The notes under the pieces: generated by a model
The model's database searches: none
What the model saw: only the letters and a program-made list of their open reading frames with translations
What the model was told of the DNA's origin: nothing
Made by a program: the position numbers and the translations under genes
Part shown: positions 1 through 64,000 of the stretch, one piece after another
Numbering within the stretch: position 1 is the first letter of the stretch
How the letters are laid out: each line of letters opens with the position of its first letter
Assembly (NCBI GenBank): GCA_951828535.1
Contig: OX639990.1
Span: 2,901,300 to 2,965,299 of the forward strand
Source: an uncultured Candidatus Entotheonella sp.
Lineage (GTDB): Bacteria; Tectomicrobia; Entotheonellia; Entotheonellales; Entotheonellaceae
DNA length: 64,000 nucleotides
Reading direction: 5' to 3'

Positions 1-189
1 GTCCTCGACCGGGCCGAACAACGCTTCGGTATTGGTGCGGGCGCGCCGGATGCGCACCCACCGCTCAAGGGTGATCGCCAGCACCAGCACCGAACACAGC
101 AGCAGCAGGTACATCAGGCCGCCGCCCCGGTCGAGAAAGGCCCAGCCGGCTTGCCAGTCGATGTCCTGCCAAGTTTCCGTCCAAGACAT
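1..189 (-). CDS. ExbB/TolQ/MotA-family proton channel, N-terminal part (runs off window)
   Basis: The visible 63 residues start at an ATG at 189 and run off the left edge. They hold an aromatic-rich N-terminal stretch, one strong membrane helix (about residues 25-42, LMYLLLLCSVLVLAITLERW) and then the basic segment RIRRARTNTEALF. This is the usual start of ExbB/TolQ proton-channel subunits, which power TonB-dependent uptake from the inner membrane. The gene lies 41 bp downstream of a TonB-dependent receptor on the same strand, which supports an ExbB role. A GGGG run 8-11 bases upstream is a weak ribosome site. Family assignment rests on a fragment, so TolQ or another MotA-family member is possible. 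Confidence 0.7.
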   Translation of the reverse strand, partial: MSWTETWQDIDWQAGWAFLDRGGGLMYLLLLCSVLVLAITLERWVRIRRARTNTEALFGPVED

Positions 190-230
190 GGTAATACCCC
201 GTGCAGGAGGGTAAGGCGGTCGCCGCGCGC

Positions 231-2888
<2,658 letters not shown>

Positions 2889-3178
2889 CGTTTCCTCCCT
2901 GTGGCTTTGCAGGTCTAGCACCGTCCCGTTCCGGCGGCCCAAGTCGTCACGCCGGATGATGTTATGCTATCGTGGCACGCCTTCAGAATGGTGGGGTGGG
3001 TGACTTCCTTGATCGCCAAGCGGCGCTTGAACAAATGCCGAAACTGGCCAGCCTTTCTTGAGGGTCGCGTACCGTGTGAGAACGAAACGAACGGCACATT
3101 TCTGAAACGACCGGCCAGTATGAATTTCGACTAGTGTAACGTATCTTGCCAACGCATGGTAGAAGGAGAAGGACCGTG

Positions 3179-3937
3179 ATGATACGCCCGAATCGGGTGA
3201 AAGATCGACTCCGCCAAGGTCTGCACGCCCTGTGCTTCGCGGCTTGGGGATATAGCGGCGCCGACCACCTGGAACGCCTGGCTCCGGCGCACCCGGACGG
3301 CGTCTGGCTGGAGGGTGAGCACGGGGAGGCGAGCTTCTCCGACCTCGCCAACCTGACGCGTGCCATTGACCTGATCGGCGCCACGCCCATCATCCGCGTG
3401 CACCAGAACGAGGCGGGCGTCATCTACCGCTGCCTCGATCTCGGCGCCATGGGCGTCGTGGTGCCGCACGTCAACAGCCGCGACGAGGCGGAAGCGGTGG
3501 TGCAGGCGGGCAAGTTCTGGCCCATCGGCAAGCGCGGCTCCTATACCAGCCGGCAGGGCATCGGGGTGCCGGATTACCACAATCTGGCGAACGACCAGAC
3601 CATGCTGATCGTGCTGATCGAGGACGTCATTGGGGTGGAAAACCTGGACCAGATTCTCGACGTGGAGCACGTCGACGTGTTCTTCGTGGCTCCCGGCGAC
3701 CTGGCGCAGACCATGGGCCTGCCCGGCATGGCAGGCGACCCGCGCGTGCAGAAGGTGGTGGACGAAACGCTGGCCCGCATCGTGAAGCGCGGCAGGACCG
3801 CCGGCGCCTTGGTGACCCAGGCCAACGCCGCGCATCTGTACGACCTGGGGGTGCGCTTCTTCATGTCCGGCCCGGCCACCTGGATCGAGGCCGGCTTCAA
3901 GCAGCTCGACCAGACTGCCGCAGGGGGTGGAGCATGA
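3179..3937 (+). CDS. HpcH/HpaI-family class II aldolase (first of tandem pair)
   Basis: A 252-residue TIM-barrel protein of the HpcH/HpaI aldolase (2-keto-3-deoxy sugar-acid or hydroxy-oxo-diacid aldolase) family. The residues matching HpaI are all present: H48 in WLEGEHG, R73, and the metal ligands E148 (VLIEDV) and D174 (APGDL). These enzymes cleave or form 4-hydroxy-2-oxo acids into pyruvate and an aldehyde in the cytoplasm; the substrate here is unknown. ATG 3179 follows AAGGAGAAGGA; GTG at 3176 is an alternative. The stop overlaps the next aldolase start by 4 bases (ATGA), so the two are translationally coupled. Confidence 0.88.
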   Translation: MIRPNRVKDRLRQGLHALCFAAWGYSGADHLERLAPAHPDGVWLEGEHGEASFSDLANLTRAIDLIGATPIIRVHQNEAGVIYRCLDLGAMGVVVPHVNSRDEAEAVVQAGKFWPIGKRGSYTSRQGIGVPDYHNLANDQTMLIVLIEDVIGVENLDQILDVEHVDVFFVAPGDLAQTMGLPGMAGDPRVQKVVDETLARIVKRGRTAGALVTQANAAHLYDLGVRFFMSGPATWIEAGFKQLDQTAAGGGA

Positions 3938-4710
3938 GACAGATCAGAGCGAACCGCGCCAAACAGCGCTTGGCCGCCGGCCAGCACGTCATCGCCATCG
4001 AGGGGCTGAACCACCCGGATGCCATCGAGCGCCTGGCGCCGCTGCAGCCGCAGGCGTTCTGGCTGGAGGGCGAGCACTGGATCGCCTCGCCGACGAACAT
4101 CGGCGATCTGACCCGCGCCTGTGACGTGTCGGGCAGCACCTCCATCGCGCGTGTCGGCCGCGCCGAAAAGCAGCTTATCTATCACGCACTCGACCTCGGC
4201 GCCCAGGGCATCGCCGTGCCGCACGTTTCCACCGCTGAAGACGCCGCCCGCGTGGTCGATGCCGCCAAGTTCGCGCCCATCGGCCATCGCGGTATCTACA
4301 TCAGCCGCCAGGGCATCGACGTGCCGGACTACTTCCAGCAGGCGAATCACGAGACGCTGGTCGTCGTGTTCATCGAGGACGCCGAGGCGCTGGACAATCT
4401 TGATGCCATCCTGGAAGTAGACCACATCGACGTGTTTTTCGTGGGGCCGGGCGACCTGTCGCAGGCCGTCGGGCACGTTGGCGAGTTCACGCACCCGGCG
4501 GTCAGCAAGGTGGTGGACGACACCATCCGGCACATCATCGACCGCGGCCGCGCGGCCGGCACGGTAGGATTCCAAGACAACATGGCGCACGTTGCCGAAG
4601 TCGGTGCCAAGTTCTTCCTGTGCGGAGCGACGTCGTGGGTCCTGCAGGGATTCAACGATCTGCGGGGAACGCTGGAGGGAATTGAGCGCCAAGGCGCCGG
4701 GGCCAAGTAG
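3934..4710 (+). CDS. HpcH/HpaI-family class II aldolase (second of tandem pair)
   Basis: A 258-residue paralogue of the preceding gene, alignable end to end. It keeps H48 (LEGEHW), R73, E148 and D174 at identical positions, so both copies look catalytically competent. It differs next to the catalytic His, where GEHG becomes GEHW, and this may alter the aldehyde pocket. The ATGA overlap with the upstream gene indicates one operon and possibly a heteromeric or dual-specificity enzyme. There is no kinase, dehydrogenase or regulator beside them to name the pathway. Confidence 0.88.
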   Translation: MRQIRANRAKQRLAAGQHVIAIEGLNHPDAIERLAPLQPQAFWLEGEHWIASPTNIGDLTRACDVSGSTSIARVGRAEKQLIYHALDLGAQGIAVPHVSTAEDAARVVDAAKFAPIGHRGIYISRQGIDVPDYFQQANHETLVVVFIEDAEALDNLDAILEVDHIDVFFVGPGDLSQAVGHVGEFTHPAVSKVVDDTIRHIIDRGRAAGTVGFQDNMAHVAEVGAKFFLCGATSWVLQGFNDLRGTLEGIERQGAGAK

Positions 4711-4862
4711 ACACCAGCGGACCCGGAACTGAGTCGGACCGAACGATAAACACGTGAAGGCAGGGCATGGCTGACATTGGCATTGACGGGTGCCGCTGCC
4801 AGCCGTGCAACTCGCGTTTCATTGAAACCGCAGCGGGTCTTGTCTTGGGCGTAGGGCGTTTT

Positions 4863-5348
4863 TCAACTGACGATCTTCCATTGGCCGTCGGGCTGGCGGC
4901 AAGCGCGTCCGTATGCTGTTTCCGTTTGGCCGCCGACGGTGATGGTCTGCTGGAATTCACGGCAGTAGGTGCCGTCGGCCTGCTGGACAGCGGGCTGCGG
5001 GACGATGGCCCCGGAATTGCCGCTGTCCGGGTTCTGCCAAGCGCTGCGGGTGCCGGACGGCACGGTCTCCAGGGCTTGCTGTTGCGTCTGGTGCATGTAG
5101 GCGAGATCGGCCTGGTCGAGGGATTTGCCGATTTCGCTGCCGAGCAGCGAGCCGATCAGGGTGCCGGCGGCGACGGCCACCAGTTGACCGCGCCCGTCGC
5201 CGACGGTCGAGCCTGCGATAGCGCCGATGCCGGCACCCAGAACGGTGCCGAGCTGCTGCTTGGGGCCGCCTTCGCAGCCACCGAGCAACAGGGCGCCGGC
5301 AAGGACGGAGACCAGCAGGCAGGCGAGAGGCTTGCGGGTGCGTTTCAT
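4863..5348 (-). CDS. Glycine-zipper surface lipoprotein
   Basis: A 161-residue predicted lipoprotein. MKRTRKPLACLLVSVLAGALL is a lipoprotein signal ending in LLGGC. A glycine-zipper segment follows (GTVLGAGIGAIAGSTVGDGRG and TLIGSLLGSEIGKSLD), as in the RT0821/Lpp0805 17-kDa surface-antigen group. The C-terminal half has two cysteines, YCREFQQTITVGGQ and GRACRQPDGQWKIV, typical of that family. AAAGGAA lies 6 bases before the ATG. Its exact role is unknown; proteins of this kind sit in the outer membrane or envelope. It converges with the aldolase pair across about 150 bp. Confidence 0.8.
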   Translation of the reverse strand: MKRTRKPLACLLVSVLAGALLLGGCEGGPKQQLGTVLGAGIGAIAGSTVGDGRGQLVAVAAGTLIGSLLGSEIGKSLDQADLAYMHQTQQQALETVPSGTRSAWQNPDSGNSGAIVPQPAVQQADGTYCREFQQTITVGGQTETAYGRACRQPDGQWKIVS

Positions 5349-5486
5349 GAAGATTCCTTTCCGAATGGGGTTGATGAAGTTATCCGGCCGAAACCCGGCC
5401 ATCGCGAGCGGGGCCGGACCTGTTGGCCAAGCCATTGTAGTTGATTTTGAAGTTCGACAGAAAGGCAGTGGGCGGCGGGCATCCTT

Positions 5487-6449
5487 TCATCGAGCGAGCT
5501 TGGCGGCAACGCGGTCGGCGAGCATACGAATGAAGGCGGGGTGGCTGTGAACGGACTCGGCGCGCACGAAGCGGACGCCGTGCTCGGCGGCGCAGCGCCG
5601 GCCCTCGACACCGAGATCGTACAGCACCTCGATGTTGTCGCACAGAAAGCCGATGGCGTTGCCGACGATGGTCGATTTGCCGGCATCGGCGTAGGCGGCG
5701 ATGACGTCCTCCACCATCGGCTGCGTCCAGGGCACGGCCGAATCGCCGGACTGGGATTGGTAGGCAACCCGGTAATCGGGCCCGCCGAGCTGTGTGGCGA
5801 CCAGTGCTGCGGTCTCTTCGATTTGTTTGCAGTATGGGGCGGTCCGCGATAATGACTCGGGCACGGCGTGCGCGGTGAGCAGGAGCGCCGTGTCCGGGGC
5901 ACACAGATCGATCCCTTCGCGGCAGCTCGCCTCGGTGATACGGTCGGCAATTGCGCCGGTAAACCCGGCTTCATTCCACCACGGTTCCACCACCCCGATC
6001 ACCCTCGGGGCACCCGCCCCGGCTTGCTCAATGCCCTCCCCGACGATCCGTAGATACAGGTCCCAACTCACCGACGACTGGTGCGGCGCCATGATCAGCA
6101 CCAGCATCTCTCGCACCCCCGCCGCTTTCATATCGGCAACAACTTCGCGCACGTAGGGCCGCCAGTGGTGATAGCCGCACCAGACCGGCACGTCGAGGCC
6201 GCGTGAGCCCAGTTCCGCTGCCAGCGCCTCGGCTTGCTTGCGGGTGTAGGCATTGAATTCGGAATAGCCGCCGAACTCCTGATAATGGGCCGCCACTTCG
6301 GCGATGCGCTGGCGGCGCGCCGGGTTGTGGCCGAGGATGCCGGAGACAAAGCAGTGCGCCTCGCCCGGGCACGGCGTGAAGCGTTCGCAGCAGCCGGGTG
6401 TCGGGCCACCGAACGCCACCATCAGGAGGGCAGGGGTCGGGCAGCTCAT
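5487..6449 (-). CDS. hemH: Ferrochelatase-family protein (HemH-like, divergent)
   Basis: A 320-residue protein with the C-terminal core of ferrochelatases: LLTAHAVPESLSRTAPY holds the catalytic His (H194), VAYQSQSGDSAVPWTQP follows, and DNIEVLYDLGVE holds the conserved Glu (E274). Ferrochelatases insert Fe(II) into protoporphyrin or coproporphyrin at the end of heme synthesis. The N-terminal half is unusual: it carries a Cys-rich block (C20, C21, C27, C33) instead of the normal LLVNLGTP start. The ATG at 6449 overlaps the stop of the upstream di-iron gene by 4 bases. It may be a normal HemH or a specialised metal chelatase working with its neighbour. An apparent longer frame back to 6827 is antisense-like and rejected. 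Confidence 0.82.
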   Translation of the reverse strand: MSCPTPALLMVAFGGPTPGCCERFTPCPGEAHCFVSGILGHNPARRQRIAEVAAHYQEFGGYSEFNAYTRKQAEALAAELGSRGLDVPVWCGYHHWRPYVREVVADMKAAGVREMLVLIMAPHQSSVSWDLYLRIVGEGIEQAGAGAPRVIGVVEPWWNEAGFTGAIADRITEASCREGIDLCAPDTALLLTAHAVPESLSRTAPYCKQIEETAALVATQLGGPDYRVAYQSQSGDSAVPWTQPMVEDVIAAYADAGKSTIVGNAIGFLCDNIEVLYDLGVEGRRCAAEHGVRFVRAESVHSHPAFIRMLADRVAAKLAR

Positions 6450-7288
6450 AGTATGTCGCTCACGGCGCCAAGGTCGACGCGAATCTCCAGACCCTGCCGC
6501 AGGTCGGCATACGTCGGCTGGGTATCCTCGGCGCCCGCGGTGGCCGGGGCGACGCCGGGCAGCATGGCCTTGGTGCGTTCGCTGCTGATCTTGTCGAGCA
6601 CGCCCCACCAGAACTGTTCGCGCGCCTTGAGACTCAGCAGGGCGCCGCGGCGAATCTGCTCCCGCGCTTCCGGCGTCTCGCAAAACGCCACCAGCGCTTC
6701 TTCCAACCACGCCCCGTGATCCGCGTCCTGATCCAGGTGCATCGCCCAATATGTCATGTCGTCGGCGGCAAATCCGGCCTTGCGCAGGCCGGTCATGACG
6801 TGCTCGAACATGGTGGGAATCGACCATTCGTGGCCCGGTCCAACAGCGCCGAGGCCGACCAGGAAGGGTTCCTGCGTGCAGATACGGTAGTGCTCGCGGA
6901 TGAAGCCGACCACCTCGGGATGCAGCGGGTAGCTCGCCTCGCTACCCGGCGCGATGCCGGCGGCATGCATGAAGGCCCGGTAGGAGGCGGCATGATCGTC
7001 GCCGTGCGACCTCTCGCCGTACTCGTCCACCAACACCTTGGCGAGCCAGCGCTTGGCTTCGCTGCTCGGCGCCCGCAGCAGCAGGAGTTCCATGTAGGTG
7101 GTGAAATTGGCGACCAGGGGATAGTGTTGCGAGGCCAGGATTTTGAAGTCGTGGCGGGTGCGCGGGTCCGTCAGCATGCGGCCCAGCAGCGAGTGCCCAA
7201 CGCCGGGATGGCACTGGATTTCTTCGCGCAACGACCTGAGAAAATCGCGCGCTGATTGGGTCTCCTGACATACAACTGCCGATACCAT
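6446..7288 (-). CDS. Heme-oxygenase-like di-iron (HDO/TenA-CADD-type) protein
   Basis: A 280-residue all-helical protein of the 'iron-containing redox enzyme' group, which includes CADD, UndA and PqqC-like folds. Plausible metal ligands are E89 and H99 in VDEYGERSHGDDH, E154 in GHEWS, and H184, D187 and H191 in MHLDQDADH. Members bind a non-heme di-iron centre and use oxygen for varied chemistry such as decarboxylation or self-sacrificing pABA formation. ATG 7288 has GGGAG 5 bases upstream. Its stop overlaps the ferrochelatase-like start (ATGA), so the two are coupled. The frame stays open upstream into unrelated gene fragments, but these are not part of the protein. The substrate is unknown. 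Confidence 0.8.
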   Translation of the reverse strand: MVSAVVCQETQSARDFLRSLREEIQCHPGVGHSLLGRMLTDPRTRHDFKILASQHYPLVANFTTYMELLLLRAPSSEAKRWLAKVLVDEYGERSHGDDHAASYRAFMHAAGIAPGSEASYPLHPEVVGFIREHYRICTQEPFLVGLGAVGPGHEWSIPTMFEHVMTGLRKAGFAADDMTYWAMHLDQDADHGAWLEEALVAFCETPEAREQIRRGALLSLKAREQFWWGVLDKISSERTKAMLPGVAPATAGAEDTQPTYADLRQGLEIRVDLGAVSDIL

Positions 7289-7440
7289 GCCTGCTCCCGT
7301 CGCGAATGCCGTTTTGTGGGGAAACACCGCCAGAGAGGGTCGGAAATCCCGGTTGGCGGCGCAGCATATACGATAAAGGATTGCCCCCGTGAGGGCAACG
7401 CTGGAGCGGCGGACGGGGCGCGCCTGTTGACAGCAGCGAC

Positions 7441-7758
7441 TTACTGTTCGCAACATGCCCCCAATGCGTAATACACGGTCTCGAGCGCCGGCAGCACGAA
7501 CCAGTCTCCGTGTGGAAACCGCATGACCAGGAAGAAGCCACAGATGGACATGACGGCGCCGACGTATTGCGGATGCTTGAGCAGCGAGACCGGAAAGCCG
7601 CGGCGCCACGGTGCCTCGTGGCCGAAGCGGACGCCGTAATACACCCCCACCTTGCCCAGCTGGTAGAACGCGCTGAAGTTGAGCCCCTGTCCCGCCAGGA
7701 TGAGCACGAGGCCCGCCGCCATGGGCCATGGCGGGCCGCTCGCGCCGTCCCCGAAATA
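7441..7758 (-). pseudogene. PEMT-like methyltransferase, 5'-truncated remnant
   Basis: In one minus frame, about 105 codons ending at the TAA at 7441 encode the C-terminal part of a phosphatidylethanolamine N-methyltransferase/isoprenylcysteine-type membrane methyltransferase. Landmarks are LNFSAFYQLGKVGVYYGVRFG, the diagnostic KHPQYVGAVMSICGFFL and the final ALETVYYALGACCEQ. The N-terminal membrane segments are missing, and the upstream sequence belongs in another frame to a glycosyltransferase. Only about half the family length remains and no proper start is present. ATG 7722 could give a 93-residue product, but I treat it as a remnant. Confidence 0.6.
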
Positions 7759-7909
7759 GCCGCACCAGGGACACCGCGTGCCCGCGTGTCTGCAAGCCGT
7801 TCAGCAGCCGGGCCAGCGTCAGCGCGACGCCGTTGACTTCAGGCGGGTAGGTTTCAGTCACCACACAGATATGGGGTTTACCGGCCTCGACAGGGGGTGC
7901 GGCGTCCAT
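7759..7909 (-). pseudogene. GT4 glycosyltransferase, N-terminal fragment
   Basis: From ATG 7909 about 50 codons encode the N-terminus of a family 4 glycosyltransferase: KPHICVVTETYPPEVNGVAL, then TLARLLNGLQTRGHAVSLVR, the first strand and donor-domain helix of GT4 enzymes. After this the frame loses all similarity, and a PEMT-like segment continues in a different frame. The junction near 7760 looks like a deletion or recombination that fused the heads and tails of two genes. The fragment cannot encode a functional enzyme. Confidence 0.6.
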
Positions 7910-8179
7910 CAATGGGTGTTCTCGCTGTCGGTTGTGCCGTGTCAGATGTGCCGCGGTAAATGGAGCCTGCGGCGCTGCTCTTTACGTAGATTGCGTGCTC
8001 AGGGTGATAATTGCGTTGCGAACGGACAAAAATTTCGTGAATGCGGCCGGCAATTGAAGCGCCGTGGACGGGCTTCACCTTGCGCGGCGGGCGCGTTATG
8101 ATGCAGGGGTTGGGGGCGTCCATAGCCACCGCAACAATCAAACCGGACTGGTAAGGCCGAAGATATAAGGAGCGCAGCA

Positions 8180-8998
8180 ATGCCATGGTTGGAACGAGAG
8201 CCGGGCTCTCTGTACTACGAGGTGACGGACCTGACGCCCCCTTGGGTCGAAAACCCCGGCACGGTCGTGTTTTGCCACGGGGTGAGCACGACCCACGGCA
8301 TCTGGAGCACCTGGTTGCCGGTGTTGGCGGATCAGTACCGCCTGGTGCGCTTCGACACGCGCGGCTTCGGCCTCTCCACAGCGCCGGGGGCAGGCTTCCC
8401 CTGGACCCTGGACCTACTGGTCGAGGACGTGTTGGCCGTGGCTCGGGCGGCGGGTGCTGAAACGTTTCACCTGGTTGGCGAATCGCTTGGCGGCACCGTG
8501 GCCCTGGCGCTCGCCATCACGCACGGTGATTCGCTCGACAGCCTTACCGTGTGTTCGGCGGCGCATCGCGGCGGCTCGATTCAGCGCGCCGGCGAGTGGC
8601 GCGCCTATATCGAACAGCACGGCATGGAAGCGTGGTCGCGCATGATGATGGACCTGCGGTTTCACGACAGCGGCGTGCCGGCGCCGGTCGCCGAGTGGTT
8701 TCACCGCGAACAGGCCGCCACTTCCGCCGACAGCACCCTCGACCTCGCCGATCTGTTGCTGAGTACCGATCTCACCGCCATGCTGCCGCGCATTACCGTC
8801 CCAACCCTGATCCTGGCGCCGAACGCCAGTCCGTTCATCTCGTTGGAGGTTTTCCTCGAGATGCATCGTCACATCCCGCACAGCGAACTGCAAGTCTTCG
8901 CCGACGCCCGTCATGGCCTGGTCTGCTCCCATGGCGCCACCTGCGCCCAAACCCTCAAACAATTCCTCGCTCGGCGGCGCCTGCATGCGAGCGGGTGA
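8180..8998 (+). CDS. Alpha/beta hydrolase
   Basis: A 272-residue alpha/beta-hydrolase fold enzyme. It shows the oxyanion region VVFCHGVSTTHGIW, the strand RLVRFDTRGFGLS, the nucleophile elbow GESLGG with S102 and a late His (H245, ADARHGLVCSHG). The acid is probably in LILAPNASPF or nearby and is not obvious. The family hydrolyses esters, lactones or carbon-carbon bonds of dienones; nothing fixes the substrate. AAGGAG lies 8 bases before the ATG. The gene stands alone between a broken gene junction and a restriction-modification pair. Confidence 0.88.
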   Translation: MPWLEREPGSLYYEVTDLTPPWVENPGTVVFCHGVSTTHGIWSTWLPVLADQYRLVRFDTRGFGLSTAPGAGFPWTLDLLVEDVLAVARAAGAETFHLVGESLGGTVALALAITHGDSLDSLTVCSAAHRGGSIQRAGEWRAYIEQHGMEAWSRMMMDLRFHDSGVPAPVAEWFHREQAATSADSTLDLADLLLSTDLTAMLPRITVPTLILAPNASPFISLEVFLEMHRHIPHSELQVFADARHGLVCSHGATCAQTLKQFLARRRLHASG

Positions 8999-9120
8999 AA
9001 GGGGGCGGCCTGCGGCGTTTGACGGCACAACGGTAACAATGGCACGGTATGTCGTACCTGCGGTGCCTACATGCCGCTCAGGTACGGCCTGTCTCCACTC
9101 GGTTGAGGAACGCATTCCAC

Positions 9121-10056
9121 ATGCCTGACAGAACAGAGAATGCCCAAGGGAATCTGTCCTTCCCGGCGCCGCTGCCCGAAACGCCGCCAACCTTACCTCA
9201 AACAGCCGCGCCCAACGGCGGCGTCCGCAACGAGCCCATCCTGGCTTGCGAGGACAATCTGTCCTTTATGGAACGCCTTGCCGACGGGCACGTCAAGTTG
9301 GTTATCACCTCACCCCCGTACAACATCGGCAAGGGTTACGAGGACAGACTATCGCTCGCCGACTACCTGGACAAACAGGCCCGCGTCATCCAAGAAAGCG
9401 TTCGGGTATTGCATCCGCAGGGGTCGATCTGCTGGCAGGTCGGCAACTACGTCGATGACGGCGAGATCGTGCCTCTTGATGCCGTGCTGTACCCCCTTTT
9501 TCGCGCCCAGGGTCTCAAGCTGCGCAACCGCATCGTGTGGCACTTTGGGCACGGCCTGCACTGCACACGGCGACTGTCGGGTCGCTACGAGACAATCAAT
9601 TGGTGGACAAAAGGCGACCGCTACACGTGGAATCTGGACCCCATTCGGGTGCCGTCCAAATATCCCGACAAGCGTCACTTCAAGGGGCCGAACATCGGCA
9701 AGCTGTCGGGAAATCCGAAGGGCAAGAATCCGGGCGACGTGTGGGAATTCCCGAACGTCAAAAGCAATCATCCCGAAAAAACCGTGCATCCCTGCCAATT
9801 CCCCGTTGAGTTGGTCGAGCGCCTGGTGCTCTGCATGACGCATGAGAACGATGCGGTGCTGGATCCATACATGGGCGTCGGGTCGTCCGTCATCGCCGCG
9901 CTCATGCACGACCGGCAGGCATACGGCTGCGACATCGTGCCGGAATACGTGGACATCGCCCGACAGCGCGTCGACCAACTGCGTGCCGGCCGGCTCCGCA
10001 CGCGCCCGATGGGCAAGCCCGTCTACGATCCCAGCAAGCCCAATGGGGGTCACTGA
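9121..10056 (+). CDS. Type II DNA methyltransferase (beta-class, probably N4-cytosine)
   Basis: A 311-residue site-specific DNA methyltransferase. Catalytic motif IV is TSPPYN (residues 63-68) and comes before the S-adenosylmethionine motif I (DPYMGVGSS, about residues 247-255), which is the beta arrangement. SPPY is the form usual for N4-cytosine enzymes. VHPCQFPVELVERL precedes motif I as in many beta MTases. ATG 9121 has GAGGAA 12 bases upstream; an in-frame ATG at 9049 is possible but has no ribosome site. The stop overlaps the next gene's start by one base (TGATG). With that gene it forms a restriction-modification system, and it protects the shared recognition site. Confidence 0.92.
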   Translation: MPDRTENAQGNLSFPAPLPETPPTLPQTAAPNGGVRNEPILACEDNLSFMERLADGHVKLVITSPPYNIGKGYEDRLSLADYLDKQARVIQESVRVLHPQGSICWQVGNYVDDGEIVPLDAVLYPLFRAQGLKLRNRIVWHFGHGLHCTRRLSGRYETINWWTKGDRYTWNLDPIRVPSKYPDKRHFKGPNIGKLSGNPKGKNPGDVWEFPNVKSNHPEKTVHPCQFPVELVERLVLCMTHENDAVLDPYMGVGSSVIAALMHDRQAYGCDIVPEYVDIARQRVDQLRAGRLRTRPMGKPVYDPSKPNGGH

Positions 10057-10667
10057 TGCAGATCAAGGCCCGCTATTCCCATCTCAACGGCGAGGAATAC
10101 CTGCTCGTTCACCGCAAGAAGCTGTGGGAAGAAATTCAGCACGTCATAACGAGAGTGGATGCCTCCGCCTGCCGCACAAAGGTCTCCAAGGAAAAAACCA
10201 TGCGTGGGCGGCTGTTGTACTCGCCAAGCGAAATGAATCAGGCGTTCAGGGACGGGTTTCGGGCACATCACTGGGAGGAACGCCGCAACGTATTCTGGGT
10301 AACGTCTGACGAGAAGTTGCTGCGCGGTATCCACAATTTGCCTGAGCCGCAACAGAAACAAGCCATTGAAGAAGCCGGATATACGCCGATCAGATCCTAT
10401 AACCAAACCGACTTCGTGAAGGAACGCGTTGCCGTTGAAGTGCAGTTTGGCAAGTACGCTTTTGTCGCCCATGACCTGTTCGTCAAGCACCTCAGTTTCT
10501 ACGTATCGGACGTTATCGATGTGGGGATCGAAATACTCCCCATGAAAGAATTGGAGCAGAATATGTCGTCCGGGGTTCCCTACTACGAACGGGATTTGCT
10601 AAACGTGCTGCGACAGGGACGCGGGGTTCCGGCGGTTCCGTTGGTACTCGTAGGTGTCGCTCCCTAG
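10056..10667 (+). CDS. BglII-like type II restriction endonuclease
   Basis: A 203-residue protein directly coupled to the methyltransferase. The segment D119-FVKERVAV-E128-V-Q130 reproduces the spacing of the BglII active site (Asp84, Glu93, Gln95 in R.BglII). The rest (GKYAFVAHDLFVKHLSFYVSD, MPMKEL-like region, VPYYERDLLNVL) fits the BglII/related PD-(D/E)XK family. It would cleave DNA lacking the partner's methylation; the recognition sequence cannot be read from the protein. Composition is less GC-rich than the neighbours, as expected for a transferred cassette. R.BglII is 223 residues, so the length is close to complete. Confidence 0.75.
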   Translation: MQIKARYSHLNGEEYLLVHRKKLWEEIQHVITRVDASACRTKVSKEKTMRGRLLYSPSEMNQAFRDGFRAHHWEERRNVFWVTSDEKLLRGIHNLPEPQQKQAIEEAGYTPIRSYNQTDFVKERVAVEVQFGKYAFVAHDLFVKHLSFYVSDVIDVGIEILPMKELEQNMSSGVPYYERDLLNVLRQGRGVPAVPLVLVGVAP

Positions 10668-11082
10668 TGGCGGAGTTGTCTCGGGACTATTGGAGAATGC
10701 CTCGACAAATTCACACCGGGCTGGATGCGTCAATGTCTTCAGGAATACCGGACATAGCGTTACAAGCGCTGGACAAATCCGGTCACAATTCCCGACCCCG
10801 GAGGATATCAACGAGACCGGGACTCGGCTCCAGGCAAACGGATAACCGGGGCAATTCCTGGGTATAACAAATGGGTTGACCGCCTGGAGTCGGCAGCGGC
10901 TATCGGGCTGGACAAAATGCGTGCCGGATGCCCCAGATTTAACGCATGGCCAGGGCGCTTGGGGTCTTTGACGTATCCACCAGCCCTGTCACCGAGATTC
11001 GTAGCCGGATTGTCGGGTAACCTTTGGCTGATTCGACATTTTTCTTCCCTCTGGATGTAAGTTCAACGTGGAGACGGGCAAC
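10668..11082 (+). other. Intergenic region after the restriction cassette
   Basis: About 415 bp with no convincing gene. The short open frames here have no ribosome site and no recognisable product. No inverted repeats resembling insertion sequence ends, and no strong terminator, were seen. It may include the right-hand boundary of the transferred restriction-modification cassette. Confidence 0.4.
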
Positions 11083-13338
11083 ATGGACGACTTCCAGCGC
11101 CGAGCGGAACGGGGTTTTGCGGGCCTGCAAGTGGCCGAGTCGCTTAAGCAGAACGCCCTCCGTGCCCTGGCCTCTTGGCTCACCGAGGACGCCCTGACGC
11201 CGTACCGTGCGCAACTACACTGGCTGATCGAAACGGAATGTTGGTCGCTCTTGCTGGATGGCTTCTATCGCGTCCTGCCCTTTGGCACCGGGGGGCGCCG
11301 CGGGCCGGTCGGCATCGGCCCGAATCGCTTCAATCCGTGGACCCTGGCGTCCTCCGTGCAGGGGCACGTCGCCTACCTTCAGGAACGCCATCCCGGGGCG
11401 CCGCTCTCGGTGGTCATCGCCTACGACGTGCGCGTGTTTCAGGACTTGCGCGGGCTGTATAACCCGGACCTGCCCAATCCGCTGCTCGGCATGACGTCGC
11501 GGGATTTTGCGCGCACGGCGGCGGGCGTGTACGCGGCGCACGGGATTGCCGTGCACATGCTGCCGGAAGATGCCGAGACGTATATCTCCACGCCCGAGTT
11601 GTCTTATGCCGTCCGCGCCCTCGGCGCCAGCGCCGGGCTCAATATCTCCGCGTCGCACAACCACCCGGACGATAACGGCGGCAAGTTTTACAACGCCCAG
11701 GGAGCGCAGGACGTGCCGCCGGACGATGAGGCGATGGCCAACAAGGTGGCGGACATTACGCGGGTCAAGGCGCTTGATTTCGCCGCCGCCAAGGCCAGCG
11801 GGCTGCTGTCGCCGGTGCCGCCGCGGGTGCACGAGGCGTACGTGGCGCTGAACGTTGCGCAATCGCTGCAACCGGCGGCGCGGCGCGCCAAGATCGTGTT
11901 CACGCCGCTCCACGGCACGGCCGACAGCACGGTCGGCGAAGTGTTACGGCGGGCGGGGTTTGAGGTTGTCATGGTAGACGAGCAGGCGACGCCGGACGGC
12001 GCTTTTCCGGCGGTGCCGTTCCGCGCTCCGAACCCGGAGGTGCCGCAGGCCATGGCGATGGGCATGGCGTTGGCCGAAAAATCGAACGCCGACGCGGTGC
12101 TGGCCTGCGATCCCGATGCCGACCGTATCGGCGCGTGCTCGCGCACCGCGGAGGGCGCCTACCGCTTCCTCACCGGTAACGAAATCGCCGTCCTGGTCAC
12201 CCACTACAAGCTGGAACAGTTGCAACACCTCGGACGCCTGCCGGCACGACCGCTGGTGATCAAGACCGAGGTGACCACCGAGCTCCTGCGGCCCATCACC
12301 GCCCACTTCGGCGGCACGCTGATCGGCGATCTGCTGGTCGGCCTCAAGTACCATGCCAACGTGCTGCACCAAATCGAGCAGCGGCAACGATACGGCGCCG
12401 TCACCGCCACGCTGGACGACTTCATCGTCGCCGTCGAGGAGAGCCACGGCATCCTGGTGACCCCGGACATGCGCGACAAAGACGCCGCCGGCGCCGCCCT
12501 GCTGCTGGCTGAGCTGGCGGCTCGCCAACGCCAACAGGGGCGGCTACTGCTCGATTACCTGGACGACATCTACAGGCGCTACGGCTACTTCGCCAACCTC
12601 GGCGCCTCGATGGTGATGAGCGGAGCCGAGGGCGCCAGCCGTATTCAACACATTCAAGACACCCTGCGCCACAGCCCGCCCAAGGAGATCGCCGGCTGGG
12701 AGGTGACACGGGCGGTCGACCACTGGGACGAGAGCGGCGCGCACGGCCCGCTGCTCTCCGACACCGACCGCGCGGCCCGCAACGTGTTGGCGTATCAATT
12801 GACCAACGGCGCGCGCGTCATCATCCGACCCTCCGGCACCGAGCCCAAAAACAAGCTGTACCTGGAAGTCCCGGCGCCGCCCCTGGGCATCGAGGCCGGA
12901 GACGGCGCCCTGGCGCGCAGCAAGACTGCAACCGACGCCCTGGCGCAACGTCTGGCCGATGACTTCAACCGCCAGATGCTGGCGACCATCGGCGTTGACC
13001 TGCCGGAGTATGCGTTTCGCATCTCCGCCTTGGTGCCGCTCGACAAACGGCTCGATTTCGTTGAGCGCTTCGTACCGGGTTTCGAAGAGCGGGTACTCGC
13101 CTATGCGCAGGGCCAAGGCACGCCGCAGGCGGTATCGCGTTGGGTGGACGACCAGTTGGCGTCGTACGGTAAAGACGCCCGCGGCTTGGTGGGCGACGCC
13201 GTGTCGACCTACCTGCACGCCGGGCGGCAGCAGGTAGAGGGGATGACGAGCGCGGAAGCATCACGGCGCCGGCAGTGCCTCGATGCCATGGAAACCATCT
13301 TTTTCGGCTCGCAAGGCGGAGAACCGCATGCCACTTGA
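11083..13338 (+). CDS. Phospho-sugar mutase (alpha-D-phosphohexomutase family), long form
   Basis: A 751-residue phosphoglucomutase/phosphomannomutase-superfamily enzyme that moves a phosphate between C1 and C6 of a hexose. The four signature loops appear in order: phosphoserine loop NISASHNHPDDNGG (about residue 190), metal loop DPDADRIG (about 343), sugar-specificity EESHG (about 451) and phosphate-binding RPSGTEPKNK (about 582). About 120 extra residues after the last domain make it longer than the usual 450-580 residues. ATG 11083 follows GGAG by 9 bases; GTG 11068 is an alternative. It overlaps the glycerate kinase gene by 11 bases. Confidence 0.9.
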   Translation: MDDFQRRAERGFAGLQVAESLKQNALRALASWLTEDALTPYRAQLHWLIETECWSLLLDGFYRVLPFGTGGRRGPVGIGPNRFNPWTLASSVQGHVAYLQERHPGAPLSVVIAYDVRVFQDLRGLYNPDLPNPLLGMTSRDFARTAAGVYAAHGIAVHMLPEDAETYISTPELSYAVRALGASAGLNISASHNHPDDNGGKFYNAQGAQDVPPDDEAMANKVADITRVKALDFAAAKASGLLSPVPPRVHEAYVALNVAQSLQPAARRAKIVFTPLHGTADSTVGEVLRRAGFEVVMVDEQATPDGAFPAVPFRAPNPEVPQAMAMGMALAEKSNADAVLACDPDADRIGACSRTAEGAYRFLTGNEIAVLVTHYKLEQLQHLGRLPARPLVIKTEVTTELLRPITAHFGGTLIGDLLVGLKYHANVLHQIEQRQRYGAVTATLDDFIVAVEESHGILVTPDMRDKDAAGAALLLAELAARQRQQGRLLLDYLDDIYRRYGYFANLGASMVMSGAEGASRIQHIQDTLRHSPPKEIAGWEVTRAVDHWDESGAHGPLLSDTDRAARNVLAYQLTNGARVIIRPSGTEPKNKLYLEVPAPPLGIEAGDGALARSKTATDALAQRLADDFNRQMLATIGVDLPEYAFRISALVPLDKRLDFVERFVPGFEERVLAYAQGQGTPQAVSRWVDDQLASYGKDARGLVGDAVSTYLHAGRQQVEGMTSAEASRRRQCLDAMETIFFGSQGGEPHAT

Positions 13339-14692
13339 TCCACCCACCCAATCCTCACCAACCTCCCTGGCCCGATTACGCGACGACAGCCGGGCCATTT
13401 TTGCTGCCGGCGTGGCCGCCGTGGACCCCTTGGTTGCCGTGCAGCGCGCCGTGGTGCGTCATGGCGATACGTTGGAAGTGGACGGCGTGGCCTATGACCT
13501 GCGGCGTTTTGCGCACATTTACGTCGTCGGCACCGGCAAGGGGAGCGCCGTCATGGTGCAGGGTCTGGAGGCGATTCTGGGCGAGCGCATCAGCGCCGGG
13601 TCGGTGACGGTGAAGTACGAACACACCGCGCCCGTGGAGCGGGTGAGGCTCTATGAGGCGGCCCACCCGATCCCGGACGCCGCCGGGGTGCAGGGCGCCA
13701 ACGCCGCTATGGAACTGATGCGGCAGGCAGGCGCCGATGATCTGGTGTTCTGCCTGCTGTCCGGCGGCGGCTCGGCATTGTGGCCGGCGCCGAGCGCCAA
13801 TATTTCATTGCCCGAAAAACAGCGGATGACCGGCCTGCTCATCGACTGCGGCGCGCGCATCGACGAAATCAACGTGATCCGCAAGCATCTGTCCGGCATC
13901 AAGGGCGGCCAACTGGCGCGCCTGGCGGCCCCGGCACGGCTGATCGCCCTGGTGCTGTCCGACGTCGTGGGCGACCGGCTCGACGCCATCGCTTCCGGAC
14001 CGACGGTGCCCGACCCGACGACGTTCCGGGACTGCTTGGACATCCTGACGCGCTACGACCTGCTCGACCGCTTGCCGGACAGCATTCGCGCCCATTTGCA
14101 GCGGGGCTTGGCGGGAGACGCGCCCGAAACGCCCAAGGCCGGCGATTCCGTCTTTGAACTGGGCCAGACGGTGGTCGTAGCGAATAACCGCCTCGCCCTG
14201 CGCGCCGCTCAAGAGGCCGCCGAGGCGCGGGGCTACACGACCCTGCTGCTGTCATCCACCCTTGAAGGCGAGGCGCGCCACGTCGCCCGCATGCACGCCG
14301 CCATTGCCCAGGAAATCTGCCAAAGCGGACAGCCCATTCGCCCGCCCGCCTGTGTCATTTCCGGCGGCGAAACGACGGTCACCGTGCGCGGCAACGGCAA
14401 GGGCGGGCGCAGCCAGGAATTCGCCTTGGCCGCCGCGCTGCACATCGCCGGGCTGGACAACACCGTCGTACTCAGCGGCGGCACCGACGGCAGCGACGGC
14501 CCCACCGACGCCGCCGGCGCCCTGGTCGATGGCCGCACGGTGGCGCGCGCCGAAGCGCTCGGTTTGCAGACCGAGGCATTTCTGCACCGCAACGACGCTT
14601 ATCATTTCTTCCAGGCACTCGACGATCTGTTGCTCACCGGGCCGACCGGCACCAACGTCATGGACATGTACGTCGTGCTCGTCGGTGCCTGA
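13328..14692 (+). CDS. Glycerate 2-kinase (GckA/MOFRL family)
   Basis: A 454-residue enzyme of the DUF4147 + MOFRL architecture that phosphorylates D-glycerate to 2-phosphoglycerate. Landmarks are YVVGTGKGSAVM, LLSGGGSALWPAP, INVIRKHLSGIKGGQLARL and LVLSDVVGDRLDAIASGPTVPD in the N-domain, and GGETTVTVRGNGKGGRSQEF with SGGTDGSDGPTDAAGALVDG in the MOFRL part. GGAG sits 7 bases before ATG 13328. It overlaps the sugar mutase gene, so the two form an operon that could feed sugar acids and glycerate into glycolysis. It is not the GarK/GlxK type. Confidence 0.93.
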   Translation: MPLDPPTQSSPTSLARLRDDSRAIFAAGVAAVDPLVAVQRAVVRHGDTLEVDGVAYDLRRFAHIYVVGTGKGSAVMVQGLEAILGERISAGSVTVKYEHTAPVERVRLYEAAHPIPDAAGVQGANAAMELMRQAGADDLVFCLLSGGGSALWPAPSANISLPEKQRMTGLLIDCGARIDEINVIRKHLSGIKGGQLARLAAPARLIALVLSDVVGDRLDAIASGPTVPDPTTFRDCLDILTRYDLLDRLPDSIRAHLQRGLAGDAPETPKAGDSVFELGQTVVVANNRLALRAAQEAAEARGYTTLLLSSTLEGEARHVARMHAAIAQEICQSGQPIRPPACVISGGETTVTVRGNGKGGRSQEFALAAALHIAGLDNTVVLSGGTDGSDGPTDAAGALVDGRTVARAEALGLQTEAFLHRNDAYHFFQALDDLLLTGPTGTNVMDMYVVLVGA

Positions 14693-14707
14693 CGTTTCCA
14701 CATGGTG

Positions 14708-14733
14708 GTCGGATTAGCGCAGCGTAATCCGAC
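14708..14733. repeat. Dispersed palindromic repeat, copy 1
   Basis: A perfect 9-bp stem, GTCGGATTA ... TAATCCGAC, separated by GCGCAGCG and followed by ATTCC. Two more 26-bp copies in this window (19485 and 51427) share stem, spacing and flanking ACATTC. It lies between the glycerate kinase and an SDR gene and could act as a weak bidirectional transcript end or mRNA stabiliser. Confidence 0.75.
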
Positions 14734-14766
14734 ATTCCACGTCATCCTGAAGAAAGGGTTTTGTTC

Positions 14767-15534
14767 ATGGATCTAGGTTTACGAGACAAAGTGGCTGTCG
14801 TTACCGGCGGCAGCAAGGGTATTGGCAGGGCCATCGTGCTGGAATTGGCAAGCGAGGGCTGCAAGGTCGCCTTTTCAGCGCGCGGCGAGGAAGCGCTGCG
14901 ACAGACCGAGCAGGAGGCCGCACGGCACGCCGAGGTTCTAGGCGTGCAAGCAGACATGACGCAACCGGCGGACATCGAGCGCGTCATCGACGGCGCCGCG
15001 GCGGCGTTCGACGGCATCGACATTCTGATCAACAACGTGGGCGGCTCGCGGGGCGGCCAGACGTGGGACACCAGCGACGACGACTGGAACCTGGCGCTGG
15101 ACCTGAACCTGTTCGCGGCCATTCGCGCCTCGCGGCAGGCGATTCCGCTCATGCGTCAGCGCGGCGGCGGGCGCATCATCAACATCTCGTCCATTTACGG
15201 GCGGGAAGCGGGCGGCCCCATGACCTACAACGTGGTCAAGGCGGGCATGAACAGCTGGTCGAAATCGCTGGCCAAGCAACTGGCTCAAGATGGGATTCTG
15301 GTCAATGTGGTGGCGCCGGGCTCCATTCTGTTTCCCGGCGGCTCGTGGGAGCGGCGGCAGCAGGACAACCCGGAGTTCATCGCCAATTTCGTGCGCACCG
15401 AGATGCCCTTGGGGCGTTTTGGCCACCCGGAAGAGGTGGCGGCGATGGTGGTGTTTCTCGCCTCGCAGCGGGGGTCGCTGATGACCGGCGCCTGCATCAA
15501 CGTGGACGGCTGCCAGTCGCGCTCAAACATCTGA
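14767..15534 (+). CDS. SDR-family oxidoreductase (3-oxoacyl reductase-like)
   Basis: A 255-residue classical short-chain dehydrogenase/reductase. The nucleotide-binding TGGSKGIG motif at the N-terminus, the NNVG variant of NNAG, ISSIYG and the catalytic YNVVK (Tyr-xxx-Lys) are all present. Family members reduce or oxidise carbonyl/hydroxyl groups with NAD(P)(H). The C-terminal part (GRFGHPEEVAAMVVFLAS...TGACINVDG) is that of 3-oxoacyl-ACP-reductase-like SDRs. ATG 14767 follows AAAGGG by 8 bases. Substrate unknown. Confidence 0.9.
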   Translation: MDLGLRDKVAVVTGGSKGIGRAIVLELASEGCKVAFSARGEEALRQTEQEAARHAEVLGVQADMTQPADIERVIDGAAAAFDGIDILINNVGGSRGGQTWDTSDDDWNLALDLNLFAAIRASRQAIPLMRQRGGGRIINISSIYGREAGGPMTYNVVKAGMNSWSKSLAKQLAQDGILVNVVAPGSILFPGGSWERRQQDNPEFIANFVRTEMPLGRFGHPEEVAAMVVFLASQRGSLMTGACINVDGCQSRSNI

Positions 15535-15579
15535 ATCAGGTTTGATGGTCCTTGGCTGGCAAGCCTTGTCCCGCCCACC

Positions 15580-16758
15580 CTAGCGGCAATGTCGGGCGGT
15601 GAAGGTGACCTTGCCGGTTTTGGGATGCAGGTGGAGGCTGAGGCGCCCTTCGAGAACGGCCAGCAACTCCCGGCCTACCAGCTCGCCACGCCATCCTTCC
15701 AACACCGGGCTGCCCTCGGTGGGCAGTCGGTCCTTGCGATAACGCCGAACCAGCGTTTCGAGATCGTTGCGGTTGGCGATGAACGAGGCGGGAAGCTTTT
15801 CACGCTGGCACAAGGCTTTGAGGCTGGCGTCAAGGAATTTTACGGTCAGTTCCTCGGATGGCGTCAGACGGTGGTCTCGATTTTCCGGCTTCGGCTGATC
15901 TGCCTCGGGCACCTCGAGCCCGCGTTGCACCGTCATCAGAAGGGCGTCTGCCGAGCGCTCCAATTCGCGCTGCGGCAGGCCGCGCAGGCGTTGCAGGTCG
16001 TCGCGCGTCTGGGGCGCCCGGCGAGCCAGGTCCACCAGGATTTCGTTGCTGAGAACGCGCCCGGCTGGGCGATTGCGTTGCCGCGCTTCGTCGTCGCGCC
16101 ATGCCGCCAGTTCGCGCAGAATGGTCAGCCCTTGGGGCGACAGGTTTTTGCCGTTGCGGATGCGGCGGTAGAGGGTGCGCGGATTGCGTTCGTACAGGGC
16201 GGGATCGGCGTATTTTCGGCACTCGTCGGCGGCCCATGCGGCCCGGCCCATGGCATTGAGGCGCTTGCTGAGCTGGTCGTGCATCGGCAGCAGGTAGCGC
16301 ACGTCGTCCAGGGCGTACTTGGTCTGCGAGGGCAACAGCGGGCGACGCAGCCAGTCCGAATAGCTCTCGCCCTTTGTCAGCGACACGCTCAGCAGGGCGT
16401 CAACCAGCCGGCCGTATGACAATTGCTCGCCGAGCCCAGCCATGGAGGCGGCGATCTGGGTATCGAATATCGGCTGGGTGAGCATGCCGGTATGCCAATG
16501 CAGTACCTCGACGTCCTGGCCGGCGGCGTGCAGCACCTTGAGAACGTCGGTGGCCGTCAGCACCTCGATCAAGGGCGACAGATCGTCCACCGTCAGCGGA
16601 TCGACGATAGCGCAGGTGTCGCGGACGGCGATCTGGATCAGCGCCAGTTGCGGGGCGTAGGTATTCTCGCGGATGAATTCGAGGTCGATCGCCAATCGTC
16701 CTTCAGTCCGCGCTTGCGCACAGAGGCGACGCAATGGCTCTGAGCTTTCGATATACAT
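15580..16758 (-). CDS. rnd: Ribonuclease D
   Basis: A 392-residue 3'-5' exoribonuclease acting on tRNA precursors and other structured RNAs. The DEDDy exonuclease domain is visible: D25 and E27 in AIDLEF, HAAGQDVEVL with the second Asp, and YALDDVRYL with the final Tyr/Asp pair. Two HRDC-type helical domains follow (LTILRELAAWRDDEARQRN and GWRGELVGRELLAVLEGRL). The start MYIESSEPL at 16758 matches the family. The open frame extends further upstream but without similarity. It is convergent with the SDR gene. Confidence 0.95.
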   Translation of the reverse strand: MYIESSEPLRRLCAQARTEGRLAIDLEFIRENTYAPQLALIQIAVRDTCAIVDPLTVDDLSPLIEVLTATDVLKVLHAAGQDVEVLHWHTGMLTQPIFDTQIAASMAGLGEQLSYGRLVDALLSVSLTKGESYSDWLRRPLLPSQTKYALDDVRYLLPMHDQLSKRLNAMGRAAWAADECRKYADPALYERNPRTLYRRIRNGKNLSPQGLTILRELAAWRDDEARQRNRPAGRVLSNEILVDLARRAPQTRDDLQRLRGLPQRELERSADALLMTVQRGLEVPEADQPKPENRDHRLTPSEELTVKFLDASLKALCQREKLPASFIANRNDLETLVRRYRKDRLPTEGSPVLEGWRGELVGRELLAVLEGRLSLHLHPKTGKVTFTARHCR

Positions 16759-16824
16759 GGCGTGCTTTCTATTGTCGGGGATTGAGATGCTTGGAGTCGG
16801 GGAATGGCCCGTGGGGAGTCGGGA

Positions 16825-17670
16825 ATGGCGGAACGCATGACGCGGATCATTGTAACAGCCCTGCTCGTTTTCGGCTATACGGCGGTTGCGGCAGCGGACG
16901 GCTCCCCGACGGCCACCCGGGAAATTGCGCGCGGTCATGCCCTGCTGGCGGCGGCGCGCCTGGCACCGGCCGGGGAGGAAAAAGAGGACCTGCTATCCGA
17001 GGCCGTCGAGGCGTTCAAGTCGGGCTACCGGTGGTTTGGCCGTAACACCCAGGTGCGGGCACTGCTCGGCGCGGCGCAGGGCTACCTGATGGTGCAGACA
17101 CCGCGGCGCGTCTTTCCGTTCCTGTGGCAGGCGACGCCGCTGCACCGCGCCGAGAGAAGCGCGCAACAGGCGCTGGTGATGCAGCCGGACAGCCCGGCGG
17201 CGGCTTTCCTGCTGGGATTGATTTACTGGCGCCAGGCGCGGACCGCCAAGGACCCAACTGAACCCATGGCGCTAAGCCACGAATACATGGCCAAAGCGGC
17301 CGATTTGGGGATGCCCGTTGTAGCGCCAGATTGGGCGGATGGCCCGCTGCATGCCTTCGAAATGGAGGATACGCTCTCGGTGCTGCGCTACGCAGACGCC
17401 CGCGGCACGGGAAAACCGGACGATCTGCTCTTCGTCTATGAGAAGGGGGAGAACCGGTACGTCGTGGTGGTCGTGGTCGCTGGCAAGGCGTATCCGCTGG
17501 TGGCGGAGGCGGTGACCGGGACGGTGGTTTCACGCGGCGTATTTGAAAAAATCAGCATCGACACGCAGCCGCAAGGGGCGCCGCAAATTGGCATCCATGC
17601 CCGGCAGGATGGCCGGCTAACCGCCGCGTCGTTCGTGTGGAACGGCAACGGATTCGTGCCGTCAGACTGA
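16825..17670 (+). CDS. Secreted TPR-like hypothetical protein
   Basis: A 281-residue protein with a signal peptide (MTRIIVTALLVFGYTAVAAA) and helical, TPR-like repeats: EIARGHALLAAARL, SEAVEAFKSGYRWFGRN, AERSAQQALVMQPDSPAAAFLLGLIYW. The second half is beta-rich (ENRYVVVVVVAGKAYPLV) and unrecognised. I do not know its function; a periplasmic role is inferred. ATG 16825 has GGGGAG 7 bases upstream, with ATG 16837 as an alternative. The upstream 40 bp contain a short direct repeat (GGAGTCGGGGAATGG / GGAGTCGGGAATGG) that duplicates the ribosome-site region. Confidence 0.65.
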   Translation: MAERMTRIIVTALLVFGYTAVAAADGSPTATREIARGHALLAAARLAPAGEEKEDLLSEAVEAFKSGYRWFGRNTQVRALLGAAQGYLMVQTPRRVFPFLWQATPLHRAERSAQQALVMQPDSPAAAFLLGLIYWRQARTAKDPTEPMALSHEYMAKAADLGMPVVAPDWADGPLHAFEMEDTLSVLRYADARGTGKPDDLLFVYEKGENRYVVVVVVAGKAYPLVAEAVTGTVVSRGVFEKISIDTQPQGAPQIGIHARQDGRLTAASFVWNGNGFVPSD

Positions 17671-17684
17671 AGCGGGACAGCGGC

Positions 17685-18485
17685 TCACGGCGACGGCAGG
17701 AAGGCGGAACCCGAAGCGACGAGGCGCTGCAGTTGGGGGGACAGGAGGGCAACATCGAGAACCGGCTCGCCGCCAACGTCCTTGACCAGCGCCACCACCG
17801 CGTAGGTGAAGCGCAGGGATTGCGCCATTTGACGCAGGAGATCTGGCGACACGCCGTTTTCCAGAGGGGCATCGTGCTCAAGGGACCACAGGAGAATGCG
17901 GTTGGCGGTGACCACGCGGAAACGCCCGTTGGCCTCGAGGGCCGATTGCAGCGCCGTCGTCCAACGCCCGTGCGGGAGGGGTTGCGTTGTCGTGTTGGCA
18001 ACCGGCAGAACCCCCAAGACCACCGGCCCCGAGGTGATGCGGACTTTGTCACCGCGCTGCGCCTCGGCGCCAGGCAGCGCCAGCAGTTGCGCCAGCGCGT
18101 AACGCTCGAAAACGTGCTCGACGATGACGTAGCCGATAGCCTCTTCGAGCCGGTTGACCCCCGGCGTGGCATCGGTTGCGGGCGCGGTTTCCCGTGACCG
18201 CAGCAGGGTCAGTTGCAATCCGGGCAGGACGTGATCGCGGGCGCCGAGGCTCAAGTAGATGTTGCCGTCCTCTACCTTGACCACTTCCCCGGTCACTTTG
18301 GGAAAATAGCGGGCAAGCTGCTCGGCCACGTCCGTCAAGACAGCCGCGTCGGGCTGCGACCAGCCCTGGGCCGGCAAGCTTTGTCCCGCCCACCCTGCCA
18401 GCAACAGCACCGCAAGGCACAACAGCCGCGCGCAGCCGCGCAACGGCTTTTTCCGGTTGCCGGCCTTGTCTCGGGTCGAAATCAC
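17685..18485 (-). CDS. Signal-peptide protein with FlgT-C-like segment, hypothetical
   Basis: A 266-residue exported protein starting at GTG 18485 with AGGAG 6 bases upstream. A signal peptide (LLCLAVLLLAGWAGQSLPAQ) precedes VTGEVVKVEDGNIYLSLGAR, followed by VLPGLQLTL, which resembles the C-terminal barrel of FlgT (flagellar assembly) and related trailing-edge domains. The rest (LGVLPVANTTTQPLPHGRW, FRVVTANRILLWSLEHD) is an LpoB/CsgG-like lipoprotein-domain pattern at best. No flagellar gene is nearby, so a flagellar role is not supported. It converges on the TPR-like gene with 14 bp between stops. Confidence 0.55.
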   Translation of the reverse strand: MISTRDKAGNRKKPLRGCARLLCLAVLLLAGWAGQSLPAQGWSQPDAAVLTDVAEQLARYFPKVTGEVVKVEDGNIYLSLGARDHVLPGLQLTLLRSRETAPATDATPGVNRLEEAIGYVIVEHVFERYALAQLLALPGAEAQRGDKVRITSGPVVLGVLPVANTTTQPLPHGRWTTALQSALEANGRFRVVTANRILLWSLEHDAPLENGVSPDLLRQMAQSLRFTYAVVALVKDVGGEPVLDVALLSPQLQRLVASGSAFLPSP

Positions 18486-18600
18486 GTCTATCTCCTAATC
18501 CTGATACGGGTCCGAAAACGGCGGCGAGCGTATCATCGCCCCGAAGAAGGTGTCAACCGCTTGACGTCGACCCATCCTCCGCCATGCGGGAGAACCACCC

Positions 18601-19023
18601 ATGCCCCTGCTGACCCGTTACTTTCTCAAAACCGCCATACTGTACTTCGTTGCCAGTTCCTGCCTTGGCGGCTATCTGCTCATCGCGGTGGGCCTGCAGC
18701 GCAGCGTGCCGCTGGTGTTGCAGCCGGTTTACTGGCACATGCTGCTCGTCGGCTGGCTCATGCAACTCATTTTCGGCGTCGCCTACTGGATGTTTCCGCC
18801 GTTCGCCAAAGGGCAGCCGCACCGCCGTCCGGCGCTGGCGTGGCTGACCTACGCGGCGCTGAACGTCGGCTTGCTGCTGCGGGTGATTGTCGAGCCCTGG
18901 CACGGCGTTCGCCCGCAACCCGGTCTGGGATGGCTGCTGGTGGGCTCGGCGGTGTTGCAGGTGGCGGCGGGGTGGATGTTTGTGATTACGATCTGGTCGC
19001 GCGTTCGCGGGCGGGGGCGGTAA
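18601..19023 (+). CDS. Small four-helix membrane protein, heme-copper-oxidase-like, copy 1
   Basis: A 140-residue integral membrane protein with four predicted helices. The second helix carries a His (VYWHMLLVGWLMQLIFGVAYWMFPP), followed by the FP/WMFP turn seen in cbb3-type oxidase subunit I and NorB relatives. It is far shorter than those enzymes, so it is probably one of the small stand-alone 'subunit I-like' proteins of unknown role, perhaps binding heme. GGGAG precedes ATG 18601. The next gene begins 3 bases after the stop and encodes a paralogue. Confidence 0.6.
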   Translation: MPLLTRYFLKTAILYFVASSCLGGYLLIAVGLQRSVPLVLQPVYWHMLLVGWLMQLIFGVAYWMFPPFAKGQPHRRPALAWLTYAALNVGLLLRVIVEPWHGVRPQPGLGWLLVGSAVLQVAAGWMFVITIWSRVRGRGR

Positions 19024-19026
19024 GGT

Positions 19027-19461
19027 ATGCCGAGGCTCAGTCGGTTCTTCCTGCGCGGCGGTTTCATCTGTCTGGCGGTGGGCATGCTGGCGGGCGGGTT
19101 GATTCTGGTGCAGAAGGGCACCGGCCGCTTCCCGTTCTTTTGGGTGCTGCTGCCGGCGCACATCTATCTCGTGCTGGTGGGTGGGGTGACGCAGTGTGCG
19201 CTGGGGGTGAGTTACTGGATTCTGCCGCGTCTGGGAGCGGGCCAGGGCCGCGGCAACACGGCGCTGGCGTGGTCGAGCTATTGGGCGCTCAACACGGCCA
19301 TCCTCCTGGTTACCCTGCACCCGGCCACCGAAATCGCCCTGGGAGCACCCGCCGCCGGTGTAACCTTCGTATGCGGCGGCGTCCTGCAAGGCGTGGCCGC
19401 CGTCGTCTTCGCGCTGCACGCCTGGCCGCGCATTCGTCCTTCGCAGGCAAGTCCGCGCTAG
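19027..19461 (+). CDS. Small four-helix membrane protein, heme-copper-oxidase-like, copy 2
   Basis: A 144-residue paralogue of the preceding protein with the same four-helix plan and the matching His helix (PAHIYLVLVGGVTQCALGVSYWILPR). The two genes are separated by 3 bases and are surely co-transcribed. They may form a heterodimer that mimics half of an oxidase subunit I bundle; that is inference. No oxidase subunit II/III or cytochrome c gene is adjacent. Confidence 0.6.
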   Translation: MPRLSRFFLRGGFICLAVGMLAGGLILVQKGTGRFPFFWVLLPAHIYLVLVGGVTQCALGVSYWILPRLGAGQGRGNTALAWSSYWALNTAILLVTLHPATEIALGAPAAGVTFVCGGVLQGVAAVVFALHAWPRIRPSQASPR

Positions 19462-19484
19462 CGCATTTCCGCATCAAGCTGTAG

Positions 19485-19510
19485 GTCGGATTAGCGAAAC
19501 GGAATTCGAC
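19485..19510. repeat. Dispersed palindromic repeat, copy 2
   Basis: GTCGGATTA GCGAAACG GAATTCGAC, an imperfect version of the 14708 repeat with the same 26-bp length and the same ACATTC-type right flank. It lies 24 bp after the second four-helix gene. Confidence 0.65.
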
Positions 19511-19810
19511 ATTCCGCTGCGCTCAGCGGACCCGCCACGATGCCTGCAAGCCAGATGGCCGCACGGTCCAGAGCCCGCCGGAAAGGATCAAGGTGGGCGG
19601 TGACGCGCTCCGCAGGAACGTCTCGCACACGAACAACACCAAGCTGATACTGCAGAGAATGACTACGACTCCGGGCACAAGAAAGGGGCCTGCCCGTAGT
19701 TCTCGGGCCGGGCGGGCCGGGAGCAGGCTACGCTCGCTCCGGCGTGGTCGTGGCGCGCGGTCTGAGGGTCACGCGCGTGAACGGCCTTAAGCCGTCCGGG
19801 TTCACTTCCA
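19511..19810. other. Intergenic region between convergent genes
   Basis: About 300 bp between the membrane-protein pair and the convergent larC. I see no gene. It contains a short ACGGC-CTTAA-GCCGT palindrome at 19781-19795 without a T tract. I looked here for a LarC2 continuation of larC in the other minus frames and found none. Confidence 0.4.
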
Positions 19811-20593
19811 TCACGCGTGATGGTGCTCGTGGTCGTGGTGATGGTGGTGACCGTGGTCCGGCACGGCGTCGGCCTGTACCTCGCCGACGACGAGGCGCAG
19901 CAGGTTGGGGCCTGTGGGAAAGTCGCGGTTGCCGGCGCCGTAACCGATGCGGTCGATGGTCATGCGCGGCAGCGGTCCGAAACGGTCGGCGAGGGTGGTG
20001 AGAATCGCCGCGCCGGTGGGGGTGGTCAACTCCATCCGAGTGTCGCCGGCATAGGCCGAATACCCCTTGAGCAAGGCCAGGGTGGCCGGGGCGGGCACCG
20101 GCAGCAAACCGTGCGAGGTGTGCACCGCACCATGGCCGACGTTGACCGGCGAGGCGACCGCGCCCTCAAGGCCCAGGGCGTGTGCGCCGATGGCCGCGCC
20201 CACCACGTCGACAATTGAATCCACCGCGCCCACCTCGTGAAAGTGAATCGTGTCCAGCGGCTCGTCGTGCAGGTGCGCCTCCACCTCCCCCAGGCGGCGA
20301 AAGATCGCCAGCGCCCGCTTCCGTATCTCGGGCTCCAGCTCGCTTTCGGAAATCATCGCCGCGATGTCGGTATAGCGTCGCGCCGGCTGCACCGCCTCAT
20401 CCACGATTACGTCCACCTTCGTGCCCCGCAGGCCGCCGCGCTTGACCACGCGCGCCTCCAACCGGTATCCCGTCACCGGCAGCTTGGCCAACTCCTCGCG
20501 GATCACCGCCAGGTCCACGCCGGCATCCACCAGCGCCCCCAGCGTCATATCGCCGCTGATTCCCGAAAAGCAGTCAAAATAGGCGATCTTCAT
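19811..20593 (-). CDS. larC: LarC-family nickel-insertion protein, N-terminal domain only, His-rich tail
   Basis: A 260-residue protein beginning with the LarC signature MKIAYFDCFSGISGDMTLGA and containing LDTIHFHEVGAVDSIVDVVGA, VNVGHGAVHTSHGLLPVPAPA and MELTTPTGAAIL. LarC installs nickel in the pincer cofactor of lactate racemase. The protein ends at about residue 260 with a His/Asp tail (DHGHHHHHDHEHHHA), so it is LarC1 without the C-terminal LarC2 domain, whereas full LarC is about 400 residues. In Lactobacillus plantarum LarC2 is reached by ribosomal frameshift, but no such continuation is visible here. No larA, larB or larE is nearby. The role may be nickel storage or insertion. Confidence 0.82.
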   Translation of the reverse strand: MKIAYFDCFSGISGDMTLGALVDAGVDLAVIREELAKLPVTGYRLEARVVKRGGLRGTKVDVIVDEAVQPARRYTDIAAMISESELEPEIRKRALAIFRRLGEVEAHLHDEPLDTIHFHEVGAVDSIVDVVGAAIGAHALGLEGAVASPVNVGHGAVHTSHGLLPVPAPATLALLKGYSAYAGDTRMELTTPTGAAILTTLADRFGPLPRMTIDRIGYGAGNRDFPTGPNLLRLVVGEVQADAVPDHGHHHHHDHEHHHA

Positions 20594-20609
20594 GTGATTC
20601 CAGTCCTTC

Positions 20610-21917
20610 CTATTGGATAGCCAAGCCCGTGCGACCGACGCCTGCGTATTCGAAGCCCAACGCCCGCATGGCGTCGGCGTCCAGCACGTTTCGGCCGTCG
20701 AAGAGGAGGCGGGGCGAGCGCATGGCCGCGGCGATGCACGGCCATTCGGCCTGGACGATCTGCGGCCACTCGGTGAGCAGAACCAGCGCTTGCGCCTGCT
20801 CAGCCGCCTCGACGGGACTATCGGTCATGTGCACGGCAGCGGGCAACTGACGGCTGGCGGTGTCGTTGGCCTGCGGGTCGAACGCCAGAACCTGCACCCC
20901 CTCGTCCACCAGCTCCCGGATCAGCGACAGCGCCGGGGCATCGCGCACGTCGTCCGTTTCCGGCTTGAACGCCAGCCCCAGAACGCCAACGCGCACGCCA
21001 TTCAGGGCGCCGTTGAAGCGCTGGCGCAGGGCGTACAGCGGCAGCATGCGCTGACGGTTGTTGACGTTGATGACCGAGCGCAGCAAGTCGACGCTTACGC
21101 CGCTGGTCAGCGCCAGGTAATCCAGGGCGCGCACGTCCTTGGGAAAGCACGAGCCGCCGTAACCCACTCCAGCGTAAATGCGGGCGCCGGCGCGCACGTC
21201 CATCGCCAGCCCCTCGCTGACGGCGTCGATGGAAGCGCCGATACGGTCGCACAGCAGGGCGATTTCGTTGATGAAGGAGATGCGCGTGGCGAGGAAGGCG
21301 TTGCTGGCGTATTTGACCATTTCGGCGCTGGTGATGTCGGTGACCATGTGCGGCGCATCGATGCCGGCGTGCATGCACTTGACGACGGCGACGGCGTGGT
21401 CATCACCCGGCTCGGCGCCGATGACGATGCGGTCAGGAGCGTCCCAGTCGGCCACCGCCCGCCCTTCGCGCAGGAACTCGGGATTCGAGGCGTAGCGAAT
21501 GCCCGTTCCCCGCAAGTCGTTTTGCAACAGACGCCGGCCGACGCCGGGCGGCACGGTGCTCTTCATCACCACGACAAGATCCCGGGGCTCCCTGGCCTTG
21601 ATCCAGCCCACGGCCGATCTGACCTGGCTGAGATCGGCAGCGCCGCTGTCCGTCGGCGGCGTTCCGGTGGCAATGACGACGGCGGTGCCCAGCGGCTCGT
21701 CCACTTCGTCGCGGTGCAAAAAGCGCAACTGGCCCTTGCGCACGCCCTCGGCGACACGGGCCTCCAGCCCCGGCTCGTAGAGATGAACCCTGCCGGCTTG
21801 CAGGGTTGCGAGGCGGCCGCGGTCGATATCGATCCCCAGGACGGCGTGACCGGCGGCAGCCAGCCCGGAAGCGACGACGGCGCCGACGTAGCCGATGCCG
21901 ATGACGGTGATTTTCAA
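20610..21917 (-). CDS. ugd: UDP-glucose/GDP-mannose 6-dehydrogenase family enzyme
   Basis: A 435-residue NAD-dependent dehydrogenase that oxidises a nucleotide sugar C6 twice to the uronic acid. It has the Rossmann motif VIGIGYVGAV, STVPPGVG, the substrate loop NPEFLREGRAVADWD, EMVKYASNAFLATRISFINE and the catalytic Cys257 in GYGGSCFPKD, then the C-terminal LGLAFKPETDDVRDAPAL. The best guess is UDP-glucose 6-dehydrogenase, for uronic-acid polysaccharides. No glycosyltransferase gene is beside it apart from the broken fragment at 7.8 kb. It lies 16 bp upstream of larC on the same strand. Confidence 0.93.
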   Translation of the reverse strand: MKITVIGIGYVGAVVASGLAAAGHAVLGIDIDRGRLATLQAGRVHLYEPGLEARVAEGVRKGQLRFLHRDEVDEPLGTAVVIATGTPPTDSGAADLSQVRSAVGWIKAREPRDLVVVMKSTVPPGVGRRLLQNDLRGTGIRYASNPEFLREGRAVADWDAPDRIVIGAEPGDDHAVAVVKCMHAGIDAPHMVTDITSAEMVKYASNAFLATRISFINEIALLCDRIGASIDAVSEGLAMDVRAGARIYAGVGYGGSCFPKDVRALDYLALTSGVSVDLLRSVINVNNRQRMLPLYALRQRFNGALNGVRVGVLGLAFKPETDDVRDAPALSLIRELVDEGVQVLAFDPQANDTASRQLPAAVHMTDSPVEAAEQAQALVLLTEWPQIVQAEWPCIAAAMRSPRLLFDGRNVLDADAMRALGFEYAGVGRTGLAIQ

Positions 21918-22261
21918 AGCGGGGTTCCTTCAGGAATATTGAATGGTTACGCGGCATTGTCACGCGCGCGGCAGCGCATTATACCCGCGCGCAACCGGCT
22001 TTGAAACCGGCTCCCGCGAGTGCCGACGCCCGCATTCCGTCACGCTGCAGTTTCCGTTGCGCACCGCCCGGCAATCCAATACGATGGGCATCATGGTCCT
22101 ATTACCCGTTCCATCTCCCCTACTGCCACCCGATTTCGGAACGGCTTGACCCGCTTCGACTCTACCAGCCTGAAAATCCATGGCTTGTCGAGCTCGTAGA
22201 GTCGTGCCAAGGATCAGTGATCGTAGAATGACCAGACGGTATGAACGGGAGGAACGATAAG
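21918..22261. other. Divergent intergenic region before the ATPase/DUF3226 pair
   Basis: About 340 bp between divergently transcribed ugd and the OLD-like ATPase gene. I see no gene. The composition drifts from GC-rich on the ugd side to more AT-rich on the ATPase side, compatible with a boundary of acquired DNA. There is a short direct repeat AACCGGCTTTG/AACCGGCT near 21990-22010. Confidence 0.35.
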
Positions 22262-23347
22262 ATGCTTGGCGCCCTAAAATTGCACAAGTTTCGCGGGTTC
22301 GACACATACGAGCTAGCCGACCTGACCCGTGTCAATCTCCTGGTCGGCAAGAACAACTCCGGCAAAACGTCAATCCTCGAAGCCATACATTTCCTGGTAT
22401 CGAAGGGGGATCCTTTCGTTCTCATACGTTCGGCAAATCGTCGGGGAGAGATAAATTACGCCAGCGAGAGAAACCAACAAGGAGGCCCCGATATCTCCCA
22501 TTGTTTCTACAATCATCGCCTTGAGCCAGGAACGGGTTTTCGCCTTTCGAGTGACGAATACGGACAGGTCTCCGCTCAGGTCCATCTGGCCGATTTCGAG
22601 AACCAATCTGCACTCTTTGATGACGACGATATAGACCAGTCATTTCCTCTTGTCCTTCAGATGGAGGGGAACACGCTCAAGGTGCCCGCACTTCCCGTAA
22701 CGGAAAGCGGTTCCCTTTCGACGAGGCACCTCCGATTTCGGAGACCGTGGTCCGAGACTGGAACACCGCCGCCCCCCGTTCAGTTCGTCACACCGGAATC
22801 GCTCGATCTCGGCCCCATGCGAGAGATGTGGGACAAGGTGTTGACAGAAGGGCGTGAATCCGAAGTCATCGCTGCCATGCAGATCCTTGAGAATAACCTT
22901 GAGTCCATCCACTTTCTGACAAGTGACGCGTCGCGGACACGATCCGGCCGAGCCGGTGCTCTGCTGGGATTTCACGAAGGCGGTCGCCGGGTGCCTCTCG
23001 GCAGCTATGGGGACGGAATGCGGCGTCTTCTCGCCCTCTCGCTTTCCCTCATACAGGCCGCAAAAGGCGTCCTACTGGTCGACGAGATCGACACGGGCCT
23101 GCACTGGACGGTCATGGAAGAAATGTGGCGGTTGGTTATTGATACGGCCCGGCGAAACTCGGTGCAGGTGTTTGCCACAACACACAGCTACGACTGTCTC
23201 CGCGGCCTCGCGTCCCTGGTCGAATCCCGTCCAGATCTTGTTCAAGATGTCTCGACTCAGAAAATCGAGAGAGCTTTGAGCAGGTCCGTGCGCTTCGACG
23301 CGACGGATATACAGGCAGCTGTTGAGCAGAACATTGAGGTTCGATGA
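22262..23347 (+). CDS. OLD-like ABC-ATPase (AAA_21 type), candidate defence sensor
   Basis: A 361-residue SMC/ABC-type ATPase of the OLD/RecF-like group. Walker A is GKNNSGKT (residues 29-36), a signature-like GSYGDGMRRLLALSLSL stands before Walker B LLVDEIDTGLH (about 273-283), and the switch His is in ATTHSYDCL (about 308). It lacks the C-terminal Toprim domain of OLD nucleases; the next gene supplies a Toprim-like protein instead. ATG 22262 has a very strong GGGAGGAA site; an in-frame ATG at 22241 is less likely. The pair resembles split OLD systems such as PARIS (AriA/AriB). A phage-defence role is inference from architecture. Confidence 0.85.
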   Translation: MLGALKLHKFRGFDTYELADLTRVNLLVGKNNSGKTSILEAIHFLVSKGDPFVLIRSANRRGEINYASERNQQGGPDISHCFYNHRLEPGTGFRLSSDEYGQVSAQVHLADFENQSALFDDDDIDQSFPLVLQMEGNTLKVPALPVTESGSLSTRHLRFRRPWSETGTPPPPVQFVTPESLDLGPMREMWDKVLTEGRESEVIAAMQILENNLESIHFLTSDASRTRSGRAGALLGFHEGGRRVPLGSYGDGMRRLLALSLSLIQAAKGVLLVDEIDTGLHWTVMEEMWRLVIDTARRNSVQVFATTHSYDCLRGLASLVESRPDLVQDVSTQKIERALSRSVRFDATDIQAAVEQNIEVR

Positions 23348-24006
23348 TGGCGGAACGGTCCCAGCTTTGGGTCGAAGGCGCCGACGACGACCACACGATC
23401 CGACATCTCCTTATCCGGCACGGTGTTGATTACGACCACAAGCCTTGGCTGGCATGGATTCCTTCCATCGAACAAGCGGGCGGCAAAAACAAACTTCTTC
23501 AAACCGTCGAACGCAGTGTGAGGGCGAGCACCAACCGGGCAGTCGGGTTCGTGCTGGATGCCGATTCGTCGCTTCAGAGCCGGTGGGCGGCGATGTCGTC
23601 ATGCCTTGGAGATGCAGGCGTGAATGTACCGGAAGACATTCCACCCGAGGGGTTCGTGGGAGAATCCCAGACATACCGCACTCGAGTGGGTGTATGGCTC
23701 ATGCCGGACAATCAGCGGGAGGGCGCTCTGGAAGACTTCATCGGGACCCTCGTCGAGGAAGCGGATCCGTTGCTCCCGCTCGCCCGGGAATCGACAATCC
23801 AGGCGAAAATCCAGGCGAAAAAACTCCACGGGGCGAATTACCGCGATGTAGACGAGAAGAAGGCCGTGCTGCATGCCTGGCTTGCGTGGCAAGAGGAACC
23901 CGGCTTGCCATACGGTATAGCCATCCGAGCAAAATATTTTCGACAGGACAGTCCGGTGGCCGAGCGCTTTGTGGCTTGGTTTCGCGGCGTGTTCGAACTA
24001 GAGTAG
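23344..24006 (+). CDS. DUF3226/Toprim-like effector partner
   Basis: A 220-residue protein whose start overlaps the ATPase stop (ATGA). It opens with LWVEGADDDHTI (E11) and later has GFVLDADSS (D72, D74), the E...DxD pattern of Toprim-fold nucleases. The remainder (VGVWLMPDNQREGALEDFI, HAWLAWQEEPGLPYGIAI, VAERFVAWFRGVFELE) matches what I know of DUF3226 proteins, which accompany AAA_21/OLD-type ATPases. In an analogous two-gene system the Toprim partner is the nuclease or toxin released by the ATPase. Nuclease activity here is inferred, not shown. Confidence 0.78.
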   Translation: MMAERSQLWVEGADDDHTIRHLLIRHGVDYDHKPWLAWIPSIEQAGGKNKLLQTVERSVRASTNRAVGFVLDADSSLQSRWAAMSSCLGDAGVNVPEDIPPEGFVGESQTYRTRVGVWLMPDNQREGALEDFIGTLVEEADPLLPLARESTIQAKIQAKKLHGANYRDVDEKKAVLHAWLAWQEEPGLPYGIAIRAKYFRQDSPVAERFVAWFRGVFELE

Positions 24007-24072
24007 GCGCCATACGGGTTTGATACGCATCCTGAGAAGTCTTTGATACTCTTGCCAAAAGGAACCCAACCC

Positions 24073-24390
24073 ATGATCTACGACTTTCGCATGTACACGC
24101 TGAAGCCCGGCGCTGTTCCCGACTACATGGCCGCCGTCAAGGACGTGGCGCTGCCGCTGCGCCTCAGTCACGGCATCAAGCTGGCCGGCTGGTATTACAG
24201 CGACATCGGCGAGCTCAACCAGGTGGTGCACATCTGGGCCTACCGCGACCACGCCCACATGGCGGAGGCCAAGGCCAAGGTCACCGGCTCGGATGAGTGG
24301 AAGCAGAACTACGTGCCGCGGGTACAGCCGCTCATCGTGTCGCAGAAAACCTGGCTGATGCTGTCACCCGACTTCGCACCCCAGCCCTAG
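24073..24390 (+). CDS. NIPSNAP family protein
   Basis: A 105-residue dimeric alpha-beta barrel protein. The start [19 protein letters not shown] and the central [22 protein letters not shown] are diagnostic of NIPSNAP-like proteins. The biochemical role of bacterial members is unknown, though they often sit in catabolic clusters. AAGGAA precedes ATG 24073. It is followed 26 bp later by the SNF2 helicase gene. Confidence 0.85.
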
Positions 24391-24416
24391 CGGAGCGGGA
24401 AAGGAGTCCGCAGCGT

Positions 24417-27350
24417 ATGCAAGCGCTGTTCGACGCCGTGCGTCAGGCTTGTTCGCCGCACGTCTGGTCGCGCGGTGTGGAGTTTACCCGCGCCAACGCC
24501 GTGCTCAGCGAGCGGACGGACGACGAGGAAATCGTCCTCAAAGTGGTGACGCAGGACAAGGCCGTGCAACCTACCGTCACGCTGTGGCCCGACGACGAGG
24601 ATTGGCTGTGCGACTGCGGCCACCACGAGGCGGTGTGCGCGCACGTGGCCGCGGCGATAATCGCCTGCCGGCGCGCCCGGCAGGAGGGCAAGCCCCTCCC
24701 CGCGGCGCAGCAGGCCAGCGGCCGGGTGCGTTATGCGTTCACGCGCTCGCAGGGCGCGCTGAGCTTCGAGCGCTACGTCGTCTACGACGGCCGCGAGCAA
24801 CTCCTGGAGTCGCCGTTGTCGCTGAGCCTCACCAGGCCCGGCGGCCTTCTTTTCCAGGGCCGGGTATCCATCGCGCTAGCTGCCACGCCGGCCGACCTGA
24901 CGGTCGAATCGGCGCTGGGCATCCACCGGCGCGGACGCCTGCCGCGCGAGGTGATGGGAAAGCTGCTGAAAGCGCTGACGCCCTGCCCTGACGCCCGGCT
25001 GGACGACGCCCCAATTAAAACCCTCGCCAAACCCATCGGCCTGCAAGCCTGTCTGGAGGATCAGGGCGATGGCTTCCGGCTGTTTGTGGAACGCGACCCG
25101 GCTATCACCGAGGCATTTGGCAACGGCGTGGTGCTATGCGGCGACACGCTGCGACCTGTCGCCAACCCTGGCCTCACCGCCCGCGAACGCGCCGACCTCC
25201 CTGAAGGGCGCCATTTCTCCCGCGATCAACTTACGGAATTGTTCAGCGATATCCTGCCGTCCCTGGAAAAGCGTCTGCCGGTGCAGGTGCGCACGCGGCG
25301 CCTGCCGCAGGTGGTGGAGGAACCGCCGCGCATCGTGCTGGACGTGCACCGCGAAGGCGACGCCCTGACCGTGCTGCCGACGCTGGTATACGGCCAGCCG
25401 CCCCTGGCCCGCGTTGATGCCGAGCGCCTGGTGCATCTGCAAGGGCCGCTGCCGAAACGTGATGAGCGGGCGGAAGAACGGCTGACGCGCCAGCTCCGAC
25501 AGGCGCTGCAACTCGTGCCCGGGCACAAGGCGCAATACACCGGCGTGGCGGCGGTGCGGGTCGCCAGGCGCCTCAAGGCTTGGCGCGGCGAAATACGCGG
25601 CAGCGGGCACACCGCCTTTGAACTGGCGCCGCCGCTGGTGCCGCAGGGGCGGCTCGATTTCCAGAACTTCGAGATGGGGTTCCAATCCGGCCCACCCGAG
25701 TCCGGCGGCCCCGCGCGGCGCGTGGACGCCGCGGCGGTGCTGCGCGCCTGGCAGAGCGGCGAGTCGCTGGTGCCGTTGTCCGGCGGCGGCTGGGCGCCCT
25801 TGCCGCGCGCATGGCTGGAGCAGTTCGGTCACCGGGTGGCCGACCTGCTGGCGGCGCGTGACGCCAGCGGCGCGCTGCCCCCATTCGCCCTGCCCGACCT
25901 GGCGCGCCTGTGCGAGTTACTGGAGCAACCGCCGCCACCGGAATTCGGCGCGCTGCGCACCCTCGTGGAAGATTTCGCCGGCATCCCCGCAGCGCCTCTG
26001 CCTGACGACATGCAAGCCACGCTGCGGTCCTACCAGCGCGGCGGCGTCAACTGGCTCGTCTTCATTCGGCAAGCCGGGCTCGGCGGCATGCTGGCGGACG
26101 ACATGGGCCTCGGCAAAACCCTGCAGGCTCTGTGCGCCGTGCGCGGCCGCACCCTGGTGGTGGCGCCGACCAGCGTGCTGTCGCACTGGGGCGACGAAAT
26201 TTGCCGCTTCCGTCCAGGTCTGCGCCAAACGCTCTACCACGGCCCGCAGCGCCGCCTCGACGCCGAGGCCGACATTACCCTGACCACGTACGCCATTCTG
26301 CGCCTGGACAGCGACCGCCTGGCACAGCAAAGCTGGGACACGGTGGTGCTCGACGAGGCCCAGAACATCAAGAATCCCGACAGCCAGGTGGCGCAGGCGG
26401 CCTTTGAGCTGCGCGCCGCGTTCCGCCTGACGCTGAGCGGCACGCCGGTCGAGAACCGCCTCGACGAGTTGTGGAGCCAGTTCCATTTTCTGAATCGCGG
26501 CCTGCTCGGCGGGCGGCAGGATTTTCAGGAGCGCTACGCCCAGCCCATCGCCGGCGGCGAACCGCAGGCGGCTGAGCGGCTGCGGGAGCGCATTCGACCG
26601 TTCATCCTGCGGCGCAGCAAGCGGGAAGTGGCGCCGGAATTGCCGCCGCGCACCGAGCGGGTGCTGCATTCCGAGCTCAGCGACGCCGAGCGCATCGTTT
26701 ATGACACGGTGCGCGCCGCCACCCTGAACGACGTGGTGGCCCGTCTGGAGGCCGGGGGCAATGTCATGGCGGCGTTCGAGGCGTTGCTGCGGCTGCGCCA
26801 GGCCTGCTGCCACAGCGACTTGGTGCCGGGCCAAAACGCGGGCACCTCGGCCAAGGTCGAATTGCTTCTGGAGGTGCTCGGCGAGGCGGTCGCCGACGGT
26901 CACAAGGCGCTGGTGTTTTCGCAATGGACTGCTCTGCTGGATCGCGTCGAACCGCACTTGCGCGCCGCCGATATCGACTTCACCCGCCTGGACGGCCAGA
27001 CACGCCGGCGCGACGAGGTGGTGAGGCGCTTCCAGGACAATGGCGGCCCACCGGTCATGCTCATCTCCTTGCGCGCCGGCGGCACCGGGCTCAATCTCAC
27101 CGCCGCCGATCACGTCTTCCTGCTCGATCCCTGGTGGAACCCGGCGGTCGAAGACCAGGCCGCCGACCGCGCCCATCGTATCGGTCAAACCCGCCCGGTG
27201 CTGGTGCACCGTCTGGTGGCGCGGGACACGGTGGAAGAGCGCATCCTGGCGCTGCAGCAGCACAAGCGGGCGCTGGCTGACGTTGCGCTGGCCGACGCCG
27301 CTGGCGCCGCGGCGATTACGCGCGAAGACTTGCTGGCGCTATTGACGTGA
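24417..27350 (+). CDS. SWIM-domain SNF2-family helicase (HepA/RapA-like)
   Basis: A 977-residue ATP-dependent DNA/RNA translocase. An N-terminal SWIM zinc finger is visible ([14 protein letters not shown], CxC...CxH). The SNF2 core has motif [51 protein letters not shown]-like [31 protein letters not shown] and [18 protein letters not shown]. Such proteins remodel protein-nucleic-acid complexes in bacteria, possibly at RNA polymerase. AAAGGAG lies 10 bases before ATG 24417. The stop overlaps the next gene (GTGA). Confidence 0.93.
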
Positions 27351-28237
27351 CGGCGGCGAAGGTACGCGTTGTGCGTCTCATCCCATTCCTCACCCTAAGC
27401 CTGGCCGCCGCGTTTCTGGCACAGGTGCCAACGCCCGCCAATGAGCCGGCGTTCCGGATCGATCGCAGCGTTCTGGAGGACCTCGGCGCCAGATTCGACC
27501 GCAAAGGGCTGCGGTCCGTTGCCGCCGTCCTGGCGGCGCCCGAGCATCCCGACCATGACTGGGTGCGCGGCATCCACCAGCGCCTATTGGACGTGGGGCA
27601 GGGCTCCGGCGTCATTTTGTACCGCACCCAGCGGGGCACTGCCGTGCTGGTGACCGCGGCGCACGCGTTGCCTTATGAGGTCCTGAGATCGGCGAAGCCG
27701 GCACAGCAGCCGATACGCGTGCTGTTTGCGCCGCCCATCACATCGCAGGAGTATGAACAGGAGGTGCCGCGCGACAAGGATTTTGCCGTTGCGCTGGCCG
27801 AGAACGGCGAACCGACGGCCCGCGGCCGGATAAGGCATGCTGTCGAGGCGGGCTTGCCCGGTGTGGCGAGCATCCAACCGGGCCAGGAAGTCCTGCTGAT
27901 GGGGGCGCCGGTGATCGGCAATTTGTCGCTGATGTATTCGGTAGGTCGGGTTCTTTCGGCGGCGGAGGCTCGGCAACACGACGCGCAGTACGACGCGGAC
28001 AGACAGTTCATCGTGCAGGCGTCGGCGGCTGGACGCATGAGTGGCGGCGGCGTGTTTGCGCGGGACGGCTCATACGTCGGCGTCATTACGACGGGATATT
28101 TCGGCGGCCACCCCAAGGCGCTGGTCAGCGATTACGTGGGCGGCGTGCGGGCGACATGGGTCGAGAAGCGCTTCCTGGCCTACCTCGCTGGCCTGCCCGA
28201 AGCGCAACGGCAAGCGTTGGCCGACCTGCTGCGCTGA
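27347..28237 (+). CDS. Secreted trypsin-like serine peptidase homologue
   Basis: A 296-residue exported protein. A signal peptide ([20 protein letters not shown]) is followed by a chymotrypsin-fold domain with His in [10 protein letters not shown], Asp in RDKDFAVAL and Ser in [13 protein letters not shown], so a full triad is visible. GTG 27347 overlaps the helicase stop; GTG 27371, with GAAGG before it, would also give a good signal peptide. It may be a periplasmic protease or a peptidase-fold binding protein. Coupling to the helicase looks coincidental in function. Confidence 0.72.
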
Positions 28238-28335
28238 TTTGACCCTTGGAGGCGTTTCTTCTATTCTAGCGCCGCCGCTGTCCAGGGCCGGCCCACCTGC
28301 CTACGATTCCAACACACACCCCACGAGGCTTTACG

Positions 28336-29412
28336 ATGCTAGAACGATTTCACGTCCCGGAAGACATCGCCGTGCGCGTCCCGCAGGAAACGATGCGGGC
28401 GACGGTGGAAGGCATCTTTCAAGAGATGGGCATGCCGGAGGCCGACGCACGGCAGGCGGCTGACGTCCTCATGTACGCCGACCTGCGCGGCATCGATTCG
28501 CACGGCGTGTCCAACATGATGCGGCTGTACGTCACGTGGTTCCGGGAGGGCATCATCAACCCGACGCCGGAGCCGAAGATCACGCACGGGGCTGCGGCGG
28601 TGGCGACGATGGATTCGGACCGCGGGCACGGCCTGGTGATCGGGCCGCAGGCCATGAACATGGCCATCGAACGGGCCGAGCAATACGGCATCGGCGCCAT
28701 TACCGCGACCAACGGCGCCCATTTCGGCGCCGCGGCGTATCACGCCGGCCTGGCTCTGGAACACGACATGATCGGCCTGGCGATGACCACCGGCGGCCTC
28801 GCCTTGGTGCCGGTGCACGGCGCCAAGCCGATGGTCGGCCTGAACCCCCTGGGCGTGGCAGCGCCGGCCGGCCGCGAGGCGCCGTTCATTTTCGATGCCT
28901 CGATGAGCTCCGTGGCCGGCAACAAAATCCAGCTCGCGCAGCGCCTCGGCGTCTCCATTCTGCCCGGCTGGATCAGCGAAAAGGACGGCACGCCGATCAT
29001 GGACGAAGGCCCCATCCCGCAAGAGTGGATGGTGCTGCCGCTCGGGGGCACCCGCGAGATCGGCGCCCACAAGGGTTATTCGCTCGCTATGATGCTCGAA
29101 ATTCTCAGCAGCGTGCTCGGCAACAGCGGCGCCGGACCGTTCCGGCGTCAGGACCCGTGCCACCACTTTCTGGCCTACAAGATCAGCGCCTTCGGCGACG
29201 TGGCGGTGTTCAAACAGGACATGGACGAGTATCTACGCGGCTTGATGGATTCGCCGACGGCGCCGGGCCATGACCGCGTGGTCTACGCCGGCTTGCTGGA
29301 GCACGAAGAGGAAGCCGAGCGCCTGCAGGAAGGCATCCCCTACCACCCGGAAGTCATTGACTGGTTTCGCGGCATCACCGGCGAGCTCGGTTTGCCGGAC
29401 CGGCTCAGCTAG
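28336..29412 (+). CDS. Ldh family oxidoreductase (malate/L-lactate/ureidoglycolate dehydrogenase type)
   Basis: A 358-residue NAD(P)-dependent dehydrogenase of the LDH2/YlbC family, not related to classical LDH. It has DLRGIDSHGVSNMMRLY (catalytic His), GHGLVIGPQAMNMAIERA, TNGAHFGAAAYHAG, MTTGGLALVPVHG and the GAHKGYSLAMMLEILSSVL active-site Lys region. These enzymes oxidise 2-hydroxy acids such as malate, sulfolactate or ureidoglycolate. It is followed by an unrecognised large protein and a PNPOx-like protein on the same strand. Confidence 0.9.
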   Translation: MLERFHVPEDIAVRVPQETMRATVEGIFQEMGMPEADARQAADVLMYADLRGIDSHGVSNMMRLYVTWFREGIINPTPEPKITHGAAAVATMDSDRGHGLVIGPQAMNMAIERAEQYGIGAITATNGAHFGAAAYHAGLALEHDMIGLAMTTGGLALVPVHGAKPMVGLNPLGVAAPAGREAPFIFDASMSSVAGNKIQLAQRLGVSILPGWISEKDGTPIMDEGPIPQEWMVLPLGGTREIGAHKGYSLAMMLEILSSVLGNSGAGPFRRQDPCHHFLAYKISAFGDVAVFKQDMDEYLRGLMDSPTAPGHDRVVYAGLLEHEEEAERLQEGIPYHPEVIDWFRGITGELGLPDRLS

Positions 29413-29460
29413 GGCCGCTTACAGGCGTCACCCCCAATCCCCATCATGCGGAGGAAAAAG

Positions 29461-31011
29461 ATGCTAGTGACCCGAGACGAGATTTGCCAGGACCCCAGCT
29501 TCGAAGCGCTCACCGACGCCATCCTCGAGCGCGATCAACCCCGCACCACCGATCTGTTCTTCAAAATGGTGGCCCGGCACGGTCACTCGGTAGGCGAGGC
29601 GCTCAGCGTGGTAACGGCGGCAGAGGCGCCCTTTGTGCAGGTGCCCAGCCACATCAACGTGCGCGACGGCCAGATCACGCTGATCAACAACGACCATACG
29701 ATTCTTGGCCTGCGCACCTCGGTGAGCCTCATGTCGTTCGTGCCGGAAGCGTACCGCCTGCTGCCGCTGCTGCAGAGTGTCTGGTACATCCCGGCGGGTC
29801 TCGATATCTGGAACCAGTTGCTCGGGCAGTATCCCGGCCGCTACGCCATGATGAAGGGATTGGAGGTGCCGCCCACCGCCAAGGACCCGGTGGTGTGGAA
29901 CGAGCATCAGGAGCCAATCGTCACCAGCGGGTCGGTGGAGGAGCGGCTGCACGAGCACATGATCGCCACGATGAGCGGCGACGTAAGGCGCTCCTATGGC
30001 CTGTATCTCGGCCTGGCGGCGGACGAGCAGATCCGGCCCCTGCTGCGGGATCAGCAACTCTTTCTCGGCATTATCGACCTGCAAGACACGATCATCGGCC
30101 GCAAGGCGCGCAACACCGGCCACAAGGCGCTACGCGCCCGCGCGACGACGGACCTGGCCAAGTTCATCGGCTGGGAGCGCGCGCACGGCGTGTACTACAT
30201 TGGCGTGCCGGACATGGCCATCGGGCCACTGTATTACTCGATCTACGACGCCGCCTGCGTGACCGTCATCGACGCCTTCGAGGACGCCGGCAAGAGCCTC
30301 AAGCAAACGAACAGCGAACCGCTGACCCCGGAGGAGAGCGAGGAGATGGTGCGGCTGCTCATGGAGGCCGACGGTCAGACCATCTGGGACCTGATCACCG
30401 ACCACCTGCGCAACGGCAAGTCACTGAAGAGCCTCGGCGACACCATCCAGGTCGGTGCTGCCGAATTGATCCTGCGCACCACGGTGCCGCGGCAGTTCAC
30501 CAACGCGCAGCACGCCTTCGATTACTGCAATGTGGTCAATTACTGGTTGCGCACCAGCGACAATCCGTACCAGCCGCGGGCGCTGTACCTGATGGCGAAT
30601 TTCGTCAACGATTCGGCGCGCTGCAACGGGCTGTCAACGCCGGTGATAGAGCAGGAAACGGCCGGGTTCGACTTTTCGGGCCGCGCCGCCAGCGAGCTGC
30701 TGACCGAACTCGACGAGGCTATTCTGGCGTTCGACGTGCCGCGTACGACCGCGCTGGCCAAGACTTATCTGCAGTCCGGCGCCGACCGCAAAGCCTACAT
30801 GGCGACGGTGGCCGTCACCGCCTGCAAGTTCCAGGACGACCCCCACAATCAGAAGATCACCCACTCCACCTTCGAGGAGTACTGCAACAACTCGACGCAC
30901 ATGCGGGAGCGCCTGCTCCTCGCTACCGCCCGCCACCTCGCCGGCTGGGTGAAGATGCCCGGTGAGCGCGAGTGCTACGAGCGGTTCATGAAGGAATGGA
31001 TCAACAACTGA
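29461..31011 (+). CDS. Unrecognised 516-residue protein with internal repeat
   Basis: I do not recognise this family with confidence. ATG 29461 follows a strong GGAGGAAAAAG site, so it is a real gene. The protein is helical and rich in His, Tyr and Trp. It has an internal duplication: AILERDQPRTTDLFFKMVARHG near the start is echoed by AILAFDVPRTTALAKTYLQSG near residue 420. Blocks such as LINNDHTILGLR, WYIPAGLDIWNQLLGQYPGRY and ITHSTFEEY recall questin-oxidase-like enzymes, but only loosely. It sits between an Ldh-type dehydrogenase and a PNPOx-like protein, suggesting a redox or catabolic role. Confidence 0.6.
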   Translation: MLVTRDEICQDPSFEALTDAILERDQPRTTDLFFKMVARHGHSVGEALSVVTAAEAPFVQVPSHINVRDGQITLINNDHTILGLRTSVSLMSFVPEAYRLLPLLQSVWYIPAGLDIWNQLLGQYPGRYAMMKGLEVPPTAKDPVVWNEHQEPIVTSGSVEERLHEHMIATMSGDVRRSYGLYLGLAADEQIRPLLRDQQLFLGIIDLQDTIIGRKARNTGHKALRARATTDLAKFIGWERAHGVYYIGVPDMAIGPLYYSIYDAACVTVIDAFEDAGKSLKQTNSEPLTPEESEEMVRLLMEADGQTIWDLITDHLRNGKSLKSLGDTIQVGAAELILRTTVPRQFTNAQHAFDYCNVVNYWLRTSDNPYQPRALYLMANFVNDSARCNGLSTPVIEQETAGFDFSGRAASELLTELDEAILAFDVPRTTALAKTYLQSGADRKAYMATVAVTACKFQDDPHNQKITHSTFEEYCNNSTHMRERLLLATARHLAGWVKMPGERECYERFMKEWINN

Positions 31012-31020
31012 TGCGACAAG

Positions 31021-31467
31021 ATGCTGACTGAGGAAATGAAGGCGTTGATCCGGGCCTTCTCGGCCGGATCCGTAGCAACCGTCAACACGGACGGTACGCC
31101 CTCGGTGTCGCCCAAGGCCACCTTTGTCATCGTCGATGACGACACCTTGGCGTTTGGCAATTTGCGGTCTCCGGGCACGCTGGCCAACTTGCGCACCAAC
31201 CCGTCGGTGGAGGTCTGCTTCACCGACGTCCTCTCCCGCAAGGCAATCCGGGTGACGGGAACCGGCTCCATCATCGGCAAGGCGGACGCGCCGCAACGTC
31301 TGCGGGACGCCTTCAACGACGCGTGGGGAGATTACGTTCCTGGCATGTCGGCGTTTGTGGTCATCGAAGTCTCAGCGGCCGAAGTGATCCTGTCGCCGGC
31401 CTATGACTTCGGTCACACTGAGGCCGAGTTGAGGGCGGCCAATCTGGAGCGCCTGAAGGCGCTGTAG
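31021..31467 (+). CDS. Pyridoxamine 5'-phosphate oxidase-like flavin-binding protein
   Basis: A 148-residue split-barrel protein of the PNPOx-like superfamily. The pattern SVATVNTDGTPSVSPKATF, DDDTLAFGNLRSPGTLANLRTNPSVEVCFTD and KAIRVTGTGSII is typical of small FMN- or F420-binding reductases in this group. It starts 9 bases after the previous stop and is probably co-transcribed with the Ldh and 516-residue genes. The specific substrate is unknown. Confidence 0.85.
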   Translation: MLTEEMKALIRAFSAGSVATVNTDGTPSVSPKATFVIVDDDTLAFGNLRSPGTLANLRTNPSVEVCFTDVLSRKAIRVTGTGSIIGKADAPQRLRDAFNDAWGDYVPGMSAFVVIEVSAAEVILSPAYDFGHTEAELRAANLERLKAL

Positions 31468-31551
31468 CCTCACCCGGTTGATAACAGCGACGAAACGGGC
31501 TTCCCCGCATACCACTTCAGGTTTCCGATGCGCAAACCGTGCTGAAATTTC

Positions 31552-31926
31552 TTAAGAAACGGACGAATCGAGTTGTTCTTTACTGGAGTGCGCGGCCTTA
31601 CTGTCCCCGGGCGCTTCGTCGTGCTCGAACATGCCGTAATCGCGGATAACGCCAGCCACGCGCAAGCGATAGTCGGCAAAAATACCGTCCCGCCCTTTGC
31701 TTTGAGCACTCCGATGCTGGCTCAAATTGCGCCAGTTCCGGACGGCCTCCTCGTCTCGGAAGAATGAAAGCGATAAGAGTTTCTCCGGGTTGGTCAGGCT
31801 TTGAAAGCGCTCGATGGACAGGAATCCGTCAACCTGCTCCAGAAGGGGCCGCAGTTCTGCTGCAATGTCGAGGTAGTCCTGCTTGCGTGCCGGGGCGACC
31901 TGCACTTCGAATATGACGGCGATCAT
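31552..31926 (-). CDS. Antibiotic biosynthesis monooxygenase (ABM) domain protein
   Basis: A 124-residue ABM/YgiN-like protein. MIAVIFEVQVAPARKQDYLD, LLEQVDGFLSIERFQSL and LLSLSFFRDEEAVRNWRNLSQH are the characteristic ferredoxin-like dimer pattern. Such proteins are small cofactor-free oxygenases or heme-degrading enzymes. A 25-residue hydrophilic tail (GDSKAAHSSKEQLDSSVS) is extra. It follows an amidotransferase, a di-iron enzyme and an alpha/beta hydrolase on the same strand. Confidence 0.85.
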   Translation of the reverse strand: MIAVIFEVQVAPARKQDYLDIAAELRPLLEQVDGFLSIERFQSLTNPEKLLSLSFFRDEEAVRNWRNLSQHRSAQSKGRDGIFADYRLRVAGVIRDYGMFEHDEAPGDSKAAHSSKEQLDSSVS

Positions 31927-32006
31927 GTTGCGATTCTTTCTTTTCGTTATTCCATTAGGCGTGGTTTATCCGCGTGTCATCCATTCAAGGCTTGGAGCAA
32001 GGCTAA

Positions 32007-32723
32007 TCATGCTCTGGCGAGGCGCATGAAGTTGTCGTAGAGCCTTTCCGCGCTGGCCAGAAAGCCCGTCACATTCTCTGCAGCACCTTGTGACAGAGTC
32101 CCCATCCCGCCTTCCCCCATGACGTTGACCAGCGCTTCGCGATAGGCGGGGACGGCCGCCCAGTTGGTCACGGTATCGGGCTCGACCTCCACGTGGTACT
32201 GCATCGACCAGGCGTTCGACCCGACGCGCATCGCCTGGACAGGACACGCCGGCGACCGCGCCAGCACAATCGCACCTTCGGGCGGCTGCGCCACCCGCAC
32301 CGAATGCCACTGCAGGCATGTCTGCGTGGCAGCCAAGCCGGAAAACAGCGGTTCGGCCAGGCCTGCCTCGGTCAATTCAACCTCCATGACGCCGATTTCC
32401 GACGGCACCTGGGGCCCGCAGGTGCCGCCAAGGGCATCGGCCAGAAGCTGATGCCCCAGGCAGAGCCCCAGAAACGGCTTTTGCAGGTCGCGAACCCAGG
32501 TTCGGATTGCCGCCTTTTCGGGTATCAGCCAGGGGTGCTCATCCACGTCCCAGACGTCCATCGGCCCGCCCATGACCCACAGCGCGTCGTAGCTTGACAG
32601 GTCCGGAATCGGTTCGTTCGCGTCCAGTTCCACCGTGTCCCATTCGATGCCGTCGCGCTTGAGGAACTGCCGCAACGAGCCGGGGTGTTCGCAGGCAATG
32701 TGCTGAAAGACCAAAAGCTTCAT
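32007..32723 (-). CDS. Class I glutamine amidotransferase domain protein
   Basis: A 238-residue stand-alone class I amidotransferase of the GMP-synthase-like type. The catalytic nucleophile is C88 in GLCLGHQL, the partner His/Glu are H177 and E179 in QYHVEVE, and the oxyanion region is WVMGGPMDVWD. The His-Pro-Glu motif is changed to His-Val-Glu. It releases ammonia from glutamine or hydrolyses a gamma-glutamyl bond for an unknown acceptor. ATG 32723 follows GGAGG. It lies 35 bp downstream of the di-iron gene. Confidence 0.88.
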   Translation of the reverse strand: MKLLVFQHIACEHPGSLRQFLKRDGIEWDTVELDANEPIPDLSSYDALWVMGGPMDVWDVDEHPWLIPEKAAIRTWVRDLQKPFLGLCLGHQLLADALGGTCGPQVPSEIGVMEVELTEAGLAEPLFSGLAATQTCLQWHSVRVAQPPEGAIVLARSPACPVQAMRVGSNAWSMQYHVEVEPDTVTNWAAVPAYREALVNVMGEGGMGTLSQGAAENVTGFLASAERLYDNFMRLARA

Positions 32724-32758
32724 TGAACACGCCTCCGGGAACACGCCTCCGGGCGGGA

Positions 32759-33862
32759 TTAAAACACCGGGATGATGTCCTGCGGGTCGATCGCTACGGT
32801 TTTGCCATCGACGCCGACCTCCGGCAGAGCCGGAAATTCCACCCCGTACGGCTCCAGAATGCCCTTCAGCCGCAGCACTGCGGCGCGCCAGTTCTCGGCC
32901 CGCTCATCCTCCGTCAGAATGCCCAGCCCGGCGGCACGGGCCGTTTCTTCCAGCATTCGGTGTGCCGGTCGGAAGGTTGGGCCAAGCTCCCAGAAGTCCG
33001 TGGGCGGCACGTACAGAATCCCCGACAGAAAGACGAACCCGGCGCGAATCTGCCGGGTGATGACGTCACGCTGCTCGTCGGTCAGGCGCGGCAGCACGTT
33101 GCGCAGCACGGCCAGGCAGATCGCCATGTGGCGCGCCTCGTCCTTGCCGATCATCTTGAACGCCTCTTTGAACGCCGGCATCGTGGTGCGCTGGTACATA
33201 CTGTGGAACAGCGTCGCCGCCGCCACCTCCCCCATCAGGAACGACGCGAACAGGATCGGCAGTTGAAACTTCGTGATGCCGTTCTTGAAGCCGGTCCAGT
33301 AGCGGCAGCCGTTGTGGTAATACCACTTGATGTTGTTGCGGGCGAGGCGGCCGAGGGGCGTTTCGGGCTCGTAGCCGAGCGGACCGTTGGGCGTCAGGAT
33401 CTGGATGGCGCGTTGGCAGACTTCCTCGTGGTTCACCTCGTCCCGCACGATCGAGAAGAAACATTTGCGCACCGGGTCTTCCTCGTGCGTTTCCCAGGTG
33501 TGGATGAAGGCGCGGGAGAACACCGCCGGGCCGGAGCCGTCGAACACCGACAGCAGGGTGAACCAGTACGCCATGGCGTAGCGTTCGTCCAGGGAGAAAT
33601 CGTCGGCTTTGAACGTGTCCCAGGGCAGGGTGTGGGGCGACCAGCCGGGGGCGCGGGCCTGGTCGTAAATCTGTTGTAGCATGGGCGTTTCGACCCGCCA
33701 TTCCAGGGGAAAGATGTTCAGTTCGGGAAAGGGCGGCGGTTCCTGGGTGTCGAAAAGCAGGGCAGCGGCGTCCGGTTGCGCGGCGCTGCTGTGCTCCGGC
33801 GGATTTTCGACGGCGCCGATCAGGTCTTGGGCATTGGGGCTGGACACAACGTCAGTCCTCAC
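32759..33862 (-). CDS. Ferritin-like di-iron oxygenase (R2/AurF-like)
   Basis: A 367-residue four-helix di-iron carboxylate protein. Ligand motifs come in order: E in HTWETHEED, ExxH in RDEVNHEEV, E in MGEVAAATLFH and ExxH in KDEARHMAI. This is the R2/AurF/ferritin-like arrangement that uses oxygen for oxidations or N-oxygenation. The start is GTG 33862, whose first bases overlap the upstream hydrolase stop (GTGA), so they are coupled. The substrate is unknown. Sitting with an alpha/beta hydrolase, an amidotransferase and an ABM protein suggests a small-molecule pathway. Confidence 0.8.
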   Translation of the reverse strand: MRTDVVSSPNAQDLIGAVENPPEHSSAAQPDAAALLFDTQEPPPFPELNIFPLEWRVETPMLQQIYDQARAPGWSPHTLPWDTFKADDFSLDERYAMAYWFTLLSVFDGSGPAVFSRAFIHTWETHEEDPVRKCFFSIVRDEVNHEEVCQRAIQILTPNGPLGYEPETPLGRLARNNIKWYYHNGCRYWTGFKNGITKFQLPILFASFLMGEVAAATLFHSMYQRTTMPAFKEAFKMIGKDEARHMAICLAVLRNVLPRLTDEQRDVITRQIRAGFVFLSGILYVPPTDFWELGPTFRPAHRMLEETARAAGLGILTEDERAENWRAAVLRLKGILEPYGVEFPALPEVGVDGKTVAIDPQDIIPVF

Positions 33863-34749
33863 CGTTGCTTGTCGGGCAGAATGGCTGAGGAGCTCAGCGA
33901 GGCCGGGTTGCGGGCCTGCCAGCGGCCGGATTCAACGGCGGTCAGGAAGTCGCTGACGATGCGGTTGAACGATTCCGGCTCCTCCAGGTTGAGGGTATGG
34001 CCGGTCTTGGGCACGACGACGAGGCCGGCGGCTGGAATGACGCGCTTCATGAACAGCCCCGGCTCCAGGCACGGCTCGTCCTCATCGCCGGTAACGATCA
34101 GGGTGGGCACCTGCAACTGCCGCATCTGGGCTTCCAACTCGTACACCGAGGGGCGTTGACCCTGCACGCCGCGCATCGTCAGGGACGCGCCGGTGGCCGA
34201 ATGCTCGGCGAGCTGATCGGCGAACTCCTGCCAGCCGCGTGGGTCCTTGTCCTCAAACTGCACCCGCGTCGGGCCCTTGGCATACACGGCAGCCGTGGCC
34301 TGCATGCCGTCGTGCTCAATGCGCTGCGCCACCTGCGCCGAGTCCTGCTGGAATTTCTGCCGGTCGCCCGCCACCGAGCCGTAGCCGCATCCCGCTACGA
34401 CCAGTGACCGCGCCATCTGCGGATAGTTGAGACCGAAATGCAGGGTAGCGTAGCCGCCCATCGACAGGCCGACCACGTGCGCCTGCGGCACCTGCAGCGC
34501 CTCCAGAAGCTGCGCGATGTCGTGCATGGCGCGCGCCTGCGAGTAGGCGTCGACGTCCGCCGGCACGTCCGACGGCGGGTAGCCGCGGGCGTTGTACACG
34601 ATCACCCGGTAACGCCTTGCGAAATAACGGACTTGCGGCTCCCAGCTGCGGTAATCGCCGGCGAACTCGTGGCTGAACAGCAGCGGGTAGCCGCTGCCGG
34701 TGGATTCGTAGTACAGGCGGGTGCCGTCGTTCATCGCTGCCAATGGCAT
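33859..34749 (-). CDS. Alpha/beta hydrolase
   Basis: A 296-residue alpha/beta hydrolase. It has the oxyanion strand LLFSHEFAGDYRSW, the nucleophile elbow GLSMGG with S96, a putative acid in TGDEDEPC and the catalytic His in KTGHTLNLEEP. GGGAGGAACC precedes ATG 34749. It is first in a minus-strand group with a coupled di-iron oxygenase. By family it is an esterase, haloperoxidase-like or C-C hydrolase; the substrate is unknown. Confidence 0.88.
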   Translation of the reverse strand: MPLAAMNDGTRLYYESTGSGYPLLFSHEFAGDYRSWEPQVRYFARRYRVIVYNARGYPPSDVPADVDAYSQARAMHDIAQLLEALQVPQAHVVGLSMGGYATLHFGLNYPQMARSLVVAGCGYGSVAGDRQKFQQDSAQVAQRIEHDGMQATAAVYAKGPTRVQFEDKDPRGWQEFADQLAEHSATGASLTMRGVQGQRPSVYELEAQMRQLQVPTLIVTGDEDEPCLEPGLFMKRVIPAAGLVVVPKTGHTLNLEEPESFNRIVSDFLTAVESGRWQARNPASLSSSAILPDKQR

Positions 34750-34861
34750 GGGCCGGGTTCCTCCCCCAGTCAGGATGGCTCAGGAATCGATAGTGTCAAC
34801 CATGCCGTGCAGCTTACATGCCGGATGCGCGGAAAGTCAAAACGCGCATCCGGCGACAGGA

Positions 34862-34890
34862 TTGACAGGCACCCTGGCCCTCTGTATAGT
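34862..34890 (+). promoter_or_regulatory. Sigma70-type promoter of the trp leader/trpEG operon
   Basis: TTGACA at 34862-34867, a 17-base spacer, then TATAGT at 34885-34890: a near-consensus promoter. The predicted start near 34897 lies about 40 bases before the Trp-rich leader peptide. No obvious TrpR-type palindrome overlaps it. Confidence 0.75.
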
Positions 34891-34937
34891 CGCCCGCAAG
34901 TTCAAGAGTTCACGATCCCGCGTAAGGAGAACGTTCC

Positions 34938-35054
34938 ATGAGCCTGCGAGCGCCCGGTTTGGCCACAGGCCCCCATGCCTCCCTCGAATTTGGCTATACC
35001 CCTTCCTACCCGCTGTGTGCTTTGCGATGGTGTGCCTCCCGCTGGTGGCGCTGA
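34938..35054 (+). CDS. trpL: Putative trp operon leader peptide
   Basis: A 38-codon open frame from ATG 34938 to TGA 35054 with AAGGAG 8 bases upstream, a very good ribosome site. The last eight residues are WCASRWWR, so three of the last eight codons are TGG. It sits between a near-consensus promoter and trpE, 182 bases before the trpE start. This is the layout of transcription attenuation: ribosome stalling at Trp codons when charged tRNA-Trp is low. Attenuation by such a leader is established for enteric trp operons and rhizobial trpE(G). The peptide has no other expected function. Confidence 0.75.
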   Translation: MSLRAPGLATGPHASLEFGYTPSYPLCALRWCASRWWR

Positions 35055-35236
35055 TAAGCCGCCCCATCCCGACGTTTCGGATCTTCCGCTCCTTTTCCGG
35101 TACGGCATTATTTAATCGAAGCGCAACCCGCGTGCAGCAGAAGCGCGTTCCCTGCGATGGCGTAGCCCGACGTGCAGGCCGTGCGGGAAAGGCAGCGAGC
35201 AATTGCAAGACAGCAACATTTTCCGGAGACGAAACC
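35055..35236 (+). promoter_or_regulatory. Probable trp attenuator region between leader and trpE
   Basis: 182 bases between the leader stop and the trpE ATG, the space where attenuator hairpins should form. By eye I see CCCGACG...CGTGCGGG near 35169-35190 and a small CGGA/TCCG hairpin before CTCCTTTTCC near 35080-35100. I could not settle a clear terminator/antiterminator pair without folding. The ribosome site for trpE (GGAG) ends about 9 bases before its ATG. Confidence 0.5.
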
Positions 35237-36859
35237 ATGACAAGCACACCCTTTTTGACGGCCAGCGACGTGCGCGAGTATCTCTTGCGGCAACCGGTCA
35301 GCGAAGAGGTTCTGCCCTACGGCGACGGGCGCGGCAACCTCCGACGCCTGACGCTGACGTTCGACTTCAGCCGGGACGACTTGCCTCCCCTGGAACTTTA
35401 CCAACACCTCAACGCCGACACGCCGGGCGTGTTGTACGAGTCGGTCGACGTCTCGCGCGTCTACGGCCGCTACTCCCTGGCGGTGATCGACCCGCCGGTG
35501 TTGGTCGAGGGCAAGGAAGATGCCTTCGCCATTCGCGCCCTGAACGAACGCGGTCAAGCCATGCTGCGGCAGCCGCTCGCCGACGTTGACTTCGCCTGTT
35601 GCCAGGACCTGCAGCGCGGCGACCGAGCGCTGACCGGCACCGTGCCCTGCGAACGCCGTCCGGTGGCCGAGGACGAACGGCTGCTCCTTAACAACATCTC
35701 GCAGATTGTGCGCACGCTGTTGCGGCACTTCCACTGCGACGACCGCTTCCTGGGGTTATACGGCGCTTTCGCTTACGATTTCGTGCGCCTGTTCGAGCCG
35801 TTACCCGATCGTCTGCAATCCGGCCCCACCCAGGATTTCCGGCTGTTCATGCCGGACATGCTGCTGTTTTACGACCACCTGAAGGAACGAGCAACGCTGA
35901 TCATTTACGATTTCCTGGACAGTTCCGCCTCCGCCGTCGATCTGGTGCGCGAGCGGCTGTCCAGCCTGAAACCAGCAGCCCCGACACCCGCCGCCGAGCG
36001 CCATCGCATCCCCCACAAGCTGGAATCGGATACCGGGCGCGACGCCTTCATGGCGGCGGTCGACGAGGCGCGCGAGCAGATGCGCCAAGGCGAATTTTTC
36101 GAGGTCGTCTTGTCGCACAGCTTCATGGGGGAATACACCCGCAGCCCCCTGGAGCTGTACCGGCGGTTCCGCGCCATCAACCCGTCCCCGTATCAGTTCT
36201 ACGTCGATTACGGCGACGAGGCGCTGGTCGGCGCCTCACCCGAGATGTTCGTGCGTGTGGAGGACGGCGTGGTGCAGCAGCGACCCATTTCCGGCACCAT
36301 GCCGCGCGGCACCGACAGCCTCGCCGACTATCACAACATGATGCAGCTGCTGAACTCAGAGAAGGAAAAGTCAGAACTCGACATGCTCATCGATCTGGCG
36401 CGCAACGACGTCAGTCGGGTGTGCGAGCCGGGTGTCAGCGTCTCGGATTATCGTTTCGTCGAAAAATACTCGCGCGTGATGCATACGGTGGCGCAGGTGG
36501 AAGGCGAGTTGTCCGCCGGGCTGTCTGCCTTCGACGCCTTCATCGCCTGCCTCAACGCCGGCACCCTGACAGGGGCGCCCAAGGCAGCGGCCATGGCCTA
36601 CATCGAGAACCACGAGCAAAGCCGCCGCGGCTACTACGGCGGCAACGTCGGCTACCTGACGTTCTCGGGCCAGCTCGACACCGGCATCATCATCCGCACG
36701 GCGCACCTGGTGCGGCGGCAGAGCGGCGCGGCGCCCGCTTACGACGTGCGCGTGCGGGTCGGCTCGACGCTGCTGTTCGATTCGGAACCGGCCGCCGAAT
36801 ACGCGGAAACCGAGGCCAAGGCAAGGGCTTTACTGGAAGCGCTGGATGGCGTCGAGTAA
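35237..36859 (+). CDS. trpE: Anthranilate synthase component I
   Basis: A 540-residue chorismate-utilising enzyme that makes anthranilate, the first step of tryptophan synthesis. The C-terminal core shows EVVLSHSF, NPSPYQFYVDYGDEALVGASPEMFVRVEDG, PISGTMPRG, DLARNDVSRVCEPGSV-like and AGTLTGAPKAAAMAYIE, then GGNVGYLTFSGQLDTGIIIRTA. The N-terminal domain resembles the TrpE half of the fused TrpE(G) proteins of alphaproteobacteria; here E and G are separate genes 15 bp apart. GGAG precedes ATG 35237. The frame stays open upstream through the leader region, but that part is not coding for TrpE. Attenuation control is indicated by the leader. Confidence 0.92.
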   Translation: MTSTPFLTASDVREYLLRQPVSEEVLPYGDGRGNLRRLTLTFDFSRDDLPPLELYQHLNADTPGVLYESVDVSRVYGRYSLAVIDPPVLVEGKEDAFAIRALNERGQAMLRQPLADVDFACCQDLQRGDRALTGTVPCERRPVAEDERLLLNNISQIVRTLLRHFHCDDRFLGLYGAFAYDFVRLFEPLPDRLQSGPTQDFRLFMPDMLLFYDHLKERATLIIYDFLDSSASAVDLVRERLSSLKPAAPTPAAERHRIPHKLESDTGRDAFMAAVDEAREQMRQGEFFEVVLSHSFMGEYTRSPLELYRRFRAINPSPYQFYVDYGDEALVGASPEMFVRVEDGVVQQRPISGTMPRGTDSLADYHNMMQLLNSEKEKSELDMLIDLARNDVSRVCEPGVSVSDYRFVEKYSRVMHTVAQVEGELSAGLSAFDAFIACLNAGTLTGAPKAAAMAYIENHEQSRRGYYGGNVGYLTFSGQLDTGIIIRTAHLVRRQSGAAPAYDVRVRVGSTLLFDSEPAAEYAETEAKARALLEALDGVE

Positions 36860-36874
36860 ACGGGGGGAATTTCC

Positions 36875-37465
36875 ATGAACATCACCATGATCGACAATTT
36901 CGATTCGTTCACCTTCAATCTGGTCGATTACTTTCGCCGCCTCGAATGCACCGTGCGGGTTTACCGCAACGACATCCCGGTAGACATCGTGGCGGCGTCG
37001 GAGCCGGATCTGCTGGTCTTCTCGCCAGGCCCGTCGACGCCTGCCAACGCCGGCAACCTACTGGCCTACATTGATCAATTCCACCAGCACGTGCCGCTGT
37101 TCGGCGTATGCCTGGGCCATCAGGCGATGATCGAGTATTTCGGCGGTACGCTACGGGTGCTGCCGCGCCCCTACCACGGCAAGCAGAGCGAGATTGACCA
37201 TTACGGCCAAGGCATCTACGAGGACCTGCCGTCACCCCTGCCGGTGGGTCGCTACCACTCGCTGGTCGGCGACGTGATTCCCGACGTTTTCGACGTGACC
37301 GCCACCTGGGGCGACGTGGTGATGGGCATCCGCCACCGCGCCCTGCCCATTGAGGGCGTGCAGTTCCATCCCGAGTCAATTCTGACCATGGAAAACAACC
37401 ATGGCCTGCGTCTGCTGGGAAATCTGCTGGCTGGCGTGGCCGAGGCATCTACGAATCGGCCTTGA
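36875..37465 (+). CDS. trpG: Anthranilate synthase component II (glutamine amidotransferase)
   Basis: A 196-residue class I amidotransferase feeding ammonia to TrpE. MIDNFDSFTFNLVDYF is the family start, C79 in FGVCLGHQAM is the nucleophile and VQFHPESIL gives His/Glu. HGKQSEI and RYHSLV are the usual substrate-contact regions. It follows trpE by 15 bp with its own GGGGG-type ribosome site and belongs to the same attenuated transcript. pabA function is an alternative, but the trp leader argues for TrpG. Confidence 0.93.
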   Translation: MNITMIDNFDSFTFNLVDYFRRLECTVRVYRNDIPVDIVAASEPDLLVFSPGPSTPANAGNLLAYIDQFHQHVPLFGVCLGHQAMIEYFGGTLRVLPRPYHGKQSEIDHYGQGIYEDLPSPLPVGRYHSLVGDVIPDVFDVTATWGDVVMGIRHRALPIEGVQFHPESILTMENNHGLRLLGNLLAGVAEASTNRP

Positions 37466-37622
37466 ATTCCAGAACGGTGAATCGCTTTTCTTGACTCTGC
37501 ACCTTATCCAGCTGCAGCTGCGAAGAGAGATCACCGCCTTGACCTGCACAGGCCGTTCATCCAGAATGCTGCCGCGTTGGGCGTCGGAGACATGGGGTTG
37601 AAGAGTCGAGGAGGGTGAACGT

Positions 37623-38972
37623 ATGGACAGCCCGTTGCGCGTGGCGCATTACGTGAATCAGTTCTTTGGCGGTATTGGCGGCGAGGATGCGGCGAACGTC
37701 GGGGTGTCGCTCGAAAGCGAGCCCGTGGGCGCGGGCCGGGCGCTGCAACAGGCGCTCGACGGCGCGGGCAGCGTGGTGGGCACGCTGGTCTGCGGCGACA
37801 ACTACTTCAACGAGCGGGAAGCGGAGGCCGTGGCCGCCATCAAGGGGCATCTGGAGGCGCTGAAGCCGGACATCCTGGTAGCGGGGCCGGCGTTTGGCTC
37901 CGGGCGCTACGGGCTGGCGTGCGCCGAGGTTTGCAAGACGGCCCAGGCGCTGGGTATCAAGGCTATCAGCGGCATGCACCCGGACAACCCGGGGGCGCTG
38001 AGCGGCTGGCCGGACGTCGTCATGGTGCCGACCGGCGAAACGTCCGCCGACATGCCGCAGGCGCTGGCCGCCATGGTGCGGCTGGCGGGCAAGCTGGGCC
38101 GTGGCGAGGCGCTCGGACCGGCGGAGACCGACGGCTACATGCCGCGCGGCGTGCGGCGTGTGCATGACCGCCAACGCCCCGGCTACCAGCGCGCCCTCGA
38201 CATGCTGCTGGCCAAGCTCAAGGATCAGCCGTTCGTTACCGAGGTACCTATCCACGCGCCGGAAAAAGTCGAGCCCGCTGTGCCCGTCACGGATCTGTCG
38301 CGGGCCACCATCGCCATGGTCACCACCGGCGGCTTGGTGCGCAAGGGCAACCCGGACAAGCAGGTCGCCGCCAACGCCAGCCGGTATTACCGCCACTCGG
38401 TCGCCGAGCTGCAAAGCCTCTCCGGCGCCGATTGGGAAGCGTACCACGCCGGCTATTTCAACCACATCGTCAATTCCAATCCCAACTACATCCTGCCCCT
38501 CAACTTCCTGCGCGACCTGGAAGCCGACGGCCAGATCGGCGGCGTCTTCAGTTCCATCTACGCGCTGCCGGGCGTCGCCACGCCGGTCGCCATGTCGTGC
38601 GACTTGGGCCGCAGCATCGCCCAGGACCTTGTCAACAGCGGGGTTGACGGCTGTCTCCTGGTGGCCACGTGAGGCACCTGCAATCGTTGCGGTGCAACGA
38701 TCGCCAAGGAAATCGAGCGCGCCGGTATCCCCGTCGGCATGATCTCCGCCATCTATGACCTCGCCCTCACCACCGGCGCCGTCCGCGTCATCCGCGGCTC
38801 GCGCATCGAGCACGTGTGCGGCGACCCGAACCTCGGCCCCGAGAAGGATTACGCCTACGGCATGCGCATCGTGCGCACCGCCCTCGATGCCATCTGCACG
38901 CCGGTGCCCGGCCCGACGCTGTTCGACCCGCTGGAAAGGACGCCGGAGCAGGAGGTGGCGCATGCGTCTTGA
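37623..38972 (+). CDS. grdB: Glycine/sarcosine/betaine reductase component B, selenoprotein subunit (GrdB/GrdF/GrdH-like), Sec at codon 350
   Basis: A 449-residue selenoprotein read through an in-frame TGA at 38670-38672. The start VAHYVNQFFGGIGGEDAANV is the GrdB-family signature. The text around the TGA, GCLLVAT-U-GTCNRCGA then TIAKEIERAGIPVGMI, matches the UxxC site of GrdB/F/H, where Sec carries the substrate-activating redox centre. Without Sec the gene would stop at 349 residues and the conserved C-terminal 99 would be lost. A SECIS-like hairpin lies at 38683-38701. ATG 37623 has GGAGGG upstream. The stop overlaps the next gene by 11 bases. Whether glycine, sarcosine, betaine or another amine is the substrate cannot be told. 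Found mainly in Firmicutes, so transfer is likely. Confidence 0.93.
38683..38701 (+). promoter_or_regulatory. SECIS-like hairpin after the grdB Sec codon
   Basis: ATCGTTGC-GGT-GCAACGAT is a perfect 8-bp stem with a GGT loop, starting 10 bases after the TGA at 38670. The loop lies 19-21 bases after the TGA, and its first two bases are G. Bacterial SECIS elements sit just downstream of the UGA in the coding sequence and need a G in the first loop positions for SelB binding. Confidence 0.75.
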
Positions 38973-40251
38973 GATGGGCACCTTCCCCGTTGAGCGCATC
39001 ACCTTCGGCCCCGAAACCTGCTACGCGGACGGCCATCTGCAGGTCGACAAGGACGCCGTCGCCGAGGCGGTGCACGCCGACCCCCGCATCGCCAGCGTCG
39101 ATCTGGAGGTCGCCTATCCCGGCGAGTCCGCCCGCATCTGGCCGGTGCGCGACGTCATCGAGCCGCGCATCAAGGTGGAAGGTCCCGGCGTCATCTACCC
39201 CGGCACCGCTGGCCGCGCCATCACCACGGTGGGCGAAGGCCGCACGCACCGCCTCTCCGGCATGGGCATCACCGAGGTGTCGAGCGTCAACTGGCACGAC
39301 GCCGGCGGCGACTTCGTGGAAGTCTACCTCGACATGTCCGGTCCTTGGTCTGACCTGATTCCGCTGAGCCAACTCATCCATCTGTGCGCGGTCGTCGAAC
39401 CCGACCCCGGCCTCGGCAACGAGGCCCAGAATGACGCCGTGCACAAGGCGGCTCTGGTGGTCAACGATCAGGTCGCGGCGGCGACGCGCCATCTCACCCC
39501 ACCGCAGCAGGAAGTGTTTGAATTACGCGAGGTCGACCCCGGCCTCCCCAAGGTGATCTACATCTGGTGCGTGCACTCGCCGCAGGCCATGTCCGGCTCG
39601 CCCACGGCGTTCTGCACCACCACCTACGGCCTCACCCAGCTGACGCCGCCGTGGTTCCTGCACCCCAACGAAATCCTCGACGGCGCCCTCACCGGCCCGT
39701 ACCGCACGGCGTTTGCGATGTCGTGGACAGTGGCCAACAACCCGATGCTGCTTGATCTGTACCGCCGCCACGGCGTCGACTGGAATTTCCTCGGCGTCAT
39801 CGCGCTGCGCACCGAATGGACCACGCAGCACGAAAAGCAGCTCATGGCCAACCAGACGGCGAAGCTGGCGAAGTTTCTGGGCGCGCAGGGCGCCATGGTT
39901 ACCTGGGACGCCGGCGGCAACGAGTTCATCGAGGTCGTGCGCACCATTCAGGCCTGCGAGCAACTGGGCATCAAGACCGTCTTCCTGACCAGCGAGGACG
40001 ACGCCACCGAGGCCGCCCCGACCATGCTGGAGCCGCTGCCCGAGGCCAACGCCATCGTCAGCACCAGCTTCTTCAAGACGCGCACGCTGGAGGTGCCCGA
40101 CCTGCCGCCGGTGGATCGGGTTATCGGCCTGCAGCACAAGGACATCGGCCCGCTGCGGGACCAGCGCGTGCCGGCCGCCGGGCAACTGCCGCCGCCACCG
40201 CGCCACGACGATCACTATGGCTTTACCACCATGAGCTGTATCGAGTACTGA
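38962..40251 (+). CDS. grdE: Glycine/sarcosine/betaine reductase component B alpha/beta proprotein (GrdE/GrdG/GrdI-like)
   Basis: A 429-residue protein of the Gly_reductase family, the length of GrdE. In known systems the proprotein is split at a Cys that becomes a pyruvoyl group, which binds the amine substrate as a Schiff base. The likely counterpart is C218 in SPTAFCTTTYG; this placement is my inference. C-terminal landmarks are TQHEKQLMANQTAKLAKFLG and MVTWDAGGNEFIEVVRTIQACE. GGAGG lies 6 bases before ATG 38962. It overlaps grdB by 11 bases and is followed 22 bp later by grdC. It is cytoplasmic and forms component B with the selenoprotein. Confidence 0.9.
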   Translation: MRLEMGTFPVERITFGPETCYADGHLQVDKDAVAEAVHADPRIASVDLEVAYPGESARIWPVRDVIEPRIKVEGPGVIYPGTAGRAITTVGEGRTHRLSGMGITEVSSVNWHDAGGDFVEVYLDMSGPWSDLIPLSQLIHLCAVVEPDPGLGNEAQNDAVHKAALVVNDQVAAATRHLTPPQQEVFELREVDPGLPKVIYIWCVHSPQAMSGSPTAFCTTTYGLTQLTPPWFLHPNEILDGALTGPYRTAFAMSWTVANNPMLLDLYRRHGVDWNFLGVIALRTEWTTQHEKQLMANQTAKLAKFLGAQGAMVTWDAGGNEFIEVVRTIQACEQLGIKTVFLTSEDDATEAAPTMLEPLPEANAIVSTSFFKTRTLEVPDLPPVDRVIGLQHKDIGPLRDQRVPAAGQLPPPPRHDDHYGFTTMSCIEY

Positions 40252-40273
40252 CCCCGCCGCCCGAGGAACACGC

Positions 40274-41740
40274 ATGCAGCAGACGACAGTGCAGCCCGTC
40301 ATCCGGGGCGTGCGATTCTTCCTGGCCCACACCCCCGGGCTGGTACGCTACGGCTCCAAGCCCAGCCGCGATATCGACCGCGATCCGGCGGTAGGCGACA
40401 CCTTGCAAGCCCACCTGCGCGGCTACGCCGACGCCGCGGCCTACCCGCCCAATCAGGCCTTCCTCGGCGCCATCCACCCGGACGCTCTCGCCAGCCTGCC
40501 GACGCCGTGGTTCCGGCACGCCGGTTGCGGCGAGCGCTGGGGGCCGCACGGCGAGATCATGCCGGAGGAGGAGTTCTACGGCTGGCTGAAAATCGCCGAC
40601 GCTTTCAATCTCGTAAGTTTGGATACGGACTTCATCGAGTCCATCCGCCCGGCGCTGGACGCCCATCCGCTGTGCACGCCGGCTGACCTCGAGCAATTGG
40701 GCACGGGTGTTTCGCAGGCCGAACTCGATGCCCATTGCGCGCCAGGCACTGGCTTGGCGGGCGACATGCCCACCCTGCCCCTCTTTCTGCGCGACGGCTC
40801 CCGCATCGGCTGCTTCCACGCCGCCCACGAGGTAGACGCCACGCTCGCCGCCGATGTGCTACTCGAAAACCTGACCTGCAAGACGACCGCCGTTCTGGCC
40901 ATGCGCACCCTGCTGGCGCAGTTGCCCATCGACCCGATGGACATCCCCTACGTGCTCAACAGCGGTGAGGAAGCGGTGGGTGACCGCTACCAGCGCGGCG
41001 GCGGCAATCTGGCCAAGGCGGTGGCGGAAATGAGCGGCTGCCAGGCAGCAACCGGTGTCGATATCAAGGGCTTCTGCTGCGGCCCGCTGCACGCCCTGGC
41101 CATCGCCGGCGGTCTGGTCAGCGCCCGCGTGTTTCCGCACGTCGTCGTGGTTGGGGGGTGCGCCCTGTCCAAATTGGGCATGAAGTACCGCGGCCACGTG
41201 CAGCACGATCAGCCCATTCTGGAGGACGTGCTGGCCGCGGTGGCCATTCTGGTCAGCGCCGATGACGGCGCCTCCCCCAGGCTCCGGCTGGATTCCCTGG
41301 GCCGCCACACCGTGGCCGCCGGGCCGTCGCAGAAGGCCATCTTCGAGCAGCTCGTCAAGGAGCCTCTGCAACGCCTGGGCCTGAGCTTTGGGGACATCGA
41401 CAAATATGCCACCGAGTTGCACAACCCGGAAGTCACCGAGCCGGCGGGCAGCGGCAACGTGCCGCTCCTCAACTACCGCGTCATCGCGGGCCTGGCGGCC
41501 ATGGGCAAGGAAATCACCCCCGCGCAGGTGCCGGATTTCGTCGCCGCGCACGGCATGCCCGGCTTTTCACCCACGCAGGGTCACATCGCCTCGGCGGTGC
41601 CCTTTCTCGGCCACGCCGTGGACGGCCTGCGCGGCGGCGACTTGCAGCGCGTGCTGCTGCTCGCCAAGGGCAGCCTGTTCCTCGGCCGCATGACGCAGAT
41701 GGCCGACGGCGTGTCATTGCTTTTGGAGCGCAACGGTTAG
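40274..41740 (+). CDS. grdC: Glycine reductase component C, beta subunit (GrdC-like)
   Basis: A 488-residue FabH/thiolase-fold protein matching GrdC, which with GrdD releases the two-carbon unit from selenoprotein A as acetyl phosphate. Landmarks are IRGVRFFLAHTPGLVRYGSKP, IPYVLNSGEEAVGDRYQRGGGNLAKAVAEM, IKGFCCGPLHALAIAGGLV and PTQGHIASAVPFLGHA. The usual length is about 510. GAGGAA precedes ATG 40274. GrdD, normally next to GrdC, is not in this window. grdA follows 35 bp downstream. Confidence 0.9.
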   Translation: MQQTTVQPVIRGVRFFLAHTPGLVRYGSKPSRDIDRDPAVGDTLQAHLRGYADAAAYPPNQAFLGAIHPDALASLPTPWFRHAGCGERWGPHGEIMPEEEFYGWLKIADAFNLVSLDTDFIESIRPALDAHPLCTPADLEQLGTGVSQAELDAHCAPGTGLAGDMPTLPLFLRDGSRIGCFHAAHEVDATLAADVLLENLTCKTTAVLAMRTLLAQLPIDPMDIPYVLNSGEEAVGDRYQRGGGNLAKAVAEMSGCQAATGVDIKGFCCGPLHALAIAGGLVSARVFPHVVVVGGCALSKLGMKYRGHVQHDQPILEDVLAAVAILVSADDGASPRLRLDSLGRHTVAAGPSQKAIFEQLVKEPLQRLGLSFGDIDKYATELHNPEVTEPAGSGNVPLLNYRVIAGLAAMGKEITPAQVPDFVAAHGMPGFSPTQGHIASAVPFLGHAVDGLRGGDLQRVLLLAKGSLFLGRMTQMADGVSLLLERNG

Positions 41741-41775
41741 GCGCGAACGGACAACCCCGAAAGGAGGTTTATCGC

Positions 41776-42246
41776 ATGCAACTGCAAGGTAAGAAGATCA
41801 TTGCCCTGGGCGAGCGCGACGGCATCCAGGGCGGCGCTATCGCGCAATGCACGGCCAGCGCCGGCGCCGAGGTGGTGCTGGAAGTCACCCACTGCTTCGT
41901 TTGAACCGCCGCCGGCGCCCTTGACCTGGAAGGTCAGGAGGAGATCAAGCGGGTGGCCGAGCAATACCCACGCGAGGACATGGTGGTGGTATTGGGAACG
42001 CCGACTGCCGAGAGCAGCCGCCTGTACGCCCTGACGGTGACCGAGGGCGACCCCTCGTGGGCCGGCGCCTTGGCCGGCACGTCATTGGGGCTGCCCGTCT
42101 ACCACGTCACCGAGGAGGCGATCAAATGCCAAGTGTCACCGGAGGTGTATGAGGAACAGGTGACGCTGATGGAAATGGTGCTCGACGTGGCCGACATCGC
42201 CGACGCCGTGCAGGGCGTGCGGGACAGCAGCGCTCCAGCCGTATAG
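41776..42246 (+). CDS. grdA: Glycine reductase selenoprotein A (GrdA), Sec at codon 43
   Basis: A 156-residue selenoprotein read through an in-frame TGA at 41902-41904. The Sec motif THCFV-U-TAAGALDLEGQ is the GrdA motif (ECFVUTAAGAMDLENQ in clostridial GrdA). GKKIIALGERDGI before it and MVVVLGTPTAESS, TEGDPSWAGALAGTSLGLPV and LMEMVLDVADI after it follow GrdA throughout. In the reaction the Sec selenolate takes the carboxymethyl group from component B and, with C40, is re-reduced by thioredoxin. AAAGGAGGTT is an excellent ribosome site. A SECIS-like hairpin is at 41920-41938. No thioredoxin gene follows, unlike many clostridial operons. Confidence 0.96.
41920..41938 (+). promoter_or_regulatory. 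SECIS-like hairpin after the grdA Sec codon
   Basis: CTTGACCT-GGA-AGGTCAGG forms an 8-bp stem with one T-G wobble and a GGA loop. It begins 15 bases after the TGA at 41902, and the loop is 24-26 bases after it. As in the grdB hairpin, the loop is three bases long and starts with GG, the bacterial SECIS hallmark. Confidence 0.75.
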
Positions 42247-42251
42247 CCCAA

Positions 42252-42291
42252 ATGCCCCTCCGGTGCGAGGGAGGGGTTGGGGAGGGGGCAT
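42252..42291. repeat. Imperfect palindrome after grdA (possible terminator-like repeat)
   Basis: ATGCCCCTCC ... GGAGGGGGCAT, arms of 10-11 bases around GGTGCGAGGGAGGGGTTG. It lies just after grdA and runs into the ribosome site of the EVE gene. It is composed of the same G/C-run material as the 55.2 kb and 63.1 kb repeats. It may weaken transcription out of the grd operon. Confidence 0.45.
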
Positions 42292-42292
42292 C

Positions 42293-42763
42293 ATGGCCGA
42301 ATCAAAACGCTACTGGCTGATGAAATCGGAGCCGAGCGTCTACTCGATCGGCGACCTGCAACGTGACGGCTCGACGTCCTGGGAAGGGGTGCGCAACTAC
42401 CAGGCGCGCAATTTCATGCGCGACGACATGCGGCTCGGCGACGGCGTGCTCTTCTACCACAGCAACGCCAAGCCCATGGGCATCTACGGCGTTGCCGAAG
42501 TGGTGCGCGAGGCTTATCCCGACGACACCGCCTTCGACCCGACCAGCCGCTATCACGACCCGAAGAGCGACCCGGCGCAGCCGACCTGGCTGATGGTCGA
42601 CGTCGGCTACGTGCGCACCTTCACGGCTCCCATCACCCTGGCGGCGCTGAAGGAAATCCCCGGCCTGGAAGCGATGATGGTAATCCGCAAAGGCAGCCGC
42701 CTGTCGGTGCAGCCGGTGACGCCGCAGGAGTGGGACGTCGTCATGCGTATCGCGTCGGAGTGA
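42293..42763 (+). CDS. EVE domain-containing protein
   Basis: A 156-residue EVE (PUA-like, thymocyte nuclear protein 1) protein. YWLMKSEPSVYSIGDLQRDG, WEGVRNYQARNFMRDDMRLGD, LFYHSNAKPMGIYGVAEVVREAYPD and PTWLMVDVGYV are the family hallmarks. EVE domains bind modified bases in DNA or RNA and are often linked with defence or RNA modification. It is a stand-alone housekeeping-type copy. GGAGGGG precedes ATG 42293. Confidence 0.93.
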   Translation: MAESKRYWLMKSEPSVYSIGDLQRDGSTSWEGVRNYQARNFMRDDMRLGDGVLFYHSNAKPMGIYGVAEVVREAYPDDTAFDPTSRYHDPKSDPAQPTWLMVDVGYVRTFTAPITLAALKEIPGLEAMMVIRKGSRLSVQPVTPQEWDVVMRIASE

Positions 42764-42782
42764 TCGGTACCGGAGTCCCTTG

Positions 42783-44348
42783 ATGACCGCGACCTTTTGC
42801 CCAAGGCGTCGAATTGGCGCCCGCATCTCATTCATCGCCCTGGCCCTTCTGATCCTCGCTGGTTGCGCCACGAATCCCGTCACCGGCAAACGTGAATTAC
42901 GGCTCGTCTCCGAAGCCCAGGAGGGGCGTCTCGGCGAGCAGAATTATTTGGCCGGCCAGCAGATGCAGGGCGGGGCCTACAACGTCGATCCTGAGGTGAC
43001 GCGCTATGTCCGGGAGGTCGGCGATAAACTCGCCCAGGTGAGCGACCGGGCGCTATCATACGAGTTCGTAGTCCTGAATAACTCCACGCCCAACGCGTGG
43101 GCCCTGCCGGGCGGAAAAATTGCCGTGAACCGCGGCCTCCTGATCGAGTTGGATAACGAGGCCGAACTGGCGGCTGTGTTGGGGCACGAAATCGTGCATG
43201 CCGCAGCCCGGCACGGCGCCAAGAACGTGGAACGCGGCATGTTGCTACAAGGCGCCGTCGCGGTGGCAGGCATGGCGACAGGAGACAGCGATTATGCCGC
43301 CTTGATTGTGGGTGGGGCCGGACTTGCGGCCGGCCTGGTGGCTCAATCGTACAGCCGCAAGGCGGAGCGTGAGGCCGATTTCTACGGCATTCAATACATG
43401 TCGCGCGCCGGGTATGACCCGCAAGCCGCGGTGAGCCTGCAAGAAGTCTTTATGCAACTCTCAGCCGACCGAACGGAAACTTGGCTCTCCGGCCTCTTTG
43501 CCAGCCATCCACCTTCTGAAGAGCGCGTCGAAAACAACCGGTTGACGGCTGCCTCCCTGTCACCGCAAGGTCAACTCTTTCGCGAGCGCTATCAGCACAA
43601 GATTGCTCACCTGAAGTGCACCCAGGCGTCGTACGAGGCATACAATAAGGGACGCCAAGCCCTCAGCCAGGGCCGGGCCCAGGAAGCCCTCGGGCTGGCG
43701 CAAAAAGCGCTCCAGACAGAACCGCGGGAAGCATTTTTTCATGCCCTGCTGGGAGACGTGCGGTTTGCGCAGGAACGATACCGGGAAGCGCTGCCCCACT
43801 ATGATCAGGCCATTGTGCACCAGGAGGCATTTTTTCATTTCCGGGTACAGCGTGGCCTTACCCATCAGCAGCTTGGCAACCGCCGTGCAGCCCGTGTCGA
43901 CTTTGAACGCAGTATGGACTTGCTGGCCACGGCCACGGCGGCGAATGCCTTGGGCGATATAGCGTTGGCGTTGGGCGATCAGGAACAGGCGCTGCAATAC
44001 TTCAAGGCGGCCGCGGCTTCCGACTCCGCAGTTGGCCACCAGGCGGCAAAATCGCTAGTGCTTCTGGATCTGCCTCGCCGTCCCGAAGCTTATCTCAAAG
44101 CGCGTCTGGGGCTTAATCAGCAGGGTTTTGTGATTGCCGAGGTAAGCAATCCAACCCCCGTGACCGTTCGCGACGTTTGGTTTCAGATTCGGTATGCCGA
44201 TGGCCTGACGCAGCGGACCTATACGATCCAACGGGCGATAAACCCGCAGCGGTACGTGGTTGTCAACACCGGTCTCGGACCGCTGCGAGACCCGGATATC
44301 CTGGGCCGTTTTCGTATTGTCGTTGATCGTGCCAGCGTGGTGAGGTGA
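42783..44348 (+). CDS. M48 family metalloprotease lipoprotein with TPR repeats (BepA-like)
   Basis: A 521-residue periplasmic lipoprotein. The signal ends at ALLILAGC with lipid Cys C28, followed by the typical TNPVTGKRELRLVSE. The zinc site is HEIVH at about residues 134-138 with the third ligand in RKAEREADFYGIQYMSRAGYD. About five TPR units follow (EAYNKGRQALSQGRAQEAL, FHALLGDVRFAQERYREAL). The C-terminal beta-like domain (VRDVWFQIRYADGLTQRTYT) is longer than in E. coli BepA. It probably takes part in outer-membrane protein quality control. Confidence 0.9.
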   Translation: MTATFCPRRRIGARISFIALALLILAGCATNPVTGKRELRLVSEAQEGRLGEQNYLAGQQMQGGAYNVDPEVTRYVREVGDKLAQVSDRALSYEFVVLNNSTPNAWALPGGKIAVNRGLLIELDNEAELAAVLGHEIVHAAARHGAKNVERGMLLQGAVAVAGMATGDSDYAALIVGGAGLAAGLVAQSYSRKAEREADFYGIQYMSRAGYDPQAAVSLQEVFMQLSADRTETWLSGLFASHPPSEERVENNRLTAASLSPQGQLFRERYQHKIAHLKCTQASYEAYNKGRQALSQGRAQEALGLAQKALQTEPREAFFHALLGDVRFAQERYREALPHYDQAIVHQEAFFHFRVQRGLTHQQLGNRRAARVDFERSMDLLATATAANALGDIALALGDQEQALQYFKAAAASDSAVGHQAAKSLVLLDLPRRPEAYLKARLGLNQQGFVIAEVSNPTPVTVRDVWFQIRYADGLTQRTYTIQRAINPQRYVVVNTGLGPLRDPDILGRFRIVVDRASVVR

Positions 44349-44491
44349 GGCGTTACGAGCCCCGTACTGCATGGCCTTCCGAACGACCGGTTTAGGACGA
44401 AGCAAACAGCCATCAGTTCATGATGCGGCGGGTTGTCAAGCGCCTGTCAGCGGACACGATATGAACTATGAAGTAGGCAGATCGTTGCAGC

Positions 44492-45082
44492 ATGGCTTAT
44501 GGTTCAGACTCTGAGGTCCACTCGCCAATGGACGTGCTGATCTCGCGCCAGCGTATTGACGAAGCGGTGGTACGGCTGGCCGGCGAGATTCGCCGCGACT
44601 ACGCCGCCGGACCGCCGGTGCTGGTCGGCGTGCTGCACGGCGCCTTCGTGTTCCTGGCCGACCTGGCGCGGGCGCTCGATCTGCCGGTGGAAATCGGCTT
44701 CGTGGGACTCTCCAGTTACGGCAGCGACACGGTTAGCAGCGGCCGGATGGAGGTCTTTCACGAACTGCGCGCCGATATTACCGGCCGGGACGTCGTGCTC
44801 GTCGAGGACATCGTCGACAGCGGCCATTCCGTCACCTACCTGTGCGACTACTTGCGGCAACGGCGCCCCGCCTCCCTGCGCATCTGTAGCCTCCTGGACA
44901 AACCGACCCGCCGCGAGGTCCCTGTCGACATCGACTACCGCGGCTTCACCATCCCTAACCTGTTCATTGTCGGCTACGGGATGGACTTTAACGGACAATA
45001 CCGCCACCTGCCGGACATCCGCGTGTTGGAAGAAACTGCTACCCCTCCGTCACCCGCACGTGCTGAATCGCGTGCCCGGTGA
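44492..45082 (+). CDS. hpt: Hypoxanthine/purine phosphoribosyltransferase
   Basis: A 196-residue type I phosphoribosyltransferase for purine salvage. The PRPP loop is VVLVEDIVDSGHSVTYL and the family features LVGVLHGAFVFLADLAR, SSYGSDTVSSG and DKPTRREVPVDIDYRGFTIPN are present, ending in YGMDFNGQYRHLPDI. A start at 44528 (MDVLISRQR) is as plausible as 44492. The last 44 bases overlap the end of a convergent small gene. Confidence 0.92.
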   Translation: MAYGSDSEVHSPMDVLISRQRIDEAVVRLAGEIRRDYAAGPPVLVGVLHGAFVFLADLARALDLPVEIGFVGLSSYGSDTVSSGRMEVFHELRADITGRDVVLVEDIVDSGHSVTYLCDYLRQRRPASLRICSLLDKPTRREVPVDIDYRGFTIPNLFIVGYGMDFNGQYRHLPDIRVLEETATPPSPARAESRAR

Positions 45083-45347
45083 GCCACTCGAACAACACCT
45101 CCTGCTCTTCGGACAGCTCGATGCTCGTCGGGCGCTCCCCGTCCAGCGGCGAAACCAGCTCGAATACGCCGTCCGCGAACCACTCGGCGGCCTGAACGGC
45201 GTCGATCCAATAATCCTTCGGTCCCAGTGGCGGCACCTGCGGCTCGTCCGGCGGCGTCATGAAGTACACCAGTTGGGAGCGCAGGCGGTCGGAAATATCG
45301 AGGGGCGGGGCAGTGGGATTGTCCATGGGTAACAGCTGGTACGGCAT
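45039..45347 (-). CDS. Small hypothetical protein downstream of penicillin acylase gene
   Basis: A 102-residue acidic protein that I do not recognise. It begins MPYQLLPMDNPTAPPLDISD and has PPLGPKDYWIDAVQAAEWF and ERPTSIELSEEQEVLFEWL. GGAG lies 7 bases before ATG 45347, and the gene starts 14 bp after the penicillin acylase stop, so it is probably co-transcribed with it. It has no signal or membrane segment. It might be a partner of the acylase. Confidence 0.65.
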   Translation of the reverse strand: MPYQLLPMDNPTAPPLDISDRLRSQLVYFMTPPDEPQVPPLGPKDYWIDAVQAAEWFADGVFELVSPLDGERPTSIELSEEQEVLFEWLTGHAIQHVRVTEG

Positions 45348-45361
45348 GCGGGTCTCCGGAT

Positions 45362-47713
45362 TCAGGGCGCCGGGAGCAGGCGCTGACGGGTTTCGGCCGC
45401 GGCCGTGATGTCGTCCCAGTCCCACAACTGCGGGAGGGTTTCAACCTCGGCCCACAGGGTAGCCTGGTCGGCGTAATGGGGGCTGCCCGGATGACCCGAG
45501 GCGCCCAGTGGCACGACCCAGCGAGAGCGGCGCCAGTCGGCAGGGTCGTGGATGTAGCGGTTCACGGACAAAGCGGTTAGGACGAAGCGCTCCGCGCCCC
45601 AACTGCTGCCCTGCAGCGGCGTGTCGCCGTCGCCACCGGCGGGAATCTGCGGCGGGTTGAGCAGGTCGGCGCAATCGGGGAAGACGCGCGACAGCGGGTG
45701 TTGCGGCCGGGTGCGGTGCAGCATGCTCCACTTCCAGGTCTGCATATCGTCGCCAAGACGCTGGCGCAGGTCGTCGACGGCGCGCTGCAGGGCGGCCTCC
45801 AGGCATTGCGGCCAAGTTTGGCCGGGTGGCAGGGGCGCGGGGTCGTTCGCCGCCATGGCGTGGACGGCGCGGGTATAGAGTTGCAGGGCGTGCGTCGGGC
45901 CGCCGCGGCCGGTGCCGGCGGTGCCAATGGCCTCGTCGGCGAACGGCCCGAGGGCGGTCTTCAGAACGTCTTCCAGCCAGCAGGCGCGCAGGGCGGCGTA
46001 GATCGTCGCGGCCACCGAGTCGCGGTCCATGCGGCAATCCCAGGCCAGCAGCCGTTCGTGCGCTTCGGCGACCCGGGGATCGGCGGGCAGCGGCGTTTGC
46101 GCGAGCACCTGCAGGCATATCTGCGCCGGACGCGACAGGCGGTCGGCGTGAACCGCGGCCATGTCCGCCACCGTGGCCGCGCCGGACGCCAGTTCCTGCA
46201 GGCGGGCCGTAACTCGCCGGGCGCGTGTGTCGGCACCGAAGTAGGTATTGATGTAATACGGGTAATCGGCGGGCGCCACGCCCTGATTGCAGGTGACGAC
46301 GTAGCCGGCGGACGGGTTGCGGGTCTGCGGCATGTCCTCGAATGGGATGTTGCCCTGCCATTCGTGCTCGCCGTCCCAGCCGGGGACGGCGGTCCAGGCG
46401 TTGGCCATGGGGCGGATGGGGATGCGTCCGCGGTAACGGTAGCCGAACTCGCCGTGCACGTCGGCGTAAACGAAGTTGTTCACCGGCTCCGTCCAAGGCC
46501 GCAGCGCCTCCTCGGCCTCGTCCGCCGAGTGCGCCCGCAGCAGGTCGTACAGCGTGTTGGCCCACGGGGTGCCGCTGTTGGTGCCGGGATGGCTGAAGGC
46601 GAGGCCGTGTCCGGCATGCGGATCGCCGGTAATGACGGGGCCGTGGCGAGTCGCCACCACCTGCAAGGTTTCCGACGCGCCGCCGCGTGCGTGCAGCGCC
46701 TCGTCGACGGTCTCGGCGGGTTGCCAATCCTGCTGCCAGGCGTATTCCAACGCGCCGCCGCGGCTGCGAAAGCGTTCAATGAACAGGTCCTGATAGTCCG
46801 CGTAGCCGTGCGTCATGCCCCAGGCGACGTATTCGTTGTGGCTGAAGTGCGGTGCGCCAGGAACCCCGGGCAGGGCGTAGCCGCTGACGCGGAATGACGG
46901 GCAGGCCACGTGCACTTGGTAATAGACGTTCGGCGTGTCGAGGGCGCGGTGCGAATCTCCCGCCACCAGCGGCAGCCCGGAGGCCGTGCGGTCGCCGGAA
47001 ATGACCCAGGCGTTGCTGCCGGCGTCCACCTCGCCCAGCCAGTTGCAGGCGGCGGCCGCGGCGGCCAGCTCGTCGAGGCACGACAGCGGCGGCCCCGTGT
47101 ACGCCTCGCCCGGCGGTACGGTCACCAGGCTGCCCTGCGGGTAGCCCTGGAAAAGCGCCGCAGCCCGCTCCACGCCGAGCCCGAGGGCCAGCCGCAGCCG
47201 CCACAGCTTCATCTCGAACGTTCCCATCAGCATGTTGCGGACCTTGTAGACGGCCAGACAGTGCCACGGCTCCCACGGCTCCGGGGTGGCCTGCAACAAG
47301 GTGTATTCGACCGGCAGGGTGCGGGTGCTGGCGAGGAAGGCGTTTACCCCGTCGCTGTAGGCCGCCAGCATGTCCCGCGCCGCGCCGCTTGCCACCTCGA
47401 GGTCCATGCGCGCTGCCCGCTCGACGCGAAACCGCCGCATCAGCCGGTCCTCCGGCAAGGCGCCCGGCCCGGCAAACTCGGCCCACCGCCCTAGCGCCCG
47501 GTGGCGGTCGTAATCCATATGCCACAAGCGGTCCTGAGCCATCACGAACCCCTGGGCGAAGAAGGCGTCGTGTTCGGTGGCCGACCGCACGTGCGGCACG
47601 CCCCAGCGGTCGCGGCAGATGTCAACCGGTTGTTCCAAGCCGGATAGCTTCAGCGTTGAGGTCACGTCAGGCAGGACATTTCGTAAATCGGATGGCGTCA
47701 GTCGGTGAGACAT
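45362..47713 (-). CDS. Penicillin acylase family Ntn-hydrolase
   Basis: A 783-residue amidohydrolase proprotein. The autoprocessing site is in DAGSNAWVISGDRTASG; S233 would become the N-terminal nucleophile of the beta chain. Other landmarks are DRWGVPHVRSATEHDAFFAQGFVMAQDRLWHMD and PGVPGAPHFSHNEYVAWGMTHGYADYQDLFIE. The family includes penicillin, cephalosporin and acyl-homoserine-lactone acylases. No signal peptide is seen, so it may be cytoplasmic, unlike many relatives. GGAGGT precedes ATG 47713. Confidence 0.92.
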   Translation of the reverse strand: MSHRLTPSDLRNVLPDVTSTLKLSGLEQPVDICRDRWGVPHVRSATEHDAFFAQGFVMAQDRLWHMDYDRHRALGRWAEFAGPGALPEDRLMRRFRVERAARMDLEVASGAARDMLAAYSDGVNAFLASTRTLPVEYTLLQATPEPWEPWHCLAVYKVRNMLMGTFEMKLWRLRLALGLGVERAAALFQGYPQGSLVTVPPGEAYTGPPLSCLDELAAAAAACNWLGEVDAGSNAWVISGDRTASGLPLVAGDSHRALDTPNVYYQVHVACPSFRVSGYALPGVPGAPHFSHNEYVAWGMTHGYADYQDLFIERFRSRGGALEYAWQQDWQPAETVDEALHARGGASETLQVVATRHGPVITGDPHAGHGLAFSHPGTNSGTPWANTLYDLLRAHSADEAEEALRPWTEPVNNFVYADVHGEFGYRYRGRIPIRPMANAWTAVPGWDGEHEWQGNIPFEDMPQTRNPSAGYVVTCNQGVAPADYPYYINTYFGADTRARRVTARLQELASGAATVADMAAVHADRLSRPAQICLQVLAQTPLPADPRVAEAHERLLAWDCRMDRDSVAATIYAALRACWLEDVLKTALGPFADEAIGTAGTGRGGPTHALQLYTRAVHAMAANDPAPLPPGQTWPQCLEAALQRAVDDLRQRLGDDMQTWKWSMLHRTRPQHPLSRVFPDCADLLNPPQIPAGGDGDTPLQGSSWGAERFVLTALSVNRYIHDPADWRRSRWVVPLGASGHPGSPHYADQATLWAEVETLPQLWDWDDITAAAETRQRLLPAP

Positions 47714-47864
47714 CGGGACCTCCGGGCCAATAGAATAGGGGCGGATGCAAGGCCACCGATGCTACTCCATCGCTCGGTGTGAGTCCAGGTGAGGGCATGG
47801 CCGGAGGCCGCGTTGACAAGATGGTTTGCCTGGGATACGTGCAGGAGTTTATCTGTAGTGAATT

Positions 47865-47966
47865 AGAGCGGTTCTCGCATGATCATCTGGGGGTACCCGC
47901 AATGGGCAAGCCAACCCTGAGCATCCAATGCGTAGATAGGCTAAACATACGAACGCGAGCCGCTCT
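47865..47966. repeat. 102-bp segment bounded by inverted repeats
   Basis: AGAGCGGTTCTCGC at the left and GCGAGCCGCTCT at the right are imperfect inverted copies that enclose about 75 bases with no gene. It lies in the non-coding stretch upstream of the KTSC gene. It may be a small mobile remnant or an RNA structure. Confidence 0.3.
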
Positions 47967-47986
47967 AAGGCAACTATCAGATAGTC

Positions 47987-48205
47987 ATGAAACTGTTTCT
48001 TGGGTACGATCCGCAAATACGGCCCATCGAGGTGGAGTTTCACAGCGGGTCGATATGCGAATACTATGGCATGCCGGATCATGTGCACGAGCAGATCATG
48101 CAAGCCCCATCCAAGGGTAGCTGTCTTAACAGCTATATAAAAATAGTTACCCGTATTCACGGGTTGGGTAATCTGTCCACCACCACCACCTTCGGAGGGC
48201 ATTGA
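47987..48205 (+). CDS. KTSC domain-containing small protein
   Basis: A 72-residue protein with a KTSC-like pattern: YDPQIRPIEVEFHSGSICEY, then YGMPDHVHEQIMQAPSKGSCLNSYIK. In the family the Lys-Ser-Gly-Phe/Asn-Ile-Lys region near the end is typical. KTSC proteins are thought to bind nucleic acids. Only one start is possible, since a TAA lies 18 bases upstream in frame, and the ribosome site is weak. The stop overlaps the Fic start (TGATG), so the two are co-translated. Confidence 0.6.
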   Translation: MKLFLGYDPQIRPIEVEFHSGSICEYYGMPDHVHEQIMQAPSKGSCLNSYIKIVTRIHGLGNLSTTTTFGGH

Positions 48206-49320
48206 TGCCGCCCGTTTACTATCACGAGGGCAAGTTTCCGCCCGATGAACGCCTCGACTGGTCGAAGCTGATCCCACTCATCGGCCGCGCTAACGCTGCG
48301 GTGGCCCGTTACGACGGGGTGCTCGGCGCCACCCCGAACCCCGATGTTCTGCTCGCCCCGCTGACCACCCGCGAAGCGGCGCTTTCCTCACGCATCGAAG
48401 GCACCCAGGCCACGATGGGAGAGGTACTGGAGTAGGAGGCCGGGCGGACACCCGACTCGCCCGCCCGCCGGGAAGACATCCGCGAGGTTCTAAACTATCG
48501 TTCCCCTATGCGGCGCGCAGAAGACATGCTGACGGATCTGCCGCTGTCCTTGAGAGTCATCCGCGAGGCGCATCAGGTACTACTGAGCGGCGGGCGAGGC
48601 GAGGGAAAGTCGCCCGGTGAGTATCGCCGGGTCCCCAACTGGATAGGACCGCCCGGCTGCACTATTGACCAGGCCAGGTTCGTGCCGATACAGGCAGACA
48701 GACTTCCCGAGGCAATGAGCGTGTGGGAGCGCGACATCCACCGCGACGCACCTGACCCCTTGGTACAACTCGCCATCCTGCACGCCGAATTCGAGGCGCT
48801 GCACCCGTTCCTGGACGGCAATGGCCGCCTCGGACGCATGCTGGTGCCACTATTCCTGTGGCATACCAGTCTCATCAGGGCACCCCGGTTCTACATCAGC
48901 GCCTACTTCGAGGCTCGCCGCGATGCCTATTACGATGGGCTGCTCGCCCTTTCCCGCGACGACGACTGGACTGGGTGGTGTCGATTCTTCCTGGAGGCAG
49001 TGCAGGCTCAGACCAAGGACAACTTGGCCAAGGCGCAGGGCATCATTGACCTCTACGACCGCATGAAGGAACGAGTAACGGAGTTGACCCGCTCCCAGTA
49101 TGCCATTCGCGCTTTGGATCGGATTTTCGCGCATCCGATATTCTCCAGCACCCACTTCGTGAGCGGTGCCGGCATCCCGGAACCCACGGCGCGCGGATTC
49201 CTTCGTGTGCTGCGAGAGGGGGAGATTCTGAAACTGGTCAGTCTTGGCCGCGGCCGGCGGGCCAGCGTACTCATTTTTCCTGCTCTCTTGAACATTGCAG
49301 AAGGCGAAGAAGTATTTTGA
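48205..49320 (+). pseudogene. Fic family protein split by an amber stop
   Basis: A 372-codon Fic gene interrupted by TAG at 48433-48435 in an otherwise intact frame. The first 76 codons carry the inhibitory helix SSRIEGTQ ([S/T]xxxE[G/N]). After the TAG the frame resumes with EAGRTPDSPARREDIREVLNY and the Fic core, with active-site HPFLDGNGRLGRM intact, then a winged-helix C-terminal part (GIPEPTARGFLRVLREGEILK). Fic enzymes AMPylate or otherwise modify targets. If translation restarts at ATG 48508, the 270-residue core would lack its inhibitory helix, though no ribosome site is seen there. GGAGGG precedes ATG 48205. A sequencing error is possible. Confidence 0.75.
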
Positions 49321-49406
49321 CGATCATCTGTTACACACTACGCCGTTTGTCGATCATTTTTTCAATAAAATGACTGACAATACAGTTTGACGCTCACAGA
49401 TGATCG
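49321..49406. repeat. Short inverted and direct repeats around CGATCAT
   Basis: CGATCATCTG at 49321-49330 is repeated in inverse as CAGATGATCG at 49397-49406, and TGTCGATCATTTT lies between them near 49349. The three copies fall in an AT-rich 90-bp stretch between the Fic and VapC genes. They could be operator sites or the end of a mobile piece. No gene is seen between 49321 and 49520. Confidence 0.35.
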
Positions 49407-49520
49407 ACAAAAGGAGGAACAAAAGGAATATCCTGAGCGAAGAAAGCGCCATCCGGTCGGGCGGCTTCATCACATACGATGGCGATTGGCCTCCCTTTCA
49501 GAGCCCGAAAGAAGCAGGGA

Positions 49521-49907
49521 TTACCAGAGACGGCGAACGCCGTATCGATCGAAGCGCGATTCGTTCGATACGAAAACGAGGTTGTGCGTCAGCGCCTGGG
49601 CGATGAGCATGCGGTCGAAGGGGTCTCGGTGGGGACCCGGCAAGGCGCCGGCGCGTGCGGCGGCGTCCACAGTGATGGCAAGCGCGCCGAAACCCTGGTT
49701 TGCTATAGCTCCGGCGATGTCGGTGGCGATCAATTCAGCGCCCGGGAGTCCGCCGAGCCGGTGTTTGGTGGTTATCTCCCAGGCCGATGCTGCGCTGATG
49801 AGGACGTCGTTGTCGTCATCCGCTATTGCCCGCCTGGCCGCCTGCGGCAACCGCCCGTCATTGATGACCCACCACAGAAACGTATGGGTATCCAAAAGAA
49901 GCCGCAT
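49521..49907 (-). CDS. vapC: PIN-domain toxin (VapC family)
   Basis: A 128-residue PIN-domain ribonuclease. MRLLLDTHTFLWWVIND gives the first acidic residue (D6), SAWEITTKHRLGGLP the second and DPFDRMLIAQAL the third, with VSNESRFDRYGVRRLW at the end. PIN toxins cleave tRNA or other RNA when not bound by antitoxin. It begins 3 bp after the antitoxin stop. This subfamily (LLLDTHxFLWW) normally pairs with Phd/YefM-type antitoxins, as here. Confidence 0.92.
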   Translation of the reverse strand: MRLLLDTHTFLWWVINDGRLPQAARRAIADDDNDVLISAASAWEITTKHRLGGLPGAELIATDIAGAIANQGFGALAITVDAAARAGALPGPHRDPFDRMLIAQALTHNLVFVSNESRFDRYGVRRLW

Positions 49908-49910
49908 CCG

Positions 49911-50147
49911 CTAAGCGTTCCCTTCCCATGCGGCCAGCTCCTCCTCGGGCAGCGGGTCGAAGAAACTGTCAGGTACCGTAAAGAGCCCCGCCATGGAACC
50001 AGGTTTTCGCTTACCGCGTTTTTGGCAGCTCACTAGCTGGGCCACGGGGTTCCCGTTGCGGGCGATGACGACGTCTTCGCCCGCTTCGACTCGCTTCAGC
50101 AGGCGCGACAGGTGGGTCTTCGCTTCGTGGACGTTCACCGTTGTCAT
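49911..50147 (-). CDS. Phd/YefM family antitoxin
   Basis: A 78-residue antitoxin: MTTVNVHEAKTHLSRLLKRV, then EAGEDVVIARNGNPVAQLV is the Phd/YefM DNA-binding domain, and the C-terminal FTVPDSFFDPLPEEELAAWEG is the toxin-neutralising tail. AAGGAG is 7 bases before ATG 50147. It would repress its own promoter through the palindrome at 50168 and neutralise the PIN toxin encoded next. Confidence 0.93.
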   Translation of the reverse strand: MTTVNVHEAKTHLSRLLKRVEAGEDVVIARNGNPVAQLVSCQKRGKRKPGSMAGLFTVPDSFFDPLPEEELAAWEGNA

Positions 50148-50167
50148 TGCCGACTCCTTAGTTGAGA

Positions 50168-50187
50168 ATAGTGTTAGCTAACACTAT
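50168..50187. promoter_or_regulatory. Operator palindrome of the toxin-antitoxin operon
   Basis: ATAGTGTTAGCTAACACTAT is a perfect 20-bp palindrome, 20 bases upstream of the antitoxin start. On the minus strand TTGACC (50204-50209) stands 16-17 bases before it, so the -10 region would overlap the palindrome. This is the expected position for autorepression by a Phd/YefM protein. Confidence 0.75.
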
Positions 50188-50232
50188 GACTAATCCGAAA
50201 ACAGGTCAAGCGGAGCGCCGGCATGGGTGAAT

Positions 50233-50388
50233 CCGGCATCACTGAAGCGGGCGCGCTCCAGGCTGCGGCTGCCGGACGCCGTGCAGGTTGCCACCGCGCT
50301 GGAAACCTCAAGTATCGGCGTGGTCACGCATGGCCGTGACTTCTCGTCGCTCGACGCGCTGTCCGAACGGGTGGTCGTGTACGGCTGA
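50233..50388 (+). pseudogene. C-terminal fragment of another PIN-domain toxin
   Basis: On the plus strand, 51 codons ending at TGA 50388 read SLKRARSRLRLPDAVQVATA, then LETSSIGVVTHGRDFSSLDA. This is the C-terminal third of a VapC-type PIN domain with its DAxxVATA and HxRDF motifs. The N-terminal part and its antitoxin are gone. It lies back to back with the intact module and is not a close copy of it. Confidence 0.6.
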
Positions 50389-50512
50389 CCGCCGCGCCGC
50401 TGTGGATAGCCGCACCCCGGTATGCTAAGGTTTACGAAGCCACGACAACCGTATGCGGATGGCTTCACACCACGACATAGCGCCCGAACAGCCGGGCGAG
50501 GGAGACGTACTC

Positions 50513-51406
50513 ATGACGAAGTTTCGCGGGGTGTTCCCTGCCATTATCACCCCTATGACCCCGGAAGGGGCGCTAAACGAAGCGGCCTTTCGGGAAGTAA
50601 TGGAATTCAACATTCAGGCCGGCGTGCACGGCTTCTGGGTGGCGGGCGGCACGGGTGAGAGCGTGCTGCTGGACGATGACGAAAACATGCGCATCGCCAC
50701 CATCGCCGCCGATCAGTCCCAGGGCCGCATCGCCAACATCATGCACGTGGGCGCCAGCACCACTGGCCGCGCCGCACGCCTCGCCGAGCACGCCGCCCGC
50801 GCCGGCGTCGAATCCATCTGCTGCGTGCCGCCCTTTTTCTACAAACCCAGTGATGAAGCCATCGTCGAGCACTACCGCGTCGTGGGCGCGGCTGCCGACC
50901 TGCCGCTGTTCGTCTACAACCTGCCGCAAGCCACCGGCACCGAAATCATGCCCGACCTGATGAAGAAGATTCAGGACGGCGTGCCGCAGCTTACCGGCCT
51001 GAAGCACTCCGCCCTCACCTTCACCAACGTGCGCGAATTCGCCAAGATGGGTCTTTCCTGTTTCGTTGGCAACAGCGCCCTCATGCTGCCCGGCCTCACC
51101 GTGGGCGCCTGCGGCTGCGTGGACGGCCCGCCCAACATGGCGCCCGAATTGTGGGTCGAGGTCTGGCAGGCGTACCAGGAGGGCGACTGGAAACGTGCCG
51201 AGGCGGCACAGGACCACGCCACCGACGTCACCAACATCGTGCGCACGTACGGCCTGCACAGCACCATCAAAGCCGTGCTCAGCGAGCGCCTCGGCATCGA
51301 CTGCGGCGACCCGCGGCCGCCCGGCCTGCCGCTCACCGACGCGGAGCGCGAGACCGTGCTCAACCGCATCGCCGAACTCGGCCTGTCAAAGGTGACCGTG
51401 GCGTAG
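50513..51406 (+). CDS. Dihydrodipicolinate synthase family (DapA-like) aldolase/lyase
   Basis: A 297-residue class I aldolase of the DapA/NanA superfamily. The Schiff-base Lys is K164 in LTGLKHSA, the catalytic Tyr is Y135 in FVYNLP, and GGTGES gives the pyruvate carboxylate loop. The GFWVAGGTGES variant and lack of a lysine operon suggest a sugar-acid or hydroxy-oxo-acid aldolase/dehydratase rather than true DapA. GAGGGAG precedes ATG 50513. It is followed by a terminator-like hairpin. Confidence 0.9.
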   Translation: MTKFRGVFPAIITPMTPEGALNEAAFREVMEFNIQAGVHGFWVAGGTGESVLLDDDENMRIATIAADQSQGRIANIMHVGASTTGRAARLAEHAARAGVESICCVPPFFYKPSDEAIVEHYRVVGAAADLPLFVYNLPQATGTEIMPDLMKKIQDGVPQLTGLKHSALTFTNVREFAKMGLSCFVGNSALMLPGLTVGACGCVDGPPNMAPELWVEVWQAYQEGDWKRAEAAQDHATDVTNIVRTYGLHSTIKAVLSERLGIDCGDPRPPGLPLTDAERETVLNRIAELGLSKVTVA

Positions 51407-51426
51407 GGCATTTTGGATGGATGTAG

Positions 51427-51452
51427 GTCGGATTGGCGCAGTGTGATCCGAC
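51427..51452. repeat. Dispersed palindromic repeat, copy 3
   Basis: GTCGGATTG GCGCAGTG TGATCCGAC, the third 26-bp member of the family at 14708 and 19485, again with GTAG before and ATTC after. It lies between the DapA-like gene and the terminator. Confidence 0.7.
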
Positions 51453-51470
51453 ATTCAGCAGGATATAAAG

Positions 51471-51508
51471 CAGGGGAACGGCGTTCAGGCCGTTCCCCTG
51501 TTTGCGTT
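51471..51508. terminator. Rho-independent terminator (probably bidirectional)
   Basis: CAGGGGAACGG ... CCGTTCCCCTG is a perfect 11-bp stem with an 8-base loop (CGTTCAGG), followed on the plus strand by TTTGCGTTT. It lies between the convergent DapA-like and OsmC genes. Confidence 0.85.
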
Positions 51509-52018
51509 TCAGGCAGGATTGACGAGGCCGACGGCCACGTCCGGCTGACTGCGCAGCGTCTGATACACCACGCAATACCGCTCGGTCAGCGTCAGCAGGC
51601 TGCGTAGCTGCTCCGGCGTGGCGTCCGTGTCGAGGTCAAGGTTCAGCCGGATATTGGAAAACCCCACCGGCGCCTCTTTGTTGACGCCCAAGGTGCCGCG
51701 AAAATCCAACTCCCCCTCCGCCACCAGCGTGCCGCCGTGCAGCGTCACACCCAGCGCAGTGGCCACCGCCCGCAGGGTCACGCCGGCGCAGGCCACCAGC
51801 GCCTGCAACAGCATGTCGCCGGAACACGCCGACAAGCCGTCGCCGCCGGTGGCGGGATGCAAGCCGGCCTGCACGAGGGCCTTGCCCGTTTCCACCGAAC
51901 ACGTCAGGCCGTCGTCCAGGTCGCCGCGTGCCGACAGCGTAATCAGCGCCGACTCGGGCGCCTCGCGGTAGCGTTGTTTGAATGGCGCCTGCATGGCGCG
52001 CAGGTCGTCAGCTTGCAT
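51509..52018 (-). CDS. OsmC/Ohr family protein
   Basis: A 169-residue OsmC-fold protein. The two peroxidatic Cys sites are in ACSGDMLLQALVACAGVTL and ERYCVVYQTL. These are thiol peroxidases against organic hydroperoxides or fatty-acid peroxides. The start MQADDLRAMQAPFKQRYRE and the GGDGLSAC context fit the longer OsmC-like subgroup. It ends at the strong terminator shared with the DapA-like gene. Confidence 0.9.
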   Translation of the reverse strand: MQADDLRAMQAPFKQRYREAPESALITLSARGDLDDGLTCSVETGKALVQAGLHPATGGDGLSACSGDMLLQALVACAGVTLRAVATALGVTLHGGTLVAEGELDFRGTLGVNKEAPVGFSNIRLNLDLDTDATPEQLRSLLTLTERYCVVYQTLRSQPDVAVGLVNPA

Positions 52019-52070
52019 CGCATCTCCTTGTCGCCGCCCGCGAATGGCGGCTCACGATTGAGGCGACCCG

Positions 52071-52679
52071 TCACAGCAGCGCCGTCAGATCACGCCGCAG
52101 CCGCGCCAGGTCGTCGGGGTCCGTACTCCGATAATAACCGCGGATGCGGCCCTGGCGGTCGACCAGGACGAAGCGGTTGCTATGAACGAATATGTAGTCC
52201 TCACTGCCGCCGTCCCCGGGCACGTACGAGGCGGCGCTCAGCCGGAAGCCCTCCTGCGCCAGGCGGGCGACGGCGTCCGGTTCCCCGGTGGCGAAGAACC
52301 AGCGCTCGGGGTCAGCCCGAAAGTTCTCGGCGTAGGCCGTCAGCACCGCGGGGGTGTCGCGCTCGGGATCGACGCTGATCGACACCAGGCGTAGGTCCGC
52401 GTGGTCGGCAAACGCCGTCTGCAAACGCGCCATCTCGGCGCTCTGCAGCGGGCACACCTCGACGCACGACGTGTACATGAAGTCCGCCACCCACACCTTG
52501 CCGTGCAGGTCGGCGAGGCGCAACGGCACCTGGCGGCGCTCTATCAGGTCAAAGGCCGGCAGCGTGCCGAGCGGCTGCGGCGCGGGCTCCTGCCGAGCAA
52601 AGCGGACCAGATCCGCCCACAGGAAAACGCTCACCACGCCGACGACGATCACAAGCAAGGGGGCCCAAAGACGCTGCAT
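52071..52679 (-). CDS. SCO family copper chaperone/thioredoxin-like protein
   Basis: A 202-residue membrane-anchored SCO protein. One N-terminal helix (LLVIVVGVVSVFLWADLV) precedes the thioredoxin fold with TSCVEVCP (C72, C76) and the distal His in IFVHSNRFVLVD, the three copper ligands. SCO proteins deliver copper to the CuA site of cytochrome oxidase or keep thiols reduced in the periplasm. ATG 52679 has GGAG 6 bases upstream. It lies 28 bp downstream of a lipoprotein gene, suggesting co-transcription. Confidence 0.93.
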   Translation of the reverse strand: MQRLWAPLLVIVVGVVSVFLWADLVRFARQEPAPQPLGTLPAFDLIERRQVPLRLADLHGKVWVADFMYTSCVEVCPLQSAEMARLQTAFADHADLRLVSISVDPERDTPAVLTAYAENFRADPERWFFATGEPDAVARLAQEGFRLSAASYVPGDGGSEDYIFVHSNRFVLVDRQGRIRGYYRSTDPDDLARLRRDLTALL

Positions 52680-52707
52680 TCCGGTCTCCACGGCAGCGGT
52701 TGACGGT

Positions 52708-53292
52708 TTAGCCCGGTGGCACCTTATCGGCCAGGGCGTTGTTGTAGTAAAGCTCGTAGCCGCGCACGTGCACCTCGTAACCGCGCTTCGGGTGGTCGCT
52801 CATGTCGAGGACGACGAGATCGACGACGATGCGGGTGACGTCGTTGGCACGGATGTCGAACGGCAGGCGAATGGGCCGCGCCTCGTCGGTCACCGGAGTG
52901 GCTTCATCTGACTCTTTAAGCTCGCCGTCGGCGCCTTTGAGCTTGAGGTGGAGGGCTTCGAAGCGCCCGGTCGGCAACTCGCCGCGCCAGATGGCGATGG
53001 TGCGCTTTTCGGTGACTTGCGTCAGGTCGACGCTGCTCACGACGGGTTTCAGGTCGAGCCAGTCGGACTTACGCAACGACAGCAGACGCTTCGGGTGCAG
53101 ACGCACCGTGTCGATTTCCACGTCGAGGCGGGCGAAATCGCCGATGGCCTCACGGTGGTCGGTAAGGTGGATTTCCAGGCTGCCGGTGGGGCTGGCGTCA
53201 TCATTCGAATCGGAGGCCGTGCCGCAACCGGCGAGGGCGAGACTGAGCACGATGCTGAGTGCGGCAAACAGGTACTTCAGGAAGCGGGTCAT
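52708..53292 (-). CDS. DUF4382 domain lipoprotein
   Basis: A 194-residue lipoprotein with signal FLKYLFAALSIVLSLALAGC and the DUF4382 start GSLEIHLTDHREAIGDFARL, then EIDTVRLHPKR. The beta-sandwich continues through TGRFEALHLKLKGADG and VTRIVVDLVVLDMSD. DUF4382 proteins are surface or periplasmic lipoproteins of unknown role. It is followed by the SCO gene. Confidence 0.8.
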   Translation of the reverse strand: MTRFLKYLFAALSIVLSLALAGCGTASDSNDDASPTGSLEIHLTDHREAIGDFARLDVEIDTVRLHPKRLLSLRKSDWLDLKPVVSSVDLTQVTEKRTIAIWRGELPTGRFEALHLKLKGADGELKESDEATPVTDEARPIRLPFDIRANDVTRIVVDLVVLDMSDHPKRGYEVHVRGYELYYNNALADKVPPG

Positions 53293-53526
53293 AGGGTTCG
53301 GTGGGCCCTTCTCAACTTACATCAACCACACGCCAACTCCGAAACGCCCGGTTCGGAGTCAGGCATAACGATGGGGGTCTTGAGACGTGTCTGGACTTTC
53401 TTCGGTACGCCCATCAGCGCACTTCCATCAATTACCCGTCAATTAAAAAATGCCTTTGTATTGAATAACTTATAGGCTATCAACTGCGTTTTTCGTGTTA
53501 TCTGTCAATTAACAGAAAGACTGAAA

Positions 53527-54993
53527 TCAAGCCCAAAAAGGGATGTATTTCATCATTTTTCTACCGGCATCTTCATCGAATGGCTTGATCATACCCGCAC
53601 CGACCGCTTCTCTGATGTAGCGTGACACCATGGCCCTGTTGTTCGCCTTGATGCCGAACCGGTCCCTCAGGGATGCGTTGGTCAGGTAGTCTTGCATCAC
53701 GCGCTTCAGACAGGCATGCAAGTAGCAGGCCCGTACTCGCTCCGTTTTGTCCATGCTGGCCAGCGCCTTAGGTGCAAATAAGACCGCTCGCGTGAAACCC
53801 TCCGGCGCTTCAAAAAGTGGCGCAGGCAGTTGGTAAACCTCTGATTGGAAAACAACCTTGTCGATCCCACTTCCTCGTTCCTCACAGATTCCGAATCGGC
53901 GCATGAGCGAGGCAAGTGTTTCATTGCGAGACCGCGGTGGCGTATCTACGAAACGCTGCGTGTCCATCAGTGGCTGCCCGGGGTTTGTGATTTCAATACG
54001 GTCGTCGAAGATATCCACCGTCGGTCCTGCTCCAGTCACGAGGAAATCCTGGTGAATGAGTGCGTTGGCTACCAACTCGCGCACTGCTACTTCAGGATAC
54101 ATCGGCACTGTCTTGCGCAACGCTTGTCCAACGACCTCGTTTGCAGGAAGCGCCGCATTGATGTAGTCAACCAGACCCTCAAACCCACTGGCGTAACCTC
54201 GACTACCCTCTTGTTCCTTGATTGTCTCCATGCGACCGGTGCCACGATATTGGATCACTCGTGCCGCCTTGCGTTTCAGCCCCGTGAAGTTGCCAAGCCG
54301 CTTCGCGAACAATATTGCGCCCAGGTTCATGACGTCGAAGTCGCCCGCCTCGCAGGGTCTGATCAGCCGGTCCCGCTGCAAGGCGTCAAGAATAGCCGCG
54401 TGCCCATCTGGCAGCGGCACATTGAGCAAGGCGAAGTAAGCCGGATAGTCGAGTTCGAGCAGCACATCTTCGACGTTCATCCGTCCTGCAGCGACACCGT
54501 CCTCAAACCTCACCGTATTGGACACCTGCCACAGCGCCCGTTCCTTTTCGGGGTAGTCCCTGAGTTTCTTCTTGGTGCTGCCCACACGGATGAATTCAAC
54601 GCCCGAGAACGCAACGGGCTGTTGCGTTGCAGGATTGACCTCCAGAAGGATGACGCGTTGCTCACTGACCATGACTTCGTGGAATCGGAAGGCGACGTGA
54701 GGTTCTAAAAGGCGTAACAGCCAAGTCTCAAGCGGCTCGTTTCCCTTCTTCTTCGTGGCTGGGGAAAAACTTGTGCCAACGACGTCATGTGTCCCGTTCT
54801 CAATGCCCCACAATATGTACGCATGGGTCTTACCGTGGAGAGCCGCTGTGTTGGCCAGCGCGGAGATGTATTCCCCAATGGCCTGTGGTTCGCTGTTATT
54901 GACCTTGAATTCGACCCACTCGGTTTCATGCGGCAGTGTGCGTAGTTCATGCACAAGGCCGAGACAGTAATCTGACTTTCGACTGACGGTCAT
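53527..54993 (-). CDS. AlbA_2 (Schlafen-like) ATP-binding protein
   Basis: A 488-residue protein of the 'divergent AAA-4/AlbA_2' group. The AlbA_2/Schlafen domain is WVEFKVNNSEPQAIGEYISALAN with ILWGIENGTHDVVG, followed by a GHKL-type ATP-binding half (RELVANALIHQDF, VDIFDDRIEITNPG, ICEERGSGIDKVVF) and a C-terminal winged-helix-like part. Such proteins are called transcriptional regulators but many sit in mobile or defence islands. ATG 54993 was chosen; GTG 55014 is possible. Its GC content is visibly lower than the core genes, and decayed IS elements lie within 4 kb, which suggests acquisition. Confidence 0.82.
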   Translation of the reverse strand: MTVSRKSDYCLGLVHELRTLPHETEWVEFKVNNSEPQAIGEYISALANTAALHGKTHAYILWGIENGTHDVVGTSFSPATKKKGNEPLETWLLRLLEPHVAFRFHEVMVSEQRVILLEVNPATQQPVAFSGVEFIRVGSTKKKLRDYPEKERALWQVSNTVRFEDGVAAGRMNVEDVLLELDYPAYFALLNVPLPDGHAAILDALQRDRLIRPCEAGDFDVMNLGAILFAKRLGNFTGLKRKAARVIQYRGTGRMETIKEQEGSRGYASGFEGLVDYINAALPANEVVGQALRKTVPMYPEVAVRELVANALIHQDFLVTGAGPTVDIFDDRIEITNPGQPLMDTQRFVDTPPRSRNETLASLMRRFGICEERGSGIDKVVFQSEVYQLPAPLFEAPEGFTRAVLFAPKALASMDKTERVRACYLHACLKRVMQDYLTNASLRDRFGIKANNRAMVSRYIREAVGAGMIKPFDEDAGRKMMKYIPFWA

Positions 54994-55888
54994 TGTTCCA
55001 GAGCCTGTTAGCACTGACGTAGGACATCGACGATAAAACGAGAGATCACGTCACATTTTTCAAGTTGATGACAAGGCCCTAATGCTACCAGACCCTGAGC
55101 GGACCCACATCATTTTTACATTATGGCACCTACGGCCCACGCTGGACAGGACTGGGGGGAGCCGGCCAGGGTGAGCGCAGATGGCGACTTTCCCCCTCAC
55201 CCCGGCCCTCTCCCAGGGGGAGAGGGAGCAACACTCCCCCAGCGGAACGTCCCCCTCCCTCTGGGAGGGGTTAGGGGAGGGCTCCAGGGAGCGCGGCTTC
55301 CAGTCCGCAAACGTCTTCCCGTTTTCATATGCGCTTGCCCTGGAGAGCCGGCAGCGTCGGCGGTTGGCCGAATGTCATCAAACCAATTCCCGCCGTCCCC
55401 CGTTTCCTGGGCATCCAGCTCGACGTCGGTCGTACACGGGAGCTTGCCGATCGGATGCGCGCTGTCGGGCTGGCTCTGTGATGCCCGTCGTCAGTTCGCA
55501 CAACGATGGTTCCAGTCTCAACAGGGTGGGTCCGTCTCAGTTAATGTGGGCCCATTCTCAAAGAATCTGGGCCCAAAACGGCGACGATCTCAGGTCCGAC
55601 GCCGGATAATCTCAGGTCGCTACACCTACTGGCTCAAGCAGAGCCGATCGCGACGCCGGCATCCATCCGAACAACCCGCTTGCCCCCGTGGGCCCACAGG
55701 CCTCCTCACGCGCGGGGCCCTCCCGTGGACTACGTGGACAAACTACTGCCAGGCCCGTGGTACATTTTTGCGCCGCCGTTGACACCATGGACCGTCCTCG
55801 GTTAGGGTTCCGGAACAGGCGAGCCACGCGTCCGGCTTCGTTGCTCGCGACATCGTCGGAGTCAAACAACATCATCGGAGCCAAACAA
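54994..55888. other. Long non-coding accessory stretch with repeats
   Basis: About 900 bp without a convincing gene. It contains a GGGAGAGGG-type repeat near 55195-55290. At 55525-55620 a series of short repeated words appears (GTCTCA, TTCTCAAAG, TGGGCCC twice within 40 bases, ATCTCAGGTC twice within 40 bases), probably debris of a mobile element. Several short frames lack ribosome sites. Confidence 0.45.
55195..55290. repeat. GC-rich intergenic repeat (GGGAGAGGG family), copy 1
   Basis: CCCCTCACCCCGGCCCTCTC with CCCTCTCCC-AGG-GGGAGAGGG as a perfect 9-bp hairpin at 55206-55226, then a second array CCCCCTCCCTCTGGGAGGGG. The reverse orientation of the same unit is found near 63063-63100. Confidence 0.65.
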
Positions 55889-56395
55889 ATGGTGACGAAA
55901 CTCGAACGGCCGAACGGCCTCAATGTGGTTGCTGGACTCGTTGTTTTTGCGGCCTCGCTGCTGTTGGCCGGCGCCGTCAGTGCTCAGGAAACGGGTGATC
56001 GATTAGCGGCTTTCAAGCTGTTCACCAAATGTGAAGCTATCAATCTTCGCGTGGGAGGATTGCACCCGATAGCAGAGGACATCAATCTCTCCCGGGATTC
56101 CCTTGTGGCGACTGCTGAAGGCAGACTTAAGGATGTCGGACTCTACGACCCTGAGGCCGATACCTACCTGTTTCTCAATGTGAACCTCACGAGCGAAGCC
56201 TTCGACCTCATCATGGCCCTAAAGAAACACTTGTACGATGAATACTCTGGTGAACGGAGGCCGGCCACCACATGGGCAACCGGTGCAACCGGAACCCACG
56301 GGGGAACTTCGGACACCATTCTGGCCTCAATCGATGGGTCTATGAACAAGTTCCTGGCCGAGTTTCAGAAGGTGAACCAACACGCATGCAATTAG
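55889..56395 (+). CDS. Exported hypothetical protein
   Basis: A 168-residue protein with a signal peptide (VVAGLVVFAASLLLAGAVSA, cleavage before QET). The mature part has ALFK-like AFKLFTKCEAINLRVGGL, LVATAEGRLKDVGLYDPEAD and TYLFLNVNLTSEAFDLIMAL, a fold I do not recognise, and two Cys (C in TKCEA and the C-terminal HACN) that could form a disulfide. GGAG is 9 bases before ATG 55889. It is in the IS-rich segment and probably accessory. Confidence 0.65.
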   Translation: MVTKLERPNGLNVVAGLVVFAASLLLAGAVSAQETGDRLAAFKLFTKCEAINLRVGGLHPIAEDINLSRDSLVATAEGRLKDVGLYDPEADTYLFLNVNLTSEAFDLIMALKKHLYDEYSGERRPATTWATGATGTHGGTSDTILASIDGSMNKFLAEFQKVNQHACN

Positions 56396-56594
56396 CGTTG
56401 ATTCGGTTTTGGTTCTGACTTCCGAAAACCTCTCGCCCGGCACCATGTCGAGGGCTTCCCATTCGGGGAGCTTCTCGGCAAGCCTTGCCGCGATGTCCGC
56501 GCTTGGGATGAGAACGACGCTAGCGGTAACGTCGTGCATCTGCTGGAGCACCGGCCCGGGCATCGCCAGGCCCAGCAGCACGCGGCCACTACAT

Positions 56595-57130
56595 TTACCC
56601 CGTCACAAGGTTTGTACTCAAACATACTTCACGCCCTTTCGGATTCTCGCAGAACCATTCTTTCTTTTTCCTCACACGGCCATGACACCGTTTCAACAAA
56701 CGACCGGATACTGCTGGCGAACCCTTGAGGGGTTCCAAATGGCCGCCTGTTGCGTCCGTAAGAGGATACGCAGGCACCGCGACCTCCGGCGAAGACACCC
56801 GGTAGCCAAGCGAGGCATGCGGCCTCACCCTGTTGTCGTGCCGCCGCCAGCTCTCAATCACAACCCGTGCCTGCCGCAACGTGTAGAACATCTCACCCTT
56901 GAGCAGCTCGTCACGTAACCGCGCATTGAAACGCTCGACATGGCCATTCTCCCACGGACTGCCAGGCGCCAGGCCGTCTTGGCGCCGAGCGCGGCGATCC
57001 ACCTCTGCGCAGCCTCGGCGATGAACTCCGGGCCGATGTCGTCAGCAACGCTGCTGCCCTGCGACAGGTGCACGTCGACCTGGCGAAGCTTGGCGACCAC
57101 CTCTTCGGGCTTGTATCGCTTCTTTGGCAT
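56595..57130 (-). pseudogene. Internally deleted IS3-family transposase
   Basis: From ATG 57130, MPKKRYKPEEVVAKLRQVDV is the OrfA start of an IS3-family element. After SQGSSVADD the reading jumps straight into the OrfB core GPEFIAEAAQRWIAALGAKT, so the middle of the element, several hundred bases including most of OrfA and the first half of OrfB, is missing. A frameshift near 56967 then moves to LAPGSPWENGHVERFNARL and RDELLKGEMFYTLRQARVV. It is non-functional. Clear terminal repeats were not found. Confidence 0.82.
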
Positions 57131-57253
57131 GATGGTCCTCCTGTATGCTCATCACACAACATCAGGATGGACCACTTCAAGGGGGGTGGGTCATCCCCTT
57201 GGGTCGACAGAAGGGGGCGGCCTCATTGGCGATTTCTGAAATGGCTTCTGAAT

Positions 57254-58534
57254 TCACTTCTCGAACGTTCGCATCACTCGAAAGCCGATCTTGGAGGAGC
57301 GCTCGTCGGGCACATTCGCATGACGGCGGGCAGAACGAATATCTAGCGGTTTATCCTTCCAGGAGCCGCCACGCACCACACGCCTGGCGCAATTCCCGGT
57401 ACCCCGCGCCCGGCCGTCTTCGGGCGCCCCATTGTAATGGCTGTTATAGCAGTCCAGCGTCCACTCACTGGCATTTCCATGTATATCGTAGAGACCAAAG
57501 GCATTTCCCACGAGAGACCCCACTTCCAGCGTTCGCCCCATATAGATATCTGCAGTGAGAGCGCCGCTATGGCGCCAATCGTATCGCCCGTCAAAGTTGG
57601 CCTGCTCAGACGTGATTGACTGGCCTGTGTGATACAGGGTCGTCGTGTTGGCTCTCGCCACGTATTCCCACTCCGACTCGCTCGGTAGTCGGTAATCCAT
57701 ACCCGTCCGGCCAGACAGCCAGTCTGTATACGTCTTCGCTTCATGCCAGGTCACGTGGGTAACGGGTCGCTTCCCGTTTCCCGGCCTCTTATGCCTGTCG
57801 AGGGGAACAGAACTGCAGCCGCCTTCGTTGACACAGGCCTCCCACTCCGCAAGCGTGACCTCATAGGCGCCGACGGCAAACGGATAAGCAATTTCCACGG
57901 CATGCCTTGGTTCTTCATTAACCTTAGCGTCTTCTTCCGAGGGTCCCGAACCCATAAGGAACTCTCCCGGCGGCACTAAAGCCATTTCGGGACAGTGATC
58001 ATCGCAGTCTCGAAATGAAACGGGACCCCGCAACAGCAACTCGACTGATTCTTGGCTGAGGAAACCCGTCTGCGTCTCACCGCGAGACTTCTGCCAGCAG
58101 CTTATTGCGCCGCGCGTCCGTGCATCAAATAACAGGGCGACCTCTTCACTGGGTTCGCATCCGGATTGCGCCAAATGATATTTGATCCAACGAATTTGCC
58201 AGCGCTCCAGATTCAGCTCTGCCTCTTTGACTTTTGCGATGTCGCTTTCAAGAATGATTTTCAGCTTCTGCAATATCTCTCCCTGTCTCTCACCGGCAGC
58301 GACAAGAAGCTGCTTCGTGACCGTCATGCGTTCCCGGTTGTCTTCGGCCTGTTGCTTCAGCAGGTTCGCCTGCTCTCTCAGTTCCTCTACGTCGATGTCA
58401 ATATCAGCCAAGCGATTTCGTATGGTGAAGAAGCTGACCACCTGGAACGCAACCAGGATGAGGACCGTCAAAAGGACTGCGAGGACTAATGGATTCCGCA
58501 AGGAAAATGCACCAGGATCTTGGCCTTCACGCAC
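57254..58534 (-). CDS. Membrane-anchored SUMF1/FGE-sulfatase domain protein
   Basis: A 426-residue protein. An N-terminal membrane helix (PLVLAVLLTVLILVAFQVVSFF) is followed by a coiled coil (about residues 38-100, IDVEELREQANLLKQQAEDN, RERMTVTKQLL), a helical linker and a C-terminal formylglycine-generating-enzyme-like domain (MALVPPGEFLMGSGPSEED, YEVTLAEWEACV, RLPSESEWEYVARA, NASEWTLDCY, VVRGGSWKD, IGFRVMRTF). Many such bacterial domains are non-catalytic binding or variable-lectin folds. GTG 58534 follows AAAGGAGAAG. It lies between two decayed IS3 elements, so it is probably accessory cargo. Confidence 0.88.
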   Translation of the reverse strand: MREGQDPGAFSLRNPLVLAVLLTVLILVAFQVVSFFTIRNRLADIDIDVEELREQANLLKQQAEDNRERMTVTKQLLVAAGERQGEILQKLKIILESDIAKVKEAELNLERWQIRWIKYHLAQSGCEPSEEVALLFDARTRGAISCWQKSRGETQTGFLSQESVELLLRGPVSFRDCDDHCPEMALVPPGEFLMGSGPSEEDAKVNEEPRHAVEIAYPFAVGAYEVTLAEWEACVNEGGCSSVPLDRHKRPGNGKRPVTHVTWHEAKTYTDWLSGRTGMDYRLPSESEWEYVARANTTTLYHTGQSITSEQANFDGRYDWRHSGALTADIYMGRTLEVGSLVGNAFGLYDIHGNASEWTLDCYNSHYNGAPEDGRARGTGNCARRVVRGGSWKDKPLDIRSARRHANVPDERSSKIGFRVMRTFEK

Positions 58535-58724
58535 TAGCTTCTCCTTTCTCGTTGGCGTCTGAAAATTGAAGCAATACCCAAGGGAAGTCGATCAAGTGCC
58601 AGACACGTACGGCGACCGGTACAGTAAACAGGCTGAAGGCGCCAATCCGGACGGTGGCAAGCAGGGCTGACCCTGCCCCCTGATTCCTGCCACCGGTTAG
58701 TAGCGTCTGTTCATGGTATGAACC

Positions 58725-59240
58725 TCAGGCCAGCCATGTCTGGCTTAAGCCTTTGATCAGCTCAATCGGGGTTTTGTGGCCGATTGAGCTGCGCGGACGA
58801 ATTTCATTGTATTCTATCCGCCACGCTTCACATCTCGACCGTGCGTATTCCAGGCTCAGGAATCAGGAAGCATTGAGGCATTCAGCCCGGAGCGAGCCCT
58901 TGAACGATTCGATGCAGGCAATGTCCACGGGCTTGCCCGGCCGCGGGAAATCCAGGGTTACACCGTTCAGGTAGGCCCACAGGTCCAGCGCCTTGCAGAT
59001 GAATTCCGGGCCGTTGTCCACGCGAAGGGTCCGTGGCTTGCCATGCAACCGACTCACCAACTCCAGCGTCTCCACCACGTCCGACCCGTGGTAGCTCTGC
59101 TGCACGCAGGTGGCCGGCGACAGCCGCCTGAAGGCATCGACAATGGTCAGAATACGAAGGCCCCGACTGACCATCGGACAACTGATCCGACATGAAGTCG
59201 ATCGCCCATACCCTTGTTCAGCGGTCGAGACCGCATGGCG
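58725..59240 (-). pseudogene. Decayed IS3-family transposase OrfB
   Basis: A second IS3-type OrfB remnant, unrelated in subgroup to the one at 56.6 kb. RGLRILTIVDAFRRLSPATC, ETLELVSRLHGKPRTLRVDN, GPEFICKALDLWAYLNGVTL and IACIESFKGSLRAECLNAS are followed by an in-frame TGA (58863-58865, where relatives have Trp) and then FLSLEYARSRCEAWRIEYNE ending in QTWLA. A frameshift occurs upstream near 59170 between AIDFMSDQLSDG and RGLRIL. The N-terminal half and OrfA are missing. Confidence 0.82.
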
Positions 59241-59630
59241 GTCTTGACAAGGTTTCCGCATATTGAACAGGATCCTGACCTTTATTCCAGCGCTCCCTTG
59301 ACAGTTCCACCTTGCGGCTGTTTTGCCGGACAACAACGGCTATATTGTGTCGCCCTGCTATCAGCTAATTTTGCGTCGGTCGCGTCAGCTCTAGTCGCCA
59401 CCATAGCTCTTACTCCTTTGGACATCTGCCGTTCCAAACCGCCGTTGGTCCGACAACGGCCTTCTAAGATAAGCACTTAGACGATCAAGGATGCCGTGTA
59501 CACACGCCGATTCGTCGTTTGGGTGAACTCGCTATAGGCGTTGGACGACCGATTGTGTTCTTCATGTGACCACTCTTTCTGGCGGTGAAGCTAAACTAAA
59601 TGGCGCATTGTAGACGTAACCCTTTTTTGA
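59241..59630. other. Non-coding stretch after the IS remnant
   Basis: About 390 bp, noticeably AT-richer than the flanks, with no recognisable gene. Short frames exist but none has a ribosome site or a family signature. It may contain the lost 5' part of the IS3 remnant and the promoter of the following CopD fusion gene. Confidence 0.4.
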
Positions 59631-61448
59631 ATGTTACCTAACATGTATGCCGTTCTGAAAGCCGTTCATTTTACTGCGCTCATGGCGTTGGGCGGCGGCG
59701 TGGTGTTCTGGCTGGCGGTGTGGCGGCCGGTATACGGCGACGCTGACGATGCCGCCACGCGGGTGGCGAAGCGCATCCGGTTCGGGGTCATCGGCGGCGC
59801 CATCCTGTTCGCGCTGTCCGGGCTTGCGGAAGGGGTGCGGGCGGCGGCCGAGGTGGTCGATGTGTCCGTGCCGGCGGACGTGTGGCTGTTCCTGACGGCG
59901 TCGCGCTATGGACAGATGAGCCTGCTCAAGGCGGCTCTGGCGCCGGTGTTCGCCGTCCTGTTCGTGCTGACACAACACCGGCTCTCCAATATCGGAGCGG
60001 CGTGCACGGGCGTCGTCGGGCTGGCGCTTGTGGGTGCAGTCAGCTTCACCAGCCACGCGGCTGCGCGAGCCGATGTCGTCCCGTTCATCAGCGATATGGT
60101 GCACGCCCTGGCAGCCGTGACCTGGGGCGGCGGCTTGCTGTGCTTTGCCGCCCTGCCCTGGCGTTTGCTGCGCGGCGACCTCACCCGCCACACACACCCC
60201 ATCGGCCGCCTGGTGCGGCGCTTTTCGGCTTTGGCGCTCGGCGCCACGCTGGCCTTGGCCACCACGGGCGCCGTCGCCACCTACCTGCACGTCTACGGAC
60301 CCGAGGCGCTGACCGTCACCCCCTACGGGCGCGCCCTGCTCGGCAAGCTGATTGCCTTCGCGCTTGCCCTGGGCATCGCCGGCGCGCACCTCCTGGTCAT
60401 CAGCCCGGCGCTGACCCGGCAGGCGCGGCGCTTTGCGCCCGACAGCGCCGCTCGCAACATCCGACACTTGCAGGTCCTGGTGCAGATCGAGGCCGGCCTC
60501 ATTCTGTGCGGCATGGTGCTGGCCGGTGTGCTCACCACCTACACGCCCGCCGAGCGGCCCGGACACATCGTGCGCCAGGAGTGGCAGCGACGCGTGGGCC
60601 CCCTGGACATACACCTCGCCATGTCGCCGACGAACGACATCGGCGGGGTGGCGTTTGACGTCACCCTGTCCGCACGAGACGGCCAACCGCTGCCGCCGGA
60701 CACCGGCGTATCTCTGTATATGCGCATGGTCGATCACGACATGGGTCTGTCGGAAATGACCGCCGAGCCCGTCAGCCCCGGACGCTATAGCGCCGCGGGA
60801 CTCGTCTCCATGGCGGGAGACTGGCAGGTTCGAGTTACCGTACAGCCGCCCGAATCCGCTGCCCTGCGCGGCACGGTGGACTTCACCGCTGACACCGGGG
60901 CGCTCGATGTCGGGCGCCTGCGCCGCTTCGAGCCGGCCGCGGTGATGATTTCCTCGCTGAACGTCTTCTCGTGCGTGCTTGGCATGCTGCTGGCTGCCCT
61001 GGCCGTCTTCATGCTGTGGGCCAGCCAGCGCCGCCGACTGCCGCTGTGGTCGGCCCCCGTCGGCTTGGTGCTGTTCGCCTGCGGCGCGGCGCTGTGCCTG
61101 CGCGTCGTGCTCGTCGACGCCTATCCCACGTCCTATGTGGTAAACCCGCTGCCGCCAGGTCCCGCCACGGTGGAACGCGGGACGGCTTTGTTCAACACGC
61201 ACTGCACGCCCTGCCACGGCCCGGCAGGTCGCGGTGACGGCCCGGCAGCCGCGGCCCTCGCCGCGCCCCCCGCCGACCTGACGGCAGAGCACGTCGACGA
61301 TCACACCGACGGCGATATTTTCTGGTGGCTGACGTACGGCATGGCGGGAACGGCGATGCCCGGCTTCGAGCACACGCTGTCGGACACCGAGCGCTGGCAG
61401 CTCATCCGCTTCGTGCGCAGCCTCAGGGACCCGCTGCGGAGCCCCTGA
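59631..61448 (+). CDS. CopD-like membrane protein fused to a beta domain and cytochrome c
   Basis: A 605-residue membrane protein. The first half has about eight helices with the CopD/PcoD copper-resistance pattern (KAVHFTALMALGGGVVFWL, SFTSHAAARADVVPFISDMV, HALAAVTWGGGLLCFAALPW). A periplasmic beta-sandwich follows (about residues 320-430, PLDIHLAMSPTNDIGGVAFD), then two more helices and a C-terminal cytochrome c domain with CTPCH (about residue 523) and Met ligand in GTAMPGFEHTL. The fusion suggests copper transport or oxidation linked to electron transfer. ATG 59631 or 59643; the ribosome site is poor. Confidence 0.85.
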   Translation: MLPNMYAVLKAVHFTALMALGGGVVFWLAVWRPVYGDADDAATRVAKRIRFGVIGGAILFALSGLAEGVRAAAEVVDVSVPADVWLFLTASRYGQMSLLKAALAPVFAVLFVLTQHRLSNIGAACTGVVGLALVGAVSFTSHAAARADVVPFISDMVHALAAVTWGGGLLCFAALPWRLLRGDLTRHTHPIGRLVRRFSALALGATLALATTGAVATYLHVYGPEALTVTPYGRALLGKLIAFALALGIAGAHLLVISPALTRQARRFAPDSAARNIRHLQVLVQIEAGLILCGMVLAGVLTTYTPAERPGHIVRQEWQRRVGPLDIHLAMSPTNDIGGVAFDVTLSARDGQPLPPDTGVSLYMRMVDHDMGLSEMTAEPVSPGRYSAAGLVSMAGDWQVRVTVQPPESAALRGTVDFTADTGALDVGRLRRFEPAAVMISSLNVFSCVLGMLLAALAVFMLWASQRRRLPLWSAPVGLVLFACGAALCLRVVLVDAYPTSYVVNPLPPGPATVERGTALFNTHCTPCHGPAGRGDGPAAAALAAPPADLTAEHVDDHTDGDIFWWLTYGMAGTAMPGFEHTLSDTERWQLIRFVRSLRDPLRSP

Positions 61449-61459
61449 GACGCTGGGCA

Positions 61460-62206
61460 CTACCTGGCGATGTAGCCGCCGTCGATGACCAACTCGGTAC
61501 CCGTAATAAAAGACGCCTCGTCCGAGGCCAGGAACAGTACCCCGTTAGCCACCTCGATGAGCTGGCCGGTACGGCGCAGGGGGGTGTCCGCGATACGGGC
61601 ATCCCGGTCGGCGGCGGTCTGGCGCGACGAGCGCATGGGCGGCATGAAGCCGGGGTGGATGGAGTTGGCGCGGATATTGTCGGGCCCGTACTGCACGGCG
61701 ATGGCCTTGGTGAAGATGCGCACGGCGCCCTTGGAGGCGTGGTAGGCCGGGTGGCCGGATTCGCCGCCCACGAAGCCCATGATCGAGGAGATGTTGACGA
61801 TGGAGCCGCTGCCCGCGGCCTGCATCGCCGGGATGGCGAACCGGGTGCCCAGGAACACGCCGGTGGTGTTCACCTGCATGATGCGGTGCCAGCCCGCCGT
61901 CTCCAGCGGGTCGTCCACCGAGGTGCTGCTCAGGCCGGCGTTGTTGACCAGCACGTCGAGCTTGCCGAAGCGCTGAACCGCAGTGCCCACCGCCTGTTCC
62001 CAGTCGGCCTCGCGGGTCACGTCCATGGGCGCGAACACCGCCTCGCCGCCGGCGCCGCGAATCTCCGCCTCGACCTGGCGGCCTTCGTCTTCCAGAAGGT
62101 CCGCGATCACCACCTTGGCGCCCTCGCGGGCAAATAGCCGAGCCTCCTCGGCCCCCATGCCGCCGGCGGCCCCGCTGATCAATGCTACTTTTCCTGCTAA
62201 TCGCAT
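61460..62206 (-). CDS. SDR-family oxidoreductase
   Basis: A 248-residue classical short-chain dehydrogenase. SGAAGGMGAEEARLF is the NAD-binding motif, NNAG and the catalytic ISSIMGF...YHASK follow, and VLFLASDEASFITGTELVID closes the fold. The D in VIADLLEDEG favours NAD(H). It resembles 3-alpha/20-beta-hydroxysteroid or cyclopentanol dehydrogenases. Substrate unknown. It converges on the CopD fusion gene with 11 bp between stops. Confidence 0.92.
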   Translation of the reverse strand: MRLAGKVALISGAAGGMGAEEARLFAREGAKVVIADLLEDEGRQVEAEIRGAGGEAVFAPMDVTREADWEQAVGTAVQRFGKLDVLVNNAGLSSTSVDDPLETAGWHRIMQVNTTGVFLGTRFAIPAMQAAGSGSIVNISSIMGFVGGESGHPAYHASKGAVRIFTKAIAVQYGPDNIRANSIHPGFMPPMRSSRQTAADRDARIADTPLRRTGQLIEVANGVLFLASDEASFITGTELVIDGGYIAR

Positions 62207-62233
62207 ACCGTTTCCCCTTGCCGCCGGAGCGCC

Positions 62234-62938
62234 TTATTCATTGGAGGTGAAGGCCATGACCCCCTGCAGCACGTACCAGAACAGCAGCGCCACTGAGGCG
62301 AACAGCGCCAGCGACGCTGCTACGTGCTGATCCGTGTGGTAGTGGTGCATGACGTTCGAGGTGTTGTAGAGAATGGCGCCGCCGGCGAACAGTATCATCA
62401 GGCCGACGAAAAACAGCCCCAGGCTGAAGCCGAACAGAATGCTCGCCACGATCACCCCGAGGGCGACAAAGCCGCCGACCTTCAGCAGCCCGCCGAGAAA
62501 GGAGAAATCGTGCCCGGTGGTGAAGGCCACCAGGGTCAGGCCGCCAAACAGCAGCGCGGTGATGATGCCGGCCGTCGGGATGACGTCCGGCGAGCTGAAG
62601 TAGGCTGCGATGTAGAGCAAGGGCAGGAAGATTACCGCCTCAGCCGCCACAAAGAGCCCCAGCCCCATGTATTGCATCTGCGGCGAGGCGTCGGAACGCG
62701 CCCATTTCTCCGCCAGCCAGGACACTCCCATGAAGGCGCCCAGGACGATCAGCCACGAAAAGCCGCCGAGCATGGCGCCGACGAGCGCCTCCGCGCCGGA
62801 CCATTGCAGCAGCAGCGCCTCCACCACAATGAAGGCCAGCACGGCGACCGCCAGGTGATTGTAGGTGCGCCGGATGAACGTGACGCGCAGACCGGCGTCC
62901 GCGCGTATCACCGGCTGCGCATAGCTTTGAGCGTACAT
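62234..62938 (-). CDS. Bax inhibitor-1/YccA family membrane protein
   Basis: A 234-residue protein with seven predicted helices, from FIRRTYNHLAVAVLAFIVVE to ASLALFASVALLFWYVLQG. The BI-1 landmarks GLGLFVAAEAVIFLPLLYIA, TGHDFSFLGGLLKVGGFVAL and GGAILYNTSNVMHHYHTDQH are all present. Bacterial members are pH-sensitive calcium-leak channels or FtsH substrates. AAAGGGAA precedes ATG 62938. It is followed by the SDR gene on the same strand. Confidence 0.92.
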   Translation of the reverse strand: MYAQSYAQPVIRADAGLRVTFIRRTYNHLAVAVLAFIVVEALLLQWSGAEALVGAMLGGFSWLIVLGAFMGVSWLAEKWARSDASPQMQYMGLGLFVAAEAVIFLPLLYIAAYFSSPDVIPTAGIITALLFGGLTLVAFTTGHDFSFLGGLLKVGGFVALGVIVASILFGFSLGLFFVGLMILFAGGAILYNTSNVMHHYHTDQHVAASLALFASVALLFWYVLQGVMAFTSNE

Positions 62939-62973
62939 CGTGATTCCCTTTCCGATCTGCAGGTTCGGTCGTG

Positions 62974-63110
62974 CCTTCACCCTCTTCCCCTAGTCCTCCC
63001 CCCGCAAAGGGGGAACCATCGTTTCCTGAATCATCCCCTTCGCGGGGGTGGGAAGTTTTGCTCCCTCTCCCCTGGTGGGAGAGGGTCGGGGTGAGGGGGA
63101 AATTCAGACA
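62974..63110. repeat. GC-rich intergenic repeat (GGGAGAGGG family), copy 2
   Basis: CCCTCTCCC (63063-63071) and GGGAGAGGG (63077-63085) form a 9-bp hairpin followed by TCGGGGTGAGGGGG. The preceding bases contain another inverted pair, CCCCCGCAAAGGGGG and CCCCTTCGCGGGGG. The unit is in opposite orientation to the 55.2 kb copy. Confidence 0.65.
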
Positions 63111-63153
63111 CCACCACAAGTTCAGGTCGCTGACAAAACACCTCAGGGCGGGA

Positions 63154-64000
63154 TTATACTCCAGGGTGCAACAAGCGGCGCAAGGCGCGCAGGCTGCCGC
63201 CGATGCGCGGGCCGTACCAGCTGACGATCTTGCCGTCGATGAGGTGAACGCGTCCGTCGCGCACCGCCGGCACGTCGGTGAACGGGGCGAAATCGGGCAG
63301 GTCGACGTCGCTAAACGGGTAGGGTTCATCCGGCAGCAGAATGACGTCGGGGCGGTGGGCGGCCATTTCGTCCAGTGTGAGGCGCGGATAGCGGCGGTCG
63401 CGCGCCTCGTGGCGCTCGCCATCGGCTTCGGGCCGGCGGCCGAGGTCGGCAGCGATCGGGAAGCGCCGCTGGCGGTCGGCAAAGACGTTGTCGCCGCCGC
63501 ACGCCGCCAGCATGGCGTGGATATAGGTGTCGTGGTTGATGGTCATGTACGGGTCCTTCCAGATCGGACAGAACACCCGCACGCGCGGTCGTGCGGCGGC
63601 CACGGCTTCGGTGTCGGCGAGGTCGCGTTCGATGGCTTCGATGCGCCCGGCGACCTCTGTGCGGCAGCCGAGCAGCTCGGCGACACGCCACAGCAGGTCG
63701 ATGCCGTCCCGCACGGCGCGCGGCTCGAAGACGTACACCGGTACGCCGGCCGCCGCCAGTTGGTCGACGTCGCCGAGGCGGTTCTCCTCGGCCACCGCCA
63801 GCACCAGGTCTGGCTGCAGGTCGATAATGGCCGCCACGTCCGGATTCTTGGTGCCGCCGATGGTCGTTTTGCCGGCAATCCCGGCGGCCGGCTCGGTGCA
63901 GTAATCGGTTAGCGCCACGACCTGCTCGCCGCGGCCAAAGTCGAACAGGGTCTCCGTGATGCTGGGCACGAGGGAAACGAGGCGGCGCGGGTCGTCCGGC
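63154..64000 (-). CDS. BtuF-like substrate-binding protein of a metal-complex/cobalamin ABC transporter (5' end outside window)
   Basis: The visible 281 residues start at RRLVSLVPSITETLFDFGRG, close to the natural N-terminus, and run to the stop at 63154. The helical-backbone binding-protein pattern is clear: VVALTDYCTEPAAG, GGTKNPDVAAIIDLQPDLVL, FCPIWKDPYMTINHDTYIH and HRPDVILLPDEPYPF. No signal peptide is visible in the part present. Family members bind cobalamin or iron-siderophore complexes, and the short LDFG-type start fits the cobalamin-binding subgroup. The transporter permease and ATPase are not in the window. Confidence 0.82.
   Translation of the reverse strand, partial: PDDPRRLVSLVPSITETLFDFGRGEQVVALTDYCTEPAAGIAGKTTIGGTKNPDVAAIIDLQPDLVLAVAEENRLGDVDQLAAAGVPVYVFEPRAVRDGIDLLWRVAELLGCRTEVAGRIEAIERDLADTEAVAAARPRVRVFCPIWKDPYMTINHDTYIHAMLAACGGDNVFADRQRRFPIAADLGRRPEADGERHEARDRRYPRLTLDEMAAHRPDVILLPDEPYPFSDVDLPDFAPFTDVPAVRDGRVHLIDGKIVSWYGPRIGGSLRALRRLLHPGV

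Follow-up and report, generated by a model that had tools for sequence, protein, structure and literature searches.

Glycine reductase is the textbook selenocysteine (Sec) enzyme of fermentation, and its purpose is the supply of ATP from acetyl phosphate. What would genes of this type do in a genome that lacks the acetyl-phosphate-forming subunit, GrdD? This question is raised by four contiguous Grd genes in the order grdB-grdE-grdC-grdA, which occupy positions 37623–42246 of the window (the whole 64,000-nucleotide stretch of DNA analysed), all on the plus strand (Table 1). The grdB and grdE genes overlap by 11 bp, and gaps of 22 and 35 bp separate grdE from grdC and grdC from grdA, respectively. 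GrdB matched PF07355 (GRDB, 1.4e-113) and TIGR01918 (418 bits, cut-off 65), and GrdE matched PF09338 (Gly_reductase, 9e-77). Both GrdC (NF040746, component C subunit beta; 591 bits, cut-off 450) and GrdA (PF04723, 3e-60; NF040748, selenoprotein A; 206 bits, cut-off 130) belong to their expected families. The coordinates and these Pfam/NCBIfam matches thus agree with the first-pass annotation, which had described a one-direction operon of the glycine/sarcosine/betaine reductase type with Sec codons. Its description of the genome as Pseudomonadota-like was mistaken: the host belongs to the Tectomicrobia and is Candidatus Entotheonella-like (same-genus genome: “uncultured Candidatus Entotheonella sp.” OY282375.1). 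The trpEG genes were ruled out as operon members, as a different gene lies 5' of grdB in a second Entotheonella genome. Within the window, no transporter or substrate-defining gene adjoins the operon.

Table 1. Features of the grd operon, in window coordinates.
Feature	Coordinates	Strand	Basis
Shine-Dalgarno-like GGAGGG, 5' of grdB	37610..37615	+	read in sequence
grdB-like, substrate-specific selenoprotein B, 449 aa via TGA read-through	37623..38972	+	PF07355, TIGR01918
grdB Sec codon TGA, codon 350, VAT-U-GTCNRCG	38670..38672	+	kept in relatives
SECIS element directly 3' of grdB Sec codon	38673..38710	+	Rfam RF01990 SECIS_4
grdE-like, component B subunit, 429 aa	38962..40251	+	PF09338 9e-77; alignment
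grdC-like, component C subunit beta, 488 aa, KAS III/thiolase fold (predicted)	40274..41740	+	NF040746, AlphaFold
Shine-Dalgarno-like AAAGGAGG, 5' of grdA	41760..41767	+	read in sequence
grdA-like, selenoprotein A carrier, 156 aa via TGA read-through	41776..42246	+	PF04723, NF040748
grdA Sec codon TGA, codon 43, CFV-U-TAAGALDL	41902..41904	+	TGA in 64/64 relatives where the motif was found
Candidate SECIS hairpin, 13 nt 3' of grdA Sec codon	41918..41941	+	fold

The grdB and grdA frames are each interrupted by a single in-frame stop, a TGA. As the first-pass annotation had proposed, both lie at Sec sites of their families, corresponding to Sec 350 of GrdB and Sec 44 of GrdA in C. sticklandii (PMC3091704). 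The element following the grdB codon scored 42.9 bits against the SECIS_4 model (Rfam cut-off 38) and forms a hairpin of -14.5 kcal/mol. The candidate hairpin in grdA folds at -17.4 kcal/mol over 43 nt (z -1.76), but no Rfam family matches it at the gathering threshold. Both TGA codons are kept in the second Entotheonella genome, and codon differences between the two genomes are mostly synonymous on both sides of each TGA (for example, 8 synonymous versus 3 non-synonymous 3' of the TGA in grdB, and 9 versus 1 5' of that in grdA). This pattern shows that the codons are neither chance events nor assembly errors. A search for the Sec machinery, whose absence would have told against this reading, had also been suggested; because tRNA-Sec (selC, 73.9 bits), SelA, SelB and SelD are all encoded in the host genome, that objection falls and the selA, selB, selC and selD set for Sec decoding is present. 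The view that pseudogenes or assembly errors gave rise to both TGAs has practically no probability left and is already refuted: a Sec-unaware gene finder would indeed break grdB and grdA, but the codons persist in independent genomes with selection on either side, a SECIS element and full decoding machinery.

We identified differences from glycine reductase in the subunits of component B. In C. difficile GrdE, the pyruvoyl group is formed from Cys242 (PMC9908766), and our clostridial alignment places this cysteine in an SGNC motif, at residue 242 of Caloramator GrdE. The window GrdE has TGPY at this position; the pyruvoyl-forming cysteine is gone, and the protein does not qualify as a glycine-type pro-protein. 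The cysteine is replaced in 52 of the 57 GrdE proteins from GrdD-less loci, whereas 15 of 17 from loci with GrdD retain it. Models for specific substrates were not reached either. GrdB scored 370 bits against the glycine GrdB equivalog (cut-off 602; a control protein passes with 685), 359 against the betaine model GrdH (cut-off 775) and 396 against the sarcosine model GrdF (cut-off 800). The score for the sarcosine model GrdG was 210 (cut-off 780), and that of GrdE for FarE was 120 (cut-off 675). Because the pyruvoyl cysteine is missing and no substrate-specific model reaches its cut-off, glycine or sarcosine appears unlikely as substrate judging from sequence, which weakens the first-pass suggestion that glycine or another amine might be reduced. 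In our estimate it is quite improbable that the enzyme is an ordinary reductase of betaine or sarcosine in which nothing but the sequence has diverged. GrdF is the best-scoring substrate-specific model for the window GrdB, and GrdI of betaine reductase, according to PMC10838667, is not made as a pro-protein either; against this, the GrdF, GrdH and glycine GrdB models all stay below cut-off while the control passes the glycine model, and GrdD is missing. No solved structural relative was found for GrdB or GrdE beyond weak matches of GrdB to PyrR. The host genome contains three Sec-containing GrdB loci, each with its Sec TGA, and a single GrdA; the neighbours of these three loci include no consistent transporter or enzyme that would indicate a substrate.

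Family searches and scans of individual stretches of the host genome, which is estimated to be 92% complete, recovered no GrdD. The sole PF02504 match is plsX, located in a fabD-fabG-acpP-fabF cluster. The second Entotheonella genome, a single contig, lacks GrdD as well. The first-pass annotation had overlooked the absence of grdD. A GrdD profile scored 500–595 bits in 19/19 loci with GrdD and found no match in any GrdD-less locus, 53 of which extend more than 1300 nt past grdC. Each of the 13 tested genomes without GrdD has at most one PF02504 match, versus 2 in each of three clostridial controls. The same GrdD-less design was identified in Chloroflexota, Rokubacteria, Actinomycetota, “Deltaproteobacteria” and Bacillaceae, and most of the examined GrdD-less loci with a gap between grdC and grdA carry a thioredoxin gene there. 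Acetate kinase is likewise absent from the host genome, and all six genomes tested from the class and its kin lack it; it is absent in 8/13 GrdD-less genomes versus present in 3/3 clostridial controls. The host genome encodes three heme-copper oxidases, one next to a subunit II that carries a CuA motif, and these genes suggest that the host respires oxygen.

The AlphaFold model of GrdC (pLDDT 91) has a predicted KAS III/thiolase fold, with Z scores of 20.6–22.6 among the best 50 entries. C268 aligns with the active-site cysteine of FabH, which together with the predicted fold places GrdC in the KAS III/thiolase group, and the residue is invariant in 83/83 GrdC proteins. H437 and H383 are further conserved residues. 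Their order and the strand pattern suggest that they match the FabH His/Asn, a match inferred in this way because hhalign aligned GrdC and E. coli FabH over the Cys region alone. R238-Y239 is found in 65/65 GrdC proteins from GrdD-less loci, whereas those with GrdD have Met (18/18) and Asn (17/18) instead. Position 383 is Gln in five of the 65, as in GrdD-containing systems, and four of these five occur with a glycine-type GrdE; these exceptions weaken His383 as a marker of GrdD-less GrdC. On the GrdC tree, the proteins that occur with GrdD cluster together in a single clade (support 100/100). The presence of GrdD divides the tree at one split only, and a residue difference between the two groups therefore does not have to imply a functional link.

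Two further explanations bear on the fate of the acetyl group. The first is a detoxifying or dehalogenating enzyme resembling fluoroacetate reductase, in which the acetyl group would be hydrolysed to acetate and the benefit would lie in eliminating the leaving group X or discarding electrons rather than in obtaining carbon. The processing cysteines are missing in FarE too (PMC10838667), and the window GrdE is weakly similar to it; we nonetheless consider this unlikely, as the FarE score is far under cut-off and a UxxC-type motif (UGTCNRCG) is present in the window GrdB, unlike in FarB, for which the conserved CxxC residues are reported as missing. Unlike farACEB, the operon has no transporter or radical SAM gene, and the conserved KAS-type cysteine suggests thioester transfer rather than hydrolysis. 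The second is that acetyl phosphate is formed after all, by a classical glycine, sarcosine or betaine reductase in which PlsX, or some protein that escaped recognition, stands in for GrdD. This has a low probability in our view. GrdD does belong to the PlsX family (PF02504), the host has one PlsX, and GrdC lies above its component C beta cut-off. However, five of the 13 GrdD-less genomes (one of just 1.1 Mb) have no PF02504 protein at all, and PlsX therefore cannot be a general GrdD substitute. Moreover, the GrdD profile fails to pick up PlsX, plsX sits in a fatty-acid cluster, and the host has no acetate kinase that would use acetyl phosphate.

We favour, with slightly less than even confidence, a modular Sec-dependent reductase without GrdD, in which a carboxymethyl group passes from component B to GrdA and on to GrdC, and the acetyl group then to CoA or a carrier protein. 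Component B, comprising Sec350 of GrdB and an unprocessed GrdE-like subunit, would bind a small X-CH2-COO- substrate, where a quaternary ammonium, a similar onium or a halide, none of which needs a Schiff base, is a likelier X than glycine's free amine. The selenolate would displace X and the carboxymethyl group would move to Sec43 of GrdA, from which thioredoxin-type thiols and the CxxU motif of GrdA would release it, as acetyl, to Cys268 in GrdC. As there is no subunit that makes acetyl phosphate, the product is probably another, such as acetyl-CoA, which would enter respiratory metabolism; the acetyl group could instead be transferred to a carrier protein, to phosphate (via PlsX) or to water. 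The three B components, with different substrates, would share the one GrdA and one GrdC, so that the operon GrdC may serve all of them. More broadly, and more tentatively, we propose that most Grd-type systems outside the classical clostridial clade form a GrdD-free branch in respiring, often aerobic bacteria, which ends in acetyl-CoA and gains C2 units from X-CH2-COO-; the clostridial version would then be derived, having recruited a PlsX relative (GrdD) once. In a widespread form whose hosts encode heme-copper oxidases and lack acetate kinase, the chemistry would serve a purpose other than ATP from acetyl phosphate, and annotations of such genomes that presuppose acetyl phosphate and ATP would be wrong. 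The role of GrdC itself becomes testable, as does the consumption of onium, halogenated or other acetate derivatives, including by chemically rich sponge symbionts.

The operon shares GrdA, GrdB, GrdE and GrdC homologues and Sec sites with clostridial GrdEABCD (C. sticklandii, C. difficile, P. acidaminophilum), but its order is B-E-C-A rather than E-A-B-C-D, GrdD and the pyruvoyl cysteine of GrdE are missing, and the host has heme-copper oxidases and no acetate kinase. In betaine GrdHI and sarcosine GrdFG, as proposed here, B components share GrdA and component C, and GrdI is reported to be unprocessed; however, the window proteins fall far below the cut-offs of these models, and no betaine transporter adjoins the operon. 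FarEB of Synergistota likewise combines a GrdE-like subunit without the processing cysteine with several B components feeding one A/C, whereas the window has the UxxC-type motif, no farA or farC and a low FarE score. The GrdEBCA clusters of Lost City MAGs, from a hydrothermal vent setting, are also listed without grdD; GrdD goes uncommented there, and acetyl phosphate is assumed as product (PMC9469722). Across the openly accessible literature covered, no GrdD-less system is described, and GrdEBCA appears only without comment. The first-pass annotation had suggested a new physiological setting. Non-clostridial grd genes were in fact already known from Deltaproteobacteria and Photobacterium (grdA/grdB; PMC1794560), Shewanella MTB7 (PMC10059138) and Chloroflexi/serpentinite lineages (PMC9751293); relative to these, what stands out, and had been missed, is the lack of GrdD together with three GrdB paralogues and a respiratory setting.

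The grdB, grdE, grdC and grdA genes are contiguous and run in one direction, and coordinates, strand, curated models and Pfam together confirm the operon proposed in the first-pass annotation. The window GrdB scored 418 bits against a broad GrdB family model (cut-off 65), and assignment of the system to the Grd superfamily is firm, being close to certain. Each selenoprotein frame contains just one in-frame stop, a TGA at codon 350 of GrdB and codon 43 of GrdA, in agreement with the selenocysteine (Sec, U) sites of C. sticklandii GrdB (350) and GrdA (44) (PMC3091704). SECIS_4, the sole Rfam RNA element in the entire 64 kb, lies immediately 3' of the grdB TGA. The proposed TGA codons at the family's Sec positions are confirmed. 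A hairpin of modest z-score and with no Rfam match is located 13 nt downstream of the grdA TGA, and the GrdA Sec codon is TGA in all 64 relatives with a detected GrdA motif. The second Entotheonella genome retains both TGAs, and its codon differences from the window on either side of each are mostly synonymous, which bears out the proposed coding continuity.

Genes of the window operon and GrdB copies of the host genome
Feature	Position	Strand	Remarks
grdB (window GrdB copy)	window 37623-38972	+	11-bp overlap with grdE; Sec context U-GTCN
grdE	window 38962-40251	+	PF09338, 9e-77 (Pfam)
grdC	window 40274-41740	+	22-bp gap after grdE; curated model 591 bits, cut-off 450
grdA	window 41776-42246	+	35-bp gap after grdC; curated model 206 bits, cut-off 130
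Second GrdB	contig 1576174		Sec context U-GSCN
Third GrdB	contig 203980		Sec context U-GTGT

The host had been described as Pseudomonadota-like, which is wrong: it belongs to the Tectomicrobia, its same-genus genome being Candidatus Entotheonella. Its genome is a single contig of 3.6 Mb, estimated to be 92% complete. A search of this genome for the Sec machinery detected tRNA-Sec (73.9 bits), selA and selB side by side, and selD. An AhpD-like gene (NGCPYC) lies directly 3' of selA-selB (L029:12126-12737). The selD matches of the host (G000:C1:3250621) and the second Entotheonella genome (G001:C1:1729909) begin at position 6 of the model, have no in-frame TGA and sit inside long open frames of 775 and 853 aa, respectively, where a fusion is possible; unlike these two, genomes G002, G003 and G052 have selD with a TGA. 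The host genome encodes three heme-copper oxidase genes and, because one adjoins a subunit II bearing a CuA motif (CAELCGPGHSGMKG), aerobic respiration appears likely.

Genome-wide, the GrdD family PF02504 matched only one host protein, and GrdD, the acetyl-phosphate-forming subunit, was not found. We rejected this protein as GrdD and assigned it to PlsX because its gene shares a fatty-acid cluster with fabD, fabG, acpP and fabF. Among 80 named loci with GrdC, grdD lies directly 3' of grdC in 18, mostly in the order E-A-B-C-D; the others lack grdD and are mostly ordered E-B-C-A or B-E-C-A. A GrdD-built profile gave 500-595 bits in grdD-containing loci and no match in any GrdD-less locus searched, 53 of which run more than 1300 nt beyond grdC and nine of which end sooner. 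PF02504 copies number 0 or 1 in 13 GrdD-less genomes versus two in each of three clostridial controls. GrdC proteins from grdD-containing loci form a single clade (support 100/100) in a tree that is unrooted and skewed in sampling to relatives of the query, whereas GrdD-less GrdC occurs in Entotheonella, SAR202 and other Chloroflexota, Rokubacteria, Actinomycetota, 'Deltaproteobacteria', Burkholderiales, Planctomycetota and Bacillaceae. On such an unrooted tree, GrdD may equally have been gained once or lost once. Acetate kinase was not found in any of six tested genomes (class and kin) and is missing in 8 of the 13 GrdD-less genomes versus none of the three controls; since Bacillaceae have it, its absence from GrdD-less genomes is not a rule.

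Structural searches with the AlphaFold model of GrdC (mean pLDDT 91) gave as best matches enzymes of the KAS III/thiolase fold, among them FabH with acetyl-CoA (Foldseek E 3e-10; VIA-align Z 20.6-22.6 across about 260-295 residues). C268 aligns with the active-site cysteine of FabH (sequence profiles, E 8e-6) and, like H437, is invariant in 83/83 GrdC. R238 and Y239 are invariant in 65/65 GrdD-less proteins, whereas their GrdD-associated counterparts carry Met (18/18) and Asn (17/18); the two groups also diverge at K29 and K304. Position 383 is His in 60 of the 65 and Gln in 18/18, respectively, but is only a partial marker because of the five exceptions, four of them delta-proteobacterial proteins with glycine-type GrdE. 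GrdD bears the cysteine from which acetyl phosphate forms. With this subunit absent, an acyl enzyme of the KAS III type on GrdC would most simply transfer its acyl group to CoA, and we tentatively propose acetyl-CoA as the product, giving this slightly less than even weight.

The window system is not a classical glycine reductase. In C. difficile GrdE, which forms component B with GrdB, the pyruvoyl group derives from cysteine 242 (PMC9908766). In our alignment this cysteine falls within SGNC (residue 242 of Caloramator GrdE) and is missing in the window GrdE (TGPY) and both other GrdE paralogues; it is present in 15/17 GrdE from grdD-containing loci versus 5/57 GrdD-less ones. The fluoroacetate reductase FarE is without processing cysteines and in this is said to resemble betaine GrdI (PMC10838667). 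The window GrdB and GrdE score below every substrate-specific cut-off: glycine (GrdB, 370 bits against 602), sarcosine (GrdB, 396 against 800; GrdE, 210 against 780), betaine (GrdB, 359 against 775) and FarE (GrdE, 120 against 675). A control GrdB clears the glycine cut-off at 685 bits. The proposed glycine/sarcosine/betaine-reductase type holds at superfamily level; the suggestion that it reduces an amine such as glycine is weakened, with the cysteine lost and the substrate models missed. Judged from sequence, glycine is a less likely substrate than one that needs no activation through a Schiff base. A GrdE closely resembling that of the window in Rokubacteria, and the pair grdC-grdA in genome G004, each precede an apparent ABC substrate-binding protein of family 5 (peptide/opine-type), joined in G004 by an apparent permease (L098:957-2513 and L025:1992-4594); these neighbours are a possible substrate clue. 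Near the operon, on the minus strand, we also observed a diiron protein resembling AurF, which scores at the Pfam cut-off (window 32759-33862), and a penicillin-amidase/PvdQ-like acylase (window 45362-47713).

The host encodes one GrdA and three full-length GrdB proteins, all with the Sec TGA and each adjoining its own GrdE homologue. A common A/C pair served by multiple B components is known in other bacteria (PMC10838667). G003, from the same family as the host, has a grdC-grdA pair without grdBE and a grdB at another site, and G052, also from the Tectomicrobia, carries three GrdB/GrdE loci, its grdC-grdA pair lying apart from them. The second host GrdB locus is preceded, at a distance of about 3 kb, by a gene (L057:5059-6333) for a 424-aa protein that bears two ferredoxin-type Cys-rich motifs and, by eye, resembles reductive-dehalogenase-like Fe-S proteins. 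Entotheonella relatives have a GrdB paralogue (L056:8977-10041, L058, L059) reading U-GTGTRSG, which lacks the usual Cys after Sec (UxxC lost). The ORFs upstream of the G003 grdB resemble an IscB-type (RRXRR/HNH) element (L059:6783-8036), and no grdE was found near this gene. In G052, a further in-frame TGA (L062:14788) in a UGSC-family-like context, GIGD-U-GSCSSSS, follows a grdB at a distance of about 4 kb and may mark an additional selenoprotein.

The non-clostridial setting by itself is not new: grdA and grdB were previously known beyond clostridia (PMC1794560, PMC10059138, PMC9751293, PMC1088965, PMC2398784). We did not find the GrdD-less form named as a separate type in the open literature. 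GrdEBCA has been listed for Lost City MAGs, with acetyl phosphate assumed as the product (PMC9469722).
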